61,570 nt of DNA from Acidobacteriota bacterium. GTDB lineage: Bacteria; Acidobacteriota; Terriglobia; Terriglobales; Acidobacteriaceae. Where the stretch lies: assembly GCA_021810625.1 (NCBI GenBank), contig JAJZIJ010000014.1, positions 1-61,570 of the forward strand, read 5' to 3'. Of the stretch, positions 1 through 61,570 are shown one piece after another. Below the pieces are notes generated by a model. The model searched no databases. It had not been told where the DNA came from and was given only the letters and a program-made list of their open reading frames with translations. Each line of letters starts with the position of its first letter. Within the stretch, counting starts at the first letter, position 1. Position numbers and translations under genes: made by a program.

Positions 1-274
1 GTAACTGGGTCTGTAACTGCTCCAGAGTTAGATCGGCCCGCTCACGAACCCACTGCAGAACTTGACGCTCGGCCGCCGCATCCACTTTTCGCTTGCGTCC
101 GGGGTGATGTCGAACCCGCTCGGCTTGGCCTGTGCGCTTGCGTGCCGCAGAGATCTTCCACCCCCAGGGCAGGCTGACTCCAAAGCGAACGGACAACGCG
201 GAAATACTGCCCTCGCCGCGGTCATAAGCAGCAAGAAATTTACGGTGCAAATCATCATCGTAGGGCTTCGCCAT
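1..274 (-). CDS. IS630-family transposase, N-terminal part (cut by window edge)
   Basis: Reading the minus strand from the ATG at 274 gives an open frame to the window edge that begins MAKPYDDDLHRKFLAAYD and contains GVSLPWGWKISAARKRTGQ and RVRHHPGRKRKVD. This is the N-terminal helix-turn-helix half of IS630/Tc1-type transposases, which bind the element ends; the DDE catalytic half would lie left of base 1. About 91 codons are visible with no frameshift, so intactness cannot be judged. A TATAGT box at about 308-313 on the minus strand could be a -10 element. No terminal inverted repeat could be delimited because only one end is present. Confidence 0.85.
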   Translation of the reverse strand, partial: MAKPYDDDLHRKFLAAYDRGEGSISALSVRFGVSLPWGWKISAARKRTGQAERVRHHPGRKRKVDAAAERQVLQWVRERADLTLEQLQTQL

Positions 275-478
275 ACTCCATGCGTCGCGGGTTTCGCCAG
301 CAATTCAACTATACATCATTTATGGAAATGCGCTAGCGGGGACACGATCTTTGTTGAAATGTGTATTTATCACGAACCCACCTCCACGTTGCAATAGGAA
401 TAGATGCAGGCTCCAGAAAAAAGATGCAACCGGCTGCGGGGATTGGCTGCTGGCTGGGGGTAGGCAGGCTGCAAACAC

Positions 479-512
479 CGCGCGGCCTCCGCTTGAACGC
501 GGAGGCCGCGCG
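479..512 (-). terminator. Strong hairpin downstream of bactofilin
   Basis: A perfect 14-bp GC-rich stem (479-492 pairing with 499-512) encloses a 6-base loop TTGAAC. It lies about 40 bases past the bactofilin stop on the minus strand. There is only a short T-rich tail (TGTTTGC) rather than a long U-tract, so it is a probable terminator or mRNA 3' stabiliser. Confidence 0.65.
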
Positions 513-550
513 GGCCGTTCCTGCGGCAGGAAGCTATCTGCCGCCCGTTC

Positions 551-1093
551 TTACATTGTGGCAACAGCTTGCGGAGGCATCGCGGGTGCGGCGGGCACCT
601 GCAATCTCTCCTGTTCCCTTCCCGGATTGGCGCCGGGTTTGCGAATGTCGATGCCGCCCTTGAAGTAGGCTCCATCTTCAATGCTGATGCGCTGCGCCAC
701 GACATCTCCGGTCAGGGATCCTTCGCTACGAACGTCCACGCGGTCGCTGGCATTGATGTTGCCGCGCACCTTGCCGAGCACGACAACTTCCCGCGCCGCA
801 ATGTTCGCGGCCACGCTGCCATTGCGTCCCACGATGACACGGTTGCCCGCCATGTTCACCGAGCCTTCCACCTGTCCATCAATGTAGAGTGTTTCGCTGC
901 CAGAGATTTCCCCCTTGATGACCAGCGATTTTCCGATGGTCGCCTGTTCGCCAGTCGTGGCAGCGCTGGCGGTTGCGGTGGGCCGGGGAGTCTGGACATC
1001 TCCACCTGTCGTTACAGATGGTAGCTGCGGACGCCCCGGGGCTGAGGAAGAAGGAGTGAGTGAGCTATTTCCTGGTTGATTCGGTTTCCACAT
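551..1093 (-). CDS. Bactofilin family cytoskeletal protein
   Basis: The 180-residue product has a disordered Pro/Ser/Thr-rich N-terminus (about residues 1-48), then the compact bactofilin (DUF583) beta-helix core from about 50 to 150. The core shows the repeating hydrophobic ladder IGKSLVIKGEISGSETLYI, VEGSVNM, RVIVGRNGSVAANIAAREV and GDVVAQRISIEDGAYFKGGI, and a Pro/Ala-rich tail follows. Bactofilins polymerise without nucleotide into filaments at the inner membrane and scaffold cell-wall enzymes or polarity factors. The family is usually 120-190 residues, so this is full length. It is a single gene, divergent from rnr and closed by a hairpin at 479-512. Its specific role here cannot be told from sequence. 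Confidence 0.9.
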   Translation of the reverse strand: MWKPNQPGNSSLTPSSSAPGRPQLPSVTTGGDVQTPRPTATASAATTGEQATIGKSLVIKGEISGSETLYIDGQVEGSVNMAGNRVIVGRNGSVAANIAAREVVVLGKVRGNINASDRVDVRSEGSLTGDVVAQRISIEDGAYFKGGIDIRKPGANPGREQERLQVPAAPAMPPQAVATM

Positions 1094-1351
1094 AAGTCTT
1101 CCGTAATCCTTTCATTTCGTTGGATGTCCTCCCCAGGATTCGTCCTGCATCTGTGGAGGCGGCCTTCGGTGATCGTCAAACTTCTCTCGCTGCCATCTTA
1201 CTCCAGTGAGAAGCACAGCCCTAACCAGATATCCAAAATATATATGGGTTGAGGGCAAAAATGGTATTGGCCCACAAAGGGAACTCAACAGATTCCCGCC
1301 ACAGGTACCATAGGGATCAATGCCTTCTTCCCTGTTTTTTAGGATGCCCGA

Positions 1352-3997
1352 ATGACCGACCGCGACCTTCTCCGCCGCATAGAACGCTCCGCAGGCCAGC
1401 GCGTCAGCTACAAGCAACTGGTGCGCGAGATGGGCCTGGGCGGCGGACGCGAGCGCCGCTTGCTGCTGGAACAGTTGGCTCGCCTGACTGCGCGTGGCCT
1501 GCTGACCAAGATGGATCGGGAGCAATGGGCCTTGTCGCAATCCGCGCAAGCTCAATCCGCGCAGGCCCGCGATGCGCTGGTGAGTGGGCGGCTGGATTTA
1601 CATCGCGAAGGCTTTGGCTTTGTGCGTCCGCTGCAACGCGGAGCAGGGCAGGATCAGGACGTTTTTATTCCCCCCGACGCGCTCGAAGGTGCGATGCAGG
1701 GCGACACCGTGCTGGTGGAGTTGATGCCTGCGCGTGGCGATGGCCGTCGCTCCGGGCGCATTGTTCGCGTGATGGAGCGGCGCAATCCGACCGTGGTGGG
1801 CATCTTCCACTATGGAGGCGGGCAGCGCGCTGGACGCGGCTCCTCGCATGAAGGGCGCGTCTTCTCAAAGGACGGGCGCGCCGCTGCCAACTTCGTCTCT
1901 CCGCTCGACGACCGCAGCTCACAGCCAATCATGATTCCTGTCGGGTTGGAGATGCCCTCCGCAGCCAGCGCCATCACGCCGCATCGCGTGCTGGGCGCGG
2001 AGGCCGGGTTGCTGGCAATCCAGACTGCCGCCGCGCCGGACGGTCGGACTCCTGAGACGCTCGAAGGGCTGGTGGTGAATGTCGAGATCACCGACTGGCC
2101 AACGCCGACACGAGCGCCACGCGGGCGCGTGATTGAAATTCTCGGCGAGCGCGATGCCTTTGGCGTCGATGTCGAAATTCTGATCCGCAAGCATCATCTG
2201 CCGCATGTCTTCCCGGATCGCGTGCTGGAGGAGGCGCGCAGCGTGGCTCTTCCGCCGGAGAAAAATCCGGCGCTCTACGCCAACCGCCGCGATTTTCGCG
2301 GACTGCCCATTGTCACCATCGACGGCGAGACCGCGCGCGATTTTGACGATGCCGTGTTTGCCCGTAGCCTCGAAGATGGCGGCTACGAATTGCAGGTTCA
2401 CATCGCTGATGTCGCCGCGTATGTGCGTCCAGAAACAGCGCTGGACTTGGAGGCGCGTCTGCGCGGCAACTCCGTTTATTTTCCTGATCGCGCCATTCCC
2501 ATGCTGCCTGCGGAACTTTCCACGGATGTATGCAGCCTGCGGCCCGACGAAGATCGCCTTGTGCTGTCCTGCATCCTGCAAATTGCCGCTGACGGCACGG
2601 CACGCTCGGCGGAAATATGCGAAGGCGTAATTCGCTCAGCGCGGCGCATGACCTACACGCAGGTTCACGCGATTCTGGAAGGCGACGCGGGCACACGCGC
2701 TGAGTTTGCCGCGCTTGTTCCGGAGTTGGAGCGACTCTACGCGCTGGCCCGCCTGTTGAACACGCAGCGCGAACAGCGCGGCTCCATCGACTTTGATCTG
2801 CCGGAGCCAATCATTCAGTTTGACGAGCACGGTCAGATGAGCGGTGTCACGCGCTCGGAGCGCAACTGGGCCAATCGCCTGATTGAGGAATGTATGTTGG
2901 CCGCCAACGAGGCCGTTGCCACATGGATCGAGCGGCTCGGCGTGCCCAGCCTCTATCGCATCCACGAGAAGCCTGACCCCAAACGCATCGTAAATTTTGA
3001 GGAGATTGCCGCAGGCTTTGGCTACTCGCTGGGGCTGGGCGCGTTGCCGGTGCGCAAGATGGAGCTGCGCGGCGATCGGCGTGATCGAATGCGACGCGCT
3101 CAGACGCGATACGGCAGCGGCAACAATCGAAAACATACCGTCGAGATTCCCGAAGACATTCCCGTCACGCCGCAGATGTATCAAAAGCTGACAGCGCGTC
3201 TCGCGGGCAAGCCAGAGGAGCGCATTCTGACTTGTCTGATGCTGCGCTCGCTCAAGCAGGCGCGCTACAGCGAGGAGAACGTTGGCCACTTTGCGCTGGC
3301 TGCGCCCAGCTACACGCATTTCACCTCGCCCATTCGCCGCTATCCCGATCTGATTGTTCATCGCATTGCCAAGGCATTGCTGGCTGCGGGCGTGGATGGG
3401 CACGTCGAGTTGCCGGAAAAAGTGGAGGCGCTGCCGCCGTGGAAGAGAGAAATTCCCGGAGCGCAGTCGGGGCGGAAGCAGCGGCCCTGGCTGGCCGAGA
3501 AGCCGACGATTCCATTTCCGATGGAAGAAGCGGAGTTGGCGGGGATTGCCCAGGAGTGCAGCGAGAGCGAGCGCCGCGCCGCCGATGCCGAACGCGAGTT
3601 GATCGAGTGGAAAAAAGTCCGCTTTATGCGCGACCGCGTGGGCGAGGAGTTTTCCGCCATCGCGCTTAACGCCACGCGCTATGGATTGTTTGTGGAACTG
3701 GACGATCTGTTTGTCGAGGGATTGGTTCCCATCGACAGCTTGCGCAACGACCGCTACACCTACCGCGAAAACACGCGGCAGATTATGGGCGAGCGCTCCG
3801 GCCATTGCTACTCCGCCGGAGATCGCGTGCAGGTGATTCTCGACCGCATCGACATCTCCGAAAATAAATTGCAGTTTTCGGTGGTGGAGGAATCGCTCGT
3901 GTTCACTGGGAGGCGCGCCGGAAAGCCGAGCAGCGCGGCTTCCGCGAAGAAGCAGCGCAAAAACAACAAGAAACAAAAGCGCGCAAAGCGCAAATAG
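1352..3997 (+). CDS. rnr: Ribonuclease R (RNB-family 3'-5' exoribonuclease)
   Basis: The 881-residue protein has the RNase R order of domains: an N-terminal winged helix (about 1-65), a cold-shock OB fold (about 80-150), the RNB catalytic domain (about 310-660), an S1 domain (about 763-850) and a Lys-rich tail (about 858-881). The metal-binding signature reads IDGETARDFDD, with D324, D330, D332 and D333 as the expected catalytic acids. It degrades structured RNA processively and helps in rRNA and tmRNA-linked quality control. An AGGA motif 7 bases upstream supports the ATG at 1352. A roughly 60-residue Pro/Lys/Glu-rich insertion sits between RNB and S1 (about 685-745), making it longer than typical enterobacterial forms. 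Confidence 0.95.
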   Translation: MTDRDLLRRIERSAGQRVSYKQLVREMGLGGGRERRLLLEQLARLTARGLLTKMDREQWALSQSAQAQSAQARDALVSGRLDLHREGFGFVRPLQRGAGQDQDVFIPPDALEGAMQGDTVLVELMPARGDGRRSGRIVRVMERRNPTVVGIFHYGGGQRAGRGSSHEGRVFSKDGRAAANFVSPLDDRSSQPIMIPVGLEMPSAASAITPHRVLGAEAGLLAIQTAAAPDGRTPETLEGLVVNVEITDWPTPTRAPRGRVIEILGERDAFGVDVEILIRKHHLPHVFPDRVLEEARSVALPPEKNPALYANRRDFRGLPIVTIDGETARDFDDAVFARSLEDGGYELQVHIADVAAYVRPETALDLEARLRGNSVYFPDRAIPMLPAELSTDVCSLRPDEDRLVLSCILQIAADGTARSAEICEGVIRSARRMTYTQVHAILEGDAGTRAEFAALVPELERLYALARLLNTQREQRGSIDFDLPEPIIQFDEHGQMSGVTRSERNWANRLIEECMLAANEAVATWIERLGVPSLYRIHEKPDPKRIVNFEEIAAGFGYSLGLGALPVRKMELRGDRRDRMRRAQTRYGSGNNRKHTVEIPEDIPVTPQMYQKLTARLAGKPEERILTCLMLRSLKQARYSEENVGHFALAAPSYTHFTSPIRRYPDLIVHRIAKALLAAGVDGHVELPEKVEALPPWKREIPGAQSGRKQRPWLAEKPTIPFPMEEAELAGIAQECSESERRAADAERELIEWKKVRFMRDRVGEEFSAIALNATRYGLFVELDDLFVEGLVPIDSLRNDRYTYRENTRQIMGERSGHCYSAGDRVQVILDRIDISENKLQFSVVEESLVFTGRRAGKPSSAASAKKQRKNNKKQKRAKRK

Positions 3998-4045
3998 TGG
4001 CTGCGGATATCCGGGATATTAGCGAGTAAGATTGAGCAGGAAATT

Positions 4046-4077
4046 GGGTGCCCCAGGTCTCGATTTTGAGACCTGGG
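4046..4077. repeat. REP-like palindromic element, copy 1
   Basis: The 32-base element carries an inner hairpin, CCCAGGTCTC (4052-4061) pairing with GAGACCTGGG (4068-4077), preceded by GGGTGC. The same 32 bases recur inverted at 4171-4202 with one mismatch. Elements of this kind (GGGTGCCCC plus a palindrome) are common intergenic repeats in acidobacterial genomes as I recall them. Confidence 0.75.
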
Positions 4078-4170
4078 ATTATGCGGCGCTTGATTGCTGA
4101 CACTGCAAACCCTGTCATCCAGACTCCTCTGCGGAGTTGATCCTGAGTGAAGTCGCAGGACGCAGGCTAT

Positions 4171-4202
4171 CCCAAGTCTCAAAATCGAGACCTGGGGCAC
4201 CC
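4171..4202. repeat. REP-like palindromic element, copy 2 (inverted)
   Basis: This is the reverse complement of the element at 4046-4077 with a single substitution, placed 93 bases from it. Together the two could form either two small hairpins or one large cruciform with 32-bp arms. The 90 bases between them include the pair TGTCATCC and GTCGCAGGAC, another degenerate repeat-like motif. The pair fills the gap between rnr and the barrel array and could terminate rnr transcripts. Confidence 0.75.
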
Positions 4203-4294
4203 ACAAAATTTTGTTGCCTCTGGCCCACAATAACTTTACAATTCCGGGGAAGTTCAAAAGAAGTTAAAACTGATTTTTTTTCGGAGGCAATTGG

Positions 4295-4852
4295 ATGCAA
4301 TTTCCCAAGGTACTTTTCCGTCTTTTAACACTGGCTCTGTTTCTGGCTCCGCTCGGCGCAATGGCGCAGATTGGCGGCTTATACGCTGATTTCAGTACAG
4401 CGGCGCTCAGCTCGTCCGGCAGCCCAGAATACAATGGCGCAACCATCGGTGGCTACGATGAGGTGAATTTGAAGCACTCGCTGCCCGCCCTGAACATCGG
4501 TGGCGATGCCCGCATGTCCTTTACTCATGCGAATTACGGTACTGGGTTCGCAGCGACTTCTAACTGGTTTGACAGCTTCTTGATCGGCCCGGAGGTCTCA
4601 TTCAAGACTCCTGTATCGCTGCGTCCCTACGCTGAAATTCTCTTCGGTGGCGCGTATGCAAGCGTCAGCGCCAGCGCGTATGGCTATTCCGAGTCCGTTA
4701 GCAAAACCTATGGCGAGTTGGCTTACATCGGTGGTGTTGACTGGAAACTGGCCCCGCATCTGGCCTGGCGCATCCTGGAAATCAACTACGGCACGTTTAA
4801 CAGCATGTCGGCCACAACGTTCAGCACTGGCGTGGTGCTGCGCATGCCGTAG
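4295..4852 (+). CDS. Tandem outer-membrane barrel-like protein 1
   Basis: The 185-residue product has a clear Sec signal peptide (MQFPKVLFRLLTLALFLAPL, cleavage after AMA before QIGG). About 160 residues of alternating hydrophobic/polar strands rich in Gly, Tyr and Ser follow, as in small outer-membrane beta-barrels of the OmpA-like/OMP_b-brl superfamily. Landmarks shared with the next four genes are the GGYDE region, DARMSF, LIGPEVSFKTPV, LRPYAEILFGG, GGVDWKL and the C-terminal TTFSTGVVLRMP. A GGAGG motif lies about 8 bases before the ATG. It is the most upstream of five paralogues and is closest to the second. The last residue is Pro, not the usual aromatic. Confidence 0.8.
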   Translation: MQFPKVLFRLLTLALFLAPLGAMAQIGGLYADFSTAALSSSGSPEYNGATIGGYDEVNLKHSLPALNIGGDARMSFTHANYGTGFAATSNWFDSFLIGPEVSFKTPVSLRPYAEILFGGAYASVSASAYGYSESVSKTYGELAYIGGVDWKLAPHLAWRILEINYGTFNSMSATTFSTGVVLRMP

Positions 4853-4879
4853 CGCCTCTCCTTCGTTCTGCGCCATGCA

Positions 4880-4930
4880 GGGGATTAGAATCGTGGAAGG
4901 GATTTTTTGAAGATGAGGTGTCTTTCTACG
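4880..4930 (+). promoter_or_regulatory. Conserved leader of barrel gene 2 (one of three near-identical leaders)
   Basis: The 20-base string GGGGATTAGAATCGTGGAAG occurs here and again before barrel gene 3 (5527-5546); a variant (GGGGATTACGATCCTGGG) precedes gene 5 (6712-6729). In each case a T run (6, 7 and 9 bases) follows, then GAAGRNGAGGT and, 10-12 bases later, ACGATG. The conservation of noncoding DNA between duplicated genes suggests function (promoter, 5' UTR structure or translational control), but recent duplication is an alternative. Confidence 0.5.
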
Positions 4931-5485
4931 ATGAGGCTCTTGAGGTTTCTATCTTTTTTGCTCCTGCTCGCAGCACTCCCTGCAATGGCGCAGAGCGACG
5001 CAACGACGCAGAACAGCGGCATCTATCTTATTTTCAGCTCGACTTCGTTCAGCATGCCCGGCAGCGCGGAATATAACGGCATAACCCTCGGCGGCTACGA
5101 TGAGGTGAATCTGAAGAAAAGACTGTCCTTTCTGAACGTCGGTGGCGATGCCCGCTTCTCTGTGGTGCAGGTGAATCAATCGGGAACTTCCGATGGGATT
5201 GACAGCTACCTGATTGGCCCGGAGATTTCCTTCAAGACCCACGTCGCGTCGCTGCGCCCCTACGCGGAAGTTCTCTTCGGTGGCACGTATGTAAGCGCAG
5301 GCGCAGGCGCGTATACCACGCCCGCATTCCCCAGCAAGAACTACGGCGAAGTGGCCTACATCGGGGGACTCGACTGGAAACTGATGTCGCGTCTGGTCTG
5401 GCGCATCCCGGAAGTCAACTACGGCACCTTTGGCGGCATGTCCACCACAACCTTCAGCACCGGCCTGGTGCTGCGTCTGCCGTAG
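4931..5485 (+). CDS. Tandem outer-membrane barrel-like protein 2
   Basis: This 184-residue paralogue of the preceding gene has signal peptide MRLLRFLSFLLLLAALPAMA. Its body repeats the landmarks YNGITLGGYDEVNLKK, GGDARFSV, LIGPEISFKTHV, LRPYAEVLFGG, GGLDWKL and TTFSTGLVLRLP. The frame is open from a TTG at 4907, but I chose the ATG at 4931. It gives a signal peptide that aligns with the paralogues, and the motif GAGGT-N10-ACGATG is conserved in front of the ATG in copies 2-5. A conserved 50-base leader with a T6 tract precedes it. Confidence 0.8.
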   Translation: MRLLRFLSFLLLLAALPAMAQSDATTQNSGIYLIFSSTSFSMPGSAEYNGITLGGYDEVNLKKRLSFLNVGGDARFSVVQVNQSGTSDGIDSYLIGPEISFKTHVASLRPYAEVLFGGTYVSAGAGAYTTPAFPSKNYGEVAYIGGLDWKLMSRLVWRIPEVNYGTFGGMSTTTFSTGLVLRLP

Positions 5486-5578
5486 CTCCCCCAAAAACAC
5501 GTCCTCGATTCGATATGTACCCCGGTGGGGGATTAGAATCGTGGAAGGGTTTTTTTGAAGGAGAGGTATTTTCTGACG

Positions 5579-6112
5579 ATGAAGTTTTTGAAATTTTTAC
5601 CCTTTTTGCTCCTGCTCGCGTCACTCCCGGCGATGGCGCAGATCGGCCTGTATAGCGGGTATAGCGCATCCAAAATCAACGCCCCCCACGCGGACTGGAT
5701 CAGCGGCCCCATCGTCGGCGCGTATGGCGATAAAGGGCATATTTCCTTCCTCACAACGGGGCTGGATATGCGCGGAGCGTTTCTCTTCGGCGGCGATTAC
5801 ACGCACCTGTTCAATGTTCTTGCTGGGCCGCGCCTCGCCTTTGTTCCGCGTGTCGTGCCGCTCCAACCCTATGCAGAAGGCCTGGTCGGTCTCGGCCACT
5901 ATGTATCCGGCTCGCAGCCGCAGGTGGGGAGAGGGCCGGCAAATGGAACCTATGACGAGCTTGAATACCAGGTTATTGGCGGAATGGATTTGAACGTGGC
6001 ACCGCATGTTGACTGGCGGGTGGTCGAGTTCAGCTATAGCGGAATCTCTGGACTCGGCCTCAGCTCCCATCCCAGATCGGTCATCATGGGCATTGTGGTG
6101 CGCCTGCCGTAG
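5579..6112 (+). CDS. Tandem outer-membrane barrel-like protein 3
   Basis: The 177-residue product has signal peptide MKFLKFLPFLLLLASLPAMA followed by a short barrel-like body (GLYSGYSASKIN, GPIVGAYGDKG, LAGPRLAFVPRVVPLQPYAE, GGMDLNVAPHVDWRVVEF) and ends IVVRLP. It is the most divergent member of the five and lacks the TTFSTG motif before its last strand. An upstream TTG at 5555 is in frame, but the ATG at 5579 matches the signal peptide start of its neighbours. Its leader holds a T7 tract and a good GAAGGAGAGG ribosome site. Confidence 0.78.
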   Translation: MKFLKFLPFLLLLASLPAMAQIGLYSGYSASKINAPHADWISGPIVGAYGDKGHISFLTTGLDMRGAFLFGGDYTHLFNVLAGPRLAFVPRVVPLQPYAEGLVGLGHYVSGSQPQVGRGPANGTYDELEYQVIGGMDLNVAPHVDWRVVEFSYSGISGLGLSSHPRSVIMGIVVRLP

Positions 6113-6154
6113 TGTTGGCGGGAGATTGCGATCCTGGGGAGGTATTTCTCTACG

Positions 6155-6703
6155 ATGAGGTTTCTGAAATTTCTACCTTTTCTGCTCCTGCTTGCATCGC
6201 TTCCGGCGATGGCGCAGTTCGGTGCGTATGGCGAATTCAGCACCACCAACCTCCACGCCGCGAATGAGCCTCAGCTTTACGGCCCCACCCTCGGCGGATA
6301 CTACTACAAGAACTTTGGACACCATCTGAGTTTGCTCAGCGCAGGGCCGGATGTCCGCGTTTCGTTTTTATCCGGCCCCGGTAGTGGCGCGAATGCCCCC
6401 ATGCAATCCCTGACGAGCATTCTGGTGGGGCCGCGCCTTGTTTTCAAGCTGCCAGTCACGCTTCTTCATCTGTATGCTGAAGGGCTGATCGGCGATGGCG
6501 ACTCCCAACTTGGCGAAGGGGCTTCCCGGAACAGCAGCAATAGATTCGAGAGTCAATTTCTCGGAGGTGTTGACCTGACGATTCTGCCACATGTTGACTG
6601 GAGGATCATCGAGCTTGGCGATGGCGAACTTCCTGCCTCCGGAGGCTCTGCGGGCCTGGACACAACAACCTTCAGCACGGGCATTGTCGTGCGTATGCCG
6701 TAA
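6155..6703 (+). CDS. Tandem outer-membrane barrel-like protein 4
   Basis: The 182-residue product has signal peptide MRFLKFLPFLLLLASLPAMA, nearly identical to copy 3, and a body most like copy 5 (EFSTTNLHAANEP, YGPTLGGYYYKNF, LLSAGPDVRVSF, LVGPRLVFKLPV, GGVDLTILPHVDWRIIEL). It ends TTFSTGIVVRMP. The strong conservation of the signal-peptide DNA and the coupled divergence of the body suggest duplication followed by selection on exposed parts. It is preceded by GGGGAGGTATTT, without the long T tract seen in copies 2, 3 and 5. Confidence 0.8.
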   Translation: MRFLKFLPFLLLLASLPAMAQFGAYGEFSTTNLHAANEPQLYGPTLGGYYYKNFGHHLSLLSAGPDVRVSFLSGPGSGANAPMQSLTSILVGPRLVFKLPVTLLHLYAEGLIGDGDSQLGEGASRNSSNRFESQFLGGVDLTILPHVDWRIIELGDGELPASGGSAGLDTTTFSTGIVVRMP

Positions 6704-6762
6704 CCCCGGCAGGGGATTACGATCCTGGGTGTTTTTTTTTGAAGGCGAGGTATTTTTTTACG

Positions 6763-7365
6763 ATGAGGTCTTTGAAGTTTTTATCTTTTTTTCTCCTGCT
6801 GGCATCGCTCCCTGCGGTGGCGCAGGTCGGCCTGTACAGCGAGTTCAGCACCACCAACATCCAGGCCGTGGGCGAGCCGCGAATGTACGGAATCACCTTC
6901 GGCGTATATAAGGACAAGAGCTTTAAGCGCCATCTGAGCTTTCTCAGCCTGGGGCCGGATTTTCGCCTCTCGCTTCAATCCGGCACCGTCGGCAGCGGGA
7001 TATATAGTGGGGGGCCAGCGCAATCGCTGATTGGATTTCTGCTGGGGCCACGCCTCGCGTTCAAGCTGCCTGTCGCATCGCGTCTCCATCCGTACCTGGA
7101 GGGTCTGATCGGCGGTGGCGACTCCCAGATTGGCGAATTGATCCCTGATGGCGCTCCCGGAAATACCAACAATATCAACAAAAACGGCGGCGGCACAATG
7201 ATGGGTCAAATTCTTGGCGGTCTGGATTGGAAGCTGTCGTCGCACGTTGACTGGCGGGCCGTCGAGTTTAATTATGGTGGGATATTTGCTTCCGCTGGCG
7301 GCATCCAAGACTTGGGCATAACAACCTTCAGCACAGGCATTGTCGTGCGTCTGCCACAACACTAG
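6763..7365 (+). CDS. Tandem outer-membrane barrel-like protein 5
   Basis: The 200-residue product is the longest paralogue, with signal peptide MRSLKFLSFFLLLASLPAVA. It is followed by EFSTTNIQAVGEP, YGITFGVYKDKSF, LGPDFRLSL, LLGPRLAFKLPV, GGLDWKLSSHVDWRAVEFNY and TTFSTGIVVRLP. It carries an Asn/Gly-rich insertion (NTNNINKNGGG) that looks like an enlarged surface loop. The ATG at 6763 is chosen over an in-frame TTG at 6739 because it aligns with copies 2-4. A T9 run lies at 6732-6740, just upstream of the ribosome site. Confidence 0.8.
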   Translation: MRSLKFLSFFLLLASLPAVAQVGLYSEFSTTNIQAVGEPRMYGITFGVYKDKSFKRHLSFLSLGPDFRLSLQSGTVGSGIYSGGPAQSLIGFLLGPRLAFKLPVASRLHPYLEGLIGGGDSQIGELIPDGAPGNTNNINKNGGGTMMGQILGGLDWKLSSHVDWRAVEFNYGGIFASAGGIQDLGITTFSTGIVVRLPQH

Positions 7366-7481
7366 AACCCGGAGAGTGGACATTCGTGGCAGAGAATCTG
7401 GCGTTATGCCCGGCATCTGCCACCGCTGCTGGAGTTTTCTGGCTTTCCTAGCACGACGCTGCCCGTCTCGATAGGAATCTT

Positions 7482-8225
7482 CTATTGAGCCACCACCGTT
7501 GACTCTCGCGTGTGCGGGAGGATCATCTCATCGAGATTGGCGATAAATTGGAAAGAGTGCTCACGGAGCAAATTGCCAGCCTGCAAAAAATCCCCGCTAC
7601 GAAAGGCGTCAATGATCTGGCGGTGCGCGGCCACCGCCGCAGGCAACCGACCAGACATGGCCAGACGCTGTATGTTCAAACGCGAAATTAACCCAACTCC
7701 CAGCGACTTCCAGACGCGCACCAGTTCCTTGTTTTCACAACAAAGCACAATGTGGCAATGAAAATTTTTATTGTGAACCGCGACGGTTTGCATATCTCCG
7801 GCAAGGACGGCGGCCTGCATCGCAGCAAACTCCCGATCCAGAATGTCCACATCCTCCACCGTAAATTGGCGGATATACTGCGTCGCCGTCTGCTCCAGAA
7901 TGCCGCGCAGTTGATAGGTGTCGCGTAGCTCCTGCGGCGTGATGGCGCGAACACGCGTGCCGCGATAGGGTTCCGATTCCAGCACGCCGATGGCCTCCAG
8001 CTTGCGTAGCGCCTCGCGCACGGGAGCCTGGCTCACTTGAAACTCGCGGGCCAGAATCAGCTCCTTCAGTCGGTCGCCGGGTTGATAGGTTCCGTCGGAG
8101 ATGCGATCCAGAATCGTCCAGCAGATGCGATCGTGCATGCAGTTGCGATCCAGAATACCGCTGCCCGCCGCCGGACGTTCCGGCAGGTGCGCTGCATTCT
8201 CTTGTGGTTCTTCCAGATGATTCAT
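7482..8225 (-). CDS. GntR-family transcriptional regulator, FCD (FadR-type) C-terminal domain
   Basis: The 247-residue protein has an N-terminal winged helix (about 28-95, including REFQVSQAPVREALRKLE) and a helical FCD ligand domain (about 105-230) with the expected acidic and His residues (VHNKNFHCHIV, AAHRQIIDAFRSGD, REHSF) that bind a metal and a small carboxylate. A GAGGAAATCTT leader precedes the ATG. It follows the efflux outer-membrane gene by 109 bases on the same strand, so it is probably the last gene of that operon or its autoregulated neighbour. Regulators of RND pumps are more often TetR or MarR types, so a link to the pump is inference. Confidence 0.88.
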   Translation of the reverse strand: MNHLEEPQENAAHLPERPAAGSGILDRNCMHDRICWTILDRISDGTYQPGDRLKELILAREFQVSQAPVREALRKLEAIGVLESEPYRGTRVRAITPQELRDTYQLRGILEQTATQYIRQFTVEDVDILDREFAAMQAAVLAGDMQTVAVHNKNFHCHIVLCCENKELVRVWKSLGVGLISRLNIQRLAMSGRLPAAVAAHRQIIDAFRSGDFLQAGNLLREHSFQFIANLDEMILPHTRESTVVAQ

Positions 8226-8334
8226 AAGATTTCCTCTTTTCCAATTACATTCTTGTTGGACGGATATTTCCTGGATTCTTCACTTCACCACGCTCTGTTC
8301 AGAAGGACACTCTTTCGATGTACACTGCACCGCA

Positions 8335-9783
8335 TCAGAACTTCGGTAATTGTTTTGCGTCCCATCCACCGCCCAACGCCTCAATCAGCAGGACGCTTGC
8401 GGTCATCTGGCGCGTCCATATCTGCGCAGCCGTTTGTTCATTGGACAACTCGATGCTCTGCGCCGTGATGACGTTCAGATAATTGTCGATGCCGCCCTTA
8501 TAGCGGCTGGTGGCGATCTCCTGTTGCTTCTGCGCCGCGACTACGGCCTCCCGCTGCGTTGCGGACTCGTCGCGCAGAATGCGCAGCGCCGCCAGATTGT
8601 CCTCGACCTCCCGATACGCCGTCAGCACGGTTTGCCGATATGCGGCGACGGTGCCGTCATACGCGGCCTGCGCCTGCACATCCACTGCGTGGCGCTGTCC
8701 CCAATCAACGAGGGTGTCTGACGCAGACAAGCCAGCCGACCAGAAGGAACTCGGCCCGGTGAACCAGTTGCCGGGATGACCACTCTCAAATCCACCCAGC
8801 CCCGTCAGCGCAAAGGTTGGATAGTAGGCGGTGCGAGCAATACCGATTTGCTCGTTCGCTGCGGCCATTGCGCGCTCGGCGGAGGCAATATCAGGGCGGC
8901 GCTCCAGCAATTGCGAGGGCAGACCCACAGGAATAGGCGGCGGCACCGTGGCAAGAACACGCGGCGCGATGGTGAAGGACGAAGCAGGCTGCCCCACCAA
9001 CACCGCGATGGCGTGTTCATACTGCGCGCGCGCCACGCCAACATCCTGATCTTCCGCCTGCGTTGTCTCCAGCAGGGTACGCGCCTGCGCCACGTCCAAC
9101 TGCGAGTTCAATCCGCCCTGATAGCGATTCTGCGTCAGTTGCATGGATTTCTGAAAGGCCGTCACGGTGCGATCAAGAATTTGCTTTTGCGCGTCCAGCC
9201 CGCGCAGTTGAAAATAATCCGTGGCCAGCTCGGCTTGCAGGCTCAAGCGAACATTCTGGACATCAGCGGCGCTGGCCTGCGCATTCGCCTTGGCCTGTAT
9301 AACGGAACGCCGCACGCGACCCCAGAAATCCGGCTCCCAGCTTACCTCAAGCGGCAGATTGAAACTGTTGTACTGGTTCATGCCTGGAAAGTACGTCGCG
9401 CTGTTATAGGAAAACCGCTGGCGCATCACGCCCACGCCAGCACCCAGAAATGGAAAGAGATTGGCGCGATTGATCTGAATGGTCGCGCGCGCCTGCGTAA
9501 ACTCCGTGACGGCCAGCTTCAGATTTTGGTTGGAGACATCGACCTGCGCTTCATACGCATCCAGATCGGGATCGTGGTACGCCTTCCACCAGTTGCTGCG
9601 AATCTGAGAATCTGCTGGTTGCGCGGGCTGCCAGCCAGCAACCTCTTTGAAAGCTGGAGCCGTGGGCGCGGAGGGTCGCTTGTAATTTGGCCCAATCATG
9701 CAGCCAGTCAACCCGACCGAAGCCAACAGCGAAGTCAGCAGCCAAGCCTGCGATGCAGCGCGCATGGGAGCGGCGTGCCTCAT
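8335..9783 (-). CDS. RND efflux outer-membrane lipoprotein, NodT/OprM type
   Basis: The 482-residue protein is a TolC-superfamily channel of the NodT/OprM branch. The lipobox LTGC places the acylated Cys at residue 28, followed by MIGPNYKRP, a hallmark of this family. Two copies of the OEP domain follow, with ATYFPGMNQYNSFNLPLEVS and the paired motifs ERRPDIASAERAMAAANEQIG and SAGLSASDTLVDWGQR. Its ATG overlaps the stop codon of the adaptor gene (ATGA), so translation is coupled. It should form the outer-membrane duct of the pump encoded upstream. Confidence 0.94.
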   Translation of the reverse strand: MRHAAPMRAASQAWLLTSLLASVGLTGCMIGPNYKRPSAPTAPAFKEVAGWQPAQPADSQIRSNWWKAYHDPDLDAYEAQVDVSNQNLKLAVTEFTQARATIQINRANLFPFLGAGVGVMRQRFSYNSATYFPGMNQYNSFNLPLEVSWEPDFWGRVRRSVIQAKANAQASAADVQNVRLSLQAELATDYFQLRGLDAQKQILDRTVTAFQKSMQLTQNRYQGGLNSQLDVAQARTLLETTQAEDQDVGVARAQYEHAIAVLVGQPASSFTIAPRVLATVPPPIPVGLPSQLLERRPDIASAERAMAAANEQIGIARTAYYPTFALTGLGGFESGHPGNWFTGPSSFWSAGLSASDTLVDWGQRHAVDVQAQAAYDGTVAAYRQTVLTAYREVEDNLAALRILRDESATQREAVVAAQKQQEIATSRYKGGIDNYLNVITAQSIELSNEQTAAQIWTRQMTASVLLIEALGGGWDAKQLPKF

Positions 9784-11090
9784 AAATGTCCACCCCCGGC
9801 AACGCGCGTCGCAGCTCCGCTGACCACGCGCACCTCTTCCCCATCCACAATGGAATCCGGCGGACTGTCAATGATGCGCTCTCCGGCTTGCAGGCCGACG
9901 AGAACCTCCACGCGGGTTCCCCAATCGCGGCCCAGCGTCAGCGGAACCAGATGAGCGCGGCTGTTGTCATCCAGCGTGGCCACGCGCAAACCTTCGGCGC
10001 GAAAGAGCAAGGCACTCACCGGAATGATGAGCGCCGGATGATCCAGGGGCAGTTTGAGATGTACCTGCGCGTAGGCGCCGGGCAGCAGTTCTCCCTTGCG
10101 ATTATTGATGTCCACTTCCGCCATCAGCGTGCGCGTGTTCAGATCAATGGCCTCCGAGCTGCGCACAATTTTTCCTGTGAAGACGCGACCGGGATACTCG
10201 GCCAGTGTGAGGCCGACGCTGACACCGGGGCGGGCGGCGGGAGCGTACTGCTCCGGCACATTGACGAAAATGCGCAGCGTGCGCGTGCTGGAGACATGGA
10301 AGAGTTCGCGCGGCGTGGCGCCTCCATACGCGGCCCCGCTGCCCATCGTGGCATTGCCGCTGTAGCCGGAAGCGCTGCCGGTTCCGCCGTTGCTGCCGGA
10401 GGCCACCAGTTGGCCGACATCGGTGTTGCGCGCCGTCACCACGCCGTCAAAAGGCGCATAGACGCGCTCGAAGGATTGCAACTCCAGCAGATGATCGAGG
10501 CTGGCATTGGCAGAGGCGACGGTTGCCTGCAACGCGCTGGAGGAATAGTTGGCTGCGTCCGTGGATTGCCTGGAGACTGCGTCCGTGGCCACCAATCCCT
10601 GATAGCGTTGCGCTGTTATTTGCGCCAGCTTCAAATTTTCCTGTGCCGTCACAACATCGGCGCGGGCCTGCTTCACCTGCTGATCCAGTTCCGGCGTTTC
10701 GATGATGGCCAGCAATTCTCCTTTGCGAACATGCGAGCCAATGTCGTGATACCAGACGCGAACGTAGCCGTTGGTGCGGGCATAGATCGGCGCGTCCAGA
10801 AATGCCTGGATGGTTCCCGGCAGCACCAGCTCGCGTGTGGGAGCGCCCAGTTGCGCCGTGGTCACGGCAACCGTTGGAATGGCCATGCGCTCCGTCTGGG
10901 CGCGGAGCGCGGCGCGAGCGCGAATGCGGGGCAGAATGCCGCCAAGGGCAATCAGCACGGCGACAATTGCCAGAACGATCAGCAGTGTTCGCATCCGCCG
11001 CCTGGCCTGTGGCGCGGCTCGCAGCGCTGGGCGCTTCGCGCTTTCGACTGCGTTCATTTCCGACGATGCGAAGTGTTCCGTGGGTTTCAT
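9780..11090 (-). CDS. RND efflux periplasmic adaptor (membrane fusion protein)
   Basis: The 436-residue protein has an N-terminal transmembrane anchor (about 33-53). A barrel-sandwich/lipoyl half (LPGTIQAFLDAPIYARTNGYV), an alpha-helical hairpin (about 130-190) and the second lipoyl half (YAPFDGVVTARNTDVGQLV) follow. A Gly/Ser-rich insert (about 210-235) precedes the beta-barrel and membrane-proximal domains ending near residue 425. This is the HlyD/AcrA order. It bridges the inner-membrane pump and the outer-membrane channel. Both its ends overlap neighbouring genes by ATGA. Confidence 0.94.
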   Translation of the reverse strand: MKPTEHFASSEMNAVESAKRPALRAAPQARRRMRTLLIVLAIVAVLIALGGILPRIRARAALRAQTERMAIPTVAVTTAQLGAPTRELVLPGTIQAFLDAPIYARTNGYVRVWYHDIGSHVRKGELLAIIETPELDQQVKQARADVVTAQENLKLAQITAQRYQGLVATDAVSRQSTDAANYSSSALQATVASANASLDHLLELQSFERVYAPFDGVVTARNTDVGQLVASGSNGGTGSASGYSGNATMGSGAAYGGATPRELFHVSSTRTLRIFVNVPEQYAPAARPGVSVGLTLAEYPGRVFTGKIVRSSEAIDLNTRTLMAEVDINNRKGELLPGAYAQVHLKLPLDHPALIIPVSALLFRAEGLRVATLDDNSRAHLVPLTLGRDWGTRVEVLVGLQAGERIIDSPPDSIVDGEEVRVVSGAATRVAGGGHL

Positions 11091-14000
11091 GCGGCATCCT
11101 CCGGCAAAATATCCGCGTGCAGCGGCTGTTTGTTCTGGTGAAAGAGGCTGAAGAAGACGGGCACAAAAAATAATGTCGCCGCCGTGGCAAAGATCAGTCC
11201 GCCGATCACGGCGCGACCCAGCGGCGCATTCTGCTCTCCGCCATCGCCCAGGCCCAGCGCCATCGGCACCATGCCAATAATCATGGCCAGCGCCGTCATC
11301 AGCACAGGGCGGAAGCGCGTATACCCGGCAGTTAAGGCGGATTCCAGCGCGGCGTGGCCCTGCACGAGTTGCTCACGCGCAAAGCTGACCACCAAAATGC
11401 TGTTGGCCGTGGCGACTCCCATGCACATGATGGAACCCGTCAGCGCGGGCACGCTGATGTGCGTTCCCGTAATGAAGAGGAACCAGACAATTCCAGCCAG
11501 CGCCGCTGGCAATGCCGCGACAATGATGAACGGATCCAGCCAGCTTTGGAAGTTGACGACAATCAGCAGATAGACCAGCACGATGGCAAAGAGCAGTCCG
11601 CCGATCAGTCCGATGGTTGATTCCCGCATGGTCAGAATCTGGCCACGAATGATGATCTGCGATCCACGCGGCAGGTTTTTGGTATCTTGCTTGACGATGC
11701 GGTCGATCCGATTCGCGACGCTGCGTAAATCCGTTCCCTGCACCGCGCCGTAAATGTCGATGACAGGCATTACGTTGTAATGGCTGACGGTTCCAGCTTC
11801 GGCCCCGCGTTGCAGGCTGGCCACGTTCGCAAGAATCTGCGGCTGCGCGCTGCTGCTGTTGGCCACGGGGATATTCTCCAAATCCTGGAGCGTGTCCATC
11901 GTGTACTGCGGCTCCTGCACGGCGATGTTGTAGCTGACGCCATTGTGCCAGTTCAGCCAGAAATTCGGAGCGGTCTGAAAGCTGCCACTCAGTGCCGTCA
12001 GAAGGCTTTCCGCCACATCGCGCTGCTGGTAGCCCACCTGTTGCGCCTTGCTGCGATCCACATTCACCGTGAGATCCGGCTCGTTGAATGGCTGTTGGAT
12101 GCGCACATCAACAGTGCCGGGAATCTGCTGCACCTGCGCCATCATTTTTTCCGCAAAGGCATGGTTGGCGGCGATATTGTTGCCAACAATCTGAATGTCG
12201 AGCGGCGCAGGCAGGCCAAAGTTCAAAATCTGGCTGACCATATCCGTGGGCAAAAAATAGAACGTGACACCGGGATATTTGTCGGCCAGCACCTGCCGCA
12301 ACTGCGCCACATACTCCGCCGTTGGGCGATGCTTGCGCGCCAGCGAAACCAAAATATCCGCATCCCATGAACCGATGGTTGCCGAGTTGCTATAGGCAAG
12401 ATTCATTCCGCTGTATGGAACGCCAATGTTGTCGATGATGGCCTTCATCTCCTTTTGCGGAACGGTCTGGCGAATGGTTTGATCCACCTGATCGCAGAGT
12501 CGGGCCATCTCCTCAATGCGCGTGCCGGTTTGCGCGCGGACGTGCAGTTTGAACTGGCCTCCATCCACGTCGGGAAAAAAATCCTGGCCCAGCCACGGAT
12601 AGAGCACCACAACCGACAAGGCGCAAGCGGCAAAAAATCCTGCGACAAAGATGCCGCGATACTCCAAACAGACGGTCAGCAGATCGCGATATCCATTGCG
12701 AATGCTCTCAAAGCCATCCTCAAACTTCATCTGCCAGCGCACCAGCGGGTTGGAGCTGGCGCGGCGATGCTCCAGATGCCCTTCCTCATGCACCCGCAGC
12801 ATGTATTTGGCCATCGTCGGCACCACGGTGCGCGAGAGAAAATATGAGGCCAGCATGGCGAAGACAACCGCCTCGGCCAGCGGCACGAAGAGATAGCGCG
12901 CTACTCCGCCCAGAAAAAACATGGGCACGAAGACAATGCAGATGGACAGCGTGGAGACAAACGCAGGGACGGCAATTTCGGCGGCGCCATCCAGAATGGC
13001 CTGCTCAATCTCCTTGCCCATCTCCAGATTGCGATTGATGTTTTCAATCTCCACCGTCGCGTCGTCCACCAGAATGCCCACCGCCAGCGCCATGCCGCCC
13101 AGGGTCATAATGTTGATGGTCTCGCCCAACATCCCCAGCACGATGAAGGAGACCAAAATCGACAGCGGAATCGAGACGGCAATGATGAGCGTGCTGCGCC
13201 AACTGCCCAGAAAGATCAGAATCATCGTGGCGGTCAGCAACGCTGCGATGATGGCTTCGCGAACCACGCCATTGATGGCCCCGCGAACAAAGATCGACTG
13301 ATCCGCCAGCGGAACGATGCGCAACTGCGGCGGCAAACTTGCCGCTGCAGCCGGCAGAAGAGCGCGAATGCGGGAGATGATACTCAGGGTCGAGGCATCC
13401 CCGGTCTTCATAATGGACATCAGCACGGCCCGACGGCCATCCACGCGCACAACGTTGGTCTGCGGAGGGAATCCGTCGCGAACATGCGCGACATCCCGCA
13501 TATAGACCGTGGCTCCGTTCACGGTTTTGATGGGCAGATCATTTAATCCGGCGATGCTGCGCGGAGCGCTGTTGGTCTCCACCTGGTACTCATACAGCCC
13601 AATTTTTTCCGTGCCCGATGGCAAAATGATGCTCTGCGCATTCACGGCATTCACAATGTCGGCGGGAGACAGTCCTTTGGCCTGCATGGCCGCCGTGTCG
13701 ATATCCACCTGCACCTGGCGCTGTTTGCCGCCATAGGGAAACGGAATGGATGCGCCCTGCACCGTGGCCAATTGCGTGCGGAGAAAGTTCATGCCCAGAT
13801 CGTAGAGTTTCTGCTCGCTGATGCCGGGGCCGGACAGTCCCAACTGAAGCACCGGAACGCTGGAGGCGTTGTAGGCGAGAATCAGCGGAGGCACGGTTCC
13901 GGGGGGCATGGCGCGCAGCACCGCCTGCGAAATCGCGGTGACTTGGGCCACGCCCGCATCCACATTGGTTCCCGGATGGAAATAGATTTTGACGATGGAG

Positions 14001-14266
14001 ACTCCCGTCAAAGTCTGCGATTCAATGTGTTCGATATTATTGACCGTCGTGGTCAACGCCCGCTCAAAGCCGCTGGTGACGCGCCCAGTCATCTCCTCCG
14101 GGGAAAGCCCGTTGTACGCCCAGACCACGCTGACCACGGGAATGTTGATGTTGGGAAAGATGTCCGTAGGCGTGCGCAGAAGGGTGAATATCCCCAGAAT
14201 GAAGATCAGGATGGCCAGAACGATGAAGGTGAGCGGCCTGCGTAGCGCAAGGCGGACAATCCACAT
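11087..14266 (-). CDS. RND efflux inner-membrane pump, HAE1/AcrB-like
   Basis: The 1059-residue protein has the standard duplicated RND architecture: TM1 at the N-terminus (about 10-32), a large periplasmic porter/docking loop, TM2-6, a second loop and TM7-12. The TM4 motif GMALAVGILVDDATVEIEN supplies the proton-relay Asp pair D401/D402, as in AcrB. I start at the ATG at 14266 because GGAG lies 6 bases before it; an in-frame TTG is four codons earlier. It leads the pump-adaptor-channel operon. Substrates cannot be inferred: acidobacteria have many such pumps of the drug/secondary-metabolite type, and metal-type (CusA) motifs are absent. Confidence 0.94.
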   Translation of the reverse strand: MWIVRLALRRPLTFIVLAILIFILGIFTLLRTPTDIFPNINIPVVSVVWAYNGLSPEEMTGRVTSGFERALTTTVNNIEHIESQTLTGVSIVKIYFHPGTNVDAGVAQVTAISQAVLRAMPPGTVPPLILAYNASSVPVLQLGLSGPGISEQKLYDLGMNFLRTQLATVQGASIPFPYGGKQRQVQVDIDTAAMQAKGLSPADIVNAVNAQSIILPSGTEKIGLYEYQVETNSAPRSIAGLNDLPIKTVNGATVYMRDVAHVRDGFPPQTNVVRVDGRRAVLMSIMKTGDASTLSIISRIRALLPAAAASLPPQLRIVPLADQSIFVRGAINGVVREAIIAALLTATMILIFLGSWRSTLIIAVSIPLSILVSFIVLGMLGETINIMTLGGMALAVGILVDDATVEIENINRNLEMGKEIEQAILDGAAEIAVPAFVSTLSICIVFVPMFFLGGVARYLFVPLAEAVVFAMLASYFLSRTVVPTMAKYMLRVHEEGHLEHRRASSNPLVRWQMKFEDGFESIRNGYRDLLTVCLEYRGIFVAGFFAACALSVVVLYPWLGQDFFPDVDGGQFKLHVRAQTGTRIEEMARLCDQVDQTIRQTVPQKEMKAIIDNIGVPYSGMNLAYSNSATIGSWDADILVSLARKHRPTAEYVAQLRQVLADKYPGVTFYFLPTDMVSQILNFGLPAPLDIQIVGNNIAANHAFAEKMMAQVQQIPGTVDVRIQQPFNEPDLTVNVDRSKAQQVGYQQRDVAESLLTALSGSFQTAPNFWLNWHNGVSYNIAVQEPQYTMDTLQDLENIPVANSSSAQPQILANVASLQRGAEAGTVSHYNVMPVIDIYGAVQGTDLRSVANRIDRIVKQDTKNLPRGSQIIIRGQILTMRESTIGLIGGLLFAIVLVYLLIVVNFQSWLDPFIIVAALPAALAGIVWFLFITGTHISVPALTGSIMCMGVATANSILVVSFAREQLVQGHAALESALTAGYTRFRPVLMTALAMIIGMVPMALGLGDGGEQNAPLGRAVIGGLIFATAATLFFVPVFFSLFHQNKQPLHADILPEDAA

Positions 14267-14442
14267 GGAAAGCTCCAAAAACAGCTCGGAAAAACCCAGA
14301 ACCGACGGACAACAAGAAGGAAGATGGCCATTCCAGGCATCCCATGCAGGGGCAGCCCGCCCACCTACCGATTATCAATAAGATTCATTCTACAGGAGAT
14401 AGATGCACAAAACTCCGAAAAAAATAGGGGGTATCTTCCGAA

Positions 14443-15054
14443 TTATTCCGCTTGCGGCGCAATGGGCGCGGAGGGAAGCCCAGAATCTGGGCGCAGGAGC
14501 GCCGGACGCGGCAGGAAGATCAATTCTGCGGCGACCACCACGCAGTAGATGGACAAAATCAGAACAGAATAGCGATTGCCATAAAGCGTCCCCATCAACA
14601 GCAGGACGACAAAAGCAGTAGAGAGGCGGGCAAAGCCGAGCAGCCGGGAACGCGCCGCCGGATGGTGTCGCAAGCGATTCGCCAGCCGCGTCTCCAGAAA
14701 GCCGAGCGCCAGGGCATGCACCACGGCAAAGTCGAGCAGCCGCTCAATGGAAAGCTCCGGCGAAAGAAATAGAACCACTCCGGTAAAGATGACCGTTGCG
14801 GCAAGAACAACCCATATCCAGGCGTGGGCCTCCTTGTCCAGCAAAGCCTCCACGCCCGCGCCAAAGTCGAGCAGGCCGGAGAGCACCAGAAAAAAACCCG
14901 TCACCATGAGCAGAAAGATCGCGACAAAGGTGCTAATCAGCAAGCTGCGCATCAATGCCTGGATCGCAAGCAAAGTCAGAGCCAGCACGAGCAGCAGACC
15001 AGCGTGCAACCAGAACAACCAGCGATGGCGGGCAAAACTTCGTAGCAAGGACAT
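14443..15054 (-). CDS. Polytopic membrane protein of unknown function
   Basis: The 203-residue protein has about six hydrophobic segments (roughly 14-34, 38-62, 81-100, 108-125, 144-160 and 165-182) joined by short charged loops and ends in a Pro/Ala-rich tail. I do not recognise the family. The even spacing of helices resembles small DUF308/HdeD-like membrane proteins, but no diagnostic motif is visible. It lies 176 bases upstream of the RND operon on the same strand. A role beside the pump would be a guess. Confidence 0.7.
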   Translation of the reverse strand: MSLLRSFARHRWLFWLHAGLLLVLALTLLAIQALMRSLLISTFVAIFLLMVTGFFLVLSGLLDFGAGVEALLDKEAHAWIWVVLAATVIFTGVVLFLSPELSIERLLDFAVVHALALGFLETRLANRLRHHPAARSRLLGFARLSTAFVVLLLMGTLYGNRYSVLILSIYCVVVAAELIFLPRPALLRPDSGLPSAPIAPQAE

Positions 15055-15128
15055 AGCGTACAGATGGAACGCCTTGATTGTACTTCACCCGCGCGCAATC
15101 TACTCGCGCTTTGCCGCTTGAAGCAGCG

Positions 15129-15437
15129 CTACCCCACAAGGCCGGGCATCATCTCATGCTCATGCTGGCGCTCAGGTCTCGGCATTACGGCAATCGGTGG
15201 CCGACGACTATGCGGGGAAAGTTCAACGCCGTGGTCGGTCCATCGGCGAAGGGTGTACTGAGCGGAACAAGATGGGCAAAGCCAGAAGTACCGCCGCACG
15301 CTTACATGAGATGCCACAAAACGCGGGCCACTTTCTTGTCTTGTGAATGGTTCCCGCTCCATCAGGTAGAGACGACCGCCGCGCAAGTACTTTAGCTCGG
15401 CGCCACATTCTGGGTTCGCGCATAGAATGTTCATCAT
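15129..15437 (-). CDS. Small putative zinc-ribbon protein
   Basis: The product is about 102 residues. Starting at the ATG pair at 15437/15434, preceded by AGGAGG at good spacing, it begins MMNILCANPECGAELKYLRG and continues to RYFWLCPSCSAQYTLRRW. The two CxxxxC/CxxC knuckles, about 42 residues apart, are arranged as in a zinc ribbon, followed by a basic tail. Nucleic-acid binding is a reasonable guess only. The 15 bases after ATG, the strong ribosome site and the cysteine pattern argue that it is a real gene. Confidence 0.68.
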   Translation of the reverse strand: MMNILCANPECGAELKYLRGGRLYLMEREPFTRQESGPRFVASHVSVRRYFWLCPSCSAQYTLRRWTDHGVELSPHSRRPPIAVMPRPERQHEHEMMPGLVG

Positions 15438-15884
15438 GGCATGCCTCCTACGCAAGCACTGGCATTACTCACGAACATAGCAAGGAAGGGCAGACAAAAT
15501 CGGTAACGAAGGTCATGGCAGTTTGTGATTCTCTCCGCCACAAAACAAACACAGCGGAAGCCTCCTGCTCTATGCCGCGCAACACGCGGTAGACGAAGAA
15601 ACAACTCGGCGGCACAAACGCCCGCCTCAAACCCCAGGAATCGCACCCCGCTCGATCGCCCAACCGAAACGACCAGCCAAGGCAGACCCCACTAATCTCA
15701 CTATACGCCGAATGTAAGGATGCTGGATGTGAAAATATCGAAAATTCCTTCCTTTTTGGGAAATGCGGGAGTAAATCAATTGGAACAGCCCACCCACAGG
15801 GGCTTCCGCCCGCTCTCATTGCAGGCACTTACGGCGGAACTAAAGTTCCGCCCCGCCAAAACGCTGATTTGTTTCAGAGCTTTC
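15438..15884. other. Intergenic stretch without a supported gene
   Basis: About 450 bases lie between the zinc-ribbon gene and ruvA. Short open frames here have no ribosome site, no recognisable motif and unusual composition. The only clear structure is the hairpin at 15833-15852. Confidence 0.55.
15833..15852 (-). terminator. Hairpin downstream of ruvA
   Basis: GGCGGAAC (15833-15840) and GTTCCGCC (15845-15852) form a perfect 8-bp stem with loop TAAA. It lies 32 bases past the ruvA stop on the minus strand. No U-tract follows. The TAAA loop is shared with the palindromes at 59.3-59.5 kb, so it may be a REP unit acting as a terminator. Confidence 0.5.
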
Positions 15885-16472
15885 TTAACGCATCGCGGCC
15901 ATCGTGGCCCGAAAGAGATGCTCGAAGTTGCTGTTGGCCTCTGGATTGCGCGCCAAGGCTGCTTCCAGAGCCTTCAACGCGGCGGGACGCTGGTAGCCCA
16001 GATTGACCAGCGCGGAGATTACATCCTCCGCTATCGGAGCGGGGACACCAGGAATCGCCGTTGGCCCCATCTCCTCCAACTTATCTTTAAGTTCCAGCAC
16101 CACGCGCTCGGCAGTCTTTTTCCCAATGCCGGGAATGCGCGTGAGCATGGCGTGATCCTGACCCCGGATGGCTGCGACCAGCCGCTCCGTGCTGAGTCCG
16201 CTAAGTACGGTGAGAGCGAGTTTTGGCCCGATACCGCTGACAGAAAACAGCTTTTCAAAAAGGCGTTTCTCGGCAGGATCGGCAAAACCAAAAAGCGCCA
16301 GCGCATCCTCGCGCACATGCGTATAAATGTGCAGAGAAACCTCCGCGCCTTCGTTGGGCAGCCCGGTGTAGGTGGGAATGCTGATGGCAACCTCATATCC
16401 AACGCCCGCCGCTTCAATAATCACGTTGTGCGGCGTCTTGGCCAGCAGCTTTCCACGCAGATGTGCAATCAT
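15885..16472 (-). CDS. ruvA: Holliday junction branch-migration protein RuvA
   Basis: The 195-residue protein has the RuvA order: an N-terminal OB fold (about 1-63, MIAHLRGKLLAKTPHNVIIE), two helix-hairpin-helix motifs (VSGIGPKLALTVLSGL near 78 and IPGIGKKTAERVVLEL near 113), and a C-terminal three-helix RuvB-binding domain (about 145-192, ISALVNLGYQRPAALKALE). RuvA tetramers bind four-way junctions and load the RuvB motor during recombinational repair. Neither ruvB nor ruvC is next to it in this window. Confidence 0.96.
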   Translation of the reverse strand: MIAHLRGKLLAKTPHNVIIEAAGVGYEVAISIPTYTGLPNEGAEVSLHIYTHVREDALALFGFADPAEKRLFEKLFSVSGIGPKLALTVLSGLSTERLVAAIRGQDHAMLTRIPGIGKKTAERVVLELKDKLEEMGPTAIPGVPAPIAEDVISALVNLGYQRPAALKALEAALARNPEANSNFEHLFRATMAAMR

Positions 16473-16508
16473 GGCCCGATTGTATCCTGTCGATTGTGAA
16501 TGAAGGCG

Positions 16509-17252
16509 CTAATTGCTGCGGCGACGATACCGAATGGCAAATTCAAAGCCGGCGTTGGGCGGGAAAATTTCGGCGATGTGGCGCAACCGCTCCGCCAAAG
16601 ACTGCGGAGCCAGCAGTGGATATTCACGCTCGCGCAGTTCGGCGTAGTCAAAATCGACGGTCAACGAAAGCAGATAGATGGCAATGGCATCAGAAAAAGC
16701 AGCTTCCAGATATTCCGCGCGCGCCTTCTCATCCACGCGCTCACGGTTGGCCAGAGCCTGCTTGCGATTCTCCCAGGCATCCTGGCTGGTCTCGCCGCGC
16801 ACATTCGCCTCCGCCTGCGCCCAGGCGAGACGGGAAAAACTCTCCGGCACGCCCGCCGCATCGACAAAGTGGTGTCCGGCATTGATGAAAAACTCAAAGG
16901 CCAGGGCGAAGCGGTCGCGCATCATTCGGGTGGAGATGAAAACACAATCCGCGCCATTGAAAGAAACATTGCGGTGGCAGACGGCGCGGTCGCCGAGTTC
17001 GGTGGTATAGTCGGGAGCAATCAGTGTTTCTTCCGTTTCGCCAAGGGCAAGCGGGACGAAATAATACGCCTTGCGGCTCAGCGCGGACGCGATGCTTTGT
17101 GGGACGGCCTGCACCATGCGATCCATATCCAGCGCGGGGAGATGCGTGTGGCCAAAGCTCGCATAGCAAATGCCGTTGGGGGCCTGTTGCACGGCAGTTT
17201 CGCGCGCGACTTCCAGTGCTGGCAGCAGGTGAATCTGAGCAGTCTCAATCAT
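16509..17252 (-). CDS. Conserved-looking hypothetical protein
   Basis: The 247-residue product begins MIETAQIHLLPALEVARETA at the ATG at 17252. The frame stays open upstream, but that stretch overlaps the divergent membrane gene and lacks coding character. The protein looks soluble and acidic with no signal peptide. Notable pieces are YASFGHTHLPALDMDRMVQ, FNGADCVFISTRMMRDRFAL and a helical C-terminal half. No family is recognised. It lies 36 bases upstream of ruvA on the same strand, so the two may be co-transcribed. Confidence 0.68.
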   Translation of the reverse strand: MIETAQIHLLPALEVARETAVQQAPNGICYASFGHTHLPALDMDRMVQAVPQSIASALSRKAYYFVPLALGETEETLIAPDYTTELGDRAVCHRNVSFNGADCVFISTRMMRDRFALAFEFFINAGHHFVDAAGVPESFSRLAWAQAEANVRGETSQDAWENRKQALANRERVDEKARAEYLEAAFSDAIAIYLLSLTVDFDYAELREREYPLLAPQSLAERLRHIAEIFPPNAGFEFAIRYRRRSN

Positions 17253-17322
17253 AAACCTGTATTCTAGCTGAGTGCGCGCTGCGGACGCTGCCGCATGGCC
17301 CACACAGAAGAGATATGGCACA

Positions 17323-17643
17323 ATGACCAACGCTCCCCATGCTTCCACGTCTCCATCCACCACCGCTGCGGAGGCAACGCTCTTCGGCATTCCCATAGGA
17401 CGGTTCGGTTTCTTTTCCAGCCTGTTGGTAAGCGTGGCCTCCGGCTTTATAGCCTTCTTCTTCACCACGTTTTGCGCCATCTTTGGCGTCATGATCTATG
17501 ACGGCGCCCATCACCTTCCCATGCAGAATCTGAACATCAGCTATAGGTTCATCGCGGCCCCGGTGGGTCTTGCGGCCATGCTGTTCAGCTTGGCCTATCT
17601 GTTTAGCCTCTGGATCCGGCGGAAGCTGGCGGGCCAGAAATAA
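17323..17643 (+). CDS. Small two-helix membrane protein
   Basis: The 106-residue product has two hydrophobic segments (about 30-55, SLLVSVASGFIAFFFTTFCAIFG, and about 78-97, APVGLAAMLFSLAYLFSLWI) and a basic C-terminus (RRKLAGQK). A Ser/Thr/Ala-rich N-terminal 25 residues would face the cytoplasm. It is not a family I can name. Its stop is 20 bases before the Kdo hydroxylase gene, so the two probably form an operon. Confidence 0.68.
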   Translation: MTNAPHASTSPSTTAAEATLFGIPIGRFGFFSSLLVSVASGFIAFFFTTFCAIFGVMIYDGAHHLPMQNLNISYRFIAAPVGLAAMLFSLAYLFSLWIRRKLAGQK

Positions 17644-17663
17644 ACTCACAGGATGCTGCATGT

Positions 17664-18593
17664 ATGGGCGTGGTCACGCTTCCCCTCGAAATCGTGCGCG
17701 ACACCACACAGAAATCCGCAGAACAAGCGCGTCTCTGGTGCAGGCAACTGGAAGAGGGCAACATTCTGTTGTTTCCGCAAACTCCCGTCGCGTTGGAAAA
17801 TGCGGAAGACGCGCAATTTCTGCTTGGCCTGGAGCAGAGCCGTAGTGTTCTCCATAAAAATTTGGCCTATCAAGTGGCAACGGATCGTATTGTTGGCGCG
17901 AATCTCTGCTCTGCCAACTCGGCGGCACATGCGCGGCTGCGTGCCATTCTACGCGGCTACTCTCAACGGGTAACGGAATTTCTTGTGGGATTTCTGGTTC
18001 CCTATCAGGCTCGCTGGCAGGTGGATTACACCAGTTTTCGCCCCATTGAGGAACAAGGTCGCAATCTGCCATTACGCAAGCGCAACGACCTGCTGCACAT
18101 GGATGCCTTCCCTACGCGGCCCACGCAAGGCGCGCGCATTCTGCGCTTTTTTCAGAACATTCATCCCACGCGACCGCGAGAATGGATTGTTGGGGAGCCA
18201 TTTCGCGCGCTGGCACCGCAATTTATTCCGGCAAGCATCGCGCCGCCGCGCGCCGAAAGCGTCCAAATACGAAAAATGCGCAAAACGGTCTGCCGCGCTG
18301 GAGTGGGCAGGGCGATTCCTGCGCTGCAACGTTCGCCCTATGACCGCTTCATGCTGCGCTTCCACAACTTCCTCAAGGAAAATTCCGGCTACCAATCGCA
18401 GGGCGCGCGCGCAGCGATCTCCTTTCCGCCCGGTTCCAGTTGGATGATCTATACCGATACAGTGCCCCATGCCGTGCTGTCCGGCCAATACGCGCTGGAA
18501 CAAACCTTTCTGGTCGCGCCGCAGGCAATGGTGGCCCCGGAACATGCTCCCCTGTCCGTATTGGAATCCATCGTCGGCCAGCGACTGGTTTGA
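17664..18593 (+). CDS. kdoO: Kdo hydroxylase (KdoO-like Fe(II)/2-oxoglutarate dioxygenase)
   Basis: The 309-residue protein matches the Kdo_hydroxy family. The central block LLHMDAFPTRPTQGARILRF, then FQNIHPTRPREW, contains an HxD pair, H145/D147, and a distal H269 in PHAVLSGQYALEQT, making the expected iron-binding facial triad. KdoO converts Kdo to D-glycero-D-talo-oct-2-ulosonic acid in the inner core of LPS, acting at the membrane after lipid A assembly. This implies an LPS-bearing outer membrane. The gene follows a small membrane protein by 20 bases. No other LPS core genes are nearby. Confidence 0.85.
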   Translation: MGVVTLPLEIVRDTTQKSAEQARLWCRQLEEGNILLFPQTPVALENAEDAQFLLGLEQSRSVLHKNLAYQVATDRIVGANLCSANSAAHARLRAILRGYSQRVTEFLVGFLVPYQARWQVDYTSFRPIEEQGRNLPLRKRNDLLHMDAFPTRPTQGARILRFFQNIHPTRPREWIVGEPFRALAPQFIPASIAPPRAESVQIRKMRKTVCRAGVGRAIPALQRSPYDRFMLRFHNFLKENSGYQSQGARAAISFPPGSSWMIYTDTVPHAVLSGQYALEQTFLVAPQAMVAPEHAPLSVLESIVGQRLV

Positions 18594-18688
18594 AGGGTGG
18601 TCTCTGCCGCGCAAACGCAAACATGGTGCGGCGTGAAAGAGATCGGTTAGACTATACTTCAAACTTTTGTTTGGAGGTGACACCTGTC

Positions 18689-19477
18689 ATGGATTCCACT
18701 ACGATTTTTCCCCATTTCCTGAAGTTCTCCATCTCCTCTTTCTGTTCGGCTCTCATCATACTGCTGGCGCTTTGGATGGCTCCCGCGCTGTGGGCGCAGA
18801 TAGATGCGCCCTCCATGCGCCCGTTTTCCAGGCTCGGAGTTGACGTGAATGTTGGAACGCTGGGTGTTGGGGTCGAAGTAGCTACTCCGCTTGCAACCCG
18901 GTTCAATCTGCGCGGCAGCGGAAATTTCTTCCACTACACCACGAACATCAACCGAGGTGGGCTTGTCTATGTTACCGCTCTGGACATGCGCTCCGCGCAA
19001 GCCAGTCTGGATTGGTTCCCCTGGCGAAACGCCTTCCACCTAAGTCCCGGCGTAATGTTCTACAACGGCATACAGATGACAGCCAACGTCCAGGCTCCCC
19101 CGAACACAAGTTTTACGATCAACGGCGCGACCTTCTATAGTGATCCGTCCGATCCGCTTACCGGCTACGGCAAGGTGACGTTCCCGACGGTAGGGCCACA
19201 GTTGACGATTGGATTGGGCAACATGATTCCACGCAGCAATCATAAGCATTTCAGCTTCCCCGTTGAGGCCGGTGTTGTGTATTTCGGGCCAGGAAACATC
19301 CTGTTGAATTTCAGCGGGTCGGAATGCCTTGCGCCCGGTGGCGCCTTCTGTCAGAAGGCCAGTTCCTCCCCAAATTTTCAAGCAGACGTGGCAGCCGCAA
19401 AATCGCAGATCCGAACCTACGTCAATTACTTCGGGTTGTATCCCATTCTCCGTATGGGGTTGAGCTACAAATTTTAA
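18689..19477 (+). CDS. Putative outer-membrane beta-barrel protein
   Basis: The 262-residue product starts at ATG 18689 with TTGGAGGTGA 8 bases upstream. A long signal peptide (hydrophobic core SSFCSALIILLALWMAPALW, cleavage after WAQ) is followed by strands such as GVDVNVGTLGVGVEVATPL, FNLRGSGNFFHY and LDMRSAQASLDWFPW. It ends ILRMGLSYKF, with the terminal Phe expected for BAM-dependent barrels. One Cys pair (SECLAPGGAFCQ) may form a loop disulfide. It is separate from the 4.3-7.4 kb array in sequence and follows kdoO by 95 bases. Confidence 0.78.
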   Translation: MDSTTIFPHFLKFSISSFCSALIILLALWMAPALWAQIDAPSMRPFSRLGVDVNVGTLGVGVEVATPLATRFNLRGSGNFFHYTTNINRGGLVYVTALDMRSAQASLDWFPWRNAFHLSPGVMFYNGIQMTANVQAPPNTSFTINGATFYSDPSDPLTGYGKVTFPTVGPQLTIGLGNMIPRSNHKHFSFPVEAGVVYFGPGNILLNFSGSECLAPGGAFCQKASSSPNFQADVAAAKSQIRTYVNYFGLYPILRMGLSYKF

Positions 19478-19510
19478 CGGGTTACGCATCTTGCCCGGCA
19501 GCGCGTCCAC

Positions 19511-19948
19511 TTACTTCGTCGGCTTTTGTGTCGCGGCGTTGGGGTGTGGAGCCTCCGGCAACATGTAAATAATCTCCCCGGAGCGCGTATAGTGCAACTG
19601 CTCACGGGCCTCGTGTTCGATGGTGTCTGGATCGTTCAGCAGTCGCTGATTGTGCATGGCCATCTGCTGGTTTTCCTGTTGCAGCGCGTTGATCTCCTGC
19701 TGCAACACCTGTGTCTGATGCCGCTTCTGCTCGTAGGCGGCCAGACCGTCTTTATCGAAGATGACAAAGTAGACAATGAGCAGCGAGAGCGTGACCAGAA
19801 CCGCCGTCGCAACGCGCCCTCGCGAGTGGAACAGCAAAGCGACAGACTGTTGCATCCTATTGCCCTGTCGCGCCATTCCGCTTCCCGTTTCGTTCGCCGC
19901 ATCCGGCATCGCATCCGGCATCAAGGATTGTTCTGGAGGCTGTTGCAT
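19511..19948 (-). CDS. FtsB/DivIC-type septum formation initiator
   Basis: The product is about 145 residues, with a polar N-terminus, one transmembrane helix (about 43-62, VATAVLVTLSLLIVYFVIF) and a periplasmic coiled coil (about 68-105, EQKRHQTQVLQQEINALQQE). It closes with the FtsB-type block EHEAREQLHYTRSGEIIYML. Such proteins join FtsL/FtsQ to activate septal cell-wall synthesis. The start is uncertain: ATG 19948 has GGGGAG close by, while ATG 19960 and a TTG overlapping the upstream gene are alternatives. It lies directly after the phosphohexomutase gene and is probably co-transcribed. Confidence 0.86.
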   Translation of the reverse strand: MQQPPEQSLMPDAMPDAANETGSGMARQGNRMQQSVALLFHSRGRVATAVLVTLSLLIVYFVIFDKDGLAAYEQKRHQTQVLQQEINALQQENQQMAMHNQRLLNDPDTIEHEAREQLHYTRSGEIIYMLPEAPHPNAATQKPTK

Positions 19949-19985
19949 GCGACTCCCCATTTCCCAGATTCTCTGGCAACTAAAA

Positions 19986-21413
19986 TTACGCAAATACCCA
20001 CAGCTTTGCAGCTTCGGTTAATGCCGCCGACTCCTCCAGAGAACGCGCCTCCGTGTAGGCGCGCACCACCGGTTCCGTTCCCGACAGCCGATAGCAGACC
20101 CAGGAGCCATCGGCTAGCACCAGCTTCAATCCATCGGTGCGGACGATCTGCGTGACCTTGCGTCCACCCAACTCCGTGGGATCGGCCTTCAACTTCTCAG
20201 TGAATGCGGCTTTGGCTGCCGGAGTCAAGCGGAAATTCTCCCGCCGTGGATAGAAGGAACCTACTTGAGCAAAGAGCGCGCGCAGTTGTTCGCCCACGGA
20301 TTTGCCGCGTGTGGCTACCATCTCCGCCACCAGCAGCCCGGCCAGCACCCCATCCTTTTCTGGAACGTGGCCGCGGATGGTCAACCCGGCGCTTTCCTCC
20401 CCGCCAATCGCGATCTTATCCTGGAGAATCAACTCGCCAATGTACTTGAAGCCCACGGGTGTTTCGTAGAGCGGAATCTTCCGCTTCTCCGCCAGCGCGT
20501 TGACCAGATTCGTCGTGGCGACGCTCTTGGCCACGCCATTCGTCCAGCCGCGCGTTTCCACCAGATAGTCAAACAGGAGAGCAAGAATGTAGTTCGGCTG
20601 GATGAAAGTACCGTCGCGATCAACAATGCCGAAGCGGTCGGCATCGCCATCGGTGGCAATGCCAAGGTGCGCGTCTGTCTCTCGCATTTTGGCTCTGCAA
20701 TCGCCGAGCAGTGGATCATCCGGCTCCGGCGCATGGCCGCCAAAGAGCACATCGCGTGTGTCATGCACGCTGACGGCGCGCACGCCATGCTGCTCCAGCA
20801 GTGCTTGCGCGTAGCCGCGCCCCGCGCCCCAAAAGGGATCGACCACAATCCGCAGATCAGCCTTGGCGATGGCCTTCAGATCAACCACCTCCGACAAACG
20901 CTGGAGATACTCCGGCCTCACATCCGTGGTGGGAAAACTTGTGGTGGAAACATTTCCAGCCGACGGCTTGCGATATGCAACGTCCTCGCTGAGAGCGGCA
21001 ATCTCTGCCTCAATCTGATGGGTCACTTCTGGCAACGCGGGCGCGCCATCGGGCGTGGAAAATTTGATGCCGTTATACTCTGGCGGATTGTGCGAGGCGG
21101 TAAAGTTAATCGCGCCGCTGAGCTTTTTCTGGCGCACCGCATACGCAATGGCGGGTGTCGGGGCTGGATCGGAGATCACCTCTGGCGTGATGCCGTGCGC
21201 GGCCAGAATTGCCGCTGCCTCGGCAACGAACATCTCGCCCAGAAAACGCGGATCGCGCCCCACTAAAATGCGATGCGTTCCCGATTGCGGGCTGGGTTGC
21301 TTGGCTACATAGCGCGCAATGCCCGTAACAGCGCGGCGGATATTGCCCAGAGTGAACCCATCCGCAACCACGGCCCGCCAGCCGGAGGTGCCAAACCGTA
21401 TCTCGACTGCCAT
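19986..21413 (-). CDS. Phosphoglucomutase/phosphomannomutase family protein
   Basis: The 475-residue alpha-D-phosphohexomutase has all four active-site motifs: the phosphoserine loop TASHNPPEYNG (Ser107), the metal loop DGDADRFGI, the sugar-recognition loop GGEESAGL and the phosphate loop RLSGTEPVVRAY. It interconverts hexose 1- and 6-phosphates. Specificity (glucose, mannose or glucosamine) cannot be fixed from these motifs. I start at MAVEIRFGTSGWRAVV (21413), the usual family start; 25 further codons upstream look non-conserved. GalU at 57.9 kb would consume glucose 1-phosphate if that is the product. Confidence 0.93.
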   Translation of the reverse strand: MAVEIRFGTSGWRAVVADGFTLGNIRRAVTGIARYVAKQPSPQSGTHRILVGRDPRFLGEMFVAEAAAILAAHGITPEVISDPAPTPAIAYAVRQKKLSGAINFTASHNPPEYNGIKFSTPDGAPALPEVTHQIEAEIAALSEDVAYRKPSAGNVSTTSFPTTDVRPEYLQRLSEVVDLKAIAKADLRIVVDPFWGAGRGYAQALLEQHGVRAVSVHDTRDVLFGGHAPEPDDPLLGDCRAKMRETDAHLGIATDGDADRFGIVDRDGTFIQPNYILALLFDYLVETRGWTNGVAKSVATTNLVNALAEKRKIPLYETPVGFKYIGELILQDKIAIGGEESAGLTIRGHVPEKDGVLAGLLVAEMVATRGKSVGEQLRALFAQVGSFYPRRENFRLTPAAKAAFTEKLKADPTELGGRKVTQIVRTDGLKLVLADGSWVCYRLSGTEPVVRAYTEARSLEESAALTEAAKLWVFA

Positions 21414-21584
21414 TGTTCCTCCCATTTCCCGTTGCTGCATCGCGCCCAAAGAAGATGCTGCCGTTTTCAGAATACCGAATCTCGCCACCGCTGGCTTCAG
21501 CCACTGAGGGACAGCAGCGCGGCTGCATCATACTTCCATACATGGAATGCAAAACCTGCGACGAAGAAGATGCTGCTGCTGTTC

Positions 21585-21613
21585 TTGAATAATGTATATG
21601 TTGGTTATATACT
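21585..21613 (+). promoter_or_regulatory. Sigma-70-like promoter and palindromic operator of brnT
   Basis: TTGAAT (21585-21590) and TATACT (21608-21613) are separated by 17 bases, a near-consensus promoter. An inverted repeat GTATAT-N7-ATATAC (21594-21612) overlaps the -10 box, as expected for an autorepressed toxin-antitoxin operon. The predicted start of transcription, 6-7 bases after the -10, falls on the brnT ATG at 21620, implying a leaderless mRNA. Confidence 0.6.
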
Positions 21614-21619
21614 TTCAAT

Positions 21620-21937
21620 ATGGGCGAATTCGATCCGTTAGAACAATGCACGGGTTTTGATTGGGACGAAGCCAACGCCATCAAAAATTGGGAACGGCAT
21701 CATGTCACGCCAGAAGAGGCGGAAGATATCTTTTTCCAACAACCGTTGGTCGTGCGTGGTGATGTTGGGCATTCCACCAGGGAAAAACGCTACTACGCTT
21801 TGGGAGAGACGAGCCGAGGCAGGCAACTATTTGCTGCTTTCACGATTCGAGGACAAATGATCCGAGTGATCTCTGTGCGCGACATGAATCGGAATGAAAA
21901 GGAGATATATAAGCGCCATGAAAAAGACCCTGCCTAA
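21620..21937 (+). CDS. brnT: BrnT-family toxin (DUF497)
   Basis: The 105-residue protein has the BrnT core FDWDEANAIKNWERHHVTPE, EDIFFQQPLVVRGD, REKRYYALGET, FAAFTIRGQMIRVISVRDM and NEKEIYKRHE. BrnT toxins are RelE-fold ribonucleases that cut mRNA and are held inactive by a ribbon-helix-helix antitoxin. Toxin precedes antitoxin, the usual order for this family, and overlaps it by 20 bases. No Shine-Dalgarno sequence is visible before the ATG, matching the leaderless promoter geometry. The first 12 residues extend beyond the typical family start. Confidence 0.9.
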   Translation: MGEFDPLEQCTGFDWDEANAIKNWERHHVTPEEAEDIFFQQPLVVRGDVGHSTREKRYYALGETSRGRQLFAAFTIRGQMIRVISVRDMNRNEKEIYKRHEKDPA

Positions 21938-22202
21938 GTTTCAGAACGAAGATGCAGAAAGAGAATTCTGGGCCAAGCAGGATTCCACGGAATACCTAAA
22001 CTGGCCCGCAGCCAAACGCCTTCGGCTCACGCGCCTGAAGCCATCCGTGCGCACCATCTCTCTGCGTTTGCCGGTGGCCATGCTGGAGGATTTGAAACTG
22101 CTGGCCAATCAGCGCGACGTGCCCTATCAATCCCTGCTCAAGGTCTTTCTGGCGGAACGTCTGGCACAGGAGCGCCGTCCCCTCCGAGCAATGCACAAGT
22201 AA
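21918..22202 (+). CDS. CopG/BrnA-type antitoxin
   Basis: The 94-residue protein begins MKKTLPKFQNEDAEREFWAK (a CopG_antitoxin signature with DSTEYLNW) and ends in a ribbon-helix-helix half, VRTISLRLPVAMLEDLKLLA, typical of DNA-binding antitoxins. I start at ATG 21918; an ATG eight codons upstream is possible, but its added residues match nothing. It overlaps the toxin gene. It should neutralise BrnT and bind the palindrome at 21594-21612. Confidence 0.86.
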   Translation: MKKTLPKFQNEDAEREFWAKQDSTEYLNWPAAKRLRLTRLKPSVRTISLRLPVAMLEDLKLLANQRDVPYQSLLKVFLAERLAQERRPLRAMHK

Positions 22203-22294
22203 GATTGTTGTGCGCTAATCCGCTCATCCTCGCTGCGGCGAAGAAGGAACTCACGGATTGCGTCGTATGATTGAAACCAATAAAAGCGTGTTTC

Positions 22295-23287
22295 ATGCCC
22301 ACGGATAAACCAGAGTACGATGTCGCGATCTCTTTCCTTGCCAAGGACGAAGCAATCGCGGCGGCAATTCACCGGAAGCTCAGTGAAACGCTGAATGTTT
22401 TCTTCTTCCCGCGAAACCAAAGTGAACTGGCTGGCACCGATGGTATGGTGTCGATGCGAAAGCCATTTCTCGATAAGCCCCATGTCACAGTCGTCTTGTA
22501 TCGAGAACAATGGGGCAAGACCCCGTGGACACAAATTGAAGAGACTGCGATAAAAGAAGCCTGCCTTGCAAGTGGATGGAAACGGCTGTTTTTTATCGCC
22601 TTGGATCGCTCAAGCTCCTTTCCTGATTGGCTTCCCGAATATCACGTCCGGTACAACTGGGAAAGTTTCGGTTTAGATGAGGCCGTGGGTGCGATCAAGG
22701 CGAGAGCGTTAGAGAACGGTGCCCAGCAGGAGTTCCTTACCCCGCTGAAACGAGCCGAGACGCTCAGGGCAGATGAACTATATCGGAGAGACAAGTCGAA
22801 TATGAACTCCCAAGAAGGGATTGCAGCCATACTCGATAAGGTTTCTGAATTGTTTGAGGAAATCGAAAAGCACTGCAAAGAAGTCAACGCCCAAGGGCAT
22901 CTGCAGATCAGACACTCCAAGGACTTAAAAAAAGGTACCACCAATCAAAGCTGTATCCTAACGGACAATCGTGTGGGCATGATTGTTACATGGCGTCAGC
23001 AATACTCCAATTTGTTGGATCACAGCGGGCTTTTCGTACAAGAGTATATCGGTGGCCTCATCCTCCATCATGAAACAAGTAGCCTCATGTACTTTGATCA
23101 GCCCCAACTACTCCATGAAACGAACTACGACCCTGAGCTTTCTCTTGGGCGCGAGTATGGATGGAAACAAGAAAAATCGACCGAGTTCATTTCTTCCATT
23201 GCACTTGCACAAAAATGCGTTATCCAGTTCATGGATTTGGTCGATCGTTATGCCAACGGAAAGATTAGGAATCGCAATTCCCTTTAA
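22295..23287 (+). CDS. TIR-domain protein with unrecognised C-terminal domain
   Basis: The 330-residue soluble protein has an N-terminal TIR fold (about 8-140). Visible elements are YDVAISFLAKDE (strand A and box 1-like), LNVFFFPRN (strand B), VTVVLYREQWGKTPWTQIEE and KRLFFIALD. The Trp-xxx-Glu element W78-E82 matches the position of the NADase glutamate in catalytic TIR domains. A predicted coiled segment (about 172-200) joins a 130-residue C-terminal region that I cannot assign (RVGMIVTWRQQYSN, LFVQEYIGGLILHHE). The gene is AT-richer than its neighbours and sits between two toxin-antitoxin pairs. TIR NADases act in anti-phage abortive infection; that role is inferred here. Confidence 0.82.
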   Translation: MPTDKPEYDVAISFLAKDEAIAAAIHRKLSETLNVFFFPRNQSELAGTDGMVSMRKPFLDKPHVTVVLYREQWGKTPWTQIEETAIKEACLASGWKRLFFIALDRSSSFPDWLPEYHVRYNWESFGLDEAVGAIKARALENGAQQEFLTPLKRAETLRADELYRRDKSNMNSQEGIAAILDKVSELFEEIEKHCKEVNAQGHLQIRHSKDLKKGTTNQSCILTDNRVGMIVTWRQQYSNLLDHSGLFVQEYIGGLILHHETSSLMYFDQPQLLHETNYDPELSLGREYGWKQEKSTEFISSIALAQKCVIQFMDLVDRYANGKIRNRNSL

Positions 23288-23312
23288 CAGTGTGCCGGGC
23301 CTCAGCGTTGAC

Positions 23313-23597
23313 TTATGCGGCGGCGCGCGTGGGAAGGGGCTTTACCTTGGCGCGTTTCTTTTGCGAGGCCTCCCAGAGATCGCGCTGCATCTGAAGCCGC
23401 AGCCAGAAATCCGCATCCGTGTGGAATGCCTCCGCCAGACGTAGAGCCATGTCCGCAGAGACTCCCGCTCTGCCGTTTAGAACCCGCGAGAGCGTGGGCC
23501 GGGTCACTCCCAGGTGGCGGGCCACCTCTGTAACGGATCGGCCTGCAAGATAGTTGGCGAGAATCTTTCCCGGATGAGCGGGATTGTGCATGCGCAT
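23313..23597 (-). CDS. higA: HigA-family antitoxin
   Basis: The 94-residue protein opens MRMHNPAHPGKILANYL and has the XRE-type helix-turn-helix SVTEVARHLGVTRPTLSRVL, then NGRAGVSADMALRLAEAF and WLRLQMQRDLWEA, all typical of HigA/VapI antitoxins. A second ATG two codons in is also possible. It follows higB by 15 bases, the toxin-first order normal for this family. It should bind and silence HigB and repress the operon. It converges on the TIR gene with a 25-base gap. Confidence 0.93.
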   Translation of the reverse strand: MRMHNPAHPGKILANYLAGRSVTEVARHLGVTRPTLSRVLNGRAGVSADMALRLAEAFHTDADFWLRLQMQRDLWEASQKKRAKVKPLPTRAAA

Positions 23598-23612
23598 ACT
23601 GGAACTCCTTTC

Positions 23613-23891
23613 TTAGTGGTAATCCTGATAGTTGACAAGGACGGCATCCTCACCCATAAACGTAAACGTGAGCCGCCAATTTCCATTGACGCTGACCGCA
23701 AAATGCCCTGCAAGAGAACCTGCCAGCGCGTGGTATTGCCAGCCGGGGATGTTCATCTGCTCTGGCCGGGTGGCAATGTTCAAAACCGTCAGTTGCTCGT
23801 TGAGCTTGGTGGCATGGCTGGGCTGAATGCCGGACTTTGAGCCGGTACGAAAGAATTTTTCTATGCCCTTGTGCCGGAAGCTCCGAATCAT
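23613..23891 (-). CDS. higB: HigB-family toxin (RelE-like mRNA interferase)
   Basis: The 92-residue protein begins MIRSFRHKGIEKFFRTGSKS and contains RPEQMNIPGWQYHALAGSLA, HFAVSVNGNWRLTFTF and EDAVLVNYQDYH, the classic HigB layout ending in a DYH motif. It is a ribosome-dependent mRNA endonuclease. The ATG at 23891 matches the family start; the frame remains open upstream but that part is not conserved. It is the first gene of the higBA operon on the minus strand. Confidence 0.93.
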   Translation of the reverse strand: MIRSFRHKGIEKFFRTGSKSGIQPSHATKLNEQLTVLNIATRPEQMNIPGWQYHALAGSLAGHFAVSVNGNWRLTFTFMGEDAVLVNYQDYH

Positions 23892-24044
23892 ACTGCTGCA
23901 TATTGTACTGCGTAACGCTACGGCGCACATGTAAAAATTCAAACAGTGTATCCTTGACATTCCATTTGCTCCCAGATACGCTCGGCGACAATTGCGCTCG
24001 ATAATTGTTGCGCAGACATTTCCGGCAGAGGCATCGCATCCAAA

Positions 24045-25268
24045 GTGACAGACAACCCCACAGATACGGAGCAGGCAGCCGACGCGGCAGAGGCATCCAC
24101 CGCGCCGCAGGCGATACAGGAGCCGCAGATCACGCAGGCCGAGCGGCTGGCATGGCTGGCGCTGGCGCTGACTCCCGGATTGGGGCAGCGAAGAATTGCG
24201 CGCGCCGTCGAAAAGGTCGGCAGCGCCGAGCGCATCTTTACTCTGCCGCTCACCGAACTCGAAGCGCTGAACATTTCGGCAGCCTCCGCGCAGAGCCTCT
24301 TCCACGGCGCGTCGATGGCCGAGGCGGAAAAGGAGTGGAAGCTGGTCACGGAAAGCGGCGGCAGCTTGATTACGCCCTCCGATGCCGCGTACCCGGAGCG
24401 TCTGCGCGAGATTTACGATCCGCCCGTGGTGCTGTGGCTGCGCGGCGACGCATCCTTATTGGCGCGACCGGGCATTGCCATCGTCGGCACCCGCCAGCCG
24501 ACAACCTACGGGGCGGGCATGGCGCAGATGCTGGCACGCGATCTGGCCGCGCATGGATTGGTGATTCTGAGCGGCATGGCTCGCGGCGTGGACACAGCAG
24601 CGCATCGCGGCGCACTGGAAGCCAACGGCAAAACGGTCGCCGTCTGGGGCACGGGCATCGACGTCATTTATCCCAAGGAGAACAAGCGGCTGGCGGAGCA
24701 AATTCTGGAATCCGGGGGGACGATCCTGAGCGAGTACCCGATGGGAACCTTTCCCGCGCCGCAGAATTTCCCCATCCGCAACCGCATTTTGAGCGGGATG
24801 AGCGTGGGCGTACTTGTGATTGAGGCGGGCGAAAATAGCGGAACGCGCATTACAGCCCGCTGCGCGCTGGAACAAAATCGCGAGGTCTTCGCTGTACCCG
24901 GCAACGTGACTTCCAAAAACGCCTGGGGGCCAAACACGTTGATTAAGCAGGGCGCAAAACTGGTGGCCACCTGGGAGGATGTCTGGGAGGAACTGCCCAC
25001 GCAAATTCGGCTGGAGGTTGAGGAGCGAATGGGGAGTGCATCCCCCGACGACGCTACCGCATCCTTATTCAGCGAGACGGATTTGCCAGAGGAGCAAAAG
25101 CTGGTCTTTGCGCTGATGCGACCCGACGAGGCGCTCCAGATGGATGAAATTGTTGAGCGATTGGAGGGCAAAGTGAGTTCTTCTGAGATATTTGCGGCTA
25201 TCTTTGAGTTGGAACTCTCTGGAAAAATCCGCGCTCTGCCCGGAAAAAACTATGTGAAAACGTTTTAG
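24045..25268 (+). CDS. dprA: DNA-processing protein DprA
   Basis: The 407-residue protein shows a SAM-like N-terminal helical domain (about 30-100), then the DprA Rossmann core: IAIVGTRQPTTYGAGMAQML, LSGMARGVDTAAHRGALE, GTGIDVIYPKENKRLAE and LVIEAGENSGTRITA. A C-terminal winged helix (about 340-405) follows. DprA protects incoming single-stranded DNA and loads RecA in natural transformation. The start is a GTG at 24045 with a weak ribosome site, and the first 28 residues are Ala/Thr-rich and unlikely to be structured. It sits just outside the toxin-antitoxin/TIR island. Confidence 0.94.
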   Translation: MTDNPTDTEQAADAAEASTAPQAIQEPQITQAERLAWLALALTPGLGQRRIARAVEKVGSAERIFTLPLTELEALNISAASAQSLFHGASMAEAEKEWKLVTESGGSLITPSDAAYPERLREIYDPPVVLWLRGDASLLARPGIAIVGTRQPTTYGAGMAQMLARDLAAHGLVILSGMARGVDTAAHRGALEANGKTVAVWGTGIDVIYPKENKRLAEQILESGGTILSEYPMGTFPAPQNFPIRNRILSGMSVGVLVIEAGENSGTRITARCALEQNREVFAVPGNVTSKNAWGPNTLIKQGAKLVATWEDVWEELPTQIRLEVEERMGSASPDDATASLFSETDLPEEQKLVFALMRPDEALQMDEIVERLEGKVSSSEIFAAIFELELSGKIRALPGKNYVKTF

Positions 25269-25495
25269 ATGTTTTGTTTCATCACGTTATAGACTTTACG
25301 GCTGGAGCATTCCTGGGCACAATTTGCATCGGGATCGGAGCAATTCAATCGTCGCAGGTAGATTTTCGTCCCGCACTCGTGATAGCTTCCCGCTTGTTAC
25401 CTCCACATCCGGGCCGCGTCGTTAGCATAGGGATCGGCATCAGGAAGTAGCGTACATTCGGAAATTGAAGTTGATAGATAGATAGAAGGGTATGG

Positions 25496-28306
25496 ATGGC
25501 AAAAGCACTGGTTATCGTTGAATCGCCCGCCAAGGCGAAGACGATCAATAAATATCTCGGCAAGGACTACATCGTTGAGGCCACAATTGGCCACATCATG
25601 GATCTGCCAAAAAATAAAATTGGCGTGGAGCTAGAGAACGGAACCTTTGAGCCGGAGCTGATTGTGATGCCCGGCAAAGAGAAGGTCGTGGATCGGCTCA
25701 AGAAGCTGGCCGGCGACGCCAGCGCCGTCTACCTTGCGCCTGACCCGGATCGCGAAGGCGAGGCCATTGCGTGGCACTTGCAGACGCAGCTCCAACCGCA
25801 GTTGCGCGGCGGCGCGACCATCCAGCGGGTCACGTTCAACGAGATTACGCAGAAGGCAGTCAAGGCGGCCTTCCAGCACGCGGGCCAGGTGGACGCGCAT
25901 CTGGTGGATGCGCAGCAGACGCGCCGTGTGCTCGACCGCATTGTGGGCTATCAGATTTCTCCGCTGCTTTGGGATAAAGTGCGGCGCGGTTTGTCCGCAG
26001 GGCGCGTGCAGACGGTCGCCGTGCGGCTGGTCGTGGAGCGCGAGCGACTCATCAAGGAATTCAATCCGGTGGAGTATTGGACGCTGGATGCGCGGTTGCA
26101 GCCTGCGACCCAGAGCGGAAACGCCGGGCAGGAGTTTACGGCGCGCTTTGTCGGCATCGACGGCAAGCGGGTCGGGGTGGAGACGGTCAACGCGCCCGCG
26201 CTGCCGAATCAGGCAGAGACAGATGCGGCGGTGCGCGCGCTCAAGACGGCAGCGTGGAAGGTTCGATCCGTCGAGAAGAAAGAACGACGGCAGAATCCGA
26301 CGGCTCCTTTTACAACGAGCAAATTGCAGCAGGATGCCTCCCGCAAGCTGGGCTTCAACGTAAAGCGCACAATGGGCGTGGCACAGCGATTGTATGAAGG
26401 CGTGGAGGTGGGCAGCCAGGGCACGGTGGGCTTGATTACCTACATGCGAACCGACTCCACGCGAGTGTCGCCGGACGCGATTCAGGACGCTCGCGACTAC
26501 ATCAACAAAAAGATTGGGGCAAAATATCTGCCCGCCAGCGCAAATGTCTTTAAGGGAAAAAAAGACGCGCAGGATGCGCACGAAGCCATCCGCCCGACCA
26601 ACGTGGAGTTTACACCCGATGAAATTCGGCGGTATTTAAGCGAGGAACAGTACAAGCTCTACAAGTTGATCTGGCAGCGTTTTGTCGCCTCACAGATGCT
26701 GCCCGCGCTCTTTGACCAGACAACTGTGGAGATTGTGGCGCAGGCGGATCGCAGCTACGACTATCGCGTGACCGGATCGGTGCTGAAGTTTGATGGCTTC
26801 CTGAAAGTGTACGAAGAGGCAAAGGATACCAAGGATGCCGACGACGAGGCGCTAAGCAATCGTCTGCCGGAGTTGAAGGATGACCAGTCGTTGAAGCTGC
26901 TGGAGCTACAACCAGAGCAGCACTTTACCGAGCCTGCGCCGCGCTTCAATGAGGCTTCGCTGGTAAAGGAGTTAGAAGAACGCGGCATTGGGCGGCCTTC
27001 CACGTATGCGTCGATCATCAGCACCATTCAAGATCGCGAGTATGTGGTGAAGATTCCGCCGAAGGGATCAGGCAAGTTTTATCCCACGGAGATTGGCATG
27101 GTCGTCACCGACCTGCTGGTGAAGAATTTTCCGTACATCTTCGACCCGGCGTACACGGCCAAGCTGGAAGTGGAACTCGATGCGGTGGAAGATGGCACGG
27201 AGAAATGGACCGACCTGCTGAGCGGCTTCTACGGATACTTCCAAAAGGAGTTGAAGGTCGCGGCCAGCAGCATGGAAGACATCAAGCGAATGGAGGAATC
27301 AACCAACGAGAAATGCCCAGAGTGCGGCGCGCCGCTCGTGTTGAAGTGGGGCAAGTTCGGCTCGTTCTTTGCCTGCACGGCCTATGACAAAAAGAAGCCT
27401 GTGACGATCTCGACTTCCGCGTGGGAGAAGAATGCGAAGAAGGCAATCCAGAAGATTGAAGAGAAGCTCATCTACCCGATGCTGGTGAAGACCACGGGCG
27501 GCGCAATGCCCGCGCCAGCCGCTGCGACCGCGCAGAACAAGAAAGAACTGGAGGCAGCGCTATCCCAGGCCGCAGGGCCGGAACGCAAGCTGGTGGTGGA
27601 GCAGATCAGTTGTAAATTCACGCGCGAAAATTTCGAGGCGAAGCCGAATCTCAATACACCGGAGGCTCAGGGCGCGGAGGCTGAAGAGGAATTCTGCGAG
27701 AACTGCGGGCGAGTAATGGTGCTGCGCAATGGGCCGTTTGGTCAGTTCATGTCCTGCCCCGGCTACAATGAAGACCCTCCCTGCAAGACGATTCGCAAGC
27801 TGACGCAAAAACAACAACAGAAGCCTGCGGTTCCTCTGGAGGAAAATTGCCCCAAGTGTGGAATGCAACTGGTGCTGCGAACAGGCCAGTACGGGGAGTT
27901 TGTTTCGTGCAGCGGCTATCCCAAGTGCAAATACATCAAACAGAATTTGACGGGCGTAACCTGTCCGACCTGCGGCAAGGGTGACATTGCAGAACGCAAA
28001 GCGCGACGCGGAAATATATTTTATGGATGCACGAATTATCCCAAGTGCGATTTCACGTCAAATTCCAAGCCGGTTCCACAGCGCTGTCCAGAGTGCGGCA
28101 GCGCCTACCTGCTGGAGAAGACGCTGAAATCCGGCGTGTATCTGGTCTGCCCCAACAAGCAATTGGGCGAGGAAGAAGAAAAACCACGGCGCGGCAAAAA
28201 GGCGGCAGCGGAACCGACCAAATCTGCGGTCACATGCAGCTATCAGGTACGCACGGGCGATGCTCCTGTTGCGGAAGAAAAACAGGTGGTACCAGTGCCG
28301 GCATAG
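25496..28306 (+). CDS. topA: DNA topoisomerase I with five zinc-ribbon-like repeats
   Basis: The 936-residue type IA topoisomerase has an N-terminal TOPRIM domain (IVESPAKAKTINKYLG with E9; DPDREGE with D83, D85 and E89) and the catalytic tyrosine Y316 in GLITYMRTDSTR. The C-terminal third holds five CxxC-type ribbon modules: CPECGAPLVL, CENCGRVMVL, CPKCGMQLVL, CPTCGKGDIA and CPECGSAYLL. It relaxes negative supercoils. GAAGGG lies before the ATG. Ribbon modules 3 and 4 keep all four Cys; 1, 2 and 5 have three or fewer visible ligands and may not bind zinc. Confidence 0.97.
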   Translation: MAKALVIVESPAKAKTINKYLGKDYIVEATIGHIMDLPKNKIGVELENGTFEPELIVMPGKEKVVDRLKKLAGDASAVYLAPDPDREGEAIAWHLQTQLQPQLRGGATIQRVTFNEITQKAVKAAFQHAGQVDAHLVDAQQTRRVLDRIVGYQISPLLWDKVRRGLSAGRVQTVAVRLVVERERLIKEFNPVEYWTLDARLQPATQSGNAGQEFTARFVGIDGKRVGVETVNAPALPNQAETDAAVRALKTAAWKVRSVEKKERRQNPTAPFTTSKLQQDASRKLGFNVKRTMGVAQRLYEGVEVGSQGTVGLITYMRTDSTRVSPDAIQDARDYINKKIGAKYLPASANVFKGKKDAQDAHEAIRPTNVEFTPDEIRRYLSEEQYKLYKLIWQRFVASQMLPALFDQTTVEIVAQADRSYDYRVTGSVLKFDGFLKVYEEAKDTKDADDEALSNRLPELKDDQSLKLLELQPEQHFTEPAPRFNEASLVKELEERGIGRPSTYASIISTIQDREYVVKIPPKGSGKFYPTEIGMVVTDLLVKNFPYIFDPAYTAKLEVELDAVEDGTEKWTDLLSGFYGYFQKELKVAASSMEDIKRMEESTNEKCPECGAPLVLKWGKFGSFFACTAYDKKKPVTISTSAWEKNAKKAIQKIEEKLIYPMLVKTTGGAMPAPAAATAQNKKELEAALSQAAGPERKLVVEQISCKFTRENFEAKPNLNTPEAQGAEAEEEFCENCGRVMVLRNGPFGQFMSCPGYNEDPPCKTIRKLTQKQQQKPAVPLEENCPKCGMQLVLRTGQYGEFVSCSGYPKCKYIKQNLTGVTCPTCGKGDIAERKARRGNIFYGCTNYPKCDFTSNSKPVPQRCPECGSAYLLEKTLKSGVYLVCPNKQLGEEEEKPRRGKKAAAEPTKSAVTCSYQVRTGDAPVAEEKQVVPVPA

Positions 28307-28342
28307 AACACGTTACAAAACTATGGGGAGATAAAAGGATTC

Positions 28343-28771
28343 ATGGAAAGTCAAATTGCAACGGGAGCGGATGCGCGCTTGATCCTGAAGCTCTACGATC
28401 TGCGCCGCGAAACGGTGCTGCGTAAGGCGCGCCACTGGGTCATCTTTGAGTTCAAGCCAAAAACGGCGGAGGAATTTATAGCGGTGTGGAGGGACTTCCC
28501 CACCGACCACAGCGCATGGCTGCGTCAGGTGGTCACCTATTGGGAGATGGCGGCCTCCTTCGTGTTACACGGCGCGGTGAATGCCGACATGTATCTGGAC
28601 AGCAACGGGGAAGGCATCGCGGTGTACGCCAAGTTCCAGCCACTGGCAGAAGACATCCAGGCCAAAACCGGAATGCCATTCATGCGTCATACAACGGGTA
28701 TGATCGAAAAATTTCCTGCGGCGAAGGAAAGATATCAGTCCGTTTTGAAATACATCCACATCCAGAAGTAG
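28343..28771 (+). CDS. Small conserved-looking hypothetical protein
   Basis: The 142-residue soluble product follows topA by 36 bases and has GGGGAG about 12 bases before its ATG. It is rich in aromatic residues (HWVIFEFKPKTAEEFIAVW, WLRQVVTYWEMAASFVLHGA) and mostly helical. There is no signal peptide and no recognised family. The predicted bidirectional terminator at 28794-28836 ends the topA transcript after it, so it is likely co-transcribed with topA. Confidence 0.75.
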   Translation: MESQIATGADARLILKLYDLRRETVLRKARHWVIFEFKPKTAEEFIAVWRDFPTDHSAWLRQVVTYWEMAASFVLHGAVNADMYLDSNGEGIAVYAKFQPLAEDIQAKTGMPFMRHTTGMIEKFPAAKERYQSVLKYIHIQK

Positions 28772-28793
28772 CGCCAAGTATTCGTTGTGGATC

Positions 28794-28836
28794 AAAAGCA
28801 AAAGACCCGGAAGTTTTTTCCGGGCCTTTTGCTTTT
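28794..28836. terminator. Bidirectional rho-independent terminator
   Basis: A 19-bp stem with one mismatch (28794-28812 with 28818-28836) surrounds the loop GTTTT. The arms end in runs of A on the left and T on the right (AAAAGCAAAAG and CTTTTGCTTTT), so the hairpin has a U-tail when read from either strand. It serves the topA unit from the left and acnA from the right. Confidence 0.92.
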
Positions 28837-28848
28837 CGATAAACAAAA

Positions 28849-31647
<2,799 letters not shown>

Positions 31648-32005
31648 GATGGCTCCTCTATCGGGTATCGAAAACAACGGTCATTCTGGGCGGGCGCTGC
31701 AAATTGCCAGACGTGGCTGGGCTGCAACCCCGTGAAAAAAGAGAAATTCTGGATTCTAGCCGCGTTCCGGCTTGCCGCGGTGCCAGCGCTTCAGAAAGAT
31801 GATCCTGGGCGTGAAGAGCATATCGGGCGCATCGAGCATAACGTTCTGGCAGCCTGCTGCCGCCTGCCTCTATGGTAGCGCCAGTGGGGATGGAATGAAA
31901 AGTGGAGAGAGAGAGTTTCCCTCACTCAAGCCGAGTGCCGCGTGCGTGTGCCCCATTCAAGCCATCTGTTGAGTGGGGGCGAACAACAGAAGATGAATGT
32001 TTAAG
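31648..32005. other. Intergenic region between acnA and the ATPase-DUF4276 module
   Basis: There is no supported gene in these 358 bases. It should hold the acnA promoter. The only structure I can point to is the hairpin at 31951-31978. Confidence 0.5.
31951..31978 (-). terminator. Hairpin downstream of the DUF4276 gene
   Basis: CCCCATTCAA (31951-31960) pairs with TTGAGTGGGG (31969-31978) with one G-T wobble and an 8-base loop. It begins 28 bases past the DUF4276 stop on the minus strand and could end that operon. GCCCCATTCAAGC-type palindromes also look like an acidobacterial intergenic repeat class. Confidence 0.5.
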
Positions 32006-32623
32006 TTATTCCTTGCTTATCCCCAACATGGCTTCACAAAACACTTGAAAGCTCCGTGAATTGTTATCTGTCACTTTCATATGCTTGGCAATTTCCGATG
32101 CCGCCTCAATCTTCCGCAGACCGCTTTCAAAATATCCTGCCTTCTTTGCAACTCGTTCAAATGCCTCCCATGTACCACCAACGATCTCGTCGGGAATGCG
32201 ATAAGCTGCTTTAGATGCGATTGCTCTTGGCATCTTTGGGTATGCCACCCGTACAGCATTCCAGTCACCGAAATACCAAGATTCAAGCTCTTCGACTGCA
32301 ATACGATTTATCACCTTGTAATCTCCCTTTCCCTTGGATGCCCGCGTACGAAGTCCAGAATCATGAGCAAATTTTTCTAATTTGTGTTTGAGTGTAATGC
32401 AGTCCTCATTATCTCGATCAATGAGTATGACAATTCGCCAGTTGTCTGGAAGATATCTGGAATATCCGCGAAGCCTTGAAGGCAATTTTAAGAGCAGGTC
32501 TTTTTTGCCCTGGTGTGTGTAAATTGCGAAGGTTGTCTGTTTTAATAAACGGGGCAATAACTGTCGCAGGGCTGCTTCCATTGAGGGTTCCTCAACAAGC
32601 ACCTCAATATGTTCAACGCTCAT
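32006..32623 (-). CDS. DUF4276 TOPRIM-like protein, partner of ABC/AAA_21 ATPase
   Basis: The 205-residue protein starts [20 protein letters not shown] and continues to [15 protein letters not shown]. The acidic pair E11/E12 after a hydrophobic strand and the D69-R70-D71 motif are the two metal-binding signatures of TOPRIM nuclease/topoisomerase folds. Downstream, [12 protein letters not shown] (E111-W116) is a further DUF4276 block. Its ATG overlaps the ATPase stop by four bases (ATGA), so the two are made together. By analogy with OLD and PARIS systems, I infer that the ATPase senses and this protein is the effector. Base composition is low in G+C compared with acnA (hand count in one 60-base line: 24 versus 44). 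Confidence 0.82.
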
Positions 32624-33873
32624 TTGGATGCGCCTCTCCTTGATGGAGCACCTGAATTGACCAATGGATCTCCCATGCCAAAGTGTCCTTCTGACCATAG
32701 CTGCCCCAGAGTCGCACCTTCTTCAATGAAGTCCGAGATTCCAGATATGTCCGAAGCGCTCTCGACATGTGTAAAACCATCCTCATCTCGATATAAAACA
32801 CGAACTTCCTGCGGCTTCATGGCATTTAAGAAGAAAGGAGAATGTGTTGTAACCAGCAGTTGCGAATGTTCACTGGCCTTTCGACATTCCTCGCCAAGTC
32901 TGGGCAATAACCGAGTGTGGAGAAAATTTTCTGGCTCTTCAATACCAATAAATGGTGGCGCTTCTGGATCGTACAGAACCAATAAGTACGCCAGCATTTT
33001 GAGTGTTCCGTCGGAAGCAAACCGGGATAGAATTGGCCTTTCAAAAGGAGCATCCTTAATCTGGAGAAGTAAGTGTCCATCTGGCATTGCCTCCGCCAGA
33101 ACACTCTCTAATCGCGGAACCATACCACCTAGCTTTTTGAAGATGCTATCAAGTCGGGCGGGGTGTCTTTCTTTGAAATACTGAACAACATTAGGTAAGT
33201 TGTCTCCAGTCTTGCTGAGACGCTCTTGAGGCCCCGCTTCAGGACGACTACGCGTATCGTCAATTGCAAGATAGGAAACATACCAGTCCGTAATAAATTC
33301 CCTCAAAGCTGCCACACGCGGATGTTCAGCAAATTGGCCCAGAGTGTTGACAGCGATTAAATCAGGAGACCGCAAGGGCGTTTGTAATCTCTTGTCCTTT
33401 TCGTCGGGCATATCACCGCTAACAGCACTACCTTGTCCGTCGCGATAGTCGAGGAAGTGGAATGGTCGCCCCCTGCTTCCTCGTTTCCATTGAAGCCACT
33501 CATTCTTTACTACAGGTCCCTTATCAGTTTCATCAATTGCCAGGTGATAGGTAATCAATGGGAGGTCGGAACGCTCGCGATACTTGAGCTCGATAACAAC
33601 CGGGCCATCTTGCCCTCGGGTTTTGATTTCCTTTGCTCGCCCGCGACGATCCCAAGCGTATCTTAGACCATGCTGAAAGCACTCTGATAAAAAATTGAAT
33701 ACGTCAAACATGGTTGACTTACCGCTGCCGTTTGGACCGAGAAGCACTGTAAGCGGTGTGAGGTCGCGGAGTTCAACAGATTTGAGTGCGCGATAATTTT
33801 CCACCCGCAAATAGGAAATTCTGGCTCTCTCTCGAGGCATTTCTTCCTTACTTTTCATAGTCTTGTTGACCAC
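32620..33873 (-). CDS. ABC/AAA_21-type ATPase of a putative two-gene defence module
   Basis: The 417-residue ATPase has Walker [10 protein letters not shown] (46-54), an ABC-signature-like SDGTLKM (287-293), Walker B FIGIEEPE (E312/E313) and H-loop H344 in TTHSPFFL. It also starts with the SMC/RecF-type [17 protein letters not shown]. The short insert between Walker A and the signature means an OLD-like head without a long coiled coil. The start is a GTG with AAAGGAG 6 bases upstream. Its C-terminus carries no nuclease, and the separate TOPRIM gene that overlaps its stop supplies one. It is a plausible anti-phage sensor ATPase. Role inferred, architecture seen. Confidence 0.86.
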
Positions 33874-33917
33874 TTACGGCTCCTTTGGGGCTATCCGACC
33901 ATCACCATACCAGTTCC

Positions 33918-33946
33918 ATTCTAAACTGCCGGGTGCCCCTCGATAA
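33918..33946 (-). promoter_or_regulatory. Possible promoter of the ATPase-DUF4276 module
   Basis: On the minus strand TTATCG (33941-33946) and TAGAAT (33918-33923) are 17 bases apart and lie about 45-70 bases before the ATPase GTG. This would let the module be transcribed independently of the thioesterase gene upstream. The -35 box is weak. Confidence 0.35.
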
Positions 33947-33982
33947 GGATGAAGGCAATATCAAGGCACAGATTCGCCTGCG

Positions 33983-34447
33983 CTACGAAAAATGCGCGCC
34001 GCATCGCACGCGGCGGAAGGCCTCCACGTATTTCTCTGGCAAAGGCCGTTTTTTCAGATTACGGTCGGTGATGATATGCGTCGTTTCTCCTTCAGCGAGA
34101 AGCGTGCCGTCGCTGGCACGGCACACGCGATAGCGAAACTTCAGAACAAAGCCACGCAGCGCGGCAATCTCCGTGGCAATCACTAATTCATCGTCATACC
34201 GGGCGGGAGATTTGTAGCGGCAGTTTGCTTCCACCACGGCGATAAAGCAATCGTCCTCGGACTCCATCTGTTTGTAGTCGAAGCCAAGTTGCCGCATCAA
34301 CTCCACGCGACCAATTTCAAACCAGACCAAATAGTTGGCGTGATAGACCACGCCCATCTGATCTGTCTCCGCATAGCGAACGCGCAGGCGCGCCTCGCCC
34401 AATACGGCGGAAACATCTGCGGCTGCATTTTGATCGTTGTCGGACAT
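33983..34447 (-). CDS. Acyl-CoA thioesterase, YbgC/4-hydroxybenzoyl-CoA type
   Basis: The 154-residue hot-dog protein contains RVRYAETDQMGVVYHANYLVW, the YbgC active-site block with the catalytic Asp in ETDQMG, followed by GRVELMRQLG and a typical C-terminal strand set. It hydrolyses acyl-CoA thioesters; the exact substrate is not visible. The gene ends the carboxyltransferase-lyase-hydratase operon, with 31 bases between it and the hydratase gene. YbgC can also be part of the Tol-Pal locus, but no tol genes are present here. Confidence 0.88.
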   Translation of the reverse strand: MSDNDQNAAADVSAVLGEARLRVRYAETDQMGVVYHANYLVWFEIGRVELMRQLGFDYKQMESEDDCFIAVVEANCRYKSPARYDDELVIATEIAALRGFVLKFRYRVCRASDGTLLAEGETTHIITDRNLKKRPLPEKYVEAFRRVRCGAHFS

Positions 34448-34478
34448 TTCTCTCCTGCTCTTTTCTCTTCATCCTGAG

Positions 34479-35267
34479 TTACTTTTTTCGCGAGGGCCAA
34501 TCGGGCTTGCGCTTCTCCAGAAACGCGGCGACCCCTTCGCGAAAATCCCCGGTAGCGCGCGCCTCGGCGCTCCACGCAATTGCCGATTGCAACTCGCGAT
34601 CCAACCGCTCCCGCACATGCGAGGAAAGCAGCCTCTTGGTGGCACGCAGCGATTCTGGACTATTCTGTAGCAACGATTGCGCCAACTCCCGCGCGCGCGG
34701 CATCAATGCTGCCGCGTCCAGAACTTCATGCGTCAATCCCATGCGCTGCGCCTCTGCCGCCTGGATCAAACGTCCGCTCAGCAACAAATCGCGAGCCTGC
34801 TTGTCTCCCACCTGCAAGACCAGAAAGGAAGCGACGACCGCAGGAATAAATCCAATGCGCGCCTCCGTGTATCCAAATTTCGCCGCTGGCGCCGACAGCG
34901 TGAAGTCGCAAAGGGTTGCCAACCCCATCCCGCCAGCAATGGCCGGCCCATTGACGGCGGCAATCGTCGGCAATGGAAGATCGTAGAGCGCGCGAAACAA
35001 CCGCACAACGCGGGTGGCGTCTTCTTCATGCTCGGCCTGGGATTTCTGCTGCAAGGATCGCAGATGATCCAGATCCAACCCGGCGCAGAAGGCATCGCCT
35101 GCTCCTGTGAGAATCAGAACGCCCGATGCACGCTTCCCTGCCTCGTCAAAAACACGCAGCAGTTCATCCATCAATTCTGGATTCAGAGCATTGCGCCGCT
35201 CTGGACGATTCATCGTAACCGTGAGAATGTCGTCGGCTTCCTCGACCCGCAGTGTTGTGTACGTCAT
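34479..35267 (-). CDS. Enoyl-CoA hydratase (probable methylglutaconyl-CoA hydratase)
   Basis: The 262-residue crotonase has the two oxyanion-hole segments GAGDAFCAGLDLDHL and NGPAIAGGMGLATLCDF, and the block TEARIGFIPAVVASF, which resembles methylglutaconyl-CoA hydratases of leucine degradation. The ATG at 35267 has GAGG five bases upstream. It lies 22 bases after the HMG-CoA lyase gene in the operon order. Placement beside the lyase and the carboxyltransferase supports, but does not prove, the leucine pathway step. Confidence 0.87.
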   Translation of the reverse strand: MTYTTLRVEEADDILTVTMNRPERRNALNPELMDELLRVFDEAGKRASGVLILTGAGDAFCAGLDLDHLRSLQQKSQAEHEEDATRVVRLFRALYDLPLPTIAAVNGPAIAGGMGLATLCDFTLSAPAAKFGYTEARIGFIPAVVASFLVLQVGDKQARDLLLSGRLIQAAEAQRMGLTHEVLDAAALMPRARELAQSLLQNSPESLRATKRLLSSHVRERLDRELQSAIAWSAEARATGDFREGVAAFLEKRKPDWPSRKK

Positions 35268-35289
35268 GCTTGCCTCGATCCCTGCGCTC

Positions 35290-36165
35290 TTATTGTGCCG
35301 TAAATCCATATCGAGCCGCGATGGTTTCCGTCGCCGCCATCAAGCCATTGAGCGGCAGCAGCTTCGGAAGTTCTGCGCCGACCTGCCGCAGCGCGTCGAG
35401 AGCTACCTCCGTCGCAATGTTTCCCAGCAGCGCATCCTGCGCGAAGGGGCATCCACCCAGCCCGCGAATCGCCGTGTCAAAGCGTCGGCATCCGGCGTGA
35501 TATGCAGCAAGCACCTTCGCTGCCGCCTCCGCAGGTCGAGCGTGCAGGTGGACTCCGATTTCAACTTCCTTCTGCGTTTCCATCGCGGCAGAAACCAGAC
35601 GACGTACCGCGTCTGCATCTGCCACGCCCACAGTGTCCGCCAGTGAAATTTGCGTCACGCCCATCTCCGCAAGCAGGCTGCACGCTTCGACAACCTCTTC
35701 CTCGCTCCACGCATCGCCATACGGATTGCCAAAGGCCATCGAGATATAAACCGCAACGTCCAACCCGGCGCGATAGGCATGTTCGCTAATGGACTCCAGC
35801 GCGTCGAGCGATTCCTCCGGCGTTTGATTCTGATTGCGCTTCAAAAACGTTGGCGAAATGGAATAGGGAAATCCCAATACGCGCACGGCTTCGGTCGCAA
35901 CGGCGCGCTCGGCTCCCTTGGCGTTGACGACAATTCCAAGCACCTCGACATCATCCGGCGGATCGAGAAAGGCCAGCACCTGCTCGGCATCCGCCATCTG
36001 CGGCACGGCCTTCGGCGAGACAAACGAAACAGCGTCGATGTGCCGAAAGCCCGCAGCCACCAGCGTCCGCAGGTAGTCCGCCTTGATCTCCGCCGGGATC
36101 AGCTTCGGCAGCCCCTGCCATGCGTCTCGTGGGCACTCGATGATTTTTACGGTCGGCGTTTGCAC
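35290..36165 (-). CDS. Hydroxymethylglutaryl-CoA lyase
   Basis: The 291-residue TIM-barrel lyase of the HMGL-like family shows the substrate Arg in ECPRDAWQGLP, metal-binding H206/H208 in GVHLHARPAE and the catalytic C239 in GLGGCPFA. It splits HMG-CoA into acetyl-CoA and acetoacetate. It starts at GTG 36165, whose first base is the last base of the carboxyltransferase stop codon (TAG-TG), so it is translationally coupled. Frames extending further upstream overlap the previous gene and lack conservation. Confidence 0.92.
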   Translation of the reverse strand: MQTPTVKIIECPRDAWQGLPKLIPAEIKADYLRTLVAAGFRHIDAVSFVSPKAVPQMADAEQVLAFLDPPDDVEVLGIVVNAKGAERAVATEAVRVLGFPYSISPTFLKRNQNQTPEESLDALESISEHAYRAGLDVAVYISMAFGNPYGDAWSEEEVVEACSLLAEMGVTQISLADTVGVADADAVRRLVSAAMETQKEVEIGVHLHARPAEAAAKVLAAYHAGCRRFDTAIRGLGGCPFAQDALLGNIATEVALDALRQVGAELPKLLPLNGLMAATETIAARYGFTAQ

Positions 36166-37886
36166 TAGGTTTGCAGTATACCGGGATGAAAGCGCGGCAC
36201 ATCCGGGTTCAGCGAAACCGCCTCCAGTGCCGTGATGAGTACGTCGCGGGTTGTTGTCGGGTCGATGATCGCATCCACCCACAGACGCGCAGCGGCATAG
36301 CGCGGATCGGACTGCGTTTCATACGTGGCCAGAATCGACGCATGGAGTTCCTTTTTCTCCGCATCGCTCAGCTTTTTTCCGCCGCGCTCCAATTGCTTGA
36401 TCTTGACCTCGACCAGCGTGTTGGCTGCGGAAGCTCCGCTCATCACTGCGTAACGCGCCGTGGGCCACGCAAAGATAAATCTTGGATCATAGGCTTTGCC
36501 GCACATGGCGTAGTTCCCTGCTCCAAAGGAACCGCCCGCGATGACAGAAATCTTTGGCACCACGCTGTTGGCCACCGCAGCCACCATCTTTGCGCCAGAG
36601 CGGATGATACCGCTTCCCTCCGCATCACGGCCCACCATAAAGCCATTTACGTCATGCAGAAAAATCAGCGGAATCAAATTCTGATTGCAATCCATAATGA
36701 AGCGCGCCGCTTTGTCGGCGGATTCAGGATAGATGACGCCGCCAAACTCCATGCGCTTTTCTCGGTCGTGGCCGATCTGCCGCTGATGCGTTTTTTGGTT
36801 GGCAACAATGCCCACGGCGTATCCGCCGATGCGCGCATAGCCGCAGAGCAGCGTGGAGCCATAGTCCGGCTTGTACTCATCGAAGCGCGAGCCATCCACC
36901 AATCGCGCAATGATCTCGCGCATGTCATAGGCATTGCTGGCGGCCCTGGCTGGATCGGGATGCAGCAGACCCAGTAAATCCTCGGCGGCATATCTGGGCG
37001 CGTCCTGCGCTGCGTTGAAAGGAGCGCGGTCAAACGGCGCTCCCACGCGATGCCCGAAGCGTCCCACCAAAGCGCGCACTCGCGCCAGACAGAGATGGTC
37101 GTTTGGCTCTTTGAAATCGACCGTGCCGGAGATTTCCGCGTGCATGGTCGCGCCGCCCAGTTCCTCTGCCGTATTTTTCTGTCCAATGGCCGCCTGCACC
37201 AGCGCTGGCCCTGCAAGAAAAAGGCCGCTGCCCTCGGTCATCAAAACATGATCCGTCATTACAGGCAGGTACGCGCCTCCAGCCACGCACATGCCCATAA
37301 TGGCCGTGATCTGCGGAATGCCTTTGGCGGACATCACGGCGTTGTTGCGAAAGACGCGGCCAAAGTCGTCCTGATCGGGAAAAACATCCTCCTGTAAGGG
37401 CAGAAAAACTCCAGAGGAGTCCACCAGATAGATGGTCGGAATGTAATTTTCCATCGCGATATGCTGCGCGCGCAGCACTTTCTTGGCCGTCATGGGAAAG
37501 AAGGCTCCGGCCTTCACCGTCGCGTCGTTGGCAATCACCATTACCAGACGACCCGCCACGCGGCCCAGCCCGGTGATGACCCCCGCTGCGGGCGCGCCAC
37601 CCCACTCCGCATACATGCCATGCGCGGCGTAAAGAGCCAGCTCCAGAAACTCGCTGCCGGGATCAAGTAGCAGTTCCAGCCGCTCACGCGCGGTAAGTCT
37701 ATTTTTCTCATGTTGCGTCTCGATGGCCTTTGCCCCGCCGCCCTGTCGGATCGTCGCCTGCTCCTGCCCAATCTGGCCGAGCAGAACGCGCAGAGCCGCT
37801 GCGTTGGCCTGAAACACGGCGCTGCGCGTGTCCAGCGCGGACGGAAGAAGGTTCGGCGGCAAGCCTTGCGTAGAGTTTTCTGTCAT
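36165..37886 (-). CDS. Acyl-CoA carboxylase, carboxyltransferase (beta) subunit, methylcrotonyl-CoA type
   Basis: The 573-residue protein has two crotonase-fold carboxyltransferase halves, with blocks KNRLTARERLELLLDPGSEF, AEWGGAPAAGVITGLGRVAG, MCVAGGAYLPVMTDH and FGAGNYAMCGKAYDPRF. This matches MccB/LiuB rather than acetyl-CoA AccD. It would carboxylate 3-methylcrotonyl-CoA using a biotin-loaded partner. I start at MTENSTQGL (37886); no strong ribosome site is visible. It leads the catabolic operon. The biotin carboxylase subunit (LiuD/MccA) is not in this window. Confidence 0.9.
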   Translation of the reverse strand: MTENSTQGLPPNLLPSALDTRSAVFQANAAALRVLLGQIGQEQATIRQGGGAKAIETQHEKNRLTARERLELLLDPGSEFLELALYAAHGMYAEWGGAPAAGVITGLGRVAGRLVMVIANDATVKAGAFFPMTAKKVLRAQHIAMENYIPTIYLVDSSGVFLPLQEDVFPDQDDFGRVFRNNAVMSAKGIPQITAIMGMCVAGGAYLPVMTDHVLMTEGSGLFLAGPALVQAAIGQKNTAEELGGATMHAEISGTVDFKEPNDHLCLARVRALVGRFGHRVGAPFDRAPFNAAQDAPRYAAEDLLGLLHPDPARAASNAYDMREIIARLVDGSRFDEYKPDYGSTLLCGYARIGGYAVGIVANQKTHQRQIGHDREKRMEFGGVIYPESADKAARFIMDCNQNLIPLIFLHDVNGFMVGRDAEGSGIIRSGAKMVAAVANSVVPKISVIAGGSFGAGNYAMCGKAYDPRFIFAWPTARYAVMSGASAANTLVEVKIKQLERGGKKLSDAEKKELHASILATYETQSDPRYAAARLWVDAIIDPTTTRDVLITALEAVSLNPDVPRFHPGILQT

Positions 37887-38224
37887 AGGCGAATGAGGAA
37901 ACATGAGACTGCCCAGCATAGAACAGCGGCGGGGCGGGAGCAAATGGATGAGAGATGTGCGCGCGCGGAATGCGCGAACACCGCAAAAAATGCCCGGTTG
38001 CGCGAAGGATGTTTGGCAGAGTCGAATCGGGAAAAATCTCACGAATATACGCCGAAAATCGTTTGGGGAAATTAAGGGGGATTCCCTTTTGCCGATATCG
38101 CTATTGTTCATATCCGTTGGCAGTATCTTGCGGCAGTGCGTTTCTGCACACGCCAGACAACCACACAGGCTATGAACTCGGAGGGTTTTTCACGTTACGC
38201 TCCGGCTTGGGAGGGAGTTCGCCT
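37887..38224. other. Divergent intergenic region without a gene
   Basis: The 338 bases separate the catabolic operon from the NHL protein gene and must hold both promoters. The frame of the NHL gene stays open through it but has no signal peptide or ribosome site, so I do not extend the gene. Confidence 0.5.
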
Positions 38225-41200
38225 ATGTCTTCTCCTACATTTTCGTCGCGCCATCGCTCGCGCTCCTTTGTCGTCGCCCGCTGCATCCGGATGGCGCTGC
38301 TGCTGACGGTCTTTTCTTTTCTGGCGACATCTGTGGCCCACGCGCAAGCATCCGTATCGGGGAGTGTGACCTTGGCTCCCACCATCAACACGCTTGCGGG
38401 CGATGGCACGGCAGGCTACGGCGGAGATGGAAGCTCCGCCACCAACGCCTTACTGAACAATCCCGAAGACACGGCGGTAGATAGCGCAGGCAACCTCTAC
38501 ATCGCGGATGCCTTCAACGATGCTGTCCGCAAGGTAACGGCAGCGACAGGGATTATCACCACTGTAGCAGGCACGGGCACGGCGGGCTATAACGGCGATG
38601 GAATCCTGGCCACCAGCGCCGAGTTGGACTTTCCCACCGGCGTGGCGATGGATAACGCGGGCAACCTCTACATCGCGGACAAAAACAATCAGCGTATTCG
38701 CAAGGTAACAGCGAGTACGGGAGACATCAGCACCGTGGCGGGCAATGGCACGGCGGGCTACAACGGAGATGGAATCCTGGCCACCAGCGCCGAGTTGAGC
38801 GCGCCCCAGGGCGTGGCGGTAGACGGCGCGGGCAATCTCTACATCGCGGATGAAAACAACCAGCGTATTCGCAAAGTGACAGCGAGTACGGGAGACATCA
38901 GCACCATAGCGGGCGATGGCACGACTGGCTACAACGGAGATGGAATCCTGGCCACCAGCGCCGAGTTGAACGATCCCCAGGGCGTGGCGGTAGACGGCGC
39001 GAGCAACCTGTACATCGCCGACAGCAACAACAGTCGCATCCGCAAGGTGACGGCAAGCACGGGAGACATCAGCACCGTGGCGGGCGATGGTACGTTTGGC
39101 TACGGCGGAGATGGAGGCTCGGCAACCAGCGCCGAGTTGAGCACTCCCACGGGCGTAATTGTGGACAACGCTGGCAATCTCTACATCGCAGATGAAAACA
39201 ACCAGCGCATCCGCAAGGTGACGGCGAGTACGGGAGACATCAGCACCGTAGTGGGCGATAGCTCAAATGGTTACACCGGAGATGGAGGCTTGGCCACCAG
39301 CGCCGAATTAAACAATCCCGAAGGCGTGGCGGTGGACGGATCGGACAATCTCTACATCGCGGACACTTTCAACCAGCGCATCCGCAAGGTGAGCGTAAAC
39401 ACGACCCTTCCCACGACAGTGGTGGGATCGACCTCGGCCTCGCAGAATATTTTTGTGCAGTTGACCACCGCCAGCGCCATCAGCAGCATCACCGTGCCCA
39501 AAGCGCAGAATAACGTGCAGGAGTTTACCGTCGGCACAGTGACGGGCTGCGCCACAGACGGAACCACCAGCAACGCCAGTGGTGCCGTCTGCACCGTTCC
39601 GATTACCTTCAACCCGCAGTATCCCGGCCCGCGCATGGGCGCGCTAACCGTCAATAACGGCAGCACTGTGGTGGGGACAGCAGGACTGTATGGCACGGGA
39701 CAAGGGCCAAAGGTCGTACAGTTGCCGGGAGGTCTGGACGCGGTGGCTGGCGGCGGCACAACCCCCGCAACCGCCGTAACGACGACCCCGGAGCCTGCCC
39801 TCGGCGCAGCTTTCACACTCACTTCCCTGGTGGTAAGTGAAGATGGCAACCTGTATATCGCCGACTTAAATAACTGCCTGGTCTATAAAGTGACAATGGC
39901 AACGGGCCAGATCGTGGTGGTGGCGGGAAACGATACCTACTCCGGCGGCACCGTGCCCAGTACAACGCCGGAGCCTGCCCTCGGCGCGGATATCACCCCC
40001 AGTGATGCGGTAGTGGATGGAGCCGGCAACCTGTACATCGCGGACAATGGCAATAGTCGCATCGAGCGGGTGGACGCGACTACACAGGAGATTGTAGTGG
40101 TGGCTGGCGGCGGCAGCGTGAAACCGACAACCACGCCGGAGGATGCCAGCAGCGCAAAACTGACATATCCCCAGGGCATTGCGCTGGATGGAGCCGGCAA
40201 CCTGTATATCGCAGATCAAGCCAACTCCCAGGTCGAGAAATTAACCGGGCTATCCACCGCCAGCCCACAGATCGTTGTGGTGGCGGGAACCGGCGGTTCC
40301 AGCGGCACATTTTCGAGTACAACCCCGGCAGCAGCCACTAGTGTGTCCATCAATCCCTTTGGCCTGGCCGTGGACAGCGCGGGCAACCTCTACATCGCAG
40401 ATCAAGGCTACATAGGCACCCCTTATCAGATTGACAAGTTGAACCCTGCTGGACAGATCGTGGCGGTGGCAGGGAACGGCAGCACTGTTCCAAGCACGAC
40501 GCCAGAACCAGCCACCAGCGCAAAATTAAGCCTCCCTTACGGCGTGGCCGTGGATGGAGCGGGCAACCTCTACATCCCAGACTTCGGAAATAAACTGCTG
40601 GAAAAGGTGGATGCGGCGACGCAGGAGATCGTCGTGGTGGCTGGCGGCGGCACAATTCCGAGCAGCACAACTTCGATCCCGGCTACCAGCGCGAAATTGG
40701 GCGATATACAAGCGGTGGCAGTGGATGGAGCGGGCAACTTTTACATTGCGGACTACACCAATAGCCTGGTAGATAAGGTAAGCGCCGCTGTGCTGCCCCT
40801 GAACTTCCCCAACACCTATGTGGGAGCCAGCAGCACTCCACAGACGGTGACGATCGCGAATATCGGCAACCAGGCGCTCGACATCCTAAGCCTGAGCGAT
40901 GCGGTGGACTTCCCGCTGGGAAGCGCCAGCACCTGCACAGCCACAGCCACCAGCGGGCAGACTTTGGGCGTAGGCAGCTCGTGCGACTTGACCTACACCT
41001 TCCAGCCAACAACGGGCGGCACGCTGAGCGAATCCTCGACGCTGACCGACAACACACCAAGCGGAGCAAGTACGCAGCAAGCGATCCCGTTCCTTGGGAC
41101 GGGGCTTCGATATGCGACAGCGACAACGCTGCTGGCCGCGCCGAGCACCTCCACTTACGGCCAAAGCGTGACGCTGACGGCAACCGTGACCAGCAGCGGC

Positions 41201-42295
41201 GGAACACCAAGCGGCACAGTAACGTTCTACAACGGAAGCACGTCTCTGGGCACGGGCACGCTGACCTCCAGTGGCGTGGCGAAACTGGCGACGACCTCGC
41301 TCCCCGTTGGCAGCGACAGCCTGACGGCCAGTTATGGCGTGACCGCAAAATACGCCGCCTCAACCTCAACTGCGACAACGGCAACCGTTACGGCAGCAAC
41401 AACGACAACCACGCTTTCCGCATCTCCAACCGGCGCCAGCTATGGCCAGAGCGTGACGCTGACGACAACCGTGACCAGCAGCGGCGGAACACCAGGCGGC
41501 ACGGTGACGTTTTACAACGGAAGCACCTCTCTGGGCACGGGCACGCTGAACTCCAGCGGCGTGGCGACACTACTGGCGACAACCGCGCTCCCCGTTGGCA
41601 GCGACAGCGTAACGGCTGGCTACACCGCAACAACAGACTACGCCGCCAGCGTCTCGTCGGCGGTGACACTGACGGTGATCCCGCCAAGCTATATGGTTAC
41701 GGCGAATCCATCTTCTCTGAGCATTGTGCAGGGGCAGACGGGATACGTCACGCTGACCATCACTCCCGTGGGAGACTACCTCGGCGCTCTCACGCTGAAC
41801 TGCGCCAATCTCCCAACCAATACACACTGCGTGTTCACGCAGAACGGCGCAATCAACAATGTGGCAACGCTCAGCGGTAATGGTCAAACGATGACGGTCG
41901 AACTGGCCATCCAGACCGGCAGCGTGACGCTGGCGCAATTGCAAGCGCCGCCCGCCATCTGGACTGGGGTTTCGCCCGTAAATCCACAAGGCCCGCCAAG
42001 TCCAATGCTGCCTGCGCTGGCCTTCTGGTGGCCGGGGAGCGTGGCTGGATTGGCAGCCTTGGAACGCAAGCGGCGCGTCTCGAAGATATCGCAGAAAATC
42101 TTACATCTCTGCCTGCTGGGGCTGGTGACCGGAGCGCTGGCTGCGGGCATCTCCGGCTGCGGCAGCGGAGCCAATCTCTCCAATGTCACGCCCTTCGGGA
42201 CTTCGACGATGACGGTGCAGGCGATTCCGACTGCGGGCAACGGACAGTCCAGCCAGAGTCTCAGTCTCAGCCTCAGCATCACCATCACGCAATAG
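38225..42295 (+). CDS. Secreted protein with two NHL propellers and Ig-like domains
   Basis: The 1356-residue protein has a signal peptide (core CIRMALLLTVFSFLA, cleavage near AHAQ). GGGAGGGAG stands 9 bases before the ATG. Six NHL repeats of exactly 57 residues begin at residue 58 (AGNLYIADKNNQRIRKVTA); a linker follows, then six more diverged repeats (about 505-855, GAGNLYIAD with VVVAGGG). A HYDIN/ASPM-like domain (about 858-955) and two bacterial Ig-like repeats of about 98 residues (958-1155, GQSVTLTTTVTSSGGT and VTFYNGSTSLGTG) come next. The tail has FWWPGSVAGLAALERKRR and a second hydrophobic stretch with GISGCGSG. Surface binding or adhesion is likely; the ligand is unknown. Confidence 0.87.
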   Translation: MSSPTFSSRHRSRSFVVARCIRMALLLTVFSFLATSVAHAQASVSGSVTLAPTINTLAGDGTAGYGGDGSSATNALLNNPEDTAVDSAGNLYIADAFNDAVRKVTAATGIITTVAGTGTAGYNGDGILATSAELDFPTGVAMDNAGNLYIADKNNQRIRKVTASTGDISTVAGNGTAGYNGDGILATSAELSAPQGVAVDGAGNLYIADENNQRIRKVTASTGDISTIAGDGTTGYNGDGILATSAELNDPQGVAVDGASNLYIADSNNSRIRKVTASTGDISTVAGDGTFGYGGDGGSATSAELSTPTGVIVDNAGNLYIADENNQRIRKVTASTGDISTVVGDSSNGYTGDGGLATSAELNNPEGVAVDGSDNLYIADTFNQRIRKVSVNTTLPTTVVGSTSASQNIFVQLTTASAISSITVPKAQNNVQEFTVGTVTGCATDGTTSNASGAVCTVPITFNPQYPGPRMGALTVNNGSTVVGTAGLYGTGQGPKVVQLPGGLDAVAGGGTTPATAVTTTPEPALGAAFTLTSLVVSEDGNLYIADLNNCLVYKVTMATGQIVVVAGNDTYSGGTVPSTTPEPALGADITPSDAVVDGAGNLYIADNGNSRIERVDATTQEIVVVAGGGSVKPTTTPEDASSAKLTYPQGIALDGAGNLYIADQANSQVEKLTGLSTASPQIVVVAGTGGSSGTFSSTTPAAATSVSINPFGLAVDSAGNLYIADQGYIGTPYQIDKLNPAGQIVAVAGNGSTVPSTTPEPATSAKLSLPYGVAVDGAGNLYIPDFGNKLLEKVDAATQEIVVVAGGGTIPSSTTSIPATSAKLGDIQAVAVDGAGNFYIADYTNSLVDKVSAAVLPLNFPNTYVGASSTPQTVTIANIGNQALDILSLSDAVDFPLGSASTCTATATSGQTLGVGSSCDLTYTFQPTTGGTLSESSTLTDNTPSGASTQQAIPFLGTGLRYATATTLLAAPSTSTYGQSVTLTATVTSSGGTPSGTVTFYNGSTSLGTGTLTSSGVAKLATTSLPVGSDSLTASYGVTAKYAASTSTATTATVTAATTTTTLSASPTGASYGQSVTLTTTVTSSGGTPGGTVTFYNGSTSLGTGTLNSSGVATLLATTALPVGSDSVTAGYTATTDYAASVSSAVTLTVIPPSYMVTANPSSLSIVQGQTGYVTLTITPVGDYLGALTLNCANLPTNTHCVFTQNGAINNVATLSGNGQTMTVELAIQTGSVTLAQLQAPPAIWTGVSPVNPQGPPSPMLPALAFWWPGSVAGLAALERKRRVSKISQKILHLCLLGLVTGALAAGISGCGSGANLSNVTPFGTSTMTVQAIPTAGNGQSSQSLSLSLSITITQ
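38396..39421 (+). repeat. Six tandem 171-bp coding repeats (NHL blades)
   Basis: The GCG/GCA codon that opens each blade recurs at 38396, 38567, 38738, 38909, 39080 and 39251, so the period is 171 bp throughout without any indel. Stretches of 40-70 bases are almost identical between units 2, 3 and 4. This implies recent tandem expansion or gene conversion within the array. Confidence 0.88.
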
Positions 42296-42437
42296 AAGGC
42301 AGGGATTGATCCAGCGAGTATCGCATCCCCTGCTCACACGCTTTGTTCTGGATTACGAATCGCCCCCGATGCCTGCGCTCGCTCCAGAAATACGCCCGCC
42401 AGATGCTACAATCGTACCTTCAGGTAAAGGTTTTTAC

Positions 42438-42513
42438 GGCGGCTATAGTTCAGTGGCAGAACGCCGGTCTGTGGCACCGGATGTCGTGGGTTCGACCCCC
42501 ACTAGCCGCCCCA
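42438..42513 (+). tRNA. tRNA-His (GTG)
   Basis: A 76-base cloverleaf starts GGCGGCTA and ends TAGCCGCCCCA. It has the histidine-specific extra 5' G (G-1) pairing with C73 and the CCA encoded. The anticodon GTG sits in GGTCTGTGGCACCGG; the T arm is GTGGGTTCGACCCCCAC. Confidence 0.97.
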
Positions 42514-42557
42514 AATTTTGTTGCAATTGCCGGGAATCTCCCGCGCAAAATTTCGTT

Positions 42558-43688
42558 ATGCGCCCAGACCCTCTCGCGCCACAAGCCGCTCCCGGCGATC
42601 CGGTTCCGCCCACCCCATCCATACAGAGCGCTGCATTGGCGGTGCCTCCCTGGTTCATCCCATTTGCCCCTCGCCGTTATTTGGGGCAGACCGTAAGCCA
42701 GCCCGACGCGCAGACGATCCTGGCAAATTTTCTACCGCGCAACATCCAGCTTCCCACACCGGAAAGTATCCTGGTCGAGGTCGAGGCCGCCACGCAGAGT
42801 CGCGTTCTCTGCCACTGTCATTGGCAGCCGGAACCGGTACGCAAAGAGCGCATGACGCTTCTGCTGCTGCATGGCCTGGAGGGATCTTCGCAGTCGCAAT
42901 ACATCATCGGCAACACGGGCAAGGCCATCCGCGCCGGCTGGAATGTAATCCGCATGAACATGCGCAACTGCGGCGGCACAGAGGCCGTATCGCCGACGCT
43001 CTATCATTCCGGACTCTCCGGGGATGTTGCCGCCGTAGCCGAGTATTTTGTTGCGCGGGAGCAGCTTCGCAACCTCTCCCTGGTGGGCTACTCGATGGGC
43101 GGCAACATGGTGCTGAAATGCGCGGGCGAGTGGGGAAAAGAATCGCCGCAATGGTTACGCGCCGTGGTCGGCGTCTCGCCAGTCGTCGATCTCGCCGCCA
43201 GCGCGGACGCGCTGCATTCTTTGCGCAATCGGGTGTACGAGTGGAATTTTCTGCTGAACATGCTGCGGTGCTATCGAAAAAAATCCAAGCTCTTCCCGGA
43301 TCATTTTCCCATCGAACCCAGCAGACAGGTGAGCAGCATTCGCGCCTTTGACGAATACATCGTCTCGCCCAACTGCAATTTTCTCAATGCGGACGACTAT
43401 CATTACCGCGCCGCCGCCGCGCGCATCGTGGATCGCATCGCCGTGCCCACGCTCATCCTGCATTCGCTCGACGATCCCTTCATCCGCCTGTTGCCGGAGA
43501 CACGGGAGAAAATCCTCGCCAACCCGGCCATCACGCTCATTGAGACCACGCATGGCGGGCATTGCGCCTTTCTGTCGCAACCGGAGGGCGAGGACGACGG
43601 CTACTGGGCCGAGCAGACTCTCATCCGCTTCATCGCATTTCAAATGTCCGCGGAAAATATAAAAAACAATGGGGTCGTTGCGCCGTGA
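42558..43688 (+). CDS. Alpha/beta hydrolase, YheT family
   Basis: The 376-residue protein has the YheT layout: LLLHGLEGSSQSQYI (oxyanion region), NMRNCGGTEAVSPTLYHSG and the nucleophile elbow GYSMGGNM with S179. D305 (LDDPFIR) and H335 (HGGHCAF) complete the triad. Proteins of this family are esterases of unknown natural substrate. The gene starts 44 bases after tRNA-His and its TGA overlaps the next ATG (ATGA), so it is coupled to the following hypothetical gene. The first 40 residues are Pro-rich and probably disordered. Confidence 0.9.
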   Translation: MRPDPLAPQAAPGDPVPPTPSIQSAALAVPPWFIPFAPRRYLGQTVSQPDAQTILANFLPRNIQLPTPESILVEVEAATQSRVLCHCHWQPEPVRKERMTLLLLHGLEGSSQSQYIIGNTGKAIRAGWNVIRMNMRNCGGTEAVSPTLYHSGLSGDVAAVAEYFVAREQLRNLSLVGYSMGGNMVLKCAGEWGKESPQWLRAVVGVSPVVDLAASADALHSLRNRVYEWNFLLNMLRCYRKKSKLFPDHFPIEPSRQVSSIRAFDEYIVSPNCNFLNADDYHYRAAAARIVDRIAVPTLILHSLDDPFIRLLPETREKILANPAITLIETTHGGHCAFLSQPEGEDDGYWAEQTLIRFIAFQMSAENIKNNGVVAP

Positions 43689-44335
43689 TGGACGCCGACT
43701 GGTCTGTCGAGTGCGCCGCCGATGATCCGCTCGTTGTCGTTCCGTGGAAAAATGCAGCGGGAACGATTACCTACATCGACCTGCGCGCCTTCCCCGATGC
43801 GCTCACGGAGATTCCAGAGGCCAGAGAGTCTCCCGCGCTGGCTGCGGCGCTGCGCCGATGGAACCAGTCTGACTCCCCAATCTTCACGGCCAAATGCGAT
43901 CTCTGGGCATATCCCGCCGATCTCTTCGATGCCGAAGACCTGCCTGGATTCGCCTTCGCCCACGGCGGCTATATCGACCTGATCCAGCGCGCCCCCCACC
44001 TCTTTGCCAGCTTCCCCCTTGCGGAGGCGCAACTGCGCCGATGGACAGAGGTCGCGCGCTCCCTTGCAACACCAAATGCCCGCTGCGAGTGGACGCTGCG
44101 CCGCGCATGGATTGCGCCTCCAGAACATGCGCCGGACTTGCCTTCATCCGAGACCCTGTACAGCAAAGGCTTTGCGACAACACTCTATGTCTGGGGATAT
44201 GGCGCATCTCCCCAGGCTGCCGCCGCAGCCTGGGCCAGCGCGCTGGATTGTCTTGTCGATCCGGTGCTGACACTGGGCGAAGGCTACAATAAAGTGGCAG
44301 GAAGAACCGCAGGAATGTCCCGCGCGGGCGAGTAG
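43688..44335 (+). CDS. Hypothetical protein coupled to YheT hydrolase
   Basis: The 215-residue soluble product starts in the ATGA overlap with the hydrolase. It is rich in Ala, Trp and acidic residues, with blocks VPWKNAAGTITYIDLRAF, CDLWAYPADLFDAEDLPGF and FATTLYVWGYGASPQAA. I do not recognise a family. Its last codons, GCG GGC GAG TAG, are also the first bases of tRNA-Arg, so the tRNA supplies its stop. The translational coupling suggests it works with the hydrolase. Confidence 0.75.
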   Translation: MDADWSVECAADDPLVVVPWKNAAGTITYIDLRAFPDALTEIPEARESPALAAALRRWNQSDSPIFTAKCDLWAYPADLFDAEDLPGFAFAHGGYIDLIQRAPHLFASFPLAEAQLRRWTEVARSLATPNARCEWTLRRAWIAPPEHAPDLPSSETLYSKGFATTLYVWGYGASPQAAAAAWASALDCLVDPVLTLGEGYNKVAGRTAGMSRAGE

Positions 44336-44402
44336 CTCAATCGGATAGAGCACCGGCCTTCTAAGCCGGGGGTTGTGGGTTCGATTCCCGCCTCGCCCAC
44401 CA
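44326..44402 (+). tRNA. tRNA-Arg (TCT)
   Basis: A 77-base cloverleaf runs from GGGCGAG to CTCGCCCACCA, with anticodon TCT in GGCCTTCTAAGCCGG and T arm GTGGGTTCGATTCCCGC. It reads AGA/AGG codons. The 3' CCA is encoded. Its first ten bases overlap the end of the upstream coding sequence. Confidence 0.97.
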
Positions 44403-44607
44403 TCTCCTGGCCCCGGTAAATTTCACGAGCGCCCGAATCCGCGCAAACCAACACTTGACGCATTTTCTTTTCATACGTAGCGTATGTCTCATATCCATAC
44501 ATGCAGGAACGTGGGTTGATTTTCAGGAACCAACGCGGAGATATGCCCTGTCGGAAAGCCTCGCGCTTGTTGTGATGGAGAAGTTTCTAAACTTGAAAGG
44601 GAATGCC

Positions 44608-45291
44608 GTGAAAAGAATATCTCTCCGCCACATTGTGGTTGGAATTGTTTTTGTGGGGGCAATTTCTGTATTGGCGCAGGCACAAAGCTCCACGCCTTTG
44701 ATGGATCGCCGGGCGTATGTAGGCGCGTTTATCGGAGCCAACACGGGGGGAATTCAGGTGGGAAATACCGGAACCGTTTCAGCCTTTGGATCGAATAATT
44801 CCCAGTCAGGCACCAATTTAACGGAAACGGGGGGAGCGGCTGGTGGCTTCGAGATGGGGTACTACGCCCACTACTTTGGGGCGGAAATTGACGATATCGT
44901 GGCGGGATGGACTACCCAGAGCGATGTCCCCACAACCGGAACCAGAAATGTGTTTCTGCTCAACGCCCTGGGACGTATTCCCATTTCAGCCTCATGGGGA
45001 ATGTGGTACCCCTATATGGGAATCGGGATGGGAATTGATGGAGGTAGCGCACAGAATCCCGACCTGGGCACACTCACCGAGAATCCCAGGTTGGCGGGGG
45101 ATCTTAAGTTTGGAGTTGCCTGGGTCTGGCCTAACGGATTCGGATTGTTTCTTGAAGATCAGAGTATTTTGGCTGGGATGAATCTGTCCGGCACGGTTCC
45201 GACTCAGTACGGCCCGGAAACGATAACGACGACGGGGACATCGCTCAATGGCGTGTTGGATGTTGGGGCAAGTTACACCTTCAAGCTTTAA
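44608..45291 (+). CDS. Putative outer-membrane beta-barrel protein
   Basis: The 227-residue product has signal peptide VKRISLRHIVVGIVFVGAIS, cleavage near AQAQ, and barrel-like strands (GAFIGANTGGIQV, GGFEMGYYAHYFGAEID, LNALGRIPIS, MGIGMGIDGG). It ends VLDVGASYTFKL. I prefer the GTG at 44608 because AAGGGA is 5 bases upstream; an in-frame ATG at 44575 lacks a ribosome site. The fold suggests an outer-membrane or periplasmic barrel of the OMP_b-brl kind. It stands 60 bases before another secreted barrel, so the two may be one operon. Confidence 0.75.
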   Translation: MKRISLRHIVVGIVFVGAISVLAQAQSSTPLMDRRAYVGAFIGANTGGIQVGNTGTVSAFGSNNSQSGTNLTETGGAAGGFEMGYYAHYFGAEIDDIVAGWTTQSDVPTTGTRNVFLLNALGRIPISASWGMWYPYMGIGMGIDGGSAQNPDLGTLTENPRLAGDLKFGVAWVWPNGFGLFLEDQSILAGMNLSGTVPTQYGPETITTTGTSLNGVLDVGASYTFKL

Positions 45292-45351
45292 GAATTTATT
45301 GAACAGCGGGTCGTGGTACAGTTTGCCTTTGACCTGAAAGAGATAGAATTC

Positions 45352-46035
45352 ATGGGATATCTGCGCCCGTCCCGGACATTGGCCTCCCTGTCCATCCTGC
45401 TGGGGATTGCCGTATCGTTTGCAAGCGCCCAATCCAACGCGCTGATACAACCAGAGGTCGCGAAAGATCAATCTCCCCTGCAACGATTTATCTTCGGCGA
45501 AAGCGTGGGGGCATCGCTTGTGACCGGGAACACCTCACAAACTACAACCACAGGCATGAGCCTCATCGTCAGCGCCGGCCCCCGCGTCAGTCATCGCTGG
45601 GCGTACCCCGTGGATCTCATCCTTTCCTTCGACGGAATTCCGCAGCCCATTCTCCAGCAGGAAGGACAGCCCAATGGAGGAATCGATCTGCTTGCATTTG
45701 CCCTCGATCCGGAATTTTTCCTGGCCAATAGCTCCCGTTGGGAAGCATACGCAACCGGGGGTGGTGGCATTTCCTTCAAGCGTGTGGTCTTCATGCGCCC
45801 CTGCTCCGTGTGTACCAATTCCTATGGCAACTATGCGACCGTGGCTTCGGAGTCAAGCTGGCAACCGGCAGTGGATGCTGGGGTTGGCGGCACTTATCGC
45901 ATCCATCCCGATGGCATCTTTCAGCTCTTCCAGGAGGCCCGGTATCTGTACATGTTTACCCCAAGGGGCCAATTTCCTGGCTTCAACACTGCCGGAACCG
46001 GCCTTGTGCTTCTGACATTCGGATTTCGGTTGTAG
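45352..46035 (+). CDS. Putative outer-membrane beta-barrel protein
   Basis: The 227-residue product has signal peptide MGYLRPSRTLASLSILLGIA, cleavage near ASAQ. It contains amphipathic strands (GESVGASLVTGNTSQT, MSLIVSAGPRVSHRWAYPVD, ATGGGGISFKRVVF) and closes with GTGLVLLTFGFRL. A CSVC pair (near 150) could form a disulfide in an exposed loop. It is not similar in landmarks to the 4.3-7.4 kb array. A hairpin (46042-46083) follows directly. Confidence 0.75.
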   Translation: MGYLRPSRTLASLSILLGIAVSFASAQSNALIQPEVAKDQSPLQRFIFGESVGASLVTGNTSQTTTTGMSLIVSAGPRVSHRWAYPVDLILSFDGIPQPILQQEGQPNGGIDLLAFALDPEFFLANSSRWEAYATGGGGISFKRVVFMRPCSVCTNSYGNYATVASESSWQPAVDAGVGGTYRIHPDGIFQLFQEARYLYMFTPRGQFPGFNTAGTGLVLLTFGFRL

Positions 46036-46041
46036 CCTTGG

Positions 46042-46083
46042 CGATACATTCCGAATCTCAGGATCGCGACCTGGAATGTATCG
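46042..46083 (+). terminator. Hairpin after the barrel gene
   Basis: CGATACATTCC (46042-46052) and GGAATGTATCG (46073-46083) form a perfect 11-bp stem with a 20-base loop, beginning 6 bases past the barrel stop. No U-tract follows, so it may be a terminator or a REP-like element. Confidence 0.5.
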
Positions 46084-46200
46084 TATTCCCCAGAACTCCC
46101 ACCTCCCCGCAAACGATACGGATTAAGGTGGAGTGCCTCACGCTTGACATTCGAGGATGAGGGAGTCCATTCTGGACTCTCCCGGAAGCGAGGGGGCTTT

Positions 46201-47202
46201 ATGCCAGTGTTTCGACTTTCCGCAAAATGGCTTTACGTCGCGCTGCTGGTTCTGTGTGTGGCTGCCGCAGTGGCGATCCTATGTCGCAAGGCAGTCGTGC
46301 ATAGCTTTGCCAAAGCGCAAAACAACATTGGCTGGATGTACGCATCGGGCCAGGGTGTGTCACGGAATCCCGCAAAGGCAGCGGTCTGGTACCGCAGAGC
46401 CGCCGAACACGGGCTTGCCGAAGCGCAAAACAGCCTGGGTCGGTTGTACGCCGAGGGTCAGGGCGTACCGCAGGACTACGCGCAGGCGGCGGTCTGGTAC
46501 AGCAAGGCGGCGGCACAGGGCAATGCTGAAGCACAAAACAACCTGGGCAGATTGTATGACCTTGGCCGGGGGATGCCGCAGGACTACGCACAGGCGGCGG
46601 TCTGGTACAACAAGGCGGCGGCGCAGGGACTTGCCGAAGCTCAAGACAACCTCGGCGTGTTGTACGCCTTTGGTCGGGGGATGCCGCAGGATGAGCGGCA
46701 GGCGGCGATCTTGTACCACGAGGCTGCCGAGCAGGGGCTTGCCAAGGCGCAAGCCGACCTTGGCTGGCTATACGTCCTTGGCCAGGGCGTGCAGCAGAGC
46801 TACGAGCAGGCGGCGATCTTGTTCCGCGCGGCTGCCGCGCAGGGAGATGCCAAAGCGGAAACCAACCTTGGCGTGATGTATGCCTTTGGCCAAGGCGTAC
46901 CGCAGAACTTTATACAGGCAGCGGACTGGACTCGCAAGGCTGCCGGACAAGGGTTTACCGAAGCGCAAACCAACCTGGCCCTGATGTACTACCAAGGCCA
47001 GGGCGTGCAGCAGAGCTATGCGGAAGCCTACTTCTGGTATGCTCTTGCGGTGATGGGAAAGCAGGCAGCGAATGTTAGGCCGGAAGAGGTGGCTATCGGA
47101 CGAGATGAAGCGGCCTCTCACCTGACACCGGCAGAGCGGCTCCAAGTGCAGGATCGCGTGCAAAAATGGGCTGCGACGCACCCAGCCAAAGCAGACATGT
47201 AA
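46201..47202 (+). CDS. Membrane-anchored Sel1-repeat protein
   Basis: The 333-residue protein has one N-terminal transmembrane helix (about 9-29, KWLYVALLVLCVAAAVAI) without a signal cleavage site. About eight 36-residue Sel1-like repeats follow (A-E-A-Q-N-N-L-G-x-L-Y and the G-Q-G-V-P-Q-D-Y-A-Q-A-A pattern) from residue 38 to 305. Sel1 repeats form alpha-solenoids that bind partner proteins. GAGGGGG lies before the ATG. The repeats are nearly identical at DNA level in the first half, showing recent internal duplication. Partner unknown. Confidence 0.88.
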   Translation: MPVFRLSAKWLYVALLVLCVAAAVAILCRKAVVHSFAKAQNNIGWMYASGQGVSRNPAKAAVWYRRAAEHGLAEAQNSLGRLYAEGQGVPQDYAQAAVWYSKAAAQGNAEAQNNLGRLYDLGRGMPQDYAQAAVWYNKAAAQGLAEAQDNLGVLYAFGRGMPQDERQAAILYHEAAEQGLAKAQADLGWLYVLGQGVQQSYEQAAILFRAAAAQGDAKAETNLGVMYAFGQGVPQNFIQAADWTRKAAGQGFTEAQTNLALMYYQGQGVQQSYAEAYFWYALAVMGKQAANVRPEEVAIGRDEAASHLTPAERLQVQDRVQKWAATHPAKADM

Positions 47203-47395
47203 CGAAGAGCCAATCTTGAATCCGGTTATGAATCCTGCATCATCTGCGGTTCACGGAATGATCGCAAGTTGGCATACTCCTCCGCAAGCTTCTCCTGTGG
47301 GATTGCCTCTGTGAGTGGATTTTCCCCGCAGAGCCATGTTTGATTCGTATTTCGCGGGTGCGCCCACGAATTCCAAAGAATGTATTGCGCAAGAT

Positions 47396-47662
47396 TCATA
47401 ACAGGCTCTGATCATGCGCTCGGACGTACTCCCTTAATGCCTGATTCAACTGGATGGCTTGCTGGGTTCCCTGATGCAGCATATCCAGCCATGTTTTGGC
47501 ATCTTCGGGTGTCTCTGCGCCCATAGAGAGCAAGTATTCCGACTGCACGACGATCTCCAGCGCGTTGCCCATATCATGCAGCAGAGCGCGGAGACGCGCC
47601 GCAATCTTTGGTGGAATCTTTACGAGATGCGGATTTTCGGTATTGTCGGTTGCGTCTTCCAT
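47396..47662 (-). CDS. Small histidine-kinase DHp-like protein without catalytic domain
   Basis: The 88-residue product from the ATG at 47662 (GGGGTGA upstream) contains KIAARLRALLHDMGNALEIV and QQAIQLNQALREYV. This resembles the H-box (HD-x-x-N) and second helix of a dimerisation/phosphotransfer (DHp) domain. No ATP-binding domain follows. It could accept phosphate from, or dock with, a separate kinase or response regulator. It is an orphan with no two-component genes next to it. The starts at 47695 and 47662 are both possible. Confidence 0.6.
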   Translation of the reverse strand: MEDATDNTENPHLVKIPPKIAARLRALLHDMGNALEIVVQSEYLLSMGAETPEDAKTWLDMLHQGTQQAIQLNQALREYVRAHDQSLL

Positions 47663-47919
47663 GTGTCGGCTCACCCCGATCCTGCAATGGTACATGCGAA
47701 ATGTGTAGCCTGGGAAATGATTCCATACCGTGTTGCCAGCGGATTGACGCCTTTCTCCACGCCACACGATCTGCAAATATACGTCAGGCGTCTTGCCTTG
47801 AATATCCCTGGAAAAATGGGTCGGACAGATTTGCCCTCAATCCAACCTGTCAATTTCCGGGATCATACATCCGGAAAAATTTCGTATCTCCTAAGCGCTC
47901 CACGTCATACAATTGGGCC

Positions 47920-48366
47920 ATGACGCTGCTTGACGCAAAACCGTATGATGCCCGCAAGGCCAGAATGCGCCGCAACATCCTCATCGGCATTTTAATTGCC
48001 ATTCCCATCATCGCATCCTTCAGTTGGTACTTCTGGAATTGGCCGGAGGAACATCGCGTCAACCGCTTCTTTCATGCCGTCGAAACCAAAAATTACGCCG
48101 AGGCCTTCGCGCTTTGGAACAGCGATCCAGATTGGCAGCAGCACTTGGATCTCTACAAAACCTACAACTACGGCCAGTTTGAATCAGATTGGGGGCCGTC
48201 GAGCGATTATGGCGTCATCACCAGCCACAAAATTCTGGTCTCTCACCAATACGGTTCTGGCGTGGTGATTGGTGTCAGCGTGAATGGCCGCAAAACTCCA
48301 TTATTCCTATGGGTCGAACGAAAAACCAAGACCATCGGCTTCTCGCCGGTCGAACTACATTTCTGA
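47920..48366 (+). CDS. Membrane-anchored hypothetical protein
   Basis: The 148-residue product has a basic N-terminus, one transmembrane helix (about 20-41, ILIGILIAIPIIASFSWYFW) and an extracytoplasmic domain of about 105 residues. That domain contains HRVNRFFHAVETKNYAEAFALW, a pattern like lumazine-binding/NTF2-type DUF4878 domains, ending SPVELHF. The NTF2-like guess is from helix pattern only. Frames extending the gene upstream run over the opposite-strand DHp-like gene and are not credible. Confidence 0.7.
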   Translation: MTLLDAKPYDARKARMRRNILIGILIAIPIIASFSWYFWNWPEEHRVNRFFHAVETKNYAEAFALWNSDPDWQQHLDLYKTYNYGQFESDWGPSSDYGVITSHKILVSHQYGSGVVIGVSVNGRKTPLFLWVERKTKTIGFSPVELHF

Positions 48367-48488
48367 GTGGGGTTGTGTCTTTTCGCGTTTCCCTTCCCTG
48401 TAACGCGCCCGTATGCTGAGATCATTGCGTGTCCGTGAGCGCGCCGGCTCCAATCCCCATGCGTGCAGCCGTATATTCCGCCGCCTGG

Positions 48489-48770
48489 CTACATCATGAG
48501 TATTTGGATCTTCGCCGCCATCGCAGCATCGAGTTTTGTAATGCCCCCGGCATCGTGCGACACCAGCGCCACGCGCACCTTGTTGTAGCGAATGTCGATG
48601 TCTGGATGGTGGCCCTCCTTCTCCGCCATCAACGCCAGGCGCGTGACAAAGGCGAAGGCGGACACAAAATCGGCAAACGCATGGTCGCAAACCAACGCGC
48701 CATCTTCATGTTTCCATCCAGGCAGCGCGTAAAGCACATCCTGTATCTGAGCGTGACCAAGAATATCCAT
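48489..48770 (-). CDS. phhB: 4a-hydroxytetrahydrobiopterin dehydratase (PCD)
   Basis: The 93-residue protein holds the family signature MAEKEGHHPDIDIRYNKVRV, with the catalytic His pair, and ends HDAGGITKLDAAMAAKI. It dehydrates the pterin carbinolamine formed by aromatic amino-acid hydroxylases or recycles molybdopterin-type cofactors. I use the ATG at 48770, which gives the usual length. A TTG overlapping the ClC stop would add 23 residues and would couple translation to clc. No phenylalanine hydroxylase gene lies nearby. Confidence 0.88.
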   Translation of the reverse strand: MDILGHAQIQDVLYALPGWKHEDGALVCDHAFADFVSAFAFVTRLALMAEKEGHHPDIDIRYNKVRVALVSHDAGGITKLDAAMAAKIQILMM

Positions 48771-48835
48771 AGGTTTGTTGTACTCCAGTTGTGCTCCAAT
48801 GGATACGCCCCGTGAAGAAGCCAGTGGATTTTCCT

Positions 48836-50233
48836 TCAACTCTCCCGGTCAGGCGCGGTATCCGGAATTAGAAGAACCGCGCCTTCATGGAGTCGCTGGT
48901 CGCCAGAGGCGGAGGCATCACCGGAGACAGCATAGGCCACGGCGGCTCCGATAAGAGCCGGAATAATAAAAGCATGTCCACCTGTCGCCTCCGCCACAAA
49001 AACAACGGCGGCCAGAGGCGTCTTGTATCCAGCGGCGATAAAGGAGGCCATGCCAACTGCGGCGTAAAGTTCCAACGCCGGACTATGGACAATTGACTGC
49101 GCGAAGACCACGCCGAAAGTGCCGCCGCTTAGAAACAGTGGCACGAACATCGCGCTGACCCCGCCCGTCGCGAGCGTGAAAATCGTGGCGACCAGCTTGA
49201 GTACGCCAAAGCTCATCAATTCCAGCGAGCTGTGATGCGTGCCGAGAATCATCCCCACCGCCTCGTAATTTGGGCCGATGGGAATCAGCCTGCCGGGGAA
49301 GAAATACAGAAAGATCAGCCCGCAGATGCCTGTTAGAAAACCGCCGATGGCCAACTTCTTCCAATGCGGCACAGACCATTGGACAAAGAAACGGCGCGCG
49401 CGCCGAAAGGTGAGAACAAAAACCATCGCAACCAGCCCGATCAGCAGGCCCAACAGAGCGCACCAGAAGAGGTCGCGGCGAGCGAACGATGTGGCGCTGG
49501 AAAAATTGAACAAGGGCGCTCCGCCCATAAAGGCGCTGAGCGTGACATAGGAAATAACAGAGGCAATCAACGAAGGCACCAGCGCCTCATGCGCCAAATC
49601 ATCCTTGTAGGGCATCTCCAGCGCAAAAACAATACCGGTCAGCGGCGCGCGAAAAACTGCGGACATCCCGGCGGCAGCGCCACAGATCAGCATAATGCGA
49701 CGATCCCGCGCATCCAGGTGCAGGCCGCGCAGCTTGCGCCACAGCCAGGAACCAATGGCCGCGCCCCCATAAATACTGGGGCCTTCCAGCGCGGCGCTGC
49801 CGCCGAATCCCACCGTGGCAATGGCGGCAAGAATCTTTGGCGCAAACGGGCGCATGTTGATGTCGCCCTGATGCTCATGGTAGGAGCGAATGATTTCTTC
49901 TGTGGAGTGTTCATTCGGATCGGGTGTAAAAAACTGCATCAGCAGTCCAGCAGCGGTGAATCCCAACAACAGACCCGGAACGATGGCCCAGTGGTGACGC
50001 AAGTAGTAACCCAGCACCGCAGGCCACATTTTTCCGAGAATCGTGTACGCGATGGCGGTGGTGGCAAGCCCGGTCGTGATGCCGATAATCGGCGCGATCA
50101 GCAGCCACTTGTGCAGGTCGCGCGAGTAGGTTGCGGACAAATCCTCCTGCACCAAAGACAAATACTTGCGCAAGAGAGGATGCTGCTGAAGCCATCCAAA
50201 TTTTTGGATCACGCGTGTTGGCCTTTCCTTCAT
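48836..50233 (-). CDS. ClC-family chloride channel/antiporter
   Basis: The 465-residue protein has about 10-12 hydrophobic helices. It carries ClC ion-path motifs: the E150-containing ALEGPSIYGGAAIGSW (counterpart of GREGP, with Leu for the usual Arg) and AMFVPLFLSGGTFGVVF (GxFxP region). Such proteins exchange Cl- for H+ or act as channels, often in acid resistance. The ATG at 50233 overlaps the marR stop (ATGA), so it is the second cistron under the MarR-type regulator. The replaced Arg may alter gating. Confidence 0.92.
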   Translation of the reverse strand: MKERPTRVIQKFGWLQQHPLLRKYLSLVQEDLSATYSRDLHKWLLIAPIIGITTGLATTAIAYTILGKMWPAVLGYYLRHHWAIVPGLLLGFTAAGLLMQFFTPDPNEHSTEEIIRSYHEHQGDINMRPFAPKILAAIATVGFGGSAALEGPSIYGGAAIGSWLWRKLRGLHLDARDRRIMLICGAAAGMSAVFRAPLTGIVFALEMPYKDDLAHEALVPSLIASVISYVTLSAFMGGAPLFNFSSATSFARRDLFWCALLGLLIGLVAMVFVLTFRRARRFFVQWSVPHWKKLAIGGFLTGICGLIFLYFFPGRLIPIGPNYEAVGMILGTHHSSLELMSFGVLKLVATIFTLATGGVSAMFVPLFLSGGTFGVVFAQSIVHSPALELYAAVGMASFIAAGYKTPLAAVVFVAEATGGHAFIIPALIGAAVAYAVSGDASASGDQRLHEGAVLLIPDTAPDRES

Positions 50234-50703
50234 ACGACTCCTGATTTTTTTCGCGGACGCAACTGCGTCTTCGCGGAATGCGGCAGCCATGCTTGCGCGC
50301 GCTGAACTTCTTCCTGATGGAGCAGGGTCAGCTCCGAGAGAATCTTCTCCCCGCTTCGGGTCAGGAAAACGGTGACAAAGCGGCGATCCTCGATGTCCTG
50401 CGTCTTGCGAACCAGGCCGCGTTGCGCGGCGCGCTCCACCAGGCCAACCACGGAGTTGTGCCGCTCCTGCAGGAACTCCGTCAACTCGGAAAGCGTGGCC
50501 CAGCCGCGCCCGGTGTATCCGGCGATGCCCAGCATCAACTGGTGCTGCTGCGGAGTTACTCCATATTGCCGGGCGGCTTTTTCGCTAAAGCGCAGAAATT
50601 TCCGCAGGTTGTAGCGAAACCAGGCCAGATCGCGCAGCGTGTCCTCATTTACAGGCGAAGTCTTTTTTGTGGAACGCATTTTTTTCGTGGACAATACTGC
50701 CAT
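50230..50703 (-). CDS. MarR-family transcriptional regulator
   Basis: The 157-residue protein has a Lys-rich N-terminus and a MarR winged helix (about 45-130): TPQQHQLMLGIAGYTGRGWA, LTEFLQERHNSVVGLVERAA and DIEDRRFVTVFLTRSGEK. It ends in a basic tail. It overlaps the ClC gene start. Two palindromes at 50708-50749 adjoin its start and probably mediate autorepression. No ribosome site is visible before the ATG. Confidence 0.93.
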   Translation of the reverse strand: MAVLSTKKMRSTKKTSPVNEDTLRDLAWFRYNLRKFLRFSEKAARQYGVTPQQHQLMLGIAGYTGRGWATLSELTEFLQERHNSVVGLVERAAQRGLVRKTQDIEDRRFVTVFLTRSGEKILSELTLLHQEEVQRAQAWLPHSAKTQLRPRKKSGVV

Positions 50704-50707
50704 AACG

Positions 50708-50734
50708 ATATTGTATCGTAATGCGATGCAATAT
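50708..50734. promoter_or_regulatory. Palindromic operator 1 of the MarR-ClC operon
   Basis: ATATTGTATCG (50708-50718) and CGATGCAATAT (50724-50734) are inverted with one mismatch around TAATG. The minus-strand TACAAT (-10-like) lies inside the left arm, so a bound repressor would block polymerase. The arm spacing fits a MarR dimer. Confidence 0.65.
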
Positions 50735-50736
50735 GA

Positions 50737-50749
50737 ATCGTACTACGAT
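50737..50749. promoter_or_regulatory. Palindromic operator 2 of the MarR-ClC operon
   Basis: ATCGTA-C-TACGAT is a perfect odd palindrome three bases beyond operator 1, farther from the gene. It shares the core ATCG/CGAT with operator 1, so two regulator dimers may bind side by side. Confidence 0.5.
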
Positions 50750-51193
50750 ATGTTTTATTGTCTTAGAAAGCAAATGCTCTCAGCGTATACGCTTGCGAAA
50801 CGCTACGACGATGACTTCCTGTTCGATGGAAAAACTGTTGGCCGGGGAACGGCTGGCCCGGCGTGGTGGACGGCCTTTGGGAACGCATGCACCATCAATT
50901 GCCGGGACTAAACACCTAGCATATGGCTCAAGTGTAGTGCTTCAAGCAGGTTGATCCATAATCAGCGTGTTTAAGGAATCGCTGCACCAGCCGCAAATCC
51001 ACAAGCAGCATGACATCACCGAGGCTGGAATGTGTAGTCTTTTCCATAGAGGCGAAAAGATGAGAGTATTCGTGTAGGGTTCATATAGACTCCAGGAAGA
51101 AAGCAGCAAGCGCGCAGTCTCCGCAGCGGATACTATATGGGAGTTGCGTGGACGATTCGTGGATGGCTCAGTTTTTGCATGGAGACGACGCTT

Positions 51194-52270
51194 ATGGCCA
51201 AGAAATCAGAAATCCCGGAGAAAGACAAGCCTGTCAGCCTGAAGATGCTGGCCAAGCATATCGGCCTGTCGCCAGCCACCATCTCGATGGTGCTGAACGA
51301 TGTTCCCGCAGCCAAGGCGATCCCGGAGCGTACTCGGAAGCGCGTCCTGGAAGGCGCAGAAGAACTGCACTATCGGCCAAATTTCTTTGCGCGCTCCCTG
51401 CGTACGCAGCAAAGTTCCTCCATTGGCATCGTCATCGCGGAGCCGAGCGAGGGATATTTCCCAATGATTATGAAAGGCGTGGAACAGCCGCTGATGAAGG
51501 CTGGTTATTTTTTCCTGGTTGCCAGCCATCTGTGGCGTAAGGACTTGATGGAGGAATATCCGCGCCTGCTGATGCAGCGAGGCATTGATGGGCTGATGCT
51601 CATTAACACCCCCTTGATCCACGATCTTCCCTTGCCGATAGTCGCTGTTCCTGGCCATCATGCCCGCGCAAGCGTGACCAACATCATTCTGGATCACAAA
51701 CAGGCAACCTTGCTGGGTATTCGGCATTTGTACGAACTGGGCCATCGCCGGATCGTGTTCATGCGTGGGCCGAGATTTAGCCTGGACACCAGCGTCCGCT
51801 GGGATGGAGTGGTCGAAGCTGCGCGCGGCTTGGGGTTGCCCGTACTGCCGGAACTCTGCGTGAACTATGAGTCCTCGGCAATGGCCCCCGGCATGGGTTA
51901 CTCCGTGATTCGGGAGCTGCTCTCTCGAACGCGCGACTTTACCGCTGTTTTTTGTTTCAACGATACGACGGCCATCGGCACCATCCGCGCCCTGCAGGAT
52001 GCGGGGCTGCGCTGTCCGGAAGATGTTTCCGTCGTTGGATTCGACGATATTCTTGGCGCGGCCTACCACACGCCGAGTTTAACGACGATCCGGCAGCCGC
52101 TCCGCGAAATGGGCGAGACGGCCTCGGAGCTTTTGCTGCGGCGCATCCGCGATCCGCAGGCTCCCTATCCCAGGGAAGTGGTTCTACGTCCGGAGTTGGT
52201 GGTGCGCGAATCCACCAGCCGGATGCGCCGACCCGCGCCTTCCCGCCCGCGTAAGGGTACCAAGTCCTAA
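51194..52270 (+). CDS. LacI-family transcriptional regulator
   Basis: The 358-residue protein has the LacI helix-turn-helix at residues about 12-35 (VSLKMLAKHIGLSPATISMV, then hinge LNDVPAAKAIPERTRKRVLE). A periplasmic-binding-like effector domain follows (SSIGIVIAEPSEGYFPMIMK, FCFNDTTAIGTIRALQDAG, DVSVVGFDD), ending with RQPLREMGETASELLLRRI. The ATG at 51194 has GGAG 9 bases before it; earlier ATG codons add no domain. No sugar genes flank it, so its effector is unknown. Confidence 0.92.
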   Translation: MAKKSEIPEKDKPVSLKMLAKHIGLSPATISMVLNDVPAAKAIPERTRKRVLEGAEELHYRPNFFARSLRTQQSSSIGIVIAEPSEGYFPMIMKGVEQPLMKAGYFFLVASHLWRKDLMEEYPRLLMQRGIDGLMLINTPLIHDLPLPIVAVPGHHARASVTNIILDHKQATLLGIRHLYELGHRRIVFMRGPRFSLDTSVRWDGVVEAARGLGLPVLPELCVNYESSAMAPGMGYSVIRELLSRTRDFTAVFCFNDTTAIGTIRALQDAGLRCPEDVSVVGFDDILGAAYHTPSLTTIRQPLREMGETASELLLRRIRDPQAPYPREVVLRPELVVRESTSRMRRPAPSRPRKGTKS

Positions 52271-52280
52271 GGTTTCCGCT

Positions 52281-52595
52281 TTACGTCTCCAAGTCGTCCA
52301 GAGCGGCCTGCATCTCGGCAAGCGCGTGCGTGTTGTTGGTGCGTTGCGCGCTGGCAATCCCCTGGAGGAGGCGCGCTTTGGCCTCAGCCGAGCGTCCGGC
52401 CCGCGTGAGCGTCTGCGCCGCCATAAAATATCCGGCGGTGTAATCGGTGTGCCGCGTCAACAAAAGATCGAATTGCGCGAGCGCGGAGGCGATGTCGCCT
52501 TGGTTGGCATACTCCATCGCCAGACCGTAACGCGCAAAGGCGTCGTCGGGGTTCTGCTCCAGAATCTGCGTGAGGGTGGCGACTTTGTCGATCAA
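52281..52595 (-). CDS. Small tetratricopeptide-repeat protein (TTG start)
   Basis: The 104-residue product has three TPR-like units (NPDDAFARYGLAMEYANQGD, HTDYTAGYFMAAQTLTRAGR and TNNTHALAEMQAALDD). I start at the TTG at 52595, which is 7 bases after AGGAG. The longer frame begins with non-conserved residues overlapping the opposite strand's thioesterase leader. It converges on the LacI-type gene with a 10-base gap. TPR proteins mediate protein contacts; partner unknown. Confidence 0.75.
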   Translation of the reverse strand: MIDKVATLTQILEQNPDDAFARYGLAMEYANQGDIASALAQFDLLLTRHTDYTAGYFMAAQTLTRAGRSAEAKARLLQGIASAQRTNNTHALAEMQAALDDLET

Positions 52596-52791
52596 TGGAT
52601 GGCTCCTGCGGTGAATTTTGGCGTGGCAACTACAATGCGAGACTCTCTTCTCCACCATACCCGATGACTGGCGGAGCAACGCAAGCGGCGCGGCGGCGCA
52701 GTATCGTTCCCCTGCTCGGTTTCTTGCCTTCATGCAGCGTAGAATAAGAAGGGAATCGCTGAAAAATTCTGCTCCAGTCAGGCTTAAAACG

Positions 52792-53319
52792 ATGGATGCT
52801 GCCCCCCACTCCAACGAAGCGCGCACTGTCTCCGCATCCCAGTCGGAGATGACGGAGCTGATTCTCCCCAACGACACCAACACAATGGGCAATCTGCTGG
52901 GCGGACGCCTGATGCACTTCATCGATCTGGTCGGAGCGATGGCTGCCTACCGACACTCCCGCCGTCCGGTGGTGACGGCCTCGATGGAGCACATCGACTT
53001 TATCGCGCCCGTTCATATTGGCGACCTGTTGATTCTGAAAGCATCGGTCAACCGCGTCTTTAATCGGTCGATGGAGGTCGGCGTCAAGGTCTGGGTGGAA
53101 AATGCAATGGTCGGCGTGACCCGGCACGTTGCGAGCGCCTACCTGACCTTTGTCGCCATTGACGAGCAAGGCCGCAGCGTCCCGGTGCCTCCCATGCGGA
53201 TCGAAACCAGCGAAGAGCAGCGCCGCTTTGAGGATGCCGGACATCGTCGCGAGCAGCGCAGGCAAGAGCAGGATCGAAAGCGCCAGAACGTGATCGAAAA
53301 AACACGCGCTGAACAATAG
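52792..53319 (+). CDS. Acyl-CoA thioesterase, hot-dog fold (YciA/BACH type)
   Basis: The 175-residue protein holds the block LPNDTNTMGNLLGGRLMHFI followed by DLVGAMAAYRHSRRPVVTAS and DFIAPVHIGDLLILKASVNR, typical of YciA/ACOT-type thioesterases with the catalytic Asn-Gly-Gly region. It hydrolyses acyl-CoA, usually fatty acyl. The last 25 residues are highly charged and helical (HRREQRRQEQDRKRQ) and are an addition to the usual family length. The ATG at 52792 fits the family start. Confidence 0.9.
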   Translation: MDAAPHSNEARTVSASQSEMTELILPNDTNTMGNLLGGRLMHFIDLVGAMAAYRHSRRPVVTASMEHIDFIAPVHIGDLLILKASVNRVFNRSMEVGVKVWVENAMVGVTRHVASAYLTFVAIDEQGRSVPVPPMRIETSEEQRRFEDAGHRREQRRQEQDRKRQNVIEKTRAEQ

Positions 53320-53374
53320 GCGCGCAGAAATAAATTTTTAACGTTTCAGATTCCAGATGAAGGAGAACGCAGGG

Positions 53375-54226
53375 ATGGGACACATGACGGGAAGTCATCC
53401 GCACAACGCGCAGGCGCAGGGGCCGCAACCGCTGCCGGGGATTCGGCATATTGTTGCCGTGGGATCGGGCAAGGGCGGCGTGGGCAAAACCACGCTGGCG
53501 GTGAATCTGGCCGTCGCTCTGGCGCGGCTGGGCCATCGCGTGGGATTGATGGATGCTGATATCTACGGCCCCAACATTCCCTTGATGATGGGCGCAACCC
53601 GCCAGCCGCGCGTGCAGGAGAACAATCAGATTGAGCCGCTGGAGGCGCACGGCGTGAAGCTGATCTCTGTTGGGTCGATCTCGCCCGGCGACAAGCCGAT
53701 GGTGATGCGCGGGCCAATGCTGCACCAGATTATCCGCCAGTTTTTGCAGCAGGTGGACTGGGGCGAACTCGATTTTTTGATCGTTGATCTGCCGCCAGGC
53801 ACCGGAGATGTGGTCATCTCCCTGGTGCAAACGGTTCCACTGACTGGCGCGGTGGTCATCTCGACGCCCTCCGATGTTTCGTTGCAGGATGCGCGCAAGG
53901 CGCTGGAAATGTTTCATCAGGTGAAAGTGGACGTGCTGGGCATGGTGGAAAACATGAGCCACTTTACCTGCCCGCACTGCCAGCAATCCATCGACATCTT
54001 TTCGACGGGCGGGGCCGAGCGGACGGCAAAACAATTCAATTTGCCTTTTCTTGGCTCCATCGAACTCGACCCGGAGATTCGCTTTGGTGGCGATCGTGGT
54101 CTGCCTGTGGCGCTGGCCGGAGAGCTTTCCGAGCGCGCAAAGGCGTTTTACGCCATCGCGAGAGCGCTGGTCGAACGCGCCGAGCAACACGCAGCCCAGG
54201 ATGAAAATATTCTGGAAATCAGCTAA
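53375..54226 (+). CDS. Mrp/ApbC-type iron-sulfur cluster carrier ATPase
   Basis: The 283-residue protein has the deviant Walker A GSGKGGVGKTT (30-40), Walker A' DADIYGPNIP, the Walker B-like LIVDLPPGTGD and a CPHC pair (C199/C202) that bridges a [4Fe-4S] cluster between subunits. It lacks the N-terminal MIP18 (DUF59) domain found in longer Mrp proteins; the first 24 residues are a His-rich tail (GHMTGSHPHNAQ). I start at ATG 53375, 9 bases after AAGGAG; an ATG six codons earlier is possible. mfd follows 21 bases later. Confidence 0.94.
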   Translation: MGHMTGSHPHNAQAQGPQPLPGIRHIVAVGSGKGGVGKTTLAVNLAVALARLGHRVGLMDADIYGPNIPLMMGATRQPRVQENNQIEPLEAHGVKLISVGSISPGDKPMVMRGPMLHQIIRQFLQQVDWGELDFLIVDLPPGTGDVVISLVQTVPLTGAVVISTPSDVSLQDARKALEMFHQVKVDVLGMVENMSHFTCPHCQQSIDIFSTGGAERTAKQFNLPFLGSIELDPEIRFGGDRGLPVALAGELSERAKAFYAIARALVERAEQHAAQDENILEIS

Positions 54227-54247
54227 CCGCCACGCACGACTAAACGC

Positions 54248-57200
54248 ATGATTTTGCCTTTCGTCCGCGACCTGTTCGCCGATCTTGAACACTCGACCGC
54301 ATTCACTCGCATCCGGCAGCCACTGGCCGCCGGGGTGGGGCGTCGTCGCGTTTCCGGTTTGACGGCAACAGCGCGCGCCCTCTATCTGCCGCTGCTGGCT
54401 CGCGCTGCCAAGGCTCCGGTCTTTGTGGTGGTCGCTGACAATCGCGCTGCGGAATCTTTGCAGCTTCTTGTGCAGGAGGCCTGCGACCTGACCGGAGCGC
54501 TGGATCGCGACTCGATCATCCGCCTGCCCGCGCATGATGTGCTGGCCTTTGAAAATCTCTCGCCGCATCCTGAGATTCAGGAGCAACGCGCCGTTGCGTT
54601 GTGGAAGATCACCAGCGGCATGGCCCGCGTCATTGTCCTGCCCATTGAATCGGCCTGCTATCGCATCTTTTCCGCCGAGCACTACGCCAACCTGACCTGC
54701 ACGGTGCGTCGCGGCGAAGAGGTCGATCCGGGCACGCTGGTCGCGCATCTGGCAACGGTCGGCTATCAGCGCGTCGAAATGGTGGAGATGGTCGGTCAGT
54801 TCGCCCTGCGCGGCGGCATTCTCGATGTCTATCCGCCGGAGTCCGACCGCCCGCTGCGTATTGAGTTTTTCGGCGATGAAATTGAATCCATGCGCAAGTT
54901 TGATGCGGAGACGCAGCGCTCGGCCTCGCCTGCCGACGAAGCAATTTTTTTACCGCTCACTGAGACTCCGTTAACCGAGGCGCTGTTGACCCGCGTGCAT
55001 GTGCGCCTGAGCGGGCAGCGGTTGGAGGGCGAAACTCCCGCCGTGCTGGAAGCCGTTACAGCAGAGGGCGCGCATGTTTTTCCTGGATGGGAGTTTTTTG
55101 CGGCAGCGGCCTCTGGCGCGCGCAACACCATCTTTGACCTGCTGCCCAAAGCGCGCGTTTTTGTGGAAGAGCCGGCGATGGTGCAGAACCAATTGGAACG
55201 CTGGTGGAACAAAGTGCAGCAGCGCCATGAACGCAGCGGTATTGACACGCTCTTTACGCCGGAGGATTTGTACCTTTCGCCGTGGGAGTGGCAGACGCGC
55301 ATTGCCGCCGCTCCGGGATTGGATTTGGATCAGCTTGGCATCGTGGACATTCTCGACACCGACACAACCTCGCTGAGCGAGGCAGATTTTTCCACGCGGC
55401 CCACGCTGCGCCTGCATGGGTCGATCCCCGCGCTAATTGAGCAATTGCGCTCCCTGGCCGAGCAGGAGACGCGCGCGCTGCTCGCCGTTCCCAATCAAGG
55501 CGAAGTGGAGCGGCTGGCCGGAATTCTGCGCGAGTATGGCATCGCGTATCGCATTGGCAGTCGCAATCCGCATCTGGGCAGCGAGACGCAGTATGACGAA
55601 TCCAGCTATCTGGGCAGCAATCGGCGCGCTCCGGTGATTGTGCGCGCGGCCATTGCCAGTGGCGTGGTGTTGCCCGATGCGCGGTTGGTGATCTTTGGAG
55701 CCAACGACCTGACCGATGAAGCCGACGTTATCGCGGCGCGCCCCCGACCCACGCAGCGGAAATCGAAGACCTCGGCCTTTATCTCCGACTTTCGCGATCT
55801 CACCGTCGACGATTATGTCGTCCATGTCGAGCACGGTATTGCGCGGTATCTGGGCCTAAAAGAAATTTCGCAGGATGGCCTGAACGTCGAGTTCATGATT
55901 CTGGAGTTTGCCGATCAGGCGCGCTTGTATGTTCCGCTGACGCGGCTGGATTTGATCCAGAAATATCGCTCCACGGAGAGCGGCCCCGCGCCCATTTTGA
56001 ACAAGCTGGGATCGCAGCAATGGACGCGCACCAAGGCCCGCATCAAAAAAGCGATGGAGGACATGGCCGATGAACTCCTGAAACTGTATGCCGCGCGCAA
56101 AGCGGCGCAGGGCCATGCCTTTACGGTAGACAACCAGTTTCAGCATGAGTTTGAAGATGCCTTTGACTTCAACGAAACCGAAGATCAGATCAGCGCCATC
56201 GCCGACATCAAGCACGACATGGAATCGACCATGCCAATGGATCGACTGCTCTGCGGCGACGTGGGCTACGGCAAAACAGAAGTCGCCATGCGCGCTGCCT
56301 TCAAAGCCGTGCAGGATGGCAAACAAGTCGCCGTGCTGACGCCGACCACGGTGCTCTGCTTCCAGCATTTTGAAACCTTCAAGCGTCGCTTTGCCGCCTT
56401 CCCCGTCACGGTGGAGATGATCTCGCGCTTCCGCGCGCCCAAGGAGCAGAAACAGGTTCTCGAACGGGTCGAGCAGGGCAAGGTGGACATTCTGATCGGT
56501 ACGCATCGCATTCTGTCGAAGGACGTAAATTTTCAAGACCTCGGCCTGTTGGTCATCGACGAAGAGCAGCGCTTTGGCGTGCGCCACAAGGAGCGGCTGA
56601 AGCAGATGCGGCGCGAGATTGATGTGCTGTCCATGTCGGCTACGCCCATTCCGCGCACGCTGCACATGTCGCTGGTGGGACTGCGCGATATGAGTGTGAT
56701 TGAAACGCCGCCCAAGGATCGCATGGCCATCCAGACCGTGGTGGCCAAGTTCGACGAGAAGCTGATTCGCTCCGCGATTGAGGTGGAGATGGAACGCGGC
56801 GGCCAGACTTATGTTGTGCATAATCGCGTCGAATCCATCTACGATATTGCCTCGCGCATTCAGGAATTGATTCCACAGGCGCGTATCGTCGTCGCCCACG
56901 GCCAAATGGGGGAAGCGGAGTTGGAGCGCGTGATGCTGGCCTTCATGCATCACGAATACGACGTGCTGGTCGCCACCACCATCATTGAAAACGGCCTGGA
57001 CATTCCGCTGGCCAACACCATCGTCATCAATCGCGCTGATCGGCACGGACTCTCCGAACTCTATCAACTGCGCGGGCGCGTGGGCCGCTCCAATCGCCGC
57101 GCCTACGCCTATCTGCTGATCCCTCCCGATCAGGAATTAACGGAGATTGCGCGGCGACGACTGGCTGCGCTGAAAGAATTTTCCGATCTTGGCGCAGGCT

Positions 57201-57835
57201 TCAAAATCGCCGCGCTCGATCTGGAACTACGCGGCGCTGGCAACATGCTGGGCGGCGAGCAGAGCGGCCACATCGAGGCTGTTGGCTTTGAACTCTACAC
57301 CTCCATGTTGGAGGAGGCCGTGCGCGCGCTGAAGGGAGAAGATCAGGCCAGCAAGCTCTCCGTGCAGATGAATCTTGGCATCTCTCTGCGCATCGACAGC
57401 AGCTATATCGCGGAGGAAAATCAGCGCCTGCGCATGTACAAACGCATTGCCGGAGCGGAGAATGAAACCGTGTTGGAGGACATTCGCGTGGAACTCGAAG
57501 ATCGCTACGGCCCTGTTCCAGAGCCGGTCGGGCATCTGTTGGCCGCAGGCCGCATTCGTGTTCTGTGTGAGCAGTCCGGGATCGCGCAGATCGATCGCAA
57601 ACGGGAGTTTGTCAGCCTGCGCTTTACGGAAAATGCTGGGATCGATCCAGAAAAGTTGATGCAGTTGGTGGCTCACAACGCCAAACGCGGAGCGCAGTTC
57701 ACGCCGCAAGGCATTCTGCGTTTTCCCGTCAAGGCCATCCAGCCCACGGAATTTATCGCGGAACTCAACCGCTTGGTTGGAGATTTGCAATCCATTCAAC
57801 ACGAGAAAACCTTGCGCGCAGAGATGCCGTCTTAG
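54248..57835 (+). CDS. mfd: Transcription-repair coupling factor Mfd
   Basis: The 1195-residue protein has the Mfd layout. There is an N-terminal UvrB-like region (about 20-360) and the RNA polymerase interacting (CarD-like) domain near 520 (TVDDYVVHVEHGIARYLGL). The RecG-like motor has Walker A GDVGYGKTE (about 670-678) and the DEEQ box (771-774, IDEEQRFGVRHKE), and the TRCF C-terminal domain begins near 1030. Mfd removes stalled RNA polymerase and recruits UvrA. The length is near that of the E. coli protein. It starts 21 bases after mrp and probably shares its transcript. Confidence 0.97.
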   Translation: MILPFVRDLFADLEHSTAFTRIRQPLAAGVGRRRVSGLTATARALYLPLLARAAKAPVFVVVADNRAAESLQLLVQEACDLTGALDRDSIIRLPAHDVLAFENLSPHPEIQEQRAVALWKITSGMARVIVLPIESACYRIFSAEHYANLTCTVRRGEEVDPGTLVAHLATVGYQRVEMVEMVGQFALRGGILDVYPPESDRPLRIEFFGDEIESMRKFDAETQRSASPADEAIFLPLTETPLTEALLTRVHVRLSGQRLEGETPAVLEAVTAEGAHVFPGWEFFAAAASGARNTIFDLLPKARVFVEEPAMVQNQLERWWNKVQQRHERSGIDTLFTPEDLYLSPWEWQTRIAAAPGLDLDQLGIVDILDTDTTSLSEADFSTRPTLRLHGSIPALIEQLRSLAEQETRALLAVPNQGEVERLAGILREYGIAYRIGSRNPHLGSETQYDESSYLGSNRRAPVIVRAAIASGVVLPDARLVIFGANDLTDEADVIAARPRPTQRKSKTSAFISDFRDLTVDDYVVHVEHGIARYLGLKEISQDGLNVEFMILEFADQARLYVPLTRLDLIQKYRSTESGPAPILNKLGSQQWTRTKARIKKAMEDMADELLKLYAARKAAQGHAFTVDNQFQHEFEDAFDFNETEDQISAIADIKHDMESTMPMDRLLCGDVGYGKTEVAMRAAFKAVQDGKQVAVLTPTTVLCFQHFETFKRRFAAFPVTVEMISRFRAPKEQKQVLERVEQGKVDILIGTHRILSKDVNFQDLGLLVIDEEQRFGVRHKERLKQMRREIDVLSMSATPIPRTLHMSLVGLRDMSVIETPPKDRMAIQTVVAKFDEKLIRSAIEVEMERGGQTYVVHNRVESIYDIASRIQELIPQARIVVAHGQMGEAELERVMLAFMHHEYDVLVATTIIENGLDIPLANTIVINRADRHGLSELYQLRGRVGRSNRRAYAYLLIPPDQELTEIARRRLAALKEFSDLGAGFKIAALDLELRGAGNMLGGEQSGHIEAVGFELYTSMLEEAVRALKGEDQASKLSVQMNLGISLRIDSSYIAEENQRLRMYKRIAGAENETVLEDIRVELEDRYGPVPEPVGHLLAAGRIRVLCEQSGIAQIDRKREFVSLRFTENAGIDPEKLMQLVAHNAKRGAQFTPQGILRFPVKAIQPTEFIAELNRLVGDLQSIQHEKTLRAEMPS

Positions 57836-57860
57836 AATAGGAACTTGGGTGTCTGAAACC

Positions 57861-58739
57861 ATGTCAAAGATAAAAATCCGCAAAGCTGTTTTTCCTGCCG
57901 CAGGTCTGGGCACGCGCTTTTTGCCGGCGACCAAGGCCATTCCCAAGGAAATGCTGCCGGTCGTCGATAAGCCCATTATTCAATATGGCGTGGAAGAAGC
58001 TGTCGCTGCCGGGTGCGAGCAGATCATCATTGTTACGGGGCGCGGCAAAACCGTCATTGAAGATCACTTCGATATCAGCTTTGAACTGGAGCACCAGCTT
58101 GAATCGCGTGGCAAGCATGACCTGCTGGCTCTGGCGCGTCAGATTTCCAATCTGGGGAGCATCGCCTACATTCGGCAAAAGGAGGCGATGGGCTTGGGCC
58201 ACGCCGTGCTGATGGCGCGTGATCTGGTGGGCGATGAGCCGTTTGCCGTCATCCTGCCCGATGACGTGATCGACGCGACCAGGCCCTGCCTGCAACAGAT
58301 GATCGAAGTTTTCGATGATGTGCAGTCGTCCATTCTGGCCACGCAGGTGGTGGAGGGGCCAGCCATCTCCGCCTACGGCGTGCTGGATTGCCAACCAACA
58401 GCAAAGAATCCCCGTGTAATGGAAGTGAAGAATCTGGTGGAGAAGCCGAAGCCAGCCAGCGCTCCCTCAAAAAATGCCATCATTGGTCGCTATATTTTGA
58501 CGCCGCGCATCTTTGACGTGCTGGAAAAGACTCCGCTTGGCGCAGGCAATGAATTGCAGTTGACGGATGCCATTCGCAACCTGCTGCAATATGAAAAAGT
58601 CTACGGCTATCGCTTTGAAGGCAAGCGCTACGATGCCGGAGACAAGCTGGGATTTCTACAGGCGACCGTGCAATTTGCATTGGAGCGCGGCGACCTGGGG
58701 CCGGAGTTTCGCAATTGGCTCAAGCAGCTTCCGTTGTAA
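57861..58739 (+). CDS. galU: UTP-glucose-1-phosphate uridylyltransferase
   Basis: The 292-residue enzyme shows the nucleotide-binding signature PAAGLGTRFLPATKAIPKEM, then DKPIIQYGVEEA, PDDVIDATRPCLQQM and KAVF-type core strands, matching GalU. It makes UDP-glucose from glucose 1-phosphate and UTP, feeding LPS and exopolysaccharide. The ATG at 57861 fits the family N-terminus. It lies 25 bases after mfd, so it can be co-transcribed. The phosphohexomutase at 20-21.4 kb may supply its substrate. Confidence 0.96.
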   Translation: MSKIKIRKAVFPAAGLGTRFLPATKAIPKEMLPVVDKPIIQYGVEEAVAAGCEQIIIVTGRGKTVIEDHFDISFELEHQLESRGKHDLLALARQISNLGSIAYIRQKEAMGLGHAVLMARDLVGDEPFAVILPDDVIDATRPCLQQMIEVFDDVQSSILATQVVEGPAISAYGVLDCQPTAKNPRVMEVKNLVEKPKPASAPSKNAIIGRYILTPRIFDVLEKTPLGAGNELQLTDAIRNLLQYEKVYGYRFEGKRYDAGDKLGFLQATVQFALERGDLGPEFRNWLKQLPL

Positions 58740-58825
58740 GACTGGCGCGGGGAACAATCCTGCATCGTCTTGCCTGTAATTACGCCATTACGAATGACGC
58801 GCCGCTTGCCGCAAGGAGAACCACG

Positions 58826-59296
58826 ATGGAAGTTCACGATAAGGTTGCCAACTTCAGCTTGCAGGATCAAAATGGAAAGACCATCCAATTGACGGATTTT
58901 TCCGGCAAGCCAGTCGTTTTGTTTTTCTATCCCAAAGCCGACACGCCGGGCTGCACCATTGAGGCCTGCGGCTTTCGCGATACGTTCGCAAAGCTGCAAA
59001 AGTCTGGGGCCGTCGTGCTGGGCATCTCCCGCGACACGCCCAAAGCGCAGAAGAAATTTCAGGAAAAATACGATCTGCCTTACACTCTGCTGGCCGATGT
59101 GGACGAGGCGGTCTGCAAGCAATTCGACGTGCTGCGCGAGAAAAACATGTACGGAAAAAAAGTGATGGGCATTGAGCGCACCACATTTTTGATTGGCCCC
59201 GATCAGCGATTGCTGCGTATCTTTCCCAAGGTTAAGCCGGAGGGCCACGCGGAAGAAGTTCTGGCGGCGCTCAAAGGGAATGCGGCGGCCAAGTAG
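58826..59296 (+). CDS. bcp: Peroxiredoxin, BCP/PrxQ type
   Basis: The 156-residue protein contains FFYPKADTPGCTIEACGFRD with peroxidatic C43 and resolving C48, the atypical two-Cys pattern of bacterioferritin comigratory protein. The rest follows the thioredoxin fold (YTLLADVDEAVCKQFDV, GIERTTFLIGPDQ). It reduces peroxides using thioredoxin. AAGGAG is 7 bases before the ATG. The gene follows galU by 86 bases. Confidence 0.95.
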   Translation: MEVHDKVANFSLQDQNGKTIQLTDFSGKPVVLFFYPKADTPGCTIEACGFRDTFAKLQKSGAVVLGISRDTPKAQKKFQEKYDLPYTLLADVDEAVCKQFDVLREKNMYGKKVMGIERTTFLIGPDQRLLRIFPKVKPEGHAEEVLAALKGNAAAK

Positions 59297-59327
59297 GTAG
59301 GCTGTAATTTGCAGTTGCCGTGAAGGG

Positions 59328-59345
59328 GACGGGCTTCAGCCCGTC
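59328..59345. repeat. Palindromic REP unit 1
   Basis: GACGGGC-TTCA-GCCCGTC is an 18-base perfect hairpin, the first of four similar palindromes between bcp and panC. It may serve as a terminator for bcp. Confidence 0.7.
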
Positions 59346-59424
59346 CGGTGCCTGAAAACCCCTCTCGGCTTTAGCCTCTGAAGGGACGCTGAATAAGTCC
59401 TCCGCATAAAGCGTCTGCCCTCAG

Positions 59425-59436
59425 GGGCTGAAGCCC
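59425..59436. repeat. Palindromic REP unit 3
   Basis: GGGC-TGAA-GCCC shares its core with unit 1, read on the other strand. The flanks include CAGG and GTGT. Between it and unit 1 lies a degenerate unit CGGCTTTAGCC (59366-59376). Confidence 0.65.
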
Positions 59437-59458
59437 GTGTTGATTTTGCTACATGTAC

Positions 59459-59478
59459 GGCGCGGCTAAAGCCGCGCC
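59459..59478. repeat. Palindromic REP unit 4
   Basis: GGCGCGGC-TAAA-GCCGCGCC is a perfect 8-bp stem with a TAAA loop and is the strongest of the four. It stands 57 bases before the panC stop on the minus strand and may end that transcript. Confidence 0.7.
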
Positions 59479-59534
59479 CCTTCAAAATACCAACCTGGCA
59501 ATAATCTGCAATAGCGAATCAGCCCACATTCATT

Positions 59535-60392
59535 TCAGACAACAGGCGGTAGCAGAACATTGTCGATTAGCCGCGTTGCGCCCACATGCGCCGCCACGGC
59601 GACCAATGCGCCTGCTTGCGTATCTTCAACGGGCAGCAGTGTGTGGGCATCCACAATTTCCATGTAGTCGATCTTCACGGCAGGTTCTGCGGCAACGATT
59701 TTCCGCATCGCGTCGAGCAGGCGCGCTGCGTTACTTTCTCCGCGCCGCGCCAGCGTTTCGGCTGTCTGCAAGGCACGCGACAAGACCAACGCCTGTCGCC
59801 GTTCGTCCGGCGACAGATAACGATTGCGTGAACTCATGGCCAGGCCATCGGCCTCGCGAACCGTGGGACAGACAGCCAACTCCACCGGAAGGTTTAGATC
59901 GCGCACCATGCGGCGCAGCACGGCCACTTGCGCGGCATCCTTCTGGCCGAAGAAAGCAATCTCCGGCTGCACGATATGGAATAGCTTCGCGACAATAGTC
60001 GCCACGCCATCAAAGTGGCCGGGGCGCGAAGCGCCGTCGAGCCGGTCGCGGACACCCTCGACGCAAATGACGGTGCTGGCTCCGGCGGGGTATATTTCTT
60101 CGGCGCTGGGAGCGAAGAGCACATCGACGCGCTCGGCCTCCAACATGCGGCAGTCGGCCTCAAAGGTGCGCGGATAGCGGGCAAAATCCTCATTCGGGCC
60201 AAATTGAAGTGGGTTCACAAAAATGGACGCAGCCACAATGTCGCAGCGCGCGCGCGCGGCTTGCAGCAGCGAGCGATGTCCGTCATGCAACGCGCCCATC
60301 GTCGGCACAAGGCCAACGGTGTGGTTTAAAACGCGCCGGGAGCGCAGCGCGACGCGCATCTCGGAGATGGTGCGGGCAATGTGCATGGGCAT
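59535..60392 (-). CDS. panC: Pantoate-beta-alanine ligase
   Basis: The 285-residue enzyme has the ATP motif PTMGALHDGHRSLL (HDGH at 36-39), the Mg/pantoate block FVNPLQFGPNEDFARYPRTF, FGQKDAAQVAVLRRMVRDLN and SSRNRYLSPDERRQA. It condenses pantoate and beta-alanine with ATP to form pantothenate. The ATG at 60392 lies 7 bases after the panB stop, so the two form an operon. ATG 60386 is also possible. Confidence 0.96.
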   Translation of the reverse strand: MPMHIARTISEMRVALRSRRVLNHTVGLVPTMGALHDGHRSLLQAARARCDIVAASIFVNPLQFGPNEDFARYPRTFEADCRMLEAERVDVLFAPSAEEIYPAGASTVICVEGVRDRLDGASRPGHFDGVATIVAKLFHIVQPEIAFFGQKDAAQVAVLRRMVRDLNLPVELAVCPTVREADGLAMSSRNRYLSPDERRQALVLSRALQTAETLARRGESNAARLLDAMRKIVAAEPAVKIDYMEIVDAHTLLPVEDTQAGALVAVAAHVGATRLIDNVLLPPVV

Positions 60393-60399
60393 GGCTCGC

Positions 60400-61335
60400 T
60401 TACGCCTTTTTGTGCTTCGGCGCGAGATCGCGCGCGTTCTGCTCCATGCGGTCACGCTCCCCCTGCGGCAGATGGTAGCTCTCGGCATCGTTGGGAAATG
60501 TTCGCGTGGCGACATCCTGACGATACTGCCCGATGGCTGCGTGCATCTGCGCGGCCACATCGCCGTAGCGCCGGACGAATTTTGCCGCAGGCGCAAAGGT
60601 CAGGTTCAGCAGATCGTGCAGAACGAGAATCTGTCCATCGCACTCCGGGCCAGCGCCAATGCCGATGGTGGGGATGGATAACTCCGCCGTAATGTGCGCG
60701 GCTACTTCACGCGGAATTCCTTCCAGCACCAGCATGGATGCACCCGCAGCTTCGAGCGCCTGCGCATCTTCAAGCAGATGCTCCGCAGCGGAAACGGACT
60801 TGCCCTGCACGCGATAGCCGCCCATGCGATGCACGGATTGCGGCGTCAATCCAATATGCCCGACGACGGGGACTTCGGCATCGACCAGCGCGTGCACCAG
60901 CTCCACACGATTGCGTCCGCCTTCGATCTTGACGGCTTCCGCGCCTGCCTCCTTCAGAAAGCGCAGCGCGTTGGTTACGCCATCGCCCACGCTGGCATGG
61001 TAGGAACCATAGGGCATATCGGCCACCAGCAGCGCGCGTCGCACGCCGCGCCGCGCGGCACGGGTGAAGAGCAGCATCTCGTCCACGGTGACGGGCAGCG
61101 TGCTGTCATAGCCCAGCATCACCATCGCCAGAGAGTCGCCGACCAGCACCAGGTCGATGTCGGATTCGTCCACAATGCGAGCCGAGGCGTAGTCGTAGGC
61201 CGTAAGCGCGACGATGGGCGTGCGCGCGCGTTTTTTCTCCTGCAACGAGGGCAGTGTGACTTTGAACGACGTTGTGGATGCTGTGGGGGGCGAGGATGCG
61301 CCGGATTGCGCGCCTTGCGATGGGGTGAGGTTCAT
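60400..61335 (-). CDS. panB: 3-methyl-2-oxobutanoate hydroxymethyltransferase
   Basis: The 311-residue enzyme of the PanB family shows LTAYDYASARIVDESDIDLV, DSLAMVMLGYDSTLPVT, ADMPYGSYHAS, KIEGG and VVGHIGLTPQSVHRMGGY. It adds a hydroxymethyl group to ketoisovalerate for pantothenate. The ATG at 61335 has GGAG 6 bases before it. A Ser/Thr-rich 25-residue N-terminal extension precedes the core, and the C-terminus is basic. It heads the panBC operon. Confidence 0.96.
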   Translation of the reverse strand: MNLTPSQGAQSGASSPPTASTTSFKVTLPSLQEKKRARTPIVALTAYDYASARIVDESDIDLVLVGDSLAMVMLGYDSTLPVTVDEMLLFTRAARRGVRRALLVADMPYGSYHASVGDGVTNALRFLKEAGAEAVKIEGGRNRVELVHALVDAEVPVVGHIGLTPQSVHRMGGYRVQGKSVSAAEHLLEDAQALEAAGASMLVLEGIPREVAAHITAELSIPTIGIGAGPECDGQILVLHDLLNLTFAPAAKFVRRYGDVAAQMHAAIGQYRQDVATRTFPNDAESYHLPQGERDRMEQNARDLAPKHKKA

Positions 61336-61450
61336 GGCTATCTCCAGTGCCGTTCCCTTGATTGCTAGCTGAAAACAGCCAGCGCGGGATACCGCCCGTA
61401 ACACCTATAGCCTACGCCGGATGTAATACGATAGGCAAACACAACTCTTG

Positions 61451-61474
61451 TCCAATACAAGATGAGCCTGAAGG
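61451..61474. repeat. 24-bp direct repeat, copy 1
   Basis: The 24 bases TCCAATACAAGATGAGCCTG plus AAGG recur at 61486-61509, with a 35-base period. A short CGGTCAT also follows each copy, with a two-base shift. The outer side reads TTGTCC; an end in TG with internal repeats recalls IS21-type multiple terminal repeats, which is a guess. Confidence 0.6.
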
Positions 61475-61485
61475 CGGTCATTGAT

Positions 61486-61509
61486 TCCAATACAAGATGA
61501 GCCTGAAGG
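61486..61509. repeat. 24-bp direct repeat, copy 2
   Basis: This is identical to 61451-61474. An open frame continues from here to the right edge (ATG 61496 or 61539, reading MVRSEELSLE), but too little is visible to call a gene. Confidence 0.6.
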
Positions 61510-61570
61510 GTCGGTCATGCTGGGTAGTGAACATCCGCATGGTTCGATCAGAAGAGTTGAGTTTGGAAGC

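Follow-up and report, generated by a model that had tools for sequence, protein, structure and literature searches.

A solitary gene for a TIR-domain protein lies at positions 22295–23287 on the plus strand of the window, the stretch of 61,570 nucleotides of Acidobacteriota DNA that we analyzed. The frame is open from the ATG at 22295 to the stop at 23287 and encodes 330 amino acids; full-length relatives exist. An alternative in-frame TTG start at 22271 would yield a protein of 338 amino acids. A 13-codon frame at 22267–22308 overlaps the TIR start in another reading frame and has, by eye, a GAAGGA stretch ahead of it. It is possibly a leader, or else a chance occurrence.

The TIR gene is enclosed by two toxin–antitoxin pairs. 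Upstream, on the plus strand, are a BrnT-type toxin gene (21620–21937; PF04365, E 3.6e-23) and a BrnA-type antitoxin gene (21894–22202; PF12441, E 1.2e-29), which ends 92 nt before the TIR start. Downstream, a HigA-type antitoxin gene (23313–23597; TIGR02607, E 9.8e-28) runs convergently on the minus strand, as does a HigB-type toxin gene (23613–23891; PF05015, E 1e-19 on 23616–23900, with the start at 23891 chosen by eye). The whole block sits between pgm and dprA-topA. Among these immediate neighbours (the two toxin–antitoxin pairs, pgm and dprA) there is no thsA, Argonaute or cyclase gene, and an earlier sequence-only reading was thus right to report that no thsA or cyclase is adjacent.

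The GC content of the TIR gene is 48.4%, compared to 57.7% for the window. Low GC is common to the TIR gene and BrnT (49.5%) but not to HigA (62.8%). Hence, the block from BrnT to HigA is not uniform in composition.

In a sister species (G001), the segment 21466–23952 is replaced by AbiLi/AbiLii, according to blastn breakpoints and PADLOC. The flanks of G001 (pgm and dprA) are 88% and 90% identical in DNA to those of the window, up to 21465 and from 23953 onward, and the exchange site itself (L063 4994–7096) carries AbiLi (E 6.4e-84) and AbiLii (E 5.5e-25). The TIR gene is placed in exchangeable DNA, as seen in this one pair of genomes, G001 being the only genome of the same genus in the rows shown. 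In seven other relatives, 10-kb segments with dprA contain no BrnT, BrnA, TIR, HigA or HigB at E 1e-5. Because pgm is absent from these segments, they are uninformative about the same site.

Near the left boundary of the exchange site, a 13-nt direct repeat occurs at 21449–21461 and 21564–21576, which may be chance. Farther along the window, a pair of low-GC3 genes on the minus strand (32006–33873) encodes an AAA_21 ATPase and a DUF4276 protein. This pair looks like a second defence-type module of the window.

A sigma70-like site before BrnT (21585–21613) is the only one found on the plus strand in 21400–24100, and the TIR gene may share the transcription of the upstream BrnT/BrnA pair. One could go further and count the TIR gene as part of the toxin–antitoxin cluster: BrnA would also repress the TIR gene, and a stand-alone TIR toxin would be released upon BrnA loss. 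The promoter-like site fits this explanation, and so does the order of the genes, with BrnT, BrnA and TIR co-directional across a gap of only 92 nt and HigB/HigA on the other side. However, the number of promoter-like sites is near chance (4 vs 2.0 expected, sd 1.4), and BrnT/BrnA were not noticed, by eye, beside the other family members that we inspected. We therefore consider the toxin–antitoxin explanation quite improbable.

The N-terminal part of the protein, residues 8–140 (22316–22714, plus strand), is a TIR domain. Pfam TIR_2 (PF13676) matches residues 10–105 with an E-value of 2.6e-4 and 21.9 bits, which does not reach the curated cut-off of 28; a relative from a viral contig (L009) scores 28.3 bits. 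Since the sequence signal is modest, the TIR identity is settled by the fold. Residues 4–148 of the model superpose on solved TIR domains, including those of plants, with Z-scores of about 11–12. Among these are SPARTA 8qlp (Z 12.3, rmsd 3.4, 151 residues aligned), PdTIR 3h16 (Z 12.1) and AbTir 7uxu (Z 11.9). The sequence-only reading had seen TIR elements in residues 8–140, and the fold matches at Z ~12 bear this out.

That reading had also named W78 and E82, and had proposed an alignment of homologues as a check on E82. Both residues are found at these positions (22526–22528 and 22538–22540, plus strand), where they form a WxxxE motif, which we take to be the catalytic motif of TIR NADases. 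Our alignment of TIR domains has 14 rows including the window protein, 13 of them distinct because two phage rows (L010 and L011) have the same sequence. E82, the putative catalytic glutamate, is conserved in all 14 rows (13 distinct), and it is kept in nine of nine TIR proteins that share the C-terminal domain (window protein included). W78 is found in 13 of the 14 rows and in eight of the same nine proteins; it is an F in L034. An aromatic residue that closes the first TIR strand, F14 (22334–22336, plus strand), is invariant as well (14/14 rows, 13 distinct).

These residues bear on whether the TIR domain is active at all. A catalytically dead TIR that serves as a binding or scaffold domain would agree with the modest resemblance to the curated Pfam model (21.9 bits where 28 are required) and with the loss of W78 in L034. 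Yet E82 and F14 do not vary in any of the 14 rows, and a dead TIR seems to us highly improbable.

The same residues introduce the main rival explanation. According to the available text of PMC12578639, ThsB2 has a Phe across from its putative catalytic Glu, and this Phe/Glu pair is needed for function. F14 and E82 resemble the pair, F6 and E81 of ThsB2, and are probably its equivalent. Since gcADPR is the product of ThsB proteins, which act as TIR sensors (same source, same part), the window protein could be a ThsB-like signal maker whose messenger, of the cyclic ADP-ribose type, would address an effector from another locus of the genome. However, a ThsA-type gene is absent among the immediate neighbours, and no partner recurs in the loci that we inspected by eye. 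A STALD search gave no match in the window's own genome and equally none in 14 control genomes. We regard a ThsB-like signal maker as unlikely.

The TIR domain is followed by a helical linker or stalk, residues ~150–199 (22742–22891, plus strand), placed with moderate confidence from the full-length model. This model has linker helices at 150–169 and 173–197, followed by strands and a final helix. With a pLDDT of 68.8 and a pTM of 0.47, it is weak overall, so that the geometry of the stalk is only predicted.

The last part of the protein is a novel globular domain, residues ~200–325 (22892–23269, plus strand), supported by a model of its own and by a profile match on a GGDEF protein (below). 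A separate model of residues 168–330, built from an alignment of ten rows, reaches a pLDDT of 89.6 and a pTM of 0.86. Together with the preceding helix, the predicted architecture is alpha-beta6-alpha: a helix, six strands and a helix.

Profile libraries do not recognize this domain. Pfam has no significant match to residues 146–330 (best E 0.12), PHROGs has no match to residues 142–330, and the whole protein has no hit with E<=1 in NCBIfam or PADLOC. The relatives behave similarly. PADLOC is silent for five TIR relatives (L003, L006, L007, L009, L018), NCBIfam gives only weak matches to the same five (best E 0.026), and so does PHROGs for the C-terminal parts of four relatives (best E 0.032). 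Profile searches of PDB sequences yield weak coiled-coil and chance matches (best E 0.41 and 0.13). A Foldseek search of the C-terminal domain against the PDB and viral models finds nothing below E 0.001. Residues 200–330 were called unassigned by the sequence-only reading, and they remain so in Pfam, NCBIfam, PHROGs and PADLOC, without a significant match; the fold prediction and structural search of the C-terminal part that it had suggested list no well-known TIR-linked domain among their matches.

Structural comparison does produce similar shapes. The top match is CyaY (4jpd; Z 9.2, rmsd 3.3, 103/109 residues aligned), and there are others to chain 7 of 2fug, presumably Nqo15 (Z 8.6, 112/127 residues), and to yeast frataxin (Z 7.8, 111/123 residues). 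The choline transporter BetT is also among the structural rows. Frataxin/CyaY and Nqo15 likewise consist of a helix, an antiparallel sheet and a helix, which implies no function. Because the best background Z is usually 7–8 and Foldseek has no match below E 0.001, the likeness is one of shape only. The sequence agrees: the frataxin family of Pfam does not come up at E<=1, and the profile search of PDB sequences finds no frataxin chain. A PH-like fold, our first guess from the strand count, was set aside, as no PH-titled row is among the structural matches.

The same C-terminal domain occurs on a protein of a different kind. L024 is a GGDEF protein of 449 amino acids from Acidobacteriota (L024 1495–2844, minus strand) whose match to the family profile is confined to the C-terminal part (E 5.5e-23). 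Its GGDEF domain (residues 128–267, E 1.9e-33) is followed by the shared domain. A profile built from nine TIR members, with L024 left out, recovers L024 with a best-domain E of 6.5e-25, and still does so at 1.1e-14 when the helices are removed and the beta part is used alone. Among 1488 frames (many overlapping) from 71 loci, there is no match up to E 10 beyond the TIR family and L024. Being present on both TIR proteins and a GGDEF protein, the C-terminal domain is a portable module. The GGDEF architecture is known from a single example, L024.

We would tentatively, and with more doubt than conviction, propose an undescribed portable infection sensor: mounted on a GGDEF cyclase, it would turn its trigger into a cyclic-nucleotide signal, and mounted on a TIR NADase, it would turn the same trigger into NAD+ loss. 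Alternatively, the protein could be a non-immune regulator that adjusts NAD or cyclic-nucleotide levels in response to a metabolite recognized by the C-terminal domain. GGDEF domains usually serve ordinary signalling, so the presence of the domain on L024 speaks for a regulator, as do frataxin and the choline transporter BetT among the structural rows. On the other hand, the family is rare and scattered, its members are found at exchangeable or viral locations, and the GGDEF carrier itself adjoins a PIN-TPR-GreABC gene. A non-immune regulator is in our view very unlikely.

Besides the window protein, the TIR domain and the C-terminal domain are combined in L002, L003/L005, L006, L007, L018, L036, L034 and L009. 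L002 (57%) comes from the same taxonomic family as the window genome, and L003/L005, which are one short contig, from a different family of Acidobacteriota. L006 is an Acidobacteriota member too, L007, L018 and L036 are assigned to Bacteroidota, and L009 comes from IMG/VR. L034 is from an Acidobacteriota genome that is 68% complete. There, at ~900–2028, a TIR frame of 310 codons directly follows an in-frame TAG near the gene start. Close upstream of this gene is, by eye, a tRNA-Phe-like sequence, which contains two N bases and is not called by ARAGORN.

The family is rare and scattered. All frequencies given here count the own or centre genome. It occurs in two of 200 relatives (its own genome and one other) and, at E<=0.001, in three of 297 genomes of the phylum, two of them at full length. 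The family profile matches 9/396 genomes: two at full length, one in the C-terminal part only and six in the TIR part only. In the phylum of G479, five of 296 genomes match, two at full length. The C-terminal profile finds 3/396, 2/149, 2/98 and 1/133 genomes, the last being the centre itself.

A tree of 13 rows gives full support to the split between the ten TIRs of the family and three ordinary ones. The window protein clusters with L002, L009 and L003 (99/98), and the deeper order is mostly not resolved; the mixing of Acidobacteriota and Bacteroidota depends on one fork (support 80/84).

A few relatives lie on viral contigs. Scans of IMG/VR viral contigs return the same three loci twice (L009, L010, L011). 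The scans with the C-terminal domain of L024 and with L003, L036 and L018 find no relatives among viral contigs. Searching plasmids and phages by tblastn with the window protein and L009 gives no match; nor do the C-terminal domains of L024 and L009 against plasmids, and none of 3820 plasmid records covers 80% of L024. TIR domains are described as relatively infrequent in viral genomes in the part of PMC9503650 available to us.

Two side observations concern incomplete copies. The viral contigs L010 (3274–3795) and L011 (1497–2018) encode a family TIR of 173 amino acids without the C-terminal domain. Terminase and portal genes lie near the TIR gene of L010, and the frames of L011 look the same; the short TIR might serve as a decoy or protect against superinfection. 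In another Acidobacteria genome (L008 6001–6126), 42 residues are 76% identical to the N-terminus of the window protein and no further match follows, which points to gene decay.

We read the neighbourhoods in five of the nine profile-matched genomes (window, L003, L024, L004, L026; L027–L030 were left out) and in three of the five in the G479 phylum (L007, L018, L020; L019 and L021 were left out). By eye, neighbours vary among the inspected loci, and no partner gene recurs. Genes for a tyrosine integrase, RiboL-PSP HEPN, HSDR_N, HATPase and HD-CE proteins are near L018/L040. L003 adjoins a DUF4238-like gene (E 4.3e-6, 26.8 bits, cut-off 27), and the DUF4238 domain is reported as protective against T7 in the accessible portion of PMC9122126. 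The viral contig of L009 also has a RecT-like gene. L002 adjoins an impB/mucB-type polymerase gene, and L006 lies among what by eye are apparent housekeeping genes. There is no recognizable gene beside the TIR of L007, and the neighbour gene of L036 has no Pfam match.

Taken together, we think that the TIR protein probably acts alone, as a defence factor of the abortive-infection type encoded by a solitary gene. This reading is supported by the TIR fold, the conservation of E82, the lack of an adjacent partner and the exchangeable location. It is also supported by the defence or mobile company elsewhere (L040, L003, L009, L010/L011), and by rarity, low GC and modularity. We count against it the surroundings of L002, L006, L007 and L036, the silence of PADLOC, the single GGDEF example, the single pair of sister genomes, the uneven composition of the block, the modestly supported fork that mixes the phyla and the weak full-length model.

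We infer NADase activity, a defence role, a trigger, a change of oligomer and cell arrest. In such a defence factor, the C-terminal domain would be the input of a switch, the helical stalk the coupling and the TIR domain the output. The C-terminal domain and the stalk would hold the protein inactive. An infection-derived ligand would then bind the C-terminal domain, and the TIR domains would be brought together. Once assembled, the TIRs would use up NAD+, and the infected cell would be arrested.

Capsid and portal are given as phage triggers of bacterial TIR proteins (available parts of PMC12578639 and PMC13174449), and how these proteins sense phages is only now being elucidated. With a C-terminal domain that is unrelated and confidently folded, this compact one-gene TIR would be another tractable sensor, and the GGDEF fusion offers an independent handle on the function of this domain. 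As the PADLOC version that we searched has no match, scans that rely on PADLOC would overlook the family.

Several known systems use TIR domains. SPARTA needs a short Argonaute. Its TIR-APAZ subunit also has an N-terminal TIR in a longer protein, with the same TIR fold, but there is no short Argonaute among the immediate neighbours of the window gene. SPARTA 8spo was aligned along residues 6–323 with an rmsd of 18.9, too high for a genuine match of the C-terminal part, and no SPARTA chain is among the 50 structural rows for the C-terminal domain. APAZ is listed neither in these rows nor in those of Foldseek. CBASS and Pycsar differ as well: the window protein has no SAVED, STING or cNMP-binding Pfam match (E<=1), and no cyclase is adjacent. 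In Thoeris, the TIR sensor ThsB with its pair of Phe and catalytic Glu works with ThsA (PMC12578639, in the available text), whereas no thsA is adjacent here.

Closer in build are defence proteins made from a single gene. P4-like satellites encode a single-gene TIR-STAND-TPR defence protein (PMC9122126, as far as its accessible text goes). The window protein would likewise be a single-gene TIR defence, but it has no match to a STAND NTPase or TPR. Swarozyc KpSwz, as presented in the available part of PMC13174449, is one protein with a TIR-like domain, a helical stalk and a C-terminal domain that binds the phage portal, after which the TIR-like domain consumes NAD+. Swarozyc is, in the same part, patchily distributed and partly found in defence islands. 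The window protein is predicted to resemble it in having a TIR, a helical linker (moderate confidence) and a C-terminal domain in one protein. The two differ in both end domains, to the extent that the available description of KpSwz covers them. KpSwz has DUF4062 (a TIR-like NADase), whereas the window protein lacks a DUF4062 match and gives TIR_2 only in Pfam at E<=1; the auxiliary domain of KpSwz is HTH/winged, while that of the window protein is modelled as alpha-beta6-alpha.

The sequence-only reading had presented a single-protein TIR with its own sensor as a new build. This claim to novelty fails because one-protein TIR defence has already been described, as the available texts on TIR-STAND-TPR (PMC9122126) and Swarozyc (PMC13174449) make clear. 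Among the matches listed in a literature search, mostly outside subscription journals, none describes the combination of a TIR with this C-terminal domain, and neither the domain nor its occurrence on both TIR and GGDEF proteins turned up there or in the libraries that we searched. The novelty lies in this domain, which the two kinds of protein share. Our best reading, by analogy, is that the window protein would work like Swarozyc or the TIR-STAND proteins, with a different sensor.
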